Origin: Acidimicrobiia bacterium
GTDB lineage: Bacteria; Actinomycetota; Acidimicrobiia; Acidimicrobiales; AC-14
Length of the DNA stretch: 29,203 bases
Assembly (NCBI GenBank): GCA_019243595.1
Contig: JAFAUA010000077.1
Span: forward strand, 1 to 29,203
Direction: 5' to 3'
The stretch's first letter is position 1, and every line of letters begins with the position of its first letter. This document shows positions 1 through 29,203 of the stretch, piece after piece. The position numbers and the translations under genes are program-made. The notes below the pieces were generated by a model. The model searched no databases, was not told where the DNA came from, and worked only from the letters and a program-made list of their open reading frames with translations.

Positions 1-66
1 GCCGACGACGTCCACATCCGCGGCCGCGCCTTCCGCGCCCCGGCATCACTGCCGGTGCTCTGCTAG
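1..66 (+). CDS. 3' end of an unidentified gene (partial)
   Basis: Frame 1 is open from the first base to a TAG at 64-66 and gives a 21-residue C-terminus ending SLPVLC. It stops only 7 bases before the convergent NifU-type gene ends, the usual tight packing here. The fragment is too short to assign a family, and chance openness over 21 codons in GC-rich DNA is possible. Confidence 0.4.
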   Translation, partial: ADDVHIRGRAFRAPASLPVLC

Positions 67-73
67 CCGCTAC

Positions 74-454
74 TCAGTAGTCGTACTTGGGGACGTAGGC
101 GCCGCGGCCCATGGCCGCGCTCTGTTCGGGGTCCATCGACTCGTCGACGCCGCCTCGGACCTCGGTGACCCACGGGAGGCGGTCGGTGAGGATGCGCTCG
201 ACGCCGGCCTGGAGAGTGGTGGTGCTGATGGCGCACGAGCTGCACGAGCCCTGGAGCATGACCTCGACCAGGCCCTTCTCGACGTCGGCCTCGACCAGGA
301 GAAGGTCGCCGCCGTCCTGCTGGACGGCCGGACGGATCATGTCGATCAGCGCGGTGAGGTCGTCGAGCCGCTGCTTGCGCTCGTCGTCGGTCAGTGCGTC
401 TTGGGCCTGCTCTACGTCCACGTTGATGTCAACGCTACCCAAGGCCCGGATCAT
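74..454 (-). CDS. NifU C-terminal domain protein (Fe-S scaffold/carrier-like)
   Basis: A 126-residue protein with the NifU C-terminal (Nfu) fold. The signature is an aspartate/glycine-rich strand (VQQDGGD, about residues 44-50) followed by the Cys-x-x-Cys pair C71-SS-C74 in the motif GSCSSCAIS. In this family the two cysteines of two subunits bind an Fe-S cluster and pass it to client apoproteins in the cytoplasm. The ATG at 454 overlaps the TGA of the upstream winged-helix gene as ATGA, so translational coupling is likely and decides the start. It is the last gene of a five-gene minus-strand run. The acidic Asp/Glu-rich N-terminus (residues 9-32) and the short C-terminal tail ending KYDY are extra to the core domain. 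Family assignment is firm; the client proteins are unknown. Confidence 0.88.
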   Translation of the reverse strand: MIRALGSVDINVDVEQAQDALTDDERKQRLDDLTALIDMIRPAVQQDGGDLLLVEADVEKGLVEVMLQGSCSSCAISTTTLQAGVERILTDRLPWVTEVRGGVDESMDPEQSAAMGRGAYVPKYDY

Positions 455-1629
455 CCCCGCAGCTCGCGCTCGAGAGGCGTTGGGAACCTGGGGGTGTAGC
501 GGATGTCACCCACGAGCTTCCCGACGGCCTCCGCGGCGGCACCAACCACTGCTGTCGCCGCCCGACCGATGTCCTCGACCAGGCGGTAGGCGATCTCGCC
601 GTCCCGGCGCTGGGCCCAGCCGCCAACGACCCGCCCGTCGCACCAGATCGTCGGCCCGGCGTTGCCCATCCGGTCGAACAGTTCGGGCCCGTGCGGACCG
701 AGGTACCAGTCCCGGTCCTTCCATCCCATCGTGGTGGCGTCGAGCGACGGGAGCAGTGCGATCCACGGCTTCGTTGGCCGCACCCGCGCCAGATCGTCGC
801 TGAGCACCAGGCCGACGCCGCCGCCGTCCAATTCCACCTCCACGGGATCCACCGACGTCAACGCCTTGCGGACTTCTCCCGCACTCCACCCTGTCCACCA
901 CTTGAGATCGGTCAACGTGCCCGGTCCGAAGGCGCCGAGCCAGCTGCGCAGGAGCGACGCGCGCGCTTCCTCGACCGGGACGTGGGTGATCGCCGCCCCG
1001 AGCCACCGCTCCGCCGTCGACCACCGGTACTGGGTGCTGATCCACGACCCCCGCGGCTGGCCGCGGACAACGTGGCCGTCCGCGGCGAGCAGCAGCAGTA
1101 CCCGACTGGAGATGCTGACCTCGGCTTCGTACTTCTTGCCGCGGCCGAGCACGAGCTTCTTGCCGAGCTCGGGAACCGCGGCGGCCAGCTCCCCCGCGGT
1201 CGCCGACTCGCGCGCCGACAAGGCCGCCATGGCCGCCTTTTCCACCTTGCGCAGCCATCGGCCTGGATCCTTGGCGATCCCGGCCTCGGTCAGGAACTTC
1301 ACCAGCCGCGCCCGCTCCCGTACCGCCACCGCACGACTGGCGGCCGACTGCACCACCGGTACGAGGTCCAGGGGCTCCACGAACAACGTCCGCCGCATCC
1401 CCAGCATGCGCAGGAGCGTGCGGTCCTCGTAGAGGGCGCGCGGCACGGCCTCGGCCGACGGCTTCTTCATCCGGGCCGTGGCGGACAAGACGATCGACGC
1501 CGGATCGGTGGCATGGAGCCCGACCAGGTCACGGGCGACAGCGCCGACATCGTTGGTGCGCGCGCTCGAAGCCAGGTGATGCCGCCGGGCAAGACGAGCG
1601 CGCCGTTCCTCGATACTGACTCGGCGCAC
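451..1629 (-). CDS. Winged helix DNA-binding domain protein (AlkZ/YcaQ-like family)
   Basis: A 392-residue protein of the winged-helix family that includes the DNA glycosylases AlkZ and YcaQ, which excise alkylated or crosslinked bases. Visible signs are the N-terminal helical region with DLVGLHATDPASIVL, the middle wing region (LTDLKWWTGWS) and the C-terminal PSLDATTMGWKDRDWYL stretch typical of actinobacterial members. The much longer open frame running upstream is an out-of-frame shadow of the hydrolase gene. I place the start at the GTG at 1629, five bases after the hydrolase stop, giving a protein beginning VRRVSIEERRARLARRHHL, which matches where homologous similarity would begin. The 3' end overlaps the NifU-type gene by four bases. 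The catalytic Q-x-Q/Q-x-D motif of characterised AlkZ enzymes is not obvious, so glycosylase activity should not be assumed. Confidence 0.82.
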   Translation of the reverse strand: MRRVSIEERRARLARRHHLASSARTNDVGAVARDLVGLHATDPASIVLSATARMKKPSAEAVPRALYEDRTLLRMLGMRRTLFVEPLDLVPVVQSAASRAVAVRERARLVKFLTEAGIAKDPGRWLRKVEKAAMAALSARESATAGELAAAVPELGKKLVLGRGKKYEAEVSISSRVLLLLAADGHVVRGQPRGSWISTQYRWSTAERWLGAAITHVPVEEARASLLRSWLGAFGPGTLTDLKWWTGWSAGEVRKALTSVDPVEVELDGGGVGLVLSDDLARVRPTKPWIALLPSLDATTMGWKDRDWYLGPHGPELFDRMGNAGPTIWCDGRVVGGWAQRRDGEIAYRLVEDIGRAATAVVGAAAEAVGKLVGDIRYTPRFPTPLERELRG

Positions 1630-1634
1630 AGCGG

Positions 1635-2642
1635 TTAGGGCTTCTTCACCACTTCCCAGCGGACCGGCTCGCCGTCGAGCTGCCGGACGACGCCGCGCGC
1701 CTCGAGCACCCGGATGTGGGCCAGCGCCTCGCCGAGAGCGGCGCGCCGCATCCAGCCGTTGATGCGGTCCCACGACCGTGACCAGCGCATCTGGGCGGTG
1801 ATGGCCCAGGCCGTGTCCTTGCCCGACTCGATGGCGTCGATCACCTCGCCGAAGCGCTCCTCGTGGTGGGCCTTCAGCTCGTTGACGCGCGCCTGGAGGC
1901 CGACGAAGCGGTGCTCGTGGGCGGGCAGGACCTCGTCGGTCTCGAACTCGGCGACCTTGTCGAGCGAGGCCAGGTAGTCGACCAGTGGGTTCTCGGCCTG
2001 CGGATTCACGGAGATGTTCGGCGTGATCCGGGGCAGGACGTGGTCGCCCGACAGCATGAGGCGCAGGTCCCGCTCGTAGAAGCAGAGGTGGCCGGCGGTG
2101 TGGCCCGGCGTCCAGACCGACACCAGGTCCCAGCCTGGCACCTCCGGCTTGTCGCCGTCCTCGAGGAGGACATCGGGGTGGGTGGTGACGACGAACGGGA
2201 GCACCGGCATCGACGCGCCCTTCAGCGACTGCACCTCTTCCTCGGGAGCGCCGGCGCGCATGAGCAGCTCCCCCATCCGTTCGACCAGAGGCTTCGGCTC
2301 CTCGTAGCGGTCGTGGACGAGGGCTGCGTCGGCCGGATGCAGCGCCACCCACGCGCCCGACGCCTCGCGGATGCGCCCGGCGAGGCCGTAGTGGTCGGGG
2401 TGGATGTGGGTGACGAGCACGCCCTGTACGTCGCCGATGTCGAAGCCGGCCGTCACGAGACCGCGGCACAACTCGTCGAACGCCTCGTCGGTGTTCCACC
2501 CGGCGTCGACGAGGTACGGCCCCTTCTCGGTCTCGAAGGCGTAGACGAGGACGTAGCGCAGCGGGTTGTTGGGGATCGGGACGGGGATGCTCCACAGCCC
2601 GGGCCGCACCCGTTCGACGGGCGGCAGCGGCAGCTCGACCAT
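1635..2642 (-). CDS. MBL-fold metallo-hydrolase with C-terminal helical/winged domain
   Basis: A 335-residue cytoplasmic hydrolase of the metallo-beta-lactamase fold. The zinc motif H-x-H-x-D-H is H79, H81, D83, H84 in THIHPDHYGL. Later metal-ligand regions are visible in WTPGHTAGHLC, MLSGDHVLP and LPAHEHRF. The last roughly 90 residues (after FGEVIDAIESG) resemble the small helical DNA-binding-like tail seen in many actinobacterial members. The ATG at 2642 shares one base with the TGA of the upstream SDR (TGATG), which decides the start. Substrates in this broad superfamily include thioesters, lactones and phosphodiesters; nothing here identifies which. Neighbouring SDR and winged-helix genes suggest a shared transcript. 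Confidence 0.88.
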   Translation of the reverse strand: MVELPLPPVERVRPGLWSIPVPIPNNPLRYVLVYAFETEKGPYLVDAGWNTDEAFDELCRGLVTAGFDIGDVQGVLVTHIHPDHYGLAGRIREASGAWVALHPADAALVHDRYEEPKPLVERMGELLMRAGAPEEEVQSLKGASMPVLPFVVTTHPDVLLEDGDKPEVPGWDLVSVWTPGHTAGHLCFYERDLRLMLSGDHVLPRITPNISVNPQAENPLVDYLASLDKVAEFETDEVLPAHEHRFVGLQARVNELKAHHEERFGEVIDAIESGKDTAWAITAQMRWSRSWDRINGWMRRAALGEALAHIRVLEARGVVRQLDGEPVRWEVVKKP

Positions 2643-3403
2643 CAGAAGCCAGCACCGCCGTCGACGTAGATCCGCTGGCCGGTGACGTACGAACAGGCGT
2701 CGGACACCAGGAACCGCACCACGTCGGCGACGTCTTCGGGCGCGCACACCCGGCCCAACGGCATGCCGTTGTCGAGGGTGCGGATGTCTCCGACACCCAT
2801 CGCACCCTTCACCAGCCGCCGGCCCATCTCGGTGTCGACCAGGCCTGGGGCGACGATGTTCACGCGGATGCCCTTGTTCTTTTCTTCATTGGCCAGCGTC
2901 ATGGCCAGCGCCTCGAGCGCAGCCTTCGCCATGTTGTACGGCGCGCCCCCGCCCGCCAGAGCGCGGGTGGCGACGCTCGAGATCATCACGATGTCGCCGC
3001 GCTCGCGCTCGCGCATCTGGGGCACGAGCATGCGGCACAGGTGATGGGCCCCAAAGGCGTGGGTGGCGACGACGCGCGCCAGCTCGTCGGGGTCGGTCTT
3101 GGCGACCGACTGCCCGCGGCTGGCGATGCCGGCGTTGTTTACGAGGATGTCGACGTGGCCGAAGTCGGCAAGCACGGCGTCGACCATGGCCTGATCGGCG
3201 TCGACGTCGTCGACCGACGCCTGATAGGCGCCAGCGCGGCGACCGAGCGCCTCGATCTTCTTCGCGGTCTGCTCGCCCGACTCCTGGTCCTTGCGGTAGT
3301 TGATCGCCACGTCGGCGCCGTCGGCGGCCAGGCCCAACGCGATCGCCTTGCCGATACCGCGGCCGCCCCCAGTGACGAGCGCGACTCGCCCTTCAAGCGT
3401 CAT
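2642..3403 (-). CDS. Short-chain dehydrogenase/reductase (FabG-like)
   Basis: A 253-residue classical SDR, the normal length of the family. It carries the Rossmann dinucleotide motif TGGGRGIG near residue 11, the NNAG motif, an active-site Ser in MISSVA, the Y-x-x-x-K pair in YNMAK and the C-terminal VTGQRIYVDGG signature. Such enzymes oxidise or reduce hydroxy/keto groups with NAD(P)H in the cytoplasm. The first of two basic residues after the nucleotide loop (INYRKD) suggests an NADPH preference, which is inference. It sits 18 bases after the response regulator and overlaps the hydrolase gene by one base. Substrate is not predictable. Confidence 0.92.
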   Translation of the reverse strand: MTLEGRVALVTGGGRGIGKAIALGLAADGADVAINYRKDQESGEQTAKKIEALGRRAGAYQASVDDVDADQAMVDAVLADFGHVDILVNNAGIASRGQSVAKTDPDELARVVATHAFGAHHLCRMLVPQMRERERGDIVMISSVATRALAGGGAPYNMAKAALEALAMTLANEEKNKGIRVNIVAPGLVDTEMGRRLVKGAMGVGDIRTLDNGMPLGRVCAPEDVADVVRFLVSDACSYVTGQRIYVDGGAGF

Positions 3404-3421
3404 TGCCGGCGACAGTACTTG

Positions 3422-3817
3422 TCAGCTGACGGTGCAGACCGAGGCCACGAGCGACGGCGTCGAGCCCAGCTTCGCCTTCTCGACGTAGGCCGCGGCACCC
3501 AGCGCCGTGGCCCGGTCGGCGATGTCGCGGTGCCGGCCGAGCGCCGACACGACGACGACCGCCGTCTCGGGCGCGACCCTGCGGATGAGCGGGAGCGCCT
3601 CCCACCCATCCATCCCCGGCATCAGGATGTCGAGCAGCACCGCCTCGGGCTGCAGCTCCTCGGCGAGGCGCACCGCTTCCTCACCATCGAGCGCCTCCCC
3701 TACGACGTCGAACCGCCCGTCGCGCTCGAACAACGTGCGAGCCAAGAAGACGATGTCGGCCTCGTCGTCGACGAGCACCACCTTCGTCCTGGCCCCGTTC
3801 CCCCCGTCGGTCGCCAT
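3422..3817 (-). CDS. Stand-alone response regulator receiver protein (CheY-like)
   Basis: A 131-residue single receiver domain with no output domain. The acidic pair is in VLVDDEAD, the phospho-acceptor Asp is in LLDILMPGMDGWE (residue 63), the switch Ser follows VVVV, and the conserved Lys is in YVEKAK. Such proteins are phosphorylated by a histidine kinase and act by protein contacts. I start at the ATG at 3817; the frame also contains a TTG two codons upstream. No kinase gene is in the window, so it is an orphan as seen here. It leads the minus-strand run with the SDR, hydrolase, winged-helix and NifU-type genes. Confidence 0.88.
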   Translation of the reverse strand: MATDGGNGARTKVVLVDDEADIVFLARTLFERDGRFDVVGEALDGEEAVRLAEELQPEAVLLDILMPGMDGWEALPLIRRVAPETAVVVVSALGRHRDIADRATALGAAAYVEKAKLGSTPSLVASVCTVS

Positions 3818-3887
3818 GGTCAACGACGGTACGCCCCGGTGCTTGACCGTTCAACTATGCGGACAAATCGGACACCCTCGAGCCGGG

Positions 3888-4574
3888 CTACTCGATGACG
3901 TCCTCGGCCGGGAACGTGAACGGCCCGAATTCGAAGGCAGGGATGAAGAGCTCGGCGTCGCCTTCCCACGCCAGAGCTCGAACCTGGGCGGCGCTGCGGC
4001 GACCGGTCATCGCCCGGAACAGCTCGAAGGGTGTCCCCTCGAGCGACGCAACGGGAGCCCCGTCGCCGACGACGAACTCGCGGTCTGCTGCCTTCACGCG
4101 CAGGCCCGGCAACCCACGGGCCTGGAAGCTGTTGGCCAGGCCCATGGTGACGGCGAAGTCGAGGCCGACGAGCACGCCGGCGGCGTCGCGCCCTCCCGGC
4201 TGTGCCAGCGCGCCGCGGATGTCGTGCTCGTGGGTCGTCAGGTCGAGGACCCACTGCTCGTCGGTGCGATTGGGGAACATCTCGGCCACCGCTTCGACCT
4301 GGGGTGCGACCTCGGACCACTCGGTGAGGATGTCCTCGACCGGCGTCTGTTTCCGGGCGGCGACTTGGGCTGCGGTCCAGGGCTCGGTGGCCACGCCCTC
4401 GACGTTGCCGGCGATCACGTCGGCGCACACGCCAGTGACGTGGGCGAGCACGTCGCGCACTGCCCACTCTGGGCACCCGGGCACCGACGCCAGGTGCTGG
4501 TCTGCCGACGCCGAACTGACCAGGTCGCTCAGTCGCTGACGTCCGTCGGCATAGATCGGGCCGATCCCCTCCAT
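3888..4574 (-). CDS. Maleylpyruvate isomerase family mycothiol-dependent protein
   Basis: A 228-residue protein of the DinB-like mycothiol-dependent maleylpyruvate isomerase family. The N-terminal four-helix bundle shows PGCPEWAVRDVLAHVTG with H45, and the helix with HEHDIRGAL supplies H115, E116 and H117 as candidate metal ligands. A C-terminal sterol-carrier-like domain follows (from about residue 145), ending FGPFTFPAEDVIE. Characterised members use mycothiol, the actinobacterial thiol, as cofactor for isomerisation or S-transfer. The substrate of this one is unknown. The ATG at 4574 lies 7 bases after a TACAAT hexamer, which would give a leaderless message. It is 70 bases upstream of the response regulator and may or may not share its transcript. 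Confidence 0.85.
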   Translation of the reverse strand: MEGIGPIYADGRQRLSDLVSSASADQHLASVPGCPEWAVRDVLAHVTGVCADVIAGNVEGVATEPWTAAQVAARKQTPVEDILTEWSEVAPQVEAVAEMFPNRTDEQWVLDLTTHEHDIRGALAQPGGRDAAGVLVGLDFAVTMGLANSFQARGLPGLRVKAADREFVVGDGAPVASLEGTPFELFRAMTGRRSAAQVRALAWEGDAELFIPAFEFGPFTFPAEDVIE

Positions 4575-4581
4575 GCACCCA

Positions 4582-4587
4582 ATTGTA
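4582..4587 (-). promoter_or_regulatory. Likely -10 box (TACAAT) for a leaderless message of the gene at 4574
   Basis: Read on the minus strand, TACAAT matches the TATAAT consensus at five of six positions and ends exactly 7 bases before the ATG at 4574. That spacing puts the transcription start on or next to the start codon, a common arrangement in actinobacteria. No convincing -35 box is visible. Confidence 0.5.
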
Positions 4588-4627
4588 GGTGGATTGGCGT
4601 GAACCGCTCGTGGGCAGAGTGCACCCG

Positions 4628-5098
4628 ATGTTGCAACACCGCCCTCGTCCGTTCATCCTCGCCGCCGCCGGCCTGGCGGCGCTCGTCGTCGCCCTGATCG
4701 CCACCCCCGATTCCCAGGTGTTCGTGCTCGGAGCGTGGGTACTCGTGCTGGCCGGCGTCGCGGCCGTCTTCATCGGCATCGTCCTCGGCTTCCGGCGCCA
4801 GGCGCAGATGGGAACGAGCGACGCCAACCAAGCGCAGTACCTCACCGCCGACTGGGTGGGCGGGGCGCAGCTGTTCACGGTCGGCGACCGGGCCGAGCCG
4901 CCCCCGCCCGAACCCGCTCCCGAGCCGGTGACGACCCCTGCCCCAGTGCCCGCAGTCCGGCCCCATCCAGAGCCCGAACCTGAAGTGCAGCCGGTCGTCA
5001 CCAACCGGCAGTGGGGCCGCTATCCACGCGTGGCCGCCGCGGTCACGTTCGCCAACGGCCTGCGTGAGCTGATCAGGACAACCCGAGCAACTCAGTAA
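4628..5098 (+). CDS. Small membrane protein with Pro-rich tail, unknown function
   Basis: A 156-residue protein not recognised as a named family. From the ATG at 4628 there are two hydrophobic helices (about residues 9-26, FILAAAGLAALVVALIA, and 33-54, VLGAWVLVLAGVAAVFIGIVLGF), followed by basic FRRQAQ, a short soluble stretch (YLTADWVGG), a Pro/Glu-rich linker (about residues 85-120) and a final segment NRQWGRYPRVAAAVTFANGLREL. A GTG-type extension 13 codons upstream is possible but would add a charged stretch before the first helix. Its 3' end overlaps the convergent SDR gene by 26 bases. The hairpin membrane anchor plus Pro-rich stalk suggests a cytoplasmic or surface tether; that is inference. 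Confidence 0.68.
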   Translation: MLQHRPRPFILAAAGLAALVVALIATPDSQVFVLGAWVLVLAGVAAVFIGIVLGFRRQAQMGTSDANQAQYLTADWVGGAQLFTVGDRAEPPPPEPAPEPVTTPAPVPAVRPHPEPEPEVQPVVTNRQWGRYPRVAAAVTFANGLRELIRTTRATQ

Positions 5099-5828
5099 CG
5101 CCGTGATCGCGGCCGGCGAGGTAGCCGCCGTCGACGGCGACGGCCTGGCCGGTGACGAACGACGCGTCGGGTGACAGCAGGAAGGCGGCGACGGCCGCGA
5201 TCTCCTCTGGGCGTGCCCAGCGACCCAGCTTGTGCTCGCGCACGATTTCGGCTTTGGGCTCCTCCATCCCCTCCATGTCGAAGATCATCGCCGTCATCGG
5301 CGTCTCCACGAAGCCGGGACAGATGGCGTTCGCCCTGATGCCCTTGCGGCCGTAGTCGATCGCCACGTTCTTGGTCAGCAGAACCACGCCGCCCTTCGAG
5401 GCGTTGTAAGCGCTGCCTCCGGCCGTGCCCTCGAGGCCCTCGATGCTCGCCAGGGTCACGATCGAACCCCGCTCGCCGTCGACGGGCTCCTGCTCGAGCA
5501 TGCGCCGCACGGCGTGCTTCACGACGAAGAAGGTGCCGGTCAGGTTCACGGCGATGACCTGATCCCAGGACGCGGCGTCGACCAGGTGCACGGGTCCGCC
5601 ACCGGCGACGCCGGCGGCGTTCACCACGCCGTCGACGTGTCCCACGTCGTCCATCAGCGCGGCGACGGCATCCTCGTCGGTGACGTCGAGGGGTCTGACG
5701 TCGTCCTTCGCCGTCAGATCGACGCCCACGACCTGGGCGCCCTCGTCGCCCAGCCGCTCCATCGTGGCCTTGCCGATCCCCGACGCCGCCCCCGTGACTA
5801 CGACTGTCTTCCCGTCGAACCGACTCAT
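5073..5828 (-). CDS. Short-chain dehydrogenase/reductase
   Basis: A 251-residue classical SDR. The start MSRFDGKTVVVTGAASGIG at 5828 carries the glycine-rich nucleotide loop. VDGVVNAAGVAGG holds a NAAG variant of the NNAG motif, IVTLASIEG the catalytic Ser and SAYNASKGG the Tyr-Lys pair. The C-terminal VTGQAVAVDGGYLAG motif follows. A GGAGGG ribosome site stands 4 bases before the ATG. VGVDLTAKDD, with an Asp at the end of the second strand, suggests NAD(H) preference by family rule. The start is only 27 bases from the divergent LLM-oxidoreductase start. Its 3' end runs 26 bases into the end of the small membrane protein gene on the opposite strand. Confidence 0.92.
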   Translation of the reverse strand: MSRFDGKTVVVTGAASGIGKATMERLGDEGAQVVGVDLTAKDDVRPLDVTDEDAVAALMDDVGHVDGVVNAAGVAGGGPVHLVDAASWDQVIAVNLTGTFFVVKHAVRRMLEQEPVDGERGSIVTLASIEGLEGTAGGSAYNASKGGVVLLTKNVAIDYGRKGIRANAICPGFVETPMTAMIFDMEGMEEPKAEIVREHKLGRWARPEEIAAVAAFLLSPDASFVTGQAVAVDGGYLAGRDHGVTELLGLS

Positions 5829-5855
5829 CGACCCTCCGTGCGCAATAGTTGGGCG

Positions 5856-6962
5856 ATGCGGTTCGCCCTCTTCTATGAGATCCCCGTCGCTCGCCCGTGG
5901 GACGAGCAGAGCGAGTTGCGGGCTTATCAGAACACGCTCGAGCAAGCCATCGCTGGAGACCGCTTCGGCTGGGATGCCTTCTGGACGGTCGAGCACCACT
6001 TCCTGTCCGAGTACTCGCACTGCTCGAACCCCGAAGTGCTTTACGGCGCCATCGCCGCCCGCACCGAGCGCATCCGGCTCGGCTACGGCGTCCGGCTGAT
6101 GCCCAAGCCCTACAACCATCCGGTGCGCACGGCCGAGTCGGTCGCCGTGCTCGATCTGGTTTCCAACGGGCGGGTCGACATGGGGACCGGCCGCTCCTCG
6201 ACGCGGCCCGAGCTCGAGGGATTCGGCGTCGAGCCCCACGAGACACGGGCCATGTGGCAAGAGGCGATCGGCCACGTCGTCGGCTGCTGGACCAACGACG
6301 AGTACGAGTTCCACGGCCAGTACTGGGACATGCCGAAGCGGCGCGTGCTCCCCAAGCCCATCCAGAAACCGCACCCGCCACTGTGGGGAGCGACGACGAG
6401 CGACGAGGGCCACCGCCAGGTGGGCTCGCTGGGGCTTGGGCTGTGCTCCTTCGCGGTCGGCGTCTCGCCCGAGGAGGTCAAGCGCCGCATCGACATCTAC
6501 CGGGAGGCGGTCGAGCACTGCGACCAGCCGATCGGCAAGTACGTGCACAACGCGGCGGCCACCTTCACCATGACCCTGTGCGGCGACGACCGTGACGCAG
6601 CCGTCGCCGCCGCTCGCGACTCCTTCGAGTGGTACCCGAAGACCGGCGCCCGCCAGATCGCGACGGTTGCCGAGTGGATGGCCGAACGCAACGAAGAGCT
6701 CGGCAACTACGGGTACGCGGCCGACATGAAGAAGACCGACGACGAGGGGATGCTCGACCTGCTCAGCATGGAGTACCTGATCGACGAGGGCGCGTGCGTC
6801 GTCGGCACGCCGGCCGATTGCATCGAGGCCTGCCGGCGCTACGAGGCGGCGGGCGTCGATCTTCTGCTCTGCCTCGTCAACCCATGGAAGATCCCCCACG
6901 AGACGGTGATGCGCACGATCGAGCTGATGGGCACCGAGGTCATCCCCCAGTTCCGATCATGA
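5856..6962 (+). CDS. LLM class flavin/F420-dependent oxidoreductase
   Basis: A 368-residue luciferase-like monooxygenase family protein with a TIM-barrel. Typical stretches are MRFALFYEIP at the first strand, FWTVEHHFLSEYS (the HHF motif), RIRLGYGVRLMP, HPVRTAESVAVLDLVSNGRVDMGTGRSS and the C-terminal VGTPADCIEACRRYEAAGVD. In actinobacteria most such proteins use F420H2 or FMNH2 to oxidise or reduce small organic substrates in the cytoplasm. The substrate is not visible. The ATG at 5856 is chosen because similarity starts there. The TGA overlaps the ATG of the next SDR as ATGA, so the two are translationally coupled and probably act in one pathway. Confidence 0.92.
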   Translation: MRFALFYEIPVARPWDEQSELRAYQNTLEQAIAGDRFGWDAFWTVEHHFLSEYSHCSNPEVLYGAIAARTERIRLGYGVRLMPKPYNHPVRTAESVAVLDLVSNGRVDMGTGRSSTRPELEGFGVEPHETRAMWQEAIGHVVGCWTNDEYEFHGQYWDMPKRRVLPKPIQKPHPPLWGATTSDEGHRQVGSLGLGLCSFAVGVSPEEVKRRIDIYREAVEHCDQPIGKYVHNAAATFTMTLCGDDRDAAVAAARDSFEWYPKTGARQIATVAEWMAERNEELGNYGYAADMKKTDDEGMLDLLSMEYLIDEGACVVGTPADCIEACRRYEAAGVDLLLCLVNPWKIPHETVMRTIELMGTEVIPQFRS

Positions 6963-7792
6963 GTGGACCTCTCGACGGGTTCGGCGCCCTGGTCACCGGC
7001 GGTGGAAGCGGCATCGGTCTGGCGACCGCTCGCCGGCTGGCCGCCGACGGCGCCGTCGTGACCATCTGCGGTCGCAACAAGGAGCGGCTCGATGCCGCGG
7101 TCGACGAGCTCGGCGGTACCGGCAGCGGCGTTCGCTCGGTGATGGCCGACGTCACCGTCGAGGACGACGTCGTCGCCGCCGTCGAGGCCGCGTCCGACGC
7201 GCCGGGTGGGCTTCGGATCGCGGTGGCCAACGCCGGCGGCTCGTCACACATGGGTCCGCTCGTTTCGACGGGCGTCGCTGACTTCAAGGCCACCGTCGAC
7301 GTCAACATCGTCGGCACGTTCCTCACCATCAAGCACGCGGCGCCGCAGTTGGTCCGCAGCGGTGGCGGGAGCATCGTCGCCGTCTCGTCGATCGCGGCGG
7401 CCGTGAGCCACCCGTACCTCGGCGCCTACGGCGTGGGAAAGGCGGGCATCGACATGCTCGTGAAGGTGGCCGCCGACGAGCTCGGGCGCTCGAACGTGCG
7501 CGTGAATGCCGTCCGACCCGGGCTCGTCGACACCGAGCTGGTCGCCGGGATCTTCGCCACCGAAGAGGTGCTCGACAGCTACCTCACCCAGACGCCGCTC
7601 GCCCGGGCCGGACAGCCGGATGAGATCGCCGAGCTCATTCGCTTCCTCGCCGGTCCCGAATCGGCGTGGATCACCGGCCAGGCCATCAGCATCGACGGCG
7701 GCCACTCGTTGCGACGAGGCCCCGACTACACGCCGTTCGCGGAGCCCGTTTACGGCGCCGACGCCCTCCGCGGCCTCCCTCCGTCGGACTGA
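6959..7792 (+). CDS. Short-chain dehydrogenase/reductase
   Basis: A 277-residue SDR starting at the ATG of an ATGA overlap with the LLM oxidoreductase. Motifs are TGGGSGIG near residue 14, VTICGRNKERLD, VANAGGSSHMGP in place of NNAG, VAVSSIAAA for the active Ser, YGVGKAG for Tyr-Lys and ITGQAISIDGGHSLRRGPDY at the end. The tail after the signature is about 20 residues longer than minimal SDRs and overlaps the convergent potassium channel gene by 43 bases. Coupling to the LLM gene suggests consecutive redox steps on one carbon skeleton, a proposal from context only. Confidence 0.92.
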   Translation: MSGPLDGFGALVTGGGSGIGLATARRLAADGAVVTICGRNKERLDAAVDELGGTGSGVRSVMADVTVEDDVVAAVEAASDAPGGLRIAVANAGGSSHMGPLVSTGVADFKATVDVNIVGTFLTIKHAAPQLVRSGGGSIVAVSSIAAAVSHPYLGAYGVGKAGIDMLVKVAADELGRSNVRVNAVRPGLVDTELVAGIFATEEVLDSYLTQTPLARAGQPDEIAELIRFLAGPESAWITGQAISIDGGHSLRRGPDYTPFAEPVYGADALRGLPPSD

Positions 7793-8784
7793 CGTCCGGC
7801 GACGAGGTCCTCCAGCGCCGTCAGCTGCGCTGGGGTGCCGATGGCAATGAGGATGTGGCCCTCCTCCATGACCGTCTCCGGTGGCGGGTTGGTGGTGAAG
7901 CCGCCGTCTGGCGGGCGCAGAGCGAGGACGAGCGCACCCGTGTGATCTCGAACATGGGCGTTGCGGAGCGTCTGTCCGGCGATCGGCGAGCCGGCGGTCA
8001 GCTCGACCTCCTCGAGCCGGTACTCGACGTCGGTCCCGTGCATCACCACGTCGAGGAACTCGGTGACGTGGGGCTGGAGGACGAAGGCGGCCATGCGCGC
8101 CCCGCCGATGGCCTGCGGGTTGACGACGCGGTTGGCGCCGGCACGAAGCAGCTTGTCCTCTGACGATGTCACGCGCGCCCGGGCGACGATGAACAGGTCG
8201 GGCCGCAATGTGCGGCCGCTGAGCGTCAGGTAGAGGTTGTCGGCATCGCTGCTGACGGCGGCGACCAGGGCGCGGCAACGTTCAATGCCGGCGCGCTGGA
8301 GGACTGCGTCATCGGTCGCGTCACCGAGCACCGTCGGATGTGGGACCTCGGCGAGCCGTACCGGGTCGTTGTCGACGACGACCAGGTCCTGCTCCGGGGG
8401 CAGATTCTCCGCGATCGCCCGTCCGACGCGTCCCCACCCACACACGATCACGTGGCCGCTCATGCCCGCGATTCTCCGTTCCATCCGGCGCCTCCCGAAC
8501 AGGTCGCGCAACTGTCCCTCGATGATCGCCTCGAGCACCACACCGAAGGCGTAGAGCACGGTCCCGACGCCGGCCAGGATCAGAAAGATGCTGAAGACCT
8601 TGGCGCCGGCCGAGTGTGGCTGCTCACGGAAGCCGATCGTGGTCACGACCGAGGCCGTGTCGTACAGCGCCTCCAGCACGCCGACGCTGAAGATCACCAT
8701 GAATCCGACGGTGCCGACGGCGAGAACAATGACCATCGCCACCAGGGCGACGCCCACCCGCCGCCACGGACTCCGCTCCGGCAC
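7750..8784 (-). CDS. Two-TM potassium channel with cytoplasmic RCK (TrkA-N/TrkA-C) domains
   Basis: A 344-residue ion channel subunit. Residues 10-33 form the first membrane helix and 35-47 the pore helix (VLEALYDTASVV). The filter is T48-T-I-G-F52, where canonical K+ channels have TVGYG, and residues 60-86 form the second helix. From residue 109, GHVIVCGWGRVGRAIAE is the Gly-rich nucleotide loop of a TrkA-N domain, followed by a TrkA-C domain (EYRLEEVELTAGSPIAGQTLR to ILIAIGTPAQL). Such channels are gated by nucleotides or cations at the RCK ring. The GTG start at 8784 lies 18 bases after the anti-sigma-like gene, which suggests co-transcription with the sigma operon. The unusual filter makes K+ selectivity uncertain. 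Confidence 0.9.
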   Translation of the reverse strand: MPERSPWRRVGVALVAMVIVLAVGTVGFMVIFSVGVLEALYDTASVVTTIGFREQPHSAGAKVFSIFLILAGVGTVLYAFGVVLEAIIEGQLRDLFGRRRMERRIAGMSGHVIVCGWGRVGRAIAENLPPEQDLVVVDNDPVRLAEVPHPTVLGDATDDAVLQRAGIERCRALVAAVSSDADNLYLTLSGRTLRPDLFIVARARVTSSEDKLLRAGANRVVNPQAIGGARMAAFVLQPHVTEFLDVVMHGTDVEYRLEEVELTAGSPIAGQTLRNAHVRDHTGALVLALRPPDGGFTTNPPPETVMEEGHILIAIGTPAQLTALEDLVAGRQSDGGRPRRASAP

Positions 8785-8802
8785 GTGGAGTTCTTACCCG
8801 AG

Positions 8803-9636
8803 TCAGCAGCAGGAAACGATGACCGGTGTGCTCTTCCCCACCACGTTGCCCGCGGCGTCGGTGGCCTCGATGACGTAGGAGTACGTCGTGCCCGCCTGGG
8901 CGGTCGTGTCGGCGGTGCTCGTCGTGGTACGGGCGTCGCTCGAGAACAACAGGACCCGGTTGCTGCCCTGCGCCTCTCGGTAGAGGCGGTACCACGCGAA
9001 CGACGGCGAGGTGCTCTGTGTCCACGCGCACGACACGGTGGGTGAGCCGTTGACCATGGCGCCGTGACAGTTCAGCGAGAGCGTCTGGGGAGCGGCCGTC
9101 GTCGTCGTGGTGGTTTCGGGCGGGACCGTCGTCGTGACCGGCTCGTGGAACGGCACCTTCGTCGGTGTCGATTGCTCGCTCGGGCCGCTCGCGGGCGCGG
9201 GGACAACCGCACGCGGCGCAGCGGTGGTCGCCGTCGTAAGCGGTTGCGGCGGCGCCGCGGCCGGCGGGAGCCACGGTGGCGCGGCCACCGTCGTCGCCGT
9301 CGGCACGGAGGTAGGCGTCTCGTTGAAGGCGCGCGGGGGCGCCGGCACGGTCACACCGGGATCGGCGGTCGTCACCTGGCGCGGGTGCGGGTCGCTCGGC
9401 AGCAGCGTCACGGCGGCCGCGGCGGCGGCTGCGGTCATCGCCGCGACCGGACCCGCGGCAACCAGCAGTCGAGCACGGCGGCGGCGCGGGGCTCGCTGGG
9501 GTCGAGCCTCCGCTTCCGCCGCCTGATCCATCGTCCGTAGGTCCGCCTCCAACTTGGCGACGAACAGGGCGCTGGGCTCCGGCGTCGCCGAGTCCTCCAG
9601 CTCGCCGAGCAGTTCGCGTAGCTCGGTGGTCCTCAT
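8803..9636 (-). CDS. Membrane-anchored Fn3-like protein in the anti-sigma position
   Basis: A 277-residue protein whose ATG overlaps the sigma factor TGA (ATGA). The N-terminal 50 residues are charged and helical (MRTTELRELLGELEDSA). A basic patch (PRRRRAR) then leads into one hydrophobic helix (about residues 53-75), and a Pro/Thr/Ala-rich linker containing TTTVPPETTTTTT runs to about residue 185. The C-terminal domain is a beta-rich, Fn3-like fold with cysteines in SLNCHG, TVSCAW and a terminal SCC. Topology would put the N-terminus in the cytoplasm and the Fn3-like domain outside. Position and topology fit an anti-sigma factor, but the HxxxCxxC zinc motif of the common ZAS class is absent. 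The C-terminal domain is paralogous to that of the gene at 10223-10942. Confidence 0.75.
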   Translation of the reverse strand: MRTTELRELLGELEDSATPEPSALFVAKLEADLRTMDQAAEAEARPQRAPRRRRARLLVAAGPVAAMTAAAAAAAVTLLPSDPHPRQVTTADPGVTVPAPPRAFNETPTSVPTATTVAAPPWLPPAAAPPQPLTTATTAAPRAVVPAPASGPSEQSTPTKVPFHEPVTTTVPPETTTTTTAAPQTLSLNCHGAMVNGSPTVSCAWTQSTSPSFAWYRLYREAQGSNRVLLFSSDARTTTSTADTTAQAGTTYSYVIEATDAAGNVVGKSTPVIVSCC

Positions 9637-10226
9637 GACGCAGTCCTCCGACTTTCGATGGCGCGGCGCAGCGCCTTCGTCGCCCGGTGCAGGGTGACGG
9701 CGAGCACGGCCTTGGTGCACCCCATGGCGGCGGCCGCCTCGTCGGCGTCCAGCCCCGCAAGGTGGCGCAGCGAGATTGCCTCCTGGTAGCGCTCCGGGAG
9801 CGTGGACAGCGCGTCCCGCAGCAGCGCCATGTCGTCCTCGCTGTCCACGCCCTCGTCGTCGTGCACGACGTCACCGGGGTGCAGCAGCCGGAGCGCCCGT
9901 TGGCCGCGCACGCCGTTCCCGCGTGCGTTGCGGCGGTACCAGCCCGCCAGCTCGCGAGCGGCAATGGCGAACAACCACGCCTTGAAGCCGCCGCCCCGCC
10001 ACTGGAACGCCGGCATCGCCCGCCAGGCGCGCTCGAAGGTCGCCGAGGTGACCTCTTCGGCCACCTCACGCGACCCCGAGCGACGGTAGGCAAACGCGTG
10101 GACCCGAGCGACGTACTGCCGGTACAGCACGGCGAAAGCGTCGGGTGAGGTGCGAGCGGCATCTGCCAGCCCGCGCTCGTCGACCCCGTCGACCACGAGC
10201 ATGGGCAGGGAGGCCGCCAAACTCAC
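9633..10226 (-). CDS. ECF-type sigma-70 family RNA polymerase sigma factor
   Basis: A 197-residue sigma factor with only regions 2 and 4. Region 2 is FAVLYRQYVARVHAFAYRR through SATFERAWRAMPAF and WLFAIAARELAGWYRR. Region 4 is LSTLPERYQEAISLRHLAGLDADEAAAAMGCTKAVLAVTLHRATKALRR, a helix-turn-helix that would read the -35 element. The GTG at 10226 overlaps the TGA of the upstream Fn3 gene as GTGA, which favours it over the ATG eight codons later. A longer open frame upstream is a shadow of the neighbouring gene. It lies between two paralogous secreted or membrane proteins, so its activity is probably controlled across the membrane. Its target promoters are not identified. Confidence 0.9.
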   Translation of the reverse strand: MSLAASLPMLVVDGVDERGLADAARTSPDAFAVLYRQYVARVHAFAYRRSGSREVAEEVTSATFERAWRAMPAFQWRGGGFKAWLFAIAARELAGWYRRNARGNGVRGQRALRLLHPGDVVHDDEGVDSEDDMALLRDALSTLPERYQEAISLRHLAGLDADEAAAAMGCTKAVLAVTLHRATKALRRAIESRRTAS

Positions 10227-10942
10227 GGTGTGGCGGTGCCTCCCGGGCAGCAGGTGAGATGGATCGGGCCGCCCTGACCGATCAGGTGTCCGGCGGCGTC
10301 GAACGCTCCGACCCAGTACGTGTACTGGCCGCCGACCGCCAGAGGCCCGTCGACGTAGTACGTGTTGGTCACGTCGCTCGTCTCGAAGATCACTTGATGG
10401 GACGACCCGGGCACCTCGCGCGTGAGGACGTAGTGATCGAAGTTCGGTGACTTGCTCTGCGACCATTCGCACTTCGCCCAGCCCTGGTCCCCGGTGACAC
10501 CGTTCATGCAGCCGAAGCTGAGCGGCGCGACGGTCGTCGTCGGCGGTGCGGTCGTCACTGGCGGCGTTGTCGGCTCGTGGTGGACGGTCGTGCTCGTCGA
10601 CGGAGGCGGCGTCTCCTTGTGGATGGTCGTCGGCGTCGTCGACCCGGTTTCGTGGTGGACGGTCGTGGAGGTCGTCGCCCCCGGCTCGGGCGGCGGCGTC
10701 GGGATGGTGGACGAGGTCGGTTCGTGATGGACCGTGGTGCTGGTGGTCGACGTCGACGCGTGGTGGTCGCCGTTGCCGGTGCCGTTGCCGGGCGAAGAAT
10801 CATGGCCGGACCCGCCGGCCGTCGCGGACGGGGCACCGCTCTTGGCCAGTACGAGCTTGTCGACGCCCTGATACGAGGCGAGCCCCGCCACGACCGTGAC
10901 GGCGGCAACAGCCGCAGGGAGGGGGAAATGGAAACGACGCAT
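10223..10942 (-). CDS. Secreted/anchored Fn3-like protein with TTVHHE repeats
   Basis: A 239-residue protein, first gene of the sigma operon, with a good ribosome site (GAGGAG, 8 bases before the ATG). One hydrophobic segment (about residues 8-24) acts as signal anchor. A Gly/Ser/Asn linker and four loosely repeated units around TTVHHE, TTIHKE and TTVHHEP (about residues 65-125) follow. The C-terminal domain (residues 140-231) is beta-rich, with Cys in SFGCMN and WAKCEW and a Cys-Cys pair near the end (LTCC), then PGGTATP. The domain aligns along its length with the end of the protein at 8803-9636. The function is unknown; the order with the sigma gene suggests that it is a sensor, a ligand or the regulated surface protein. 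Confidence 0.75.
   Translation of the reverse strand: MRRFHFPLPAAVAAVTVVAGLASYQGVDKLVLAKSGAPSATAGGSGHDSSPGNGTGNGDHHASTSTTSTTVHHEPTSSTIPTPPPEPGATTSTTVHHETGSTTPTTIHKETPPPSTSTTVHHEPTTPPVTTAPPTTTVAPLSFGCMNGVTGDQGWAKCEWSQSKSPNFDHYVLTREVPGSSHQVIFETSDVTNTYYVDGPLAVGGQYTYWVGAFDAAGHLIGQGGPIHLTCCPGGTATP
10572..10750 (-). repeat. Four degenerate repeats encoding TTVHHE-type units
   Basis: Four copies of a roughly 27-base unit (plus-strand core TCGTGGTGGACGGTCGT), near 10575, 10614, 10650 and 10721, encode TTVHHEP, TTIHKETP, TTVHHETG and TTVHHEP. Spacers between copies are Thr/Pro rich. The copies differ at several bases, so the array is not recent. Confidence 0.7.
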
Positions 10943-11098
10943 GTACGGATCTCCTCGGCATGTGGGGTTCCGGCGTGGAGCCCTGCATGTTCAATGCCGA
11001 TCCGCGACCGCGATTTCACCGTTCGTTACGGCGCGTGACGTGTGGCATAACCCTTCGGGGCATGTGGGTAGAACGCGTGTATCTACAGGAGGTAATCA

Positions 11099-11323
11099 AT
11101 GGCACAGACGCGTACGTCTTCGTCTCGCGCCGACGTCGCCCTCGGCGCCGCGCAGGAATCGGTCCGGGCGAGTATCGAAGCGGCACAGAAGATCGCCGAC
11201 TGCTCGATGGAAGCCGGCTCCGAAGCGGCCCAGCGTGTACAGAAGTCGCTGAAGGACGCGCTCGACGCCCTCCGCGGGACACCCGCGAAGGCGACGCCGA
11301 GCGCGAACCGCGAGAGCGCCTAG
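11099..11323 (+). CDS. Small helical protein, unknown function
   Basis: A 74-residue protein with a near-ideal ribosome site: AGGAGG 7 bases before the ATG at 11099. After a Ser/Thr-rich start (MAQTRTSSSRAD) the central 45 residues have an amphipathic, Ala-rich helical pattern (LGAAQESVRASIEAAQKIAD, then AAQRVQKSLKDALDAL), faintly like short phasin-type or apolipoprotein-like helices. There is no membrane segment and one cysteine. The stop overlaps the convergent next gene's stop by four bases (CTAG). The preceding 156 bases separate it from the divergent Fn3 gene and must hold both promoters; no clear boxes were seen there. Phasin similarity is only a resemblance in composition. Confidence 0.72.
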   Translation: MAQTRTSSSRADVALGAAQESVRASIEAAQKIADCSMEAGSEAAQRVQKSLKDALDALRGTPAKATPSANRESA

Positions 11324-11589
11324 TCCACTTCGGCCCGCAGGGCGGCGGCCGCTTCCAGGGCGATGTTCGTCGTCACTGGCAGGCCGGCGCCGCTGCCGAT
11401 CCACATCGGTGCGCCCCGCCGCTCAGCGGCGGGCGCCTGATGCGGTTCGGCCTTGCTGCCGGCACGCGGGGGCTGCTGGCGATGCGACTCGAGTTGTGCG
11501 AGTACCTCGTTGAGGCGCTCCTCGTCGATCGCCGCTTGATGGCCGAACGCCTGGTCAGGCGCGTACGGATGCCACGTTGCTCGAGCCAT
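11320..11589 (-). CDS. Small hypothetical protein with structured mRNA leader
   Basis: An 89-residue protein beginning MARATWHPYAPDQAFGHQAA at the ATG at 11589, preceded by a strong purine-rich ribosome site (GAGAGGAGA). An open extension upstream to 11679 would run through the hairpins of the leader and is less likely. The N-terminal third has a DEERLNEVLAQLESH helix; the middle is Pro/Gln/Arg-rich; the end is GLPVTTNIALEAAAALRAEVD. No known family was recognised and there is no signal or membrane segment. The leader of about 100 bases carries a promoter-like box and hairpins, hinting at control at the RNA level. Confidence 0.62.
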   Translation of the reverse strand: MARATWHPYAPDQAFGHQAAIDEERLNEVLAQLESHRQQPPRAGSKAEPHQAPAAERRGAPMWIGSGAGLPVTTNIALEAAAALRAEVD

Positions 11590-11604
11590 TTGCGTCTCCT
11601 CTCG

Positions 11605-11668
11605 TTCGGCACGCCCGAAGGGTGAGGCCCCTTCAAACGCAGGACCCCTCGGTACAACCAAGGGGTCC
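11605..11668 (-). promoter_or_regulatory. Putative structured leader with alternative hairpins
   Basis: On the minus strand, GGACCCCT (11668-11661) pairs perfectly with AGGGGTCC (11649-11642), with an inner GGT/ACC pairing. The downstream segment AAGGGGCC (11633-11626) could instead pair with the first arm, GGACCCCTT, using one G-U-type or mismatched position. Nearer the gene, TTCGG (11619-11615) pairs with CCGAA (11609-11605), 16 bases before the ATG. Two mutually exclusive pairings followed by a hairpin near the ribosome site resemble attenuator or riboswitch architecture. No known riboswitch consensus was recognised. Confidence 0.45.
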
Positions 11669-11697
11669 GGTTCGTGCACTTGATTGGTGACCTCTCC

Positions 11698-11703
11698 ATT
11701 GTA
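11698..11703 (-). promoter_or_regulatory. Likely -10 box (TACAAT) for the gene at 11589
   Basis: TACAAT on the minus strand matches the -10 consensus at five of six bases. It would start transcription near 11690, giving a leader of about 100 bases that includes the hairpins. A weak -35 candidate TTTAGC lies 17 bases upstream. Confidence 0.4.
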
Positions 11704-11746
11704 CTCGCCATGCAGGGGCCGCTAAACGCTCACTAGCCTGCGCGGG

Positions 11747-11899
11747 GTGGGCGCAGGCGAAGATTCCCAGCCTCAGCTGTTCGACGAAAAGGTCACCAAA
11801 AGCGCCAGGCAGGACAACCGGCTGGGAGTTGCGCTCATCGCACTCGGTGCCGCGCTGCTCGTGGTGGCGATCATCGGGGCCCTGATCGTCAACCTGTAA
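11747..11899 (+). CDS. Short single-pass membrane protein, unknown
   Basis: A 50-codon frame from GTG 11747 to TAA 11897-11899. The first 25 residues are hydrophilic (VGAGEDSQPQLFDEKVTKSA) and residues 26-50 form one strongly hydrophobic helix (LGVALIALGAALLVVAIIGALIV), ending NL. A TAGCCT hexamer ends 7 bases before the GTG, fitting a leaderless promoter of the TANNNT type. The helix ends at the C-terminus, so a tail-anchored topology with the N-terminus in the cytoplasm is likely. No family was recognised. Confidence 0.55.
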   Translation: MGAGEDSQPQLFDEKVTKSARQDNRLGVALIALGAALLVVAIIGALIVNL

Positions 11900-11918
11900 C
11901 GGCTGACACCGCGCGCTG

Positions 11919-12212
11919 TCAGCGGCGGGCGATCGAACGCAGCGGGTGAGCGAGCGCCATGCCCGGGGAGAGGGCGGCGTCGAGATAGCGAATCGCCTTC
12001 TCGGCGTGCACGTCGTCGCCCTCCGCGACGCGGGCGACGAAATGCTCGCGAGCCGTCTCGAGCGCCACGCGGTCCCCGCCGGCCTCGTCGTTCAGCGTGC
12101 GGGCCGCACGACGGGTGCCCGTGCCCTGGAGGGCGAGCGTCGACGCATCCTGGATCAGCAACTGCCAGCGCCCCTGACGACGGTTCACACTGTTGCTATT
12201 GCCCGGGCCCAT
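11919..12212 (-). CDS. Small hypothetical protein
   Basis: A 97-residue frame beginning MGPGNSNSVNRRQGRWQLLI; a GTG at 12188 (VNRRQGRWQLL) is an alternative start eight codons in. The protein is helical and charged (EAGGDRVALETAREHFVARVAEGDDVHAEKAIRYLDAAL) with no membrane segment or known motif. No ribosome site is visible before either start. It stops 19 bases after the end of the small membrane protein gene on the opposite strand. Coding character looks real (charged helices, high third-position GC), but the evidence is modest. Confidence 0.5.
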   Translation of the reverse strand: MGPGNSNSVNRRQGRWQLLIQDASTLALQGTGTRRAARTLNDEAGGDRVALETAREHFVARVAEGDDVHAEKAIRYLDAALSPGMALAHPLRSIARR

Positions 12213-12261
12213 ACATGTGTAACGGCCGCGAGCGGAATTCCTAACGCTGCAACGTCGCCAG

Positions 12262-12267
12262 TAGGTT
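12262..12267 (+). promoter_or_regulatory. Likely -10 box (TAGGTT) for the CoA-transferase gene
   Basis: TAGGTT fits the actinobacterial TANNNT -10 pattern and ends 8 bases before the ATG at 12276, with no ribosome site between them. This fits leaderless transcription. No clear -35 box is present. Confidence 0.4.
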
Positions 12268-12275
12268 CAGCGCCC

Positions 12276-13523
12276 ATGCCCGACCGCCCGTTGCTCGCCG
12301 GCGTCCGCGTGGTCGAGAGCTCGATGCTGGGCCCCGCTGAAATGGGTGGTCTGCTCGCCGACCTCGGCGCCGACGTGATCAAGGTCGAGCCGCCGCAGGG
12401 CGACTACGGGCGTCAGATGACATGGCCGATCATCAAGTCATCCCGCGGCGACGGTGACGCATCGCTGCTCTCGCTGCACATCAACCGGGGCAAGCGCTCG
12501 ATCGCCATCGACCTGCGCAAGCCCGAAGGCGTGCAGATCTATCTGGACCTCGTAAAGGACGCCGACGTCGTCATCGAGGCCATGCGGCCCGGCGCCCTGG
12601 CCAAACGCGGCCTCTCCTATGAGCGGCTCCGCGAGCTCAACCCCAAGATCGTGTTCTGCTCGATCTCGGGTTACGGGGCCACCGGCCCGTACAAGGAGTA
12701 TCCGAGCCACGGCATCGCCTACGACACCTGGGCCGGTCAGGTCCCCGTCGCCGAGGACGAGCACGGGTACACGTATCTGCCCGAGCACACGAGCATCGGC
12801 ATCCACGCCGGACCGCTGTACGGCGCCCTCGCCATCCTCGCGGCGGTGATTGGCGCACGCGAGTCGGGCGAGGGGTGCTACGTCGACGTTGCTCAGGCCG
12901 ACTCGGCGGCCTACTTCGACTGGTACCGCATCGAGTCGTGGCGCGCTTACGAGCGACCCGGCGACGAGGTCTACGGCAACAAGTCCGACAACTACGAGCG
13001 GCGGGCGCCCGGGACCGCGGGGATGAAAGAGGGCGTGCGCTACCAGGTGTACGCGACCGCCGACGGCGGGCACGTGTTGTTCATGGCGAGTGAGCAGGCG
13101 TTCTGGAAGAACTTCTGCGAGGGCGTCGACCGCATGGACCTCTTCGAGCGCTGGCCGGGTTCGAAGTTCGCCGACCACGCCCGCAACAACCTCGAGCTCC
13201 AGGGGATCCTCACCGACATCTTCAAGCAGAAGACCGCCGGGGAGTGGATCGAGTTCGGCGGCACGCACAACACCCCGATCGCGCCGGTCAACACGACGAA
13301 GACGATCGCTGCCGACCCGCAGTTCCAGCATCGCCTGCCGTGGATCCCAAAGGAACAGCTAGAAGCCGACATGCTCCCGTTCCCGGCGCAGCTGACCGAC
13401 GCTGCGCTTCGGGTTCCCGAGCGGGCGCCGGACGTCGGTGAGCACACCGATTCCGTGCTGGGGGACGCCGGCTACGACGACGATCGCATCGCCGCCCTCC
13501 GCGAGGAGGGCGTGGTCTTCTAG
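12276..13523 (+). CDS. Class III CoA-transferase (CaiB/BaiF family)
   Basis: A 415-residue enzyme of the formyl-CoA transferase (CaiB/BaiF) family, which moves CoA between carboxylic acids through an aspartyl-CoA anhydride. The N-terminal LLAGVRVVESSMLGPAEMGG and LADLGADVIKVEPPQGDYGR, the NRGKRSIAIDLRKPEG block and ISGYGATGPY are typical. The catalytic Asp is most likely D209 in VAQADSAAYF. The start at 12276 follows a TAGGTT box by 8 bases; a longer frame upstream has no supporting signal and overlaps the gene on the other strand. A terminator-like hairpin follows the stop, so the gene may be its own transcript. Likely role: activating an organic acid for degradation; the acid is unknown. 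Confidence 0.93.
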   Translation: MPDRPLLAGVRVVESSMLGPAEMGGLLADLGADVIKVEPPQGDYGRQMTWPIIKSSRGDGDASLLSLHINRGKRSIAIDLRKPEGVQIYLDLVKDADVVIEAMRPGALAKRGLSYERLRELNPKIVFCSISGYGATGPYKEYPSHGIAYDTWAGQVPVAEDEHGYTYLPEHTSIGIHAGPLYGALAILAAVIGARESGEGCYVDVAQADSAAYFDWYRIESWRAYERPGDEVYGNKSDNYERRAPGTAGMKEGVRYQVYATADGGHVLFMASEQAFWKNFCEGVDRMDLFERWPGSKFADHARNNLELQGILTDIFKQKTAGEWIEFGGTHNTPIAPVNTTKTIAADPQFQHRLPWIPKEQLEADMLPFPAQLTDAALRVPERAPDVGEHTDSVLGDAGYDDDRIAALREEGVVF

Positions 13524-13535
13524 CGGCCGCCCTTC

Positions 13536-13564
13536 AGGCGCTGAGGATTGCCTGAGCGCTTTTT
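13536..13564 (+). terminator. Rho-independent terminator candidate
   Basis: AGGCGCT (13536-13542) pairs with AGCGCTT (13555-13561) including one G-U pair, with a 12-base loop, and a T run spans 13560-13564. It lies 13 bases after the CoA-transferase stop and before the next operon. A competing hairpin between GCGCT (13556-13560) and AGCGC (13566-13570) is also possible. Confidence 0.5.
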
Positions 13565-13606
13565 CAGCGCACTCTCATGTAGGCGCGGTTGCCTGGAGGG
13601 CGTCCC

Positions 13607-14947
13607 ATGGCAGTATCGAACGCCGTCATCACTGATACCGGTCGGCCGCAAGGCCGCGCCGCGGCCTTGGCCGGCGCCGTCGTCGTTGTCGCCGTGGTCG
13701 TCACGTGGCTGGCGAACCTTCCCCATGGTGCCGGCGCCGGGCTGACCGCTGTGGGTCAGCTGACCGGCTTCGGGTGCTCGATCTGCGCGCTCGTCGCCGT
13801 AACCCTGATGGCGCGCATTCCGGTCGTCACCAACGTCGTGGGTTCGGACAACAGCGTGCGCTGGCACCGTTGGGCGTCAACCGCGACTGTTGTCCTGCTC
13901 GCCGTGCACGTCGTCACGCTCGTTGCGGGCTACGCGGCGGCCGACAAAGCCAGCGCGGCCCACGAGATCTCGACCCTGGTGACGACATACCCGTGGATGC
14001 TGTCGGCGACGGTCGCCGCCGTGATCATGGTGGCGGTCGCCGTCACGTCGGTGCGGCGGGCTCGGTCGAGGATGAAGTACGAAACGTGGCTGTTCGCCCA
14101 CTGGTACATCTATCCGGCGCTGTTCCTGGCGTTCGGCCACGAGATCACCGACGGCGCCAGCTTCGTGCATGCGACGATGCCGACGCTGGCGTGGACGTGG
14201 CTCCACCTGGTCGTGGCGTGCGCCCTCGTCTGGTACCGCGTCCTTGTCCCGGCACGACAGATGGCGGCCCACCCGATGATCGTCGAGGGCGTACACCTCG
14301 AGAGCAAAGCGGCCGTCACGGTCACGCTTGCCGGGCGCCGTCTCGACGAGTACGGCGGCGAGGCGGGGCAGCACATCCGGATCCGCTTCCTTACGCGCAA
14401 CGGTTGGTGGCAGTCCCATCCGTTCTCCTTTTCGGCGGCACCGACCTCCACACGCTGGCGGATCACGGCTGCTGTCGAAGGCGACTTCACGAGCCGTTTG
14501 CGCGCCCTGCGTCCGGGCACCCGCGCCGTGGTGAGTGGCGTATACGGCAGCCTGACCGTGGGGCACCGGCGCACGCGCCGGGTGCTGCTCGTCGGTGGCG
14601 GAAGTGGCATCACGCCGCTGCGGGCGCTGCTCGAGGCGTTCCCGGCGGGCACCGATGTGCGGGTCGTGTACCGCGCCCGAACGCCAGATGACCTCATGCT
14701 CAAGAGCGAACTCGACGCGCTGGCGGCGGCGCGCGGCAATGAGGTCGACTACCTCCTCGGTCGCCGAAGCGCCGACCCCCGCCAGGACGTCATCTCCCCA
14801 CCCTCCCTGCGCGCCCTCGTGCCCGACGCGCCTGCCCGTGACGCGTACGTGTGTGGCCGCTCAGGGTTCGTCGACGCCGTCGTCTGGTCGCTCCGCGCCA
14901 ACGGTGTGCCGGAGGCGCAGATCCATACCGAGCGCTTCGATGTCTGA
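13607..14947 (+). CDS. Membrane ferric-reductase-like flavoprotein (FAD/NAD(P) binding)
   Basis: A 446-residue membrane oxidoreductase. GGAGG lies 7 bases before the ATG at 13607, which decides the start over a TTG six codons upstream. The N-terminal 215 residues hold about five to six hydrophobic helices with histidines that could ligate haem (WHRWAS, LLAVHVVTL, FAHWYIYP, AFGHEIT), as in the ferric reductase transmembrane domain. The C-terminal half is a ferredoxin-reductase module: HPFSFSAAP (FAD site), RVLLVGGGSGITPLRALL (nucleotide site) and AYVCGRSGFVDAV. There is no 2Fe-2S domain. It would carry electrons from NAD(P)H via FAD and haem across the membrane. The next two genes make and load an FMN-carrying partner, so they probably form one electron-transfer chain. 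Confidence 0.88.
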   Translation: MAVSNAVITDTGRPQGRAAALAGAVVVVAVVVTWLANLPHGAGAGLTAVGQLTGFGCSICALVAVTLMARIPVVTNVVGSDNSVRWHRWASTATVVLLAVHVVTLVAGYAAADKASAAHEISTLVTTYPWMLSATVAAVIMVAVAVTSVRRARSRMKYETWLFAHWYIYPALFLAFGHEITDGASFVHATMPTLAWTWLHLVVACALVWYRVLVPARQMAAHPMIVEGVHLESKAAVTVTLAGRRLDEYGGEAGQHIRIRFLTRNGWWQSHPFSFSAAPTSTRWRITAAVEGDFTSRLRALRPGTRAVVSGVYGSLTVGHRRTRRVLLVGGGSGITPLRALLEAFPAGTDVRVVYRARTPDDLMLKSELDALAAARGNEVDYLLGRRSADPRQDVISPPSLRALVPDAPARDAYVCGRSGFVDAVVWSLRANGVPEAQIHTERFDV

Positions 14948-14956
14948 GGTTCGCTA

Positions 14957-15448
14957 GTGAAACGCGCAGTCCCCGCCATAGCCCTGTCTGCCGCCGGGCT
15001 GACCTGGCTCCTCCACGCCCAAGGCGTGATCGATACGAACCCCGCGACTCGCGGGAGCACGCCTGCGGCCGCGCCGCCCGCAGGCGGGGACACTTCGACC
15101 ACGGCCAGCCCACCGACGTCCGAGCCGTCCCAGACCACACCGACCACAAAGCCCGCCCCGTCGGGCAACCGTACGGTTGACGGCCCGGTGGTCCAAACAC
15201 GATTCGGACCTGTCGAAGTCGAGCTGGTCCTCGTCGGCGGACGAATCGCGGACGTGAAGGCGCTCGAGTATCCGAACGAGGCGCGTCGGTCACAGTTCAT
15301 CAGCGAGCAGGCTCTGCCGGTGCTCCACGACGAGGTGCTCCAGGCCCAGAGCGCGAACATTGACACCGTGAGCGGCGCCACGTACACGTCGGACGCGTAC
15401 GGTCAGTCACTTCAGGCCGCGCTCGACAAGGCGGGTATCACGCAGTGA
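14957..15448 (+). CDS. Exported FMN-binding domain protein
   Basis: A 163-residue protein starting at GTG 14957, nine bases after the reductase stop. A short hydrophobic N-terminus (AVPAIALSAAGLTWLLHAQG) is followed by a Thr/Pro/Ser-rich linker (residues 30-75) and an FMN-binding domain. The flavinylation motif D136-TVSGAT142 near the end has T142 as the predicted residue that receives FMN by phosphoester bond, as in NqrC and RnfG. The domain would face outside the membrane. The last 4 bases overlap the ApbE gene (GTGA), so carrier and loading enzyme are made together. Either the N-terminus stays as an anchor or it is cleaved; no lipobox is present. Confidence 0.88.
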   Translation: MKRAVPAIALSAAGLTWLLHAQGVIDTNPATRGSTPAAAPPAGGDTSTTASPPTSEPSQTTPTTKPAPSGNRTVDGPVVQTRFGPVEVELVLVGGRIADVKALEYPNEARRSQFISEQALPVLHDEVLQAQSANIDTVSGATYTSDAYGQSLQAALDKAGITQ

Positions 15449-16188
15449 CGGCGGTCCGCCGGGTCGAACACGTCATGGGCACGGCCGTGTCATTTCTCGT
15501 GCACGCTGATGCCGACGTCGACGTGGACGTGGCCATGGATGAGGCGGTCGCCTGGCTGCACGAGGTCGACGACCGGTTCACCACCTACCGCTCGGGCAGC
15601 GAATGGCTGCGGTACTGCGCCGGACAGCTCGCACCGGGCGAGCTTCATGCGGACATCCGCCACGTCCTCGAACGGACCGACCAGTTGACGCGGGCGACTC
15701 AGGGGGCCTTCCGCATCGATGCCGACCCGAACCGATGCGCCGACCCGGCTGCCTACGTGAAGGGCTGGGCCGTGCAGCGGGCGGCCGACATCCTCGTGGC
15801 GGCGGGAGCGCGTGGCGTGTGCGTCAACGGCGGTGGTGACATCGCCGCATGGCGGATTCACGGCGCCTGGCGGATAGGAATACAGGACCCCTTCGACGCC
15901 TCTCGGGTCGTCGCAGTCGTCGAGGTCGACTGCGGGGCCGTGGCGACATCGGGCTCGTATGAGCGGGGCGATCATGTCTTCGACCCGCGGACCGGCGCTG
16001 CGGCACGCGGGCTTGCCAGCGTGACCGTCGTGGGCCCCGACCTGGGCACCGCCGACGCCTACGCGACCGCCGCCTTTGCCCTCGGGCGCGACGCACCCGA
16101 CCTGTTGCGGACGCTCGACGGCTACGGCGCCTTCCTCGTCGACGACGCAGGCGCGACGGAGACGATCGGGCTGCCGACCGCCGCCTGA
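15445..16188 (+). CDS. apbE: FAD:protein FMN transferase (ApbE family)
   Basis: A 247-residue flavin transferase that attaches FMN from FAD to Thr in SGAT motifs. Typical stretches are EHVMGTAVSFLVHAD near the start, DDRFTTYRSGSE, GAFRIDADP, PAAYVKGWAVQRAADIL, GVCVNGGGDIAAW, ATSGSYERGDHVFDPRTG and LGTADAYATAAFALG. It is shorter than many ApbE proteins and has no export signal, so attachment may happen in the cytoplasm before export of its partner; that is inference. The GTG at 15445 overlaps the FMN-binding gene by four bases. The partner next door carries the acceptor motif. Confidence 0.93.
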   Translation: MTAVRRVEHVMGTAVSFLVHADADVDVDVAMDEAVAWLHEVDDRFTTYRSGSEWLRYCAGQLAPGELHADIRHVLERTDQLTRATQGAFRIDADPNRCADPAAYVKGWAVQRAADILVAAGARGVCVNGGGDIAAWRIHGAWRIGIQDPFDASRVVAVVEVDCGAVATSGSYERGDHVFDPRTGAAARGLASVTVVGPDLGTADAYATAAFALGRDAPDLLRTLDGYGAFLVDDAGATETIGLPTAA

Positions 16189-16226
16189 CGCATAGCGGGC
16201 GCGGAATGGGGAAGGGTGTAGGGGAG

Positions 16227-16538
16227 ATGAGCTCCCAACCACCCCCGCCGCCGTCCTCGCCGCCCTCACCCGAAGGCCAGCCGGTCGAAGTGCGCGAGGT
16301 GTCGGGGCTGAGTGCCCGTGCCATTGCGTTCTTCGTCCTCGCCATCCTCCTGCTGGTGTTCATGCTGGAGAACACCAAGGAGGCGAAGGTCCACCTCTTC
16401 TTCTGGCACCTGAACCTGCCGCTGTGGTTTGTGATCTTCGGCTGCGCTCTGGCGGGAGCGATCCTGTGGGAGGCCTTCGGCGCCGTCCGTCGGCATCGTC
16501 GACGGAAGGCCCGGAAGGAGACGCGGGCCAAGAACTGA
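16227..16538 (+). CDS. LapA-like (DUF1049-type) small membrane protein
   Basis: A 103-residue protein. After a Pro-rich N-terminus (SSQPPPPPSSPPSPEGQPVEV) come two membrane helices (about residues 29-44, AIAFFVLAILLLVFML, and 58-77, LPLWFVIFGCALAGAIL) separated by ENTKEAKVHLFFWHLN, the hallmark of the LapA family. A basic tail (RRHRRRKARKETRAKN) stays in the cytoplasm. LapA-like proteins act in envelope or lipopolysaccharide assembly in proteobacteria; their role in actinobacteria is not established. The start could also be the ATG seven codons earlier at 16206; GGGGAG directly before 16227 is too close for ideal spacing, so both remain possible. Confidence 0.78.
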   Translation: MSSQPPPPPSSPPSPEGQPVEVREVSGLSARAIAFFVLAILLLVFMLENTKEAKVHLFFWHLNLPLWFVIFGCALAGAILWEAFGAVRRHRRRKARKETRAKN

Positions 16539-16559
16539 CGCCGGCGTCAGGGTCGGCGC

Positions 16560-16565
16560 TAGCGT
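16560..16565 (+). promoter_or_regulatory. Likely -10 box (TAGCGT) for the amidohydrolase operon
   Basis: TAGCGT fits the TANNNT -10 pattern and ends 8 bases before the ATG at 16574, with no ribosome site. This suggests leaderless transcription of the amidohydrolase-P450-M24 cluster. Confidence 0.38.
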
Positions 16566-16573
16566 GACCCGTG

Positions 16574-17809
16574 ATGGACGAGCTGCCGAAGATCATCAGT
16601 GTCGACGACCACGTCGTCGAGCCGTCACACGTCTGGCAGACGTGGCTCCCCGAGAAGTACCGGGCTCAAGGACCCCACGTCGAGCGCAAGCGGTGGGGCG
16701 ACTTCAAGCACATGGCGGGCGCCAAGTACCAGATGCACGAGGACCCCGAGGGCCTGTGGGGCGACGCTTGGTACTACGAGGATCGACTGATCTACGTCCA
16801 CAAGAAGTTCGTCGCCATCCCCCAAGAGGCGATCACCCCGGGAGCCGATGGTGACCTCCCCAACTTCGACCGTTCGAAGATGGAGATGGTCGCCCTCACC
16901 TACGACGACATGATCCCCGGGTGCTACGACCGCGACGCCCGCATCAAGGACTTCGAGATGAACTGGATGGACGGCTCGCTGCCGTTCCCCACGTTCCCTC
17001 GCTTCTGCGGCCAGACGTTCTATGAAGGCAACGACAAGGAGCTGGGGCTCGCCTGCGTGCAGGCCTACAACGACTGGATGGTCGAGGAGTGGTGCGGCCC
17101 GTCCGGCGGCGTGAACATTCCCCTCTGCCTCATCCCGCTGTGGGACGTCGAGCTGGCCGCCAAGGAGACCCAGCGCAACGCCGACCGCGGCGTGCGTGCG
17201 ATCTGCTTCAGCGAGCTCCCCCACCACCTCAAGCTGCCGACGATCCACTCCGGCGAGTGGGATCCGCTGTTCCAGGTGTGCAACGACAACGGCGTCACCC
17301 TCTGCATGCACATCGGGTCGTCGTCGACCAACCCGGCGGCCTCACCCGACGCGCCCGGCGGCGTCGGCGGCACGCTCGCCTTCAACAACTCGATGGCGTC
17401 GCTGGCCGACTGGTTGTTCTCGGGCAAGCTCATCCAGTTCCCGAAGCTGAAGCTCGCCTACTCGGAGGGCCAGATCGGCTGGATTCCCTACGCCCTCGAG
17501 CGGGCCGACACCGTGTGGGAACAGCACGACAGCTGGCAGCACTCCAAGGAGCGCATTCCCGAGCCGCCGTCGACCTACTACCACGGGCGGATCTTCGGCT
17601 GCTTCACCGCCGACCACCACGGCCTGCACAACCTCGACGCCGTGGGCCGCGACAACATCTGCTTCGAGGTCGACTACCCGCACACGGACACGACCTGGCC
17701 GTACTCCAAGGCGTACGTCGAGAAGATCACGGCGCACCTCGACGACCAGATGACCTACAAGGTGCTGCGGGGCAACGCCATCAAGATGCTGGAGCTGGAC
17801 CGGAAGTAA
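16574..17809 (+). CDS. Amidohydrolase family protein (metal-dependent TIM-barrel hydrolase)
   Basis: A 411-residue protein of the amidohydrolase-2 family, related to ACMSD-type decarboxylases and hydrolases. The start ISVDDHVVEPSHVWQTWLP contains the first metal-ligand region (DDHVVEP, in place of the more usual DxHxxE form). Further typical parts are a histidine in LCMHIGSSS, the SGKLIQFPKLKLAYSEGQIGWIPYALERAD block and FEVDYPHTDTTWP with the C-terminal active-site Asp. Such proteins in actinobacteria hydrolyse or decarboxylate ring-cleavage or lipid-like intermediates; the substrate is unknown. The ATG at 16574 is chosen over the GTG one codon upstream because of the -10 spacing. It is followed 7 bases later by the P450 gene, in a likely operon. 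Confidence 0.9.
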   Translation: MDELPKIISVDDHVVEPSHVWQTWLPEKYRAQGPHVERKRWGDFKHMAGAKYQMHEDPEGLWGDAWYYEDRLIYVHKKFVAIPQEAITPGADGDLPNFDRSKMEMVALTYDDMIPGCYDRDARIKDFEMNWMDGSLPFPTFPRFCGQTFYEGNDKELGLACVQAYNDWMVEEWCGPSGGVNIPLCLIPLWDVELAAKETQRNADRGVRAICFSELPHHLKLPTIHSGEWDPLFQVCNDNGVTLCMHIGSSSTNPAASPDAPGGVGGTLAFNNSMASLADWLFSGKLIQFPKLKLAYSEGQIGWIPYALERADTVWEQHDSWQHSKERIPEPPSTYYHGRIFGCFTADHHGLHNLDAVGRDNICFEVDYPHTDTTWPYSKAYVEKITAHLDDQMTYKVLRGNAIKMLELDRK

Positions 17810-17816
17810 CCCGGCC

Positions 17817-19010
17817 ATGGCCGGCACCTTCAATCCTTTCGACGCCGAGCAGGCCCACAACTCGTGGCCGCTGCTCGCCGAGCTGCGCGAGCGGTCGGCC
17901 GTCGTCGACATCGGCGACGGCATGGCCTACGTGACTCGCCATGCCGAGTGCCGGCAGTTGCTGCGGGACACCGAGGGGTTCTCCAGCGCTCAGGGCTTCA
18001 AGGCGCCTGGGGTGGTGGTCCCTCTCGAAGACCGCACGCTCGGCGAGCTCGACCCCCCGAACCACACACTCGTCCGCCGCGTGATGGTGACCGCGCTCAC
18101 GCCGAAGTCGGTTCGCGCCGCCGAGCCCTACATCGAGGCCAAAGCGTCGGCGCTGCTCGACGCCCTGCCCGCGACCGGACCGGTGGATCTGGTGCCGACC
18201 TTCACCGGTCCCCTGCCGAACTCCTCGACCATGCACCTGCTCGGCTTTCCCGAGGACGACGGTCCGCAGATCATGGCGTGGGCCAAGGGCCTCATCGAGA
18301 GCGGCTTCCCCGCGACCCACCGCAACCGCGACGGTGTGTTCGGATTCGCCGAGGGCTTTCCGGAGTTCGCCGGCTACATCGACGACCGGATCGCCGAGCG
18401 GCGGTCCGAACCCCGCGACGACGTCACGACCAAGCTGCTCGAGCTCGAGGTCGACGGCGAGCGGCTCACACCGCCCCAGCTGCGGGCCATGGTGCGCAAC
18501 CTCATCACGGGCGGCCTGACGACCACCAGCCAGCTGCTCGGCAACCTGCTCTACGCCCTGTTCACGTTGCCGGACCTCGAGGATCGTCTGCGTGAAGATC
18601 CAGAGGCGACGTCGCGAGCCATCGATGAGAGCCTGCGCCTGTCGCCGCCGGTGATGTTCATCCCGCGCGGGTGCCGGCGGGAAACGGAGGTCGACGGCAC
18701 CGAGCTGGAGCCGGGCCAGCGGGTCGTGATGGGCACAGCGTGCGCCAACCGCGACGAGACCGTCTTCGAACACGGCGACGACTTCGACGTCGACCGGCCC
18801 AACGGCAGCGACCACCTCACGTTCGGGTACGGGCCGCACTTCTGCCCCGGCGCCCCGTTCGCACGCGCCGTCGCCCGGATCGCGGTCACCACCTTTCTCC
18901 GGCACTTCAAGCCCGGGACGGTGCGTCTCGTCGACGGGTTCGAGTTCCAGAACGTGCCCGCCTTCTTCGAGACCGGGCCCGCCCGTCTCGACGTGGAGAT
19001 CGCACGGTAG
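17817..19010 (+). CDS. Cytochrome P450
   Basis: A 397-residue soluble bacterial P450. The K-helix motif is E271-SL-R274, and the haem loop FGYGPHFCPGAPFARA provides the thiolate ligand C343. The I-helix reads NLITGGLTTTSQ: the acidic residue of the usual (A/G)-G-x-(D/E)-T-(T/S) is replaced by T235. The B-C region and meander (RPNGSDHLTFG) look normal. It would insert oxygen from O2 using electrons from a ferredoxin that is not encoded nearby. The start is ATG 17817, 7 bases after the amidohydrolase stop. Steroid- or lipid-type hydroxylation is common for actinobacterial P450s, but the substrate cannot be read here. Confidence 0.93.
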   Translation: MAGTFNPFDAEQAHNSWPLLAELRERSAVVDIGDGMAYVTRHAECRQLLRDTEGFSSAQGFKAPGVVVPLEDRTLGELDPPNHTLVRRVMVTALTPKSVRAAEPYIEAKASALLDALPATGPVDLVPTFTGPLPNSSTMHLLGFPEDDGPQIMAWAKGLIESGFPATHRNRDGVFGFAEGFPEFAGYIDDRIAERRSEPRDDVTTKLLELEVDGERLTPPQLRAMVRNLITGGLTTTSQLLGNLLYALFTLPDLEDRLREDPEATSRAIDESLRLSPPVMFIPRGCRRETEVDGTELEPGQRVVMGTACANRDETVFEHGDDFDVDRPNGSDHLTFGYGPHFCPGAPFARAVARIAVTTFLRHFKPGTVRLVDGFEFQNVPAFFETGPARLDVEIAR

Positions 19011-19039
19011 CCACGCCCCACCCGCGGCTCGTCGCCCAG

Positions 19040-20089
19040 ATGGAGGCGCAGGGCGTCGACGTCGTCGTCCTGTGCGGCGAGAACAATGTCGCCTACGCGA
19101 CCGGCCACGCAGCGCCGTCCCAGGAGCCGGCGCGTGCTGGAGCGACGAGAACGGTCGCGATCCTCACCAGGACCGACGTGCGCCTGCTCACGCCCCCGCC
19201 GCTCGACTTCGACGATGGTGTCCGAGAACTGGCGGCCGCGATCGGCGACCACGCGGGGACACTCGCGATCGACGAATACCCGTCGATGCTCGTCCACGCG
19301 GCACTGGCGCCACACGCGCCGGTGGACGCCCGGCCCCTTCTCACCGCCGCCAAGTTCGTGAAGATGCCCGCTGAGCTCGATGCCATGCGCCGGGCGCAGC
19401 GGATCAACGAGCAGGCGATGGACGACGTCTTGCCCGCCCTGCGGCCGGGAATCCGCGACACCGACCTCAGCGCGCTGTTCTTCCGCCGGATCTTCGAGCT
19501 GGGTGCGACCGGCAACACCGTCGACCCGATCTGGAACGTGCTGCCGACGTCGCTGGCCGACGGGCCGTTCACGTTCACCGGCCACCTGCCGTTCCCGCTC
19601 CCCGCGGTCGGGCGTGTGCTCGAGAAGGGCGACGTGATCTTCAACGACGCCGGCATCGACTTCAACGGCTGGGCATCGGACTTCGGCCGGACGTGGTACG
19701 TCGGCGTCGATCCGGATGCCCGTCAGCGGTCGCAGTTCCGCCGCTACCTCGAGATCGTCGAGGCTTGCCGCGCCATCATCAAGCCCGGCGCCAGCGCGTG
19801 GGACGTGGCCATCGCCGCTCGCGAGGCCAACGGCGGCCAACCGCCGTGGTTCCCACACTTGTACGTCGCCCACGGGATCGGCACCGACAGCGCCGAGCTG
19901 CCCTTCTGCGGCACCGACCTCGGCGCGGAGATCGAGTCGCAGGTGATTTTCGAGCCCGGGACCGTGTTGGTCCTGGAGCCCGTGGTGTGGGACGACGGCC
20001 ACGGCGGCTACCGGGCCGAGGAGGTCATCGTCGTGACCGACGGCGGGTGCGAGCTGCTCACCGACTATCCGCACGCACCGTATGAGTAA
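19040..20089 (+). CDS. M24 family metallopeptidase (Xaa-Pro aminopeptidase/prolidase-like)
   Basis: A 349-residue protein with the creatinase/prolidase N-domain (DVVVLCGENNVAYATGH) and the pita-bread catalytic domain. All five dinuclear metal ligands are present: D203 and D214 (FNDAGIDFNGWASDFGRTW), H278 (AHGIGTD), E313 (LEPVVW) and E327 (YRAEEVIVV). This predicts an active metal-dependent aminopeptidase or related hydrolase. The first in-frame standard start is ATG 19040, but the ten codons before it (TPHPRLVAQ) look family-like, so the true start may be a non-standard codon or the N-terminus may be short. The stop overlaps the next M24 gene by 8 bases, suggesting the two act together. Confidence 0.85.
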   Translation: MEAQGVDVVVLCGENNVAYATGHAAPSQEPARAGATRTVAILTRTDVRLLTPPPLDFDDGVRELAAAIGDHAGTLAIDEYPSMLVHAALAPHAPVDARPLLTAAKFVKMPAELDAMRRAQRINEQAMDDVLPALRPGIRDTDLSALFFRRIFELGATGNTVDPIWNVLPTSLADGPFTFTGHLPFPLPAVGRVLEKGDVIFNDAGIDFNGWASDFGRTWYVGVDPDARQRSQFRRYLEIVEACRAIIKPGASAWDVAIAAREANGGQPPWFPHLYVAHGIGTDSAELPFCGTDLGAEIESQVIFEPGTVLVLEPVVWDDGHGGYRAEEVIVVTDGGCELLTDYPHAPYE

Positions 20090-20951
20090 GGAGCGTGTCC
20101 TCGACGAGATGGGGCGTCGGGAGGTCGACGTGCTCATCCTGGGCCGTGAGGGAAATGCCCGGGCCGTCTCCGGTGCCCACCGCCTGTTCCTGGCCGGCGA
20201 GCGGGCATTCTCTCCCGGCTGCGTCGTCGTGGCCGAGACGGGTGCGGTGCACGTCTTGTCGGTCACCGACTTCGGAGTCCCGGCCGACGCCCACCTCTAC
20301 CCGCCGTCCTGGAACCCGGCCACGCTGGTCGGGCGCGTCGCCGCCCTCCCGGGAGTGCGGTCCGCCAAGCGCGTCGGCGTCGACGGCATCACCCCGCTGT
20401 TCGAGGCGCTCTTGACGGCTGCAGTGCCGGACGCCTCGCTCGTCGACGGAGAGGCGATCATGCGCGCCGCCCGGCGCATCAAGTCGCCAGACGAGGTCGA
20501 TCACCTGCGCGCCGCCGCGGCCGTAGCCCGGTCGACAATGGCCGTGGCCCTGAACGGCGTGGCGCGCGGCCTCGACGACAGCGGCGTTGTGGCCCTGGCC
20601 ATGGAGGCGATGGCAGCCGAAGGCACGACGACCGCCGCCTTCGAGCCGCGGATCTCCCGCGCCGGCCAACGGGTCACGGTCGCCGTGGGCGTGCTGCGCG
20701 ACGGCTGGGAGGCCGACGTAACGCGCACCGCGCCGGAGGTCGACAGACCGGCTGAGCTCGTCGCCGCGATCGCGCGCTGCCATCCTGGCGTTGCCGTCGC
20801 TGACGTCGGCGCCGACGTGCACGGCGTGGGTTGCGGCTACGAGGCGCTGCCGGCCGACGAGCGCCTCGAGCCCGGGATGGTGCTGTCGGTGAGCGTCGCC
20901 GGAGCCGGCGACACCGTGCTGGTCACCGAGGACGCACCGGAGGTGCTCTAA
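20082..20951 (+). CDS. M24-fold protein with degenerate metal site (creatinase-like/pseudoenzyme)
   Basis: A 289-residue relative of the preceding gene. The N-terminal domain (DVLILGREGNARAVSGAHRLF) and a helix with AARRIKSPDEVDHLRAAA match the family. In the catalytic domain only D212 (EADVTRT) and H247 (VHGVGCG) remain. The first Asp is A201, the first Glu is S271 and the last Glu falls in GDTVLV without Glu. So it should not hold a dinuclear metal site. It may be a metal-free creatinase-like hydrolase or a non-catalytic partner of the upstream active enzyme. ATG 20082 overlaps that gene by 8 bases; the 3' end overlaps the MarR gene on the other strand by 4. Confidence 0.82.
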   Translation: MSKERVLDEMGRREVDVLILGREGNARAVSGAHRLFLAGERAFSPGCVVVAETGAVHVLSVTDFGVPADAHLYPPSWNPATLVGRVAALPGVRSAKRVGVDGITPLFEALLTAAVPDASLVDGEAIMRAARRIKSPDEVDHLRAAAAVARSTMAVALNGVARGLDDSGVVALAMEAMAAEGTTTAAFEPRISRAGQRVTVAVGVLRDGWEADVTRTAPEVDRPAELVAAIARCHPGVAVADVGADVHGVGCGYEALPADERLEPGMVLSVSVAGAGDTVLVTEDAPEVL

Positions 20952-21478
20952 CCGAGCGCGGCGCGCGTCACCGGGCAGGGCTCATCGCGTGGCGCCCCGC
21001 ACGCCTCGGTGTCGCAGAGCCGGCACATCGCAGGGCCCGGTCGGCGACCACGGATGAGTCCGATCAGGAGCTTGTCGACGATGGCCGCAAGCGCCGCCCG
21101 CTCGCCGTCATCCAGCGGCGCGAGCACCTCCTCGAGCAGGTCGTGCCGCGCCTCAACGGTCGCTCGCGCCGCCCGCCGCCCTTTCGCCGTCAGGACGATC
21201 GTCCGCACTCGGGCGTCGGCGCCCGGCCGGCGGGTGACCAGGCCGTCGCGCTCGAGTACGTCCACCAGGCGCACGCCGCCCGAGGGAGTGAGCCCCATCA
21301 CCCGGCGGAGCGTGTCCACGCTCGGCGGCGCTCCGAACCACCGGTCGAGCACCGACAAAGCGGTGGCCGCCGACAACGAACGCTCGTCGCCGCTCGTGAC
21401 GGCCAGCTGCATCCGATCGGTCAACCGCAGCGCAAGCGCTCCGAGCCTGTTCACCCCGGCGTCGAAGCCGCCGGTCAC
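20948..21478 (-). CDS. MarR family transcriptional regulator with C-terminal Cys cluster
   Basis: A 176-residue winged-helix regulator. The start is GTG 21478, four bases overlapping the DUF3224 stop (GTGA); an upstream extension is shadow coding. The MarR core shows LDRWFGAPPSVDTLRRVMGLTPSGGVRLVDVLERDGLVTRRPGADARVRTIVLTAKG, the helix-turn-helix and wing. The C-terminal tail carries four cysteines, C152-x2-C155-x4-C160-x7-C168, which could bind a metal or Fe-S cluster or act as a thiol switch. A palindrome upstream of the operon is a good candidate operator, pointing to autoregulation. Inducer unknown. Confidence 0.85.
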   Translation of the reverse strand: MTGGFDAGVNRLGALALRLTDRMQLAVTSGDERSLSAATALSVLDRWFGAPPSVDTLRRVMGLTPSGGVRLVDVLERDGLVTRRPGADARVRTIVLTAKGRRAARATVEARHDLLEEVLAPLDDGERAALAAIVDKLLIGLIRGRRPGPAMCRLCDTEACGAPRDEPCPVTRAALG

Positions 21479-21873
21479 GCGAGCTGATAGTCGAGCGTGT
21501 AGGTGTTGTGTCCCTCGCTGTCGGACTCGTTGCGCCCAGAACCCGTGAGGGTCGCAAGCTCGCCGGTGCCCATTCCCTCGACGACAGACCACTCGCTGCG
21601 CGCCGTCGTGCCGTCGTAGCCGCCCGACATCCGGAGCAGGATCGATCCCGTCTTGCCGTCGATCGAACCGGCAATCCGCTGGAAGCCCGCGTACTCGGCG
21701 GTGCCGTCGGCGAAATACGACGTCAACCAGGTGCCCGAACCCTCGCCCTCGATGTCACCGAGGAACTTCTGCTGCACGGTTGTCGACGTCAGCTTGCGGT
21801 CGTCGTCGATCTGCTCGTAGGGCTTCTCGTCCCATCCCGCGATCTCGACGGTGCCGGTTGCTTGCGATCCCAT
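21475..21873 (-). CDS. DUF3224 domain protein
   Basis: A 132-residue cytoplasmic protein of the DUF3224 family, a small beta-barrel fold (ATGTVEIAGWDEKPYEQIDD, then TWLTSYFADGTAEYAGFQRIAGSIDGKTGSILLRMSGGYDG and SGRNESDSEGHNTYTLDY). Members resemble an isomerase-like barrel but have no known reaction. The ATG at 21873 has GGGAGG with 5-base spacing; the TTG four codons upstream would lie in the palindrome. It is the first gene of a two-gene unit with the MarR regulator, so the regulator probably controls it. Oxidative or small-molecule stress is a plausible but unproven role. Confidence 0.85.
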   Translation of the reverse strand: MGSQATGTVEIAGWDEKPYEQIDDDRKLTSTTVQQKFLGDIEGEGSGTWLTSYFADGTAEYAGFQRIAGSIDGKTGSILLRMSGGYDGTTARSEWSVVEGMGTGELATLTGSGRNESDSEGHNTYTLDYQLA

Positions 21874-21883
21874 GTCGCCTCCC

Positions 21884-21908
21884 AAATATGTGCGTCACTC
21901 ACATATTT
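21884..21908. promoter_or_regulatory. Perfect 9-bp inverted repeat, probable MarR operator
   Basis: AAATATGTG (21884-21892) and CACATATTT (21900-21908) are exact inverted repeats with a 7-base spacer. It is strikingly AT-rich for this window and sits directly before the ribosome site of the DUF3224-MarR unit. A MarR dimer binds this kind of element and would block transcription or elongation. Its distal arm overlaps the stop codon of the upstream molybdopterin oxidoreductase. Confidence 0.65.
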
Positions 21909-24120
21909 ACCGCACGGGGGCGACAGGAGAAACATCGCGGACGGCGGCGACGGCTACAGGGAGGGCGCCCATGCGCGGGATGCCCGTGTAGCGGTCGTAC
22001 TCCACGTCGGTGCGCAGAAGACGGTTGGTGTTAGCTCCGTCGACCCGGGGGTCCTCATCCTCACCCGGAATGGCGCCGAAGCCGTGGCTCATCGAGACCA
22101 CCCCCGGTCGGAGGTCTGCGTCTGCCTCGGCGACGCCCGTGACGCTGTCGTACGCAGAGCGGATCTCGACCAGGTCGCCGCCCGCCACACCGAGGCGGGC
22201 GAGGTCATCGGGGTGCATGAAGGCCGGGTTGTAGCTGCGACCGCGCATGAGGCCCGGGAGCGTGCGGCCCGTCGAGTTGATCACCCGATTTTCGCGGCGG
22301 GGCACGAACAGGAACGGCCGGTCGTCGTCGGGGATGGTCGTCGTCGCCCGGTCACCGATTTCGGCGAGCTCGGTGAGCATGTCGGCGTTGCCGACGTCAA
22401 GGCGGTCCTCGCAATCGGGATCGCGCGGGCCGATCTCCTGCTCGAGCAGCTCTTCGAACAGATGCCCGTGGGGGTAGCGCTTCACCTCGTCGAGCGGGAC
22501 GTGCGAACCGCGGCACATCATCTCGTAGATGTCGTCGGTCGTCGGCTCGTGCTCCATGTCGAGCGGGATGACCTCGATGGGTGCCTCCATGTGCGCGCCG
22601 ATGCGCCCGAAGACGTTCACCAGGTTGAGCGCCAGTCCCAGGCGTTGCGCGACGCGGTAGTAGAGCTGCCAGTCCTCGATGAGATCGGAACCGGCCGGCG
22701 GGTCGACGAGGGCGGGCGTGTACTGGGCGTATGGGGCGCTGAAGCCGTAGCCCGGATGGAAGTACTTGATGTATTCGGAGACCTGGGTGATGCACGGCGT
22801 CTCGAGCGTCATCTCGGTGGCGACCACGTAGTCGGCCATGCGGGCCGTCGGCGAGTACTCGACGTCGGTCGTCACGAAGAGCTCGAGGTCCTCGAGCGCC
22901 TTCCGCGTCCGGCGCTGATCGGGCCAGGCTGTCATCGGGCTGCCCCCGACGTTGAAGAGAGCCCGGATCTGACCCTCGCCGGGCAGCAGGATCTCCTCGG
23001 CCAGCGCCGCCGTGGGCAGCCCGCCGACGACCTGCTCGAGCCCGCGTACGCGCATCTTGTGGCCGAAGCCGCTCGCCTTGTACGGCCGGCGGGCCTGGGC
23101 CTTGGCGTGGTTGGGGGGCATCAGCACGTTGGGGCGGTCGACCCGCTCGCCCTCGCGAGCCCACCAACCCCGCAACGACATCAGGCAGAGCAGGAGGTAG
23201 GAGGTGACGCTGGTGCAGCTCGTCATGCTGATCCCGGTGCCGCCACCCGCGCCGCCACGGCGGGCGGTGCCGAGGATGCGGGCCGCTTCGACGAGGTCGT
23301 CGGCCGGGACGTCGGCGATGTGGGCGACGAACTCGGGCGTGAACCTGGCGACCGCTTGTCTCAGGGACTCGACGCCGTCGACGTGCCGGTCGAGGAAGTC
23401 CTTGTCGACGAGACCCTCGCGCAGAATCAGATGGATGAGGCCGGCGATGACGATCGCGTCCTGACCGGGGCGCGCCTGAAGGTGGACATGCGCACGGCGC
23501 GCCGTCTCGGTGCGCCGCGGGTCGATGACCACGACCTTGGTGCCGCGCTCGACGGCCCGAGCCAGGCGCTTGGCCGGATTCTCGGAGAGGAACTGCTTGG
23601 AGATCACCGGGTTCGTGCCCGCGAAGAGGAATGCGTCGCAGTCGTCGAACCCGGTGCGACCGCCGAGCCACAGACCGTGCAGGGCATCGGCGATGCGGGT
23701 CCCCGGTTGGTCGATCGATGCGGCCGAGAAGATCATCTTGCTGCCGAGGGCGGTGATGAACGAGCCGGCGACGTTGCCCAGGGCGGGATAAAACGCGCTC
23801 GCCGTCCCGATGTAGACGGCCACGGAGTTGGGGCCATGGCGGCCGACGACGTCGCGGAGGCGATCGGCGATCTCGTCCACGGCCTCGGCACTCGAGATCT
23901 GCTCATGCGTTCCGTCGGACCTGCGGCGCAGGCTGTGTAGGAGCCGCTTGGGGTTGGCATGGACCTCGGGAAGGGCCCGACCTTTCGGGCACGTGTAGCC
24001 CTCGTACAGCGGGGCCTCGCGGTCGCCATGCACCTCGACCGCCCGCCCGTCCTCGATGGTGACGACGATCGGGCACATCGCCGTGCAGAGCCGACACGTA
24101 CTCGTCCTGGTGATCGTCAT
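21907..24120 (-). CDS. Molybdopterin-dependent oxidoreductase (DMSO reductase family)
   Basis: A 737-residue enzyme of the molybdo/tungsto-bis-PGD superfamily. The N-terminal [4Fe-4S] motif is C9-x2-C12-x3-C16 with C44 (YTCPKGRALPEVHANPKRL). Further blocks are SVAVYIGTASA, FLFAGTNPVISKQF, KVVVIDPRRTETA, NVGGSPMTAWPDQ and ADYVVATEMTLET. The C-terminal molybdopterin-dinucleotide-binding part runs from INSTGRTLPGL to VSMSHGFGA. No twin-arginine signal is seen, so it is probably cytoplasmic. The Mo ligand could not be decided; the candidate segment is IFSAASIDQPG. The start ATG 24120 has AGAGG 5 bases before it. The substrate is unknown; no partner subunit is encoded beside it. Confidence 0.9.
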   Translation of the reverse strand: MTITRTSTCRLCTAMCPIVVTIEDGRAVEVHGDREAPLYEGYTCPKGRALPEVHANPKRLLHSLRRRSDGTHEQISSAEAVDEIADRLRDVVGRHGPNSVAVYIGTASAFYPALGNVAGSFITALGSKMIFSAASIDQPGTRIADALHGLWLGGRTGFDDCDAFLFAGTNPVISKQFLSENPAKRLARAVERGTKVVVIDPRRTETARRAHVHLQARPGQDAIVIAGLIHLILREGLVDKDFLDRHVDGVESLRQAVARFTPEFVAHIADVPADDLVEAARILGTARRGGAGGGTGISMTSCTSVTSYLLLCLMSLRGWWAREGERVDRPNVLMPPNHAKAQARRPYKASGFGHKMRVRGLEQVVGGLPTAALAEEILLPGEGQIRALFNVGGSPMTAWPDQRRTRKALEDLELFVTTDVEYSPTARMADYVVATEMTLETPCITQVSEYIKYFHPGYGFSAPYAQYTPALVDPPAGSDLIEDWQLYYRVAQRLGLALNLVNVFGRIGAHMEAPIEVIPLDMEHEPTTDDIYEMMCRGSHVPLDEVKRYPHGHLFEELLEQEIGPRDPDCEDRLDVGNADMLTELAEIGDRATTTIPDDDRPFLFVPRRENRVINSTGRTLPGLMRGRSYNPAFMHPDDLARLGVAGGDLVEIRSAYDSVTGVAEADADLRPGVVSMSHGFGAIPGEDEDPRVDGANTNRLLRTDVEYDRYTGIPRMGALPVAVAAVRDVSPVAPVR

Positions 24121-24147
24121 ACGACCTCTGTGCGCCGCGGTGCCCGC

Positions 24148-24153
24148 ATCGTA
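24148..24153 (-). promoter_or_regulatory. -10-like box (TACGAT) upstream of the molybdopterin oxidoreductase
   Basis: TACGAT on the minus strand fits TANNNT and would start a leader of about 20 bases containing the AGAGG ribosome site. A weak -35-like TTAGCG lies 15 bases upstream of it, shorter than ideal. Confidence 0.3.
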
Positions 24154-24170
24154 GACACCGGGGGCGAGCG

Positions 24171-24824
24171 CTAACCGCCTAACAGCGGCGATCCGTCGAG
24201 GTCGCGCAGGAGGGTGGAGACGTCGGGGTACACGGCCAGAGCGCCAGCTGCGTCGAGCTCGGCTTGACCGATGCCCCCGCTCAGCACGCAGACGCATCGG
24301 AGTCCGGCACGGGCCGCCGCCTCCACGTCCCACACGGTGTCGCCGACGGCCACGGTGCTTGCTGGATCGAGCCCTGCTTTGTCCATCGCCATCTGGAAGA
24401 CCTCCGGGGAAGGCTTCGCGTCCGAGACGTCGCCGGCGCTCGTGACCTCGGCGATCGCGTCGTCGGCGTCGATGGCCGCCAACAGAGCATCGACATCCTC
24501 CTGTTCCGACGACGACGCGAGAACCACGGTGGCGCCTCGCTCCTTCACGGCGCGCAGGAGAGAAGCGGCGTCGGCGAACGGGCGAATCTCAGGTTTCAGC
24601 TCGTCGAAGTGCCCACGCCATGCCTTCTTGACGTCGGTGCGGACGTCACCGAGCAGCTCCCGGAGAAGTACCTCGGACCCGGCGCCGATCATCCTGTGGA
24701 TACGGGCCGTCGCCACGTCCTCGCCGCAGTCCACGAACGCCCGTCGCCAGGCAATGGCATGCAGATAGTTGGTGTCGACGAGCGTCCCGTCGATGTCGAA
24801 AATCACACCTCGCCGACTGTTCAT
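24171..24824 (-). CDS. HAD family hydrolase (phosphoglycolate phosphatase-like)
   Basis: A 217-residue HAD-superfamily phosphatase. Motif I is D10-I-D12-GTL in VIFDIDGTLVDTN, motif II the Ser in VVLASSSEQED, motif III the Lys in DAKPSPEVF, and motif IV GDTVWDVEAA. A helical cap sits between residues 20 and 80, as in subclass I members such as phosphoglycolate phosphatase or beta-phosphoglucomutase. It would dephosphorylate a small metabolite in the cytoplasm; specificity is not readable. It ends 50 bases before the molybdopterin oxidoreductase start, on the same strand, and is divergent from the lipase gene. Confidence 0.92.
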   Translation of the reverse strand: MNSRRGVIFDIDGTLVDTNYLHAIAWRRAFVDCGEDVATARIHRMIGAGSEVLLRELLGDVRTDVKKAWRGHFDELKPEIRPFADAASLLRAVKERGATVVLASSSEQEDVDALLAAIDADDAIAEVTSAGDVSDAKPSPEVFQMAMDKAGLDPASTVAVGDTVWDVEAAARAGLRCVCVLSGGIGQAELDAAGALAVYPDVSTLLRDLDGSPLLGG

Positions 24825-24931
24825 CGTGCAGCCCTACCCCCGGTGGCGCCTCCGATACCTGGGAACCGAGCGACGATGTCGATGAGCACTTCGGCCAAAC
24901 AGGACATGCACCCGGCGACGGCGAATAGACC

Positions 24932-26215
24932 GTGGTGCGGCGCGGAAGAGCAGGGGTTCGCGGTGTCCTCGCGTGCTTTGTGCTCGTCCCGCTGGTCGCA
25001 TTGATTCCGGCCGCCAAGGCGGCGGGCCCCGTGCGTCCATCGCAGGACCCCTTCTACACCTACACGGGGCCGAAGCGGCTCAAGACGATCCGGCCGGGCA
25101 CTGTGCTCAAGCACCGGACGGTCAAGTTGGCGCTCGGTGCCGGCAACTTCACGCCGGTCAACGCCGAACAGCTGCTGTACCGGACCACCGGCCAGCGCGG
25201 AAGGCCGACGGTGACGGTCGCGACCGTGCTGGTGCCCACGCAGACGTCCATGCCGGTCGTGCCGAACATCGTCGGCTATATGAGCTTCTACGACGGCCTC
25301 GGCTCCCGCTGCGATCCCAGCTACACGCTCTCCGGTGGTGACCCGGGCGACTCGACCTACGCCCAGGAAGCCGACGAAGAGGAGCTGCTGATCAGCTGGT
25401 ACCTCTCCCAGGGCGACATCGTCACCGTCCCGGACTTCGAGGGCACGCACCTGGCGTGGATGAGCGGACGGGAGTCGGGGTACGGCGCGCTGGACGGGAT
25501 CCGGGCTACGGAGTCGTACCTCGGCTTGAAGCCGTCAAGCGCCAAAGTCGGCATGTCCGGCTACTCGGGTGGGTCGGTTGCCACTGACTGGGCCAGCGAG
25601 CTGGCCCCGGCCTACGCCCCCGAGTTGAACATCGTCGGCGTCGCCGAAGGCGGCGTTCCCGCCAACTACTTCGACCACCTCGCCTACGTCAACGGCAGCA
25701 GCCAGTACTCGGCCGCCATCCCGGGCGAGCTGCTGGGACTGTCCCGCGCCTACGGCATCGACCTGACGCCCTATCTGACGCCGCTTGGCCAGCAGATCGT
25801 GCAGGCCGAGAGTGACACCTGCATGGCATCGGACTTCGGCAAGTACGTGGTGAGGATCGACCAGCTCCTGCTGCCGCCCTACCAGGACCTCACGCACGCC
25901 AAACCGTTCTCGACGATGCTCGGCGACCAGACCATGGGCGTGGCGAAGACCCATCCGCAGGAGCCCTTGTTCATCGCCATGGGCAACGCCGACGCGAAGG
26001 GGGACGGCGCCATGTCGGCCATCGACGCCAAAGCCCTCGCCCGCCACTACTGCAGCGAAGGCGTGCCGGTGCTCTACGAGGAGTACCCCGGTCTCCCCCA
26101 CCAGGCAGCCGCCGGGGCATTCGAGCCGCAGACCGGACCCTTCCTCCAAGCTCGCTTCGCCGGCGCTCCCCCCGTCGACAACTGCGCCACGCTCGGGCTC
26201 GGCCTTCCTCTCTAG
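24932..26215 (+). CDS. Secreted lipase-family alpha/beta hydrolase
   Basis: A 427-residue secretory lipase-like protein. A signal peptide with a basic start (MVRRGRAG) and hydrophobic core ends near AAKAAG, with likely cleavage around residue 30. The nucleophile is S212 in MSGYSGGSV, the G-x-S-x-G elbow. Likely partners are D354 (MGNADAKGDG) and H390 (LPHQAAAG). Cysteines in GSRCDP and SDTCMAS could form a disulfide outside the cell. Members of this family (secretory lipases, LIP) split acylglycerols or other esters. GTG 24932 starts the frame. The 107-base gap to the divergent HAD gene must hold its promoter, but no clear box is visible. Confidence 0.88.
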   Translation: MVRRGRAGVRGVLACFVLVPLVALIPAAKAAGPVRPSQDPFYTYTGPKRLKTIRPGTVLKHRTVKLALGAGNFTPVNAEQLLYRTTGQRGRPTVTVATVLVPTQTSMPVVPNIVGYMSFYDGLGSRCDPSYTLSGGDPGDSTYAQEADEEELLISWYLSQGDIVTVPDFEGTHLAWMSGRESGYGALDGIRATESYLGLKPSSAKVGMSGYSGGSVATDWASELAPAYAPELNIVGVAEGGVPANYFDHLAYVNGSSQYSAAIPGELLGLSRAYGIDLTPYLTPLGQQIVQAESDTCMASDFGKYVVRIDQLLLPPYQDLTHAKPFSTMLGDQTMGVAKTHPQEPLFIAMGNADAKGDGAMSAIDAKALARHYCSEGVPVLYEEYPGLPHQAAAGAFEPQTGPFLQARFAGAPPVDNCATLGLGLPL

Positions 26216-26231
26216 CCTCCAGCTGAGGGGT

Positions 26232-26804
26232 CTATGCCACCGACTGGGTGATCGCGCCGGTGTAGGTGCCGGCAACCGCCGTGGTGCTGTTGGTGTTGAG
26301 CAGGGTCACGCCGATGGTGGGGTTCCAGGTCGCCGAGTTGTTCGACACGCCAGTCCAGCTGGCGCCGATCTGTGTCGCCGGCAGCGTGCCCGAAAGGGAG
26401 GCGACAACACCTGGCGTGAAGGCGCCTGTGCCCGTGGTGCCGGTAGCTGCACCCGAGTTGTAACTGACGTTGGCCTTCGGGATCGTCTCGTTGGCGCTCG
26501 CTCCGCCGGTCGTGAAGTTGGTCGACGTCACCGTGACCGTCCAGGTCGCCGTCAGGTTGCCTCGGCTGTCGGTCACATTCGTCACGCCCAGGTTGCCGCT
26601 CAGCGAGGGCGTGCCCGTCGCCGTGCCGGAGGACAAATTCGCCGAGGCGGGGGCGCTGATGCTCAAGCTCCCCGCGGTCAGGGTGAAGTTGACGGAGGTG
26701 TTGGCCGTGGTGGCGCCATGGGCCTCGGGGACCAGCACCCCGAGGGATCCGGCGCTGAGTGCCGCGGCGAGCCCAACGGCCGCGATGCGCTTTCTATGAC
26801 GCAT
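26232..26804 (-). CDS. Secreted beta-rich surface protein (WxL-like)
   Basis: A 190-residue exported protein with the start ATG 26804, preceded by an AGGGAAAGGGAC purine tract. The signal peptide (RHRKRIAAVGLAAALSAGSLGVLVPEAHGA) ends near AHGA. The mature protein is Thr/Ser/Asn/Gly-rich with alternating polar-hydrophobic strands (VNFTLTAGSLSISAP, TWTVTVTSTNF) and ends AVAGTYTGAITQSVA, as in WxL-type cell-surface domains, although the WxL motif itself is not evident. It stops 16 bases past the lipase stop on the other strand. Function is probably surface attachment or a structural coat; this is inference. No sortase motif or C-terminal anchor is seen. Confidence 0.72.
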   Translation of the reverse strand: MRHRKRIAAVGLAAALSAGSLGVLVPEAHGATTANTSVNFTLTAGSLSISAPASANLSSGTATGTPSLSGNLGVTNVTDSRGNLTATWTVTVTSTNFTTGGASANETIPKANVSYNSGAATGTTGTGAFTPGVVASLSGTLPATQIGASWTGVSNNSATWNPTIGVTLLNTNSTTAVAGTYTGAITQSVA

Positions 26805-27298
26805 TGTCGGGTCCCTTTCCCTCCGTGTCGAAGCGCTCCCCCGCGGCATTTTCCTCGGACGGCTCATGGACGCCAATGGCACGTCGGCGTCATTTTGGAG
26901 ACCGCCCTACCGGACTAGCGCGACCTCGAACGCGGATCTCCTGTGGTCATCAGTCGAGGCGGATCCGGCGCTCAGGGCCGAGAACTACGCCGACGTCGGC
27001 ATTCCCTCTCGAATACCGCCCGACAAGCACACCGTCCGCCGTGGGGCTCCGCTCGACGCGTGTGCCACAGAACGTGTCGGAGGCCGGACTTTGACACCAC
27101 TCCCCCAGCGAACCCATATCGCAGCGACGCCGTTCGCGCCGTTCCAGATCGGCAATTGCAGGCAACACCCAAGCCGGGCGGCGCGCATTCTGGAACGCTC
27201 TTGTCCCGAGCCGCGTCGGCTTAGATCGGTCGATAGCGAGCCGATCTGGGAGTCAGTGCGAGGGTCCCTACGGGCCACCGCCTTCGAGAACGACAGCC
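26805..27298. other. 494-base stretch without a convincing gene
   Basis: Between the surface protein start and the lipoprotein stop I see no gene. Several frames are open, including a long plus-strand one, but they are Arg/Pro/Ser-rich and resemble no family. The part next to the surface gene holds nested inverted repeats. AGCCG-CGT-CGGCT (27209-27221) is a small hairpin without a T run. The stretch is a little less GC-rich than its surroundings and probably holds the surface gene's promoter and a long leader. Confidence 0.5.
26857..26907 (-). promoter_or_regulatory. Putative structured leader RNA of the surface protein gene
   Basis: On the minus strand GGGCGG (26907-26902) can pair with CCGTCC (26862-26857), with one G-U pair, and encloses a second stem GACGCC (26891-26886)/GGCGTC (26874-26869). 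The two stems lie 53 to 103 bases before the ATG at 26804. They match no riboswitch consensus I know. In GC-rich DNA such stems can arise by chance. Confidence 0.28.
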
Positions 27299-27916
27299 TT
27301 AGTACCCGGGCGTTCCGGCCCCGCTGCTTGCGGCGCCCGTCGTTGGCGAGGTCGCGGCGGCCCCCCCGCCACTCACCGGGTTGCCGTTCGCCATGAGCGC
27401 GTACCACGTTCCTCCGAAGCTGTGGATCCCCTGGCCTTTGCCTTGGCCCGGGCCGCCGTCGCCCGCGAACTCGTACATGAGCCAGCCGTTGTAGGTCGGA
27501 TACGTCTCGCCGTCAGCGAGCTTCTTCGTCCCGAGCAGCGATGCGTCGATGCCGGTCCCTGCCTTCGCGCTGGTCACCCCGTCGGGGAGGGGGAGGTCAG
27601 GCCATGCCTTGGTGCACCCGCTCGCGTCGTCGCACGGGACGTTCGTGTGGTCCCCTGTGGTCAAGATATAGACCGTGCGCCCGGCGCCATCCACGACCAC
27701 GGTTCCGAGGCCGGCAACGCTCGTCGTGCTGAACGTCATCGACGGGGCCACTGTCGTCGGCGCTGAGCCCGACGGGGTCGTCGGGGTTGTCGGGCCCGAG
27801 GTCGTCGACTTGCTGCCCGAGGAGCCACAGGCGGCGAGCACGACCGCCGCGACAACGGCAAGCGCGACGGCTGCGGGCCACAGGCGCCGATCTGACGAAC
27901 GCTGAAGCTGCTTCAC
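27299..27916 (-). CDS. Lipoprotein with secreted repeat domain of unknown function (PF03640-type)
   Basis: A 205-residue lipoprotein. The start is taken at GTG 27916, preceded by AGGAGAGGAA; an ATG ten codons upstream would place that ribosome site inside the gene. The signal ends in the lipobox LAAC30, so the mature protein is lipid-anchored outside. A Thr/Ser/Pro linker follows, then two units of the secreted-repeat fold: VYILTTGDHTNVPCDDASGCTKAWPDLPL and WLMYEFAGDGGPGQGKGQGIHSFGGTWYALMANG, with two Cys for a likely disulfide. The tail is Gly/Ala/Ser/Thr-rich. Roles in this family are unknown. It is followed by the cupredoxin gene's neighbourhood (start 48 bases downstream of that gene's stop). 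Confidence 0.87.
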   Translation of the reverse strand: MKQLQRSSDRRLWPAAVALAVVAAVVLAACGSSGSKSTTSGPTTPTTPSGSAPTTVAPSMTFSTTSVAGLGTVVVDGAGRTVYILTTGDHTNVPCDDASGCTKAWPDLPLPDGVTSAKAGTGIDASLLGTKKLADGETYPTYNGWLMYEFAGDGGPGQGKGQGIHSFGGTWYALMANGNPVSGGGAAATSPTTGAASSGAGTPGY

Positions 27917-27964
27917 GATGGATTCCTCTCCTGGCAAGGTCTTCATTTTCGGGCGACGTGGCGT

Positions 27965-28507
27965 CTACCCGGTGAACGAGACGTTCCCCGAAACGGCGGC
28001 CGCGGGAGGCGGCGGATTGGGCGGGGACGGCACCACGGTCGTGGGCGCCGAAGCCGTCGCCGTCGTTGTCGTCGTACCGACCGCGGACTGGACAGTGACT
28101 ATGCCATGCATGACGGCGTAGCCGTGGATCTGGCAGTAGTAGTTGTAGGTACCGGCTCCGTTGAACGCGTGGCTGAACGTGGCGCCATTGCTCGCCGCAA
28201 CGTTTCCGCTGGTGAAGCTGGCGTCGCTACCCGAGCCAGCGTCGGTGCCGTTGCAGGCCGCCGGGGTGCAGCGGGTGACCGTGTGGGGTGCGGTGGTCTG
28301 GTTGGTCCAGGTCACCGTGGTGCCGTTCGCCACCGTTGACTGAGCTGGGACGAAGCAGAAGGTCGTGGCCCCCGCGCAGCCGGAGCCCGAGATCGATACG
28401 GCCGTATCCGCCTGGGCCGGCGCCACAAGAGCGCCGGAGACGACCAGCGCCATCACCACGCCCACCATCACGCCGATGGCACCCCAGGCTCGCCCACGTC
28501 GCTGCAC
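27965..28507 (-). CDS. Secreted cupredoxin (plastocyanin-like blue-copper protein)
   Basis: A 180-residue exported copper protein. GTG 28507 has AGGAGG 6 bases upstream, which decides the start over a TTG five codons earlier. The signal peptide ends near AQA-D34. The type 1 copper ligands are H75 (APHTVTRC), then C125, H128 and M133 in YYCQIHGYAVMHG. Extra Cys pairs (C44/C51, C80/C85) could form disulfides. After the fold (to about residue 141) is a Thr-rich then Pro-rich tail ending AAAVSGNVSFTG, with no anchor. It would carry single electrons outside the cell. It probably shares a transcript with the lipoprotein gene 48 bases downstream. Confidence 0.88.
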   Translation of the reverse strand: MQRRGRAWGAIGVMVGVVMALVVSGALVAPAQADTAVSISGSGCAGATTFCFVPAQSTVANGTTVTWTNQTTAPHTVTRCTPAACNGTDAGSGSDASFTSGNVAASNGATFSHAFNGAGTYNYYCQIHGYAVMHGIVTVQSAVGTTTTTATASAPTTVVPSPPNPPPPAAAVSGNVSFTG

Positions 28508-28680
28508 CGGCCACCTCCTCAAATCGTGCCTTGTCGCACCCTCTTCCTCACCCTTACGCGCGGGCGGTCGGTCGCGGATGACCGCGAACCCCTGGCCAGG
28601 TCAACGGGGCCCAGCGGACCAAGGCCGCTCCTCCCACCACTGGAGCGCCTGACTGGTACCGGACGATGGTCCCGCGACAC

Positions 28681-29145
28681 TCAGAACTTTGCGATGCCCT
28701 GATTGCGGGCCCACAGGGCGGCCTGGGTCCGGTCGGTGACGCCGATGCTCTGAAACAGGTCCGTCAGGTGGGCCTTCACCGTCTTATCGGCTATCCCGAG
28801 GCCTCGGGCGAGCTGCGTGTTGGCCAGTCCCTCGGCGAGCACACCTCTTGTTCGCGTGCGGTCAGCTCTGCCGGCCTGCTCTCGGCCCGCGTCGTGAGCA
28901 CGGCCTCGGCTGCCTTGGCGCCAGCGGCGATTCACCTCCGGCCGCGGTCTGGATGCCTCGGAGCAGCTCCTCGGGCTCGGCATCCTTGAGCAGGTAGCCC
29001 ACGGCGCCCGCATCCAGGGCCTCGAGGATGCGCTCACAATCGGAGAACACGACGACCTCGACTGCGGCCGCTTTGCCAGGAGTCTGCGGGTCGCCTCGAT
29101 GCCGTCGACCCCCGGCATCGAAACGTCCTGTCGACCCGGCACCGG
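28681..29145 (-). pseudogene. NarL/LuxR-type response regulator broken by frameshifts
   Basis: Pieces of one response regulator appear in different frames. The receiver motif DVSMPGVDGIEATRRLLAKRP is in one frame. The next part, VVVFSDCERILEALDAGAVGYLLKDAEPEELLRGIQTAAGGESPLAP, is in a second. The frame then shifts again for AKAAEAVLTTRAESRPAELTAREQEV, and once more before LAEGLANTQLARGLGIADKTVKAHLTDLFQSIGVTDRTQAALWARNQGIAKF, the LuxR helix-turn-helix. At least three single-base shifts are needed. The first part of the receiver is not recognised up to the window end. Either a decayed gene or base errors near a contig end fit; the well-kept residues favour errors or very recent decay. Confidence 0.75.
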
Positions 29146-29203
29146 TGATGCTGGGGGTAGCCCGGCTCCTGACCCGGCCCTCGAAGAACGTGCGGTACCT
29201 CCA

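Follow-up and report, generated by a model that had tools for sequence, protein, structure and literature searches.

The window, the whole 29,203-nucleotide stretch analysed here, comes from an Acidimicrobiia bacterium whose assembly (3.7 Mb) is 81.5% complete. We found in it a cassette of three minus-strand reading frames: a gene for a secreted or signal-anchored protein (SEC, 239 aa; 10942..10223), an ECF sigma factor gene (197 aa; 10226..9633) and a gene for a putative membrane anti-sigma factor (AS, 277 aa; 9636..8803). All frames of the arrangement given in the preliminary description, three genes with 4-base overlaps, are present: ATGA (9633-9636) is common to sigma and AS, and GTGA (10223-10226) is common to SEC and sigma provided that the sigma factor starts at that GTG, as the alternative start, an ATG eight codons later, would abolish the overlap with SEC. 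SEC has a hydrophobic N-terminus in a hydrophobicity scan and continues through a Thr/Pro/His-rich linker into a C-terminal Fn3-like domain (10247..10522), with cysteines at domain positions 5, 18, 91 and 92. AS consists of a short cytoplasmic segment presumed to bind sigma (residues 1-55; 9472..9636), one predicted transmembrane helix preceded by an Arg cluster (approximately residues 58-76; 9409..9465), a linker and an external Fn3-like domain ending in Cys-Cys (8806..9081); its best 19-residue hydrophobic window, at residue 58, scores 1.86. A promoter-like motif, TGAAATC-N15-CATTG (10992..11018), lies ahead of SEC and begins 76 bases from its start codon.

The sigma factor matches Pfam Sigma70_r2 (PF04542; 4e-14) and Sigma70_r4_2 (PF08281; 1.5e-10), both above cut-off, and passes the cut-off of TIGR02937 in NCBIfam. 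Judged from these matches, it is an ECF sigma factor by definition, with the sigma2 and sigma4 regions only and a length of about 200 residues. Among the NCBIfam models it scores highest against that of the BldN family, TIGR02952, reaching 86.7 bits against a curated cut-off of 206.45, and the best PDB match of the sigma family profile is 6dxo (E 1e-29, profile positions 9-88 only), which we take to be the RsbN-BldN structure.

AS had been placed in the anti-sigma position with a membrane helix and a cytoplasmic segment, and both its position and its one-helix topology fit. Among 17 aligned AS proteins, the studied one included, the N-terminal segment is conserved and followed by a hydrophobic stretch, with L10 and P19 invariant and F25, L29 and L33 nearly so; the sigma and AS genes overlap by 4 or 8 bases in 18/18 readable loci. 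None of the curated anti-sigma models of Pfam and NCBIfam accepts AS: the match to NF052375 (residues 4-89, 16.2 bits, E 0.008) misses the cut-off of 100 bits, and Pfam finds no RsgI domain at E <= 1. Class I anti-sigma factors (ASDI) exist in zinc-type forms and also in forms without zinc. AS residues 1-180 contain no Cys and so lack Hx3Cx2C, given as the motif of the zinc form in the available part of PMC7406223. Searched against PDB, the AS N-terminal profile A5 gave chance-like matches only and no solved anti-sigma factor, RsbN included. Position, sigma overlap and topology fit a membrane anti-sigma factor, which AS probably is, and we infer that it binds the sigma factor.

The proteins flanking the sigma factor had been described as sharing a C-terminal domain, and this was borne out. 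A two-sequence BLASTP comparison of SEC and AS gave an alignment of 92 residues, 35% of them identical (E 2e-19), in which the cysteines, the S(K/T)SP(N/S)F motif, the RE pair and the DAAG stretch coincide. AF2 modelled both domains as confident all-beta folds (pLDDT 96.7 for SEC and 96.5 for AS), and their best Foldseek matches in PDB were for the most part Fn3 domains or proteins known to have such domains, with E never better than 3e-4. The two domains are thus predicted to be Fn3 beta-sandwiches of one fold, not of unrelated folds. Pfam fn3 (PF00041) matches neither SEC nor AS of the studied cassette at E <= 1, and the related SEC of locus L040 passes the PF00041 gathering score with 28.9 bits. 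A search of the host genome at E <= 1, in the 81.5% complete assembly, turned up just these two domains of the kind. In the model of the fold, C5 and C18 lie opposite each other on the A-B hairpin, as judged from strand register rather than coordinates.

To place the ectodomains, we considered a domain tree from which all domains of the sister clade, the two SEC domains found at L148 and the AS domains from L138 and L140 had been left out, and in which several SEC domains were trimmed at HMM envelope ends. The AS ectodomains of the studied locus, L036 and L037 were placed among SEC domains (support 94/89), and the ectodomain was thus apparently replaced by a copy of the product domain. The AU test of AS monophyly gave p 0.022; with the cysteines masked, the test does not reject it (AU p 0.083). 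The fork dividing the tree in two has weak support (65/46), and an additional AU test, which left out L141 and L038, was chosen after inspection of the tree. In this subgroup, a copy of the product's domain has probably taken the place of the original AS ectodomain. Most other cassettes have as AS ectodomain a diverged Fn3 that lacks the cysteines of the SEC type, and the system therefore does not require it to resemble SEC closely. Of the 14 loci compared (L040, with a broken AS, and L090, with SEC cut at the start, were left out), 3 have the terminal Cys-Cys in SEC as well as in AS and the other 11 have it in neither protein, so that the two proteins agree in all. As the three Cys-Cys loci may go back to one event or two, judged from the sigma tree, on which L037 has no resolved place, we dropped this agreement as proof of SEC–AS pairing and keep it as weak support.

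The three-gene unit is real. The order SEC–sigma–AS was found in 15 of the 19 loci, from 17 genomes, that make up one sigma clade (support 97/95), a SEC-type gene standing upstream of sigma in 15/19; these counts are lower bounds, as the sigma searches scored 8 to 19 candidates per genome. The expectation that the same order would recur in other genomes holds for other families of the order and for a Thermomicrobiota/Chloroflexota class, to which three of the loci belong, and fails for nine other same-family genomes, where the cassette sigma was not found among the 8 to 19 candidates scored in each. In a genome of the same genus (G197), the whole unit is missing between conserved flanks (blastn): the stretch 8800..11448 is absent, and the flanks there lie 258 bases apart. 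This comes from the blastn comparison with L154, in which 5075-8799 of the window matches 2204-5925 (82%) and 11449-11691 matches 6184-6424 (80%). Genes downstream of the cassette mostly differ among loci. A TrkA/ion-channel gene that begins 18 bases past AS was rejected as a fourth member: other cassettes have, by eye, different genes there, and a close relative in G197 stands without a cassette. AS proteins of the sister sigma clade carry FecR-like domains and Fn3-like domains in pairs, and a SEC gene was not recognised there.

The pattern TGNAAYS-N15/16-CRTTK was found upstream of SEC in all ten first-found cassettes, whereas each of 2000 shuffled sets had it in one of the ten at most. The motif was first spotted by eye in a dyad listing, then tested as a pattern and then found again by an unguided profile motif search, with 17.7 bits against 10.9 +/- 0.34 (maximum 12.4) in 60 shuffles; the first exact-word dyad search gave nothing above the shuffles (best word pair in 5/12 regions, shuffle maxima 4 to 6). 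At held-out loci, the exact motif stands upstream of the operon in 3/7 and near-matches in 2 more, while L142 and L091 lack it. In the host genome, as far as assembled (81.5%), TGHAAYS-N15/16-CRTTK occurs once, ahead of the cassette, with 3 occurrences of the reversed pattern as control, and the cassette itself is thus the only target predicted there. Across ten other carriers the motif counts are at, below or above the reversed-pattern control (G055, 4 vs 11; G166, 29 vs 15; G763, 10 vs 3), with no consistent excess, and more targets are therefore possible in those genomes. A large regulon was rejected, given the one occurrence in the host genome; in the ten carriers, the counts give no firm support for further targets and speak against none. 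We infer that the cassette sigma uses the motif.

The conserved unit, the topology, the domain homology and the promoter motif are supported by sequence comparison, and the best explanation that we can offer for them, one that might equally well prove right or wrong, is an autoregulated, self-contained ECF cassette that senses its own surface product. AS would keep the BldN-like sigma factor at the membrane until an outside signal inactivates AS, presumably with release by proteolysis, whereupon sigma would use the motif ahead of the SEC gene to transcribe the operon that encodes it; the main output would then be the secreted Fn3 protein, along with more sigma and AS. Since the AS ectodomain belongs to the product's family and is probably a copy, it most likely reads the state of the product, whether it pairs with SEC itself or binds the partner that SEC binds, and accumulated SEC would return AS to its inhibitory state. 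It is rather unlikely, in our estimate, that the ectodomain is specifically a tethered copy of the product that meters it by pairing, a copy repeatedly taken anew from the product gene during evolution; the matched C-terminal Cys-Cys might aid such pairing, and one secreted protein would then set its own surface level. Which signal an ECF anti-sigma ectodomain responds to is in many cases not known. In this cassette the operon may itself reveal the signal, as the sole predicted target in the host genome encodes a protein of the sensor's domain family. If true, the cassette would give a bacterium a compact and transferable circuit for metering a surface protein of its own, and it would offer a tractable case of a sensor evolving from the thing sensed.

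The same layout would also arise if AS and SEC never meet and both bind one external wall or matrix polymer, ligand on AS releasing sigma and so leading to more ligand-binding SEC, a possible although somewhat doubtful alternative. It has a precedent in Clostridium thermocellum, where, according to the part of PMC4711584 available, the RsgI ectodomains are homologous to secreted regulon enzymes and bind polysaccharides and the SigI factors recognise their own promoters; related Fn3 domains also occur in long open frames, presumably extracellular, in other genomes of the order. However, Pfam finds no enzymatic or carbohydrate-binding domain in three SEC proteins (studied locus, L006 and L040), and the cassette alone is the predicted target in its own genome. 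Fn3 is a common extracellular spacer, and an operon that just places a surface protein under an ECF sigma factor whose anti-sigma factor happens to end in the same domain, without any coupling, would agree with the many AS ectodomains that are only distantly SEC-like (prob 96.8, E 2e-10) and with the domain make-up of the sister clade. We nevertheless consider such reuse quite improbable, as even distant cassettes have Fn3 in SEC and AS alike, the AS domain of some cassettes seems to have given way to one of the SEC type and the terminal Cys-Cys state is shared throughout the loci compared. Very unlikely, finally, is that AS is a co-expressed second surface protein and sigma is controlled otherwise: the lack of a Pfam anti-sigma domain and zinc motif and the missed curated cut-off would fit, but the invariable overlap with sigma and the conserved N-terminal segment ahead of a hydrophobic stretch argue against it.

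Among known systems, MPT83 and MPT70 are fasciclin proteins, not Fn3. Pfam gives SEC no match above cut-off, and the domain at the C-terminus of SEC is Fn3-like. The claim that no described system has this layout was too strong: in the available part of PMC7509140, mpt83-sigK-rskA has the same gene order, a minimal cassette of surface or secreted-protein gene, ECF sigma and membrane anti-sigma, with a sigma site upstream of the surface-protein gene as predicted here. SigK controls eleven genes according to the paper, whereas the cassette alone is the target predicted in the host genome, and that part of the source does not mention homology of the RskA sensor part to MPT83. RsgI anti-sigma factors likewise already carry ectodomains homologous to regulon products, the GH10 of RsgI6 being 57% identical to Xyn10D, and SigI recognises its own promoter, as is predicted for the cassette sigma; the RsgI domains, however, are of the CBM, PA14 or GH10 type, many enzymes make up the regulon, and the available text describes sigI paired with rsgI rather than a three-gene operon that includes the product (PMC4711584). 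The cassette sigma, moreover, is an ECF by Pfam and NCBIfam, and Pfam finds no RsgI domain in its AS. SigI is, to our knowledge, not an ECF of this kind. These two are the nearest known kinds; gene order and product-like anti-sigma ectodomain combined in one system were not found in our literature search. BldN/RsbN of Streptomyces provides the nearest solved sigma and NCBIfam model, although the sigma score lies below the family cut-off, the AS N-terminal profile misses RsbN, and the available text mentions neither an Fn3 ectodomain nor a SEC gene for RsbN. BldN turns on secreted coat proteins, the chaplins and rodlins (PMC4255298, in part), and its published promoter element, CGTAAC-N16-CGTTGA (PMC2375139, in part), has the same spacing as, and boxes similar to, the operon element TGAAAT-N16-CATTGA.

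The cassette comprises three minus-strand genes, encoding a secreted or signal-anchored protein with a C-terminal Fn3-like domain (SEC; 10942..10223, 239 aa), a BldN-like ECF sigma factor (10226..9633, 197 aa) and a putative membrane anti-sigma factor (AS; 9636..8803, 277 aa) with a single helix by sequence. We found the 4-base overlaps reported in the preliminary description to be present, as GTGA between SEC and the sigma factor, conditional on a GTG start of the latter, and as ATGA between the sigma factor and AS. The proposed sharing of a C-terminal domain was also borne out: a gap-free alignment of SEC and AS over their last 92 residues shows 35% identity (E 2e-19), and structure predictions from six-row alignments (pLDDT >96, pTM 0.86) model both domains as a Fn3-like fold, not as unrelated ones. 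The top PDB matches of the two models had modest E-values (6e-4 and 3e-4) and TM-scores of about 0.5–0.8, and were mostly Fn3 domains or proteins that we take to contain them. As Pfam finds no Fn3 in SEC or AS of the window, we base the fold assignment on predicted structures and on relatives; the SEC of one relative, L040, passes PF00041.

By its gene content, the window's genome may belong to an actinobacterial order such as Acidimicrobiales. A 10-row sigma profile matched at least 14 of the 397 genomes in this order (E <= 1e-50), at least 12 of 396 in the phylum (E <= 1e-38; the window's own genome and 11 with a sister sigma clade) and at least 3 of 177 in the class of the L006 genome, all lower bounds with 8–19 candidates scored per genome. 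The genome collection supplied two named loci, L005 (uncultured Chloroflexi bacterium) and L006 (Thermomicrobiales bacterium). One sigma clade contained 19 loci from 17 genomes (support 97/95), and in 15 of them a SEC containing Fn3 domains, scored by HMM, lies upstream of the sigma factor. The expectation of the same gene order elsewhere thus held within this clade and failed in the window's family, where the profile matched none of the nine other genomes searched. The SEC of L148 has lost its start at a contig end; the upstream gene of L090 is also cut and has no HMM score, and no SEC was recognized upstream of the sigma factor in L089 and L138. In L091, a different, secreted-looking protein (frame ending at 1629) stands in place of the Fn3 gene, and AS keeps its Fn3-like domain; by eye, the protein has a LARTG-like end, a hydrophobic stretch and an Arg tail, resembling sortase substrates.

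With start codons chosen by script, the sigma and AS genes overlapped at each of the 18 loci that could be read; the overlap is 4 bases long at 15 loci and 8 bases long at 3. The AS frame of L040 is broken: at 3863-7017 (minus), the sigma frame continues without the usual AS, whose Fn3 stretch lies in another frame, and the SEC open frame has no clear start; these irregularities are either frame changes or assembly errors. The C-terminal domain of AS was scored as Fn3-like by HMM at nine loci (window, L036, L037, L038, L040, L041, L044, L091 and L141). A profile of eleven AS domains, three among these nine, matched the SEC-type profile as a whole, rather than member by member (probability 96.8, E 2e-10), and the domains of L138 and L140 were judged by eye only.

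The AS ectodomains were of two kinds. Those of the window, L036, L037, L038 and L141 have a cysteine pair of the SEC type, C..C.W, and lack a FecR-like segment; the others are without the pair, and nine have a preceding FecR-like stretch by a simple pattern. Of the 14 loci compared, three (window, L036 and L037) have a C-terminal Cys-Cys in both SEC and AS, and the remaining 11 have it in neither protein. In a tree built from 25 SEC and 17 AS domains (42 in all), twelve AS domains clustered together (94/87), and those of the window, L036 and L037 grouped with the SEC domains of the window and L036 (94/89). The L141 AS domain fell beside its own SEC with weak support, that of L038 was unplaced, and the fork dividing the tree was weak (65/46). 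Constraining the 17 AS domains together was rejected (p 0.022; p 0.036 without L141 and L038). With cysteines masked, this test gave p 0.083, and the SEC/AS label needed five changes (4–6 in bootstraps), with a single change in 0 of 200 bootstrap trees. In the subgroup of the window, L036 and L037, a copy of the product's domain has probably taken the place of the sensor domain.

The same-genus genome G197, which has no cassette, is collinear with the window at 5075-8799, 11449-11691 and 11834-13521 (80–82%) and carries 258 other bases in place of 8800-11448. Since all lie inside the missing stretch, the cassette, its promoter region and a small divergent frame (11099-11323, plus; 74 aa, no Pfam match) come or go together, and the small frame may move along with the three genes. 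The scattered distribution of the cassette is consistent with its being gained or lost in one piece, in either direction. The gene downstream of AS mostly differs between cassettes; by eye, one neighbor is common to L039 and L139 and another to L089 and L090, the latter a glmU-like gene despite the different families. In the window, an ion channel gene with TrkA-N and TrkA-C domains (7750-8784, minus) begins 18 bases past AS; we rejected it as a cassette member and consider it a neighbor, as G197 has an 80% identical copy.

The first 10 cassettes (window, L005, L006, L036–L041 and L044) share a promoter-like motif, TGNAAYS-N15/16-CRTTK, starting 34 to 82 bases ahead of SEC, with the L040 distance measured to a chosen point as its start is unsure. 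Among 2000 dinucleotide-shuffled sets, 1972 had no sequence with the motif and 28 had one of ten. As these same sequences had been the source of the pattern, picked out by eye, we ran an unguided two-box profile search, which returned the same sites at 17.7 bits (60 shuffles: mean 10.9, SD 0.34, maximum 12.4). Outside the derivation set, and leaving out L090 and L148 with their cut upstream DNA, the exact motif was found in three of seven loci: upstream of SEC in L140, and about 390–420 bases before the sigma core in L089 and L138, which are without SEC. The sequences inspected when the motif was read included L089 and L091, but the 200 bases inspected did not reach the L089 site. L141 and L139 have a -35-like box and a -10-like box one base off; the upstream DNA of L142 and L091 contained no motif.

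The best solved relative of the sigma profile was 6dxo (E 1e-29, profile positions 9–88), which we take to be the RsbN–BldN complex. The window site, TGAAAT-N16-CATTGA, can be set beside the BldN element, CGTAAC-N16-CGTTGA (PMC2375139); PMC7406223 and PMC8103513 cite the paper on the RsbN–BldN complex. The TGHAAYS form of the motif matched the own genome once (10992-11018, minus; reversed control 3). Motif and control counts elsewhere were 4/11 (G055), 5/3 (G188), 11/21 (G106), 41/29 (G170), 2/0 (G038), 29/15 (G166), 37/27 (G017), 9/7 (G178), 10/3 (L005 genome) and 2/3 (L006 genome), and a one-target regulon is therefore predicted for the own genome only. The G170 count is inflated by a nearly identical 27-base word, TGAAATGCACCACACCCGACCCCRTTG, found on many contigs (e.g., C117:2988, C127:3922 and C148:17609) and likely a repeated or mobile element.

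At the sequence level, the cassette is a conserved three-gene operon headed by a promoter-like motif, in which AS has one helix and its external domain is homologous to that of SEC. In the mechanism we propose, AS residues 1–55 would bind the sigma factor, which would use the motif upstream of SEC; a signal at the AS ectodomain, which would read SEC or a partner of SEC, would cause AS to be lost, the probable route being regulated proteolysis, known from other membrane anti-sigmas. We favor product sensing as the most probable purpose, since the cassette itself is the sole predicted target in the own genome; nearly as likely, the two domains serve shared-ligand sensing as in RsgI. The preliminary description knew of no system with this layout, but mpt83-sigK-rskA has the same gene order (PMC7509140), and RsgI provides a precedent for a sensor that resembles products of its regulon (PMC4711584). 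What appears new is their combination: the literature searched, a partial set with the main ECF reclassification, which may describe such a group, outside its scope, contained no description of both features together or of a Fn3 ectodomain in an ECF anti-sigma.

The sister sigma clade (L074–L087) consists of 14 loci of G264, G313, G333, G343, G363, G374, G385, G396, G424 and G517, with no upstream Fn3 gene recognized within the stretches fetched. L088 grouped with it on a long branch; its AS is short (99 aa) and contains neither FecR-like nor Fn3-like parts. At the readable loci of the clade, the downstream protein has a FecR-like segment, with weak Pfam matches in two of three scanned, and paired Fn3-like domains that scored weakly by HMM; a P-x-YPG motif is present in several.
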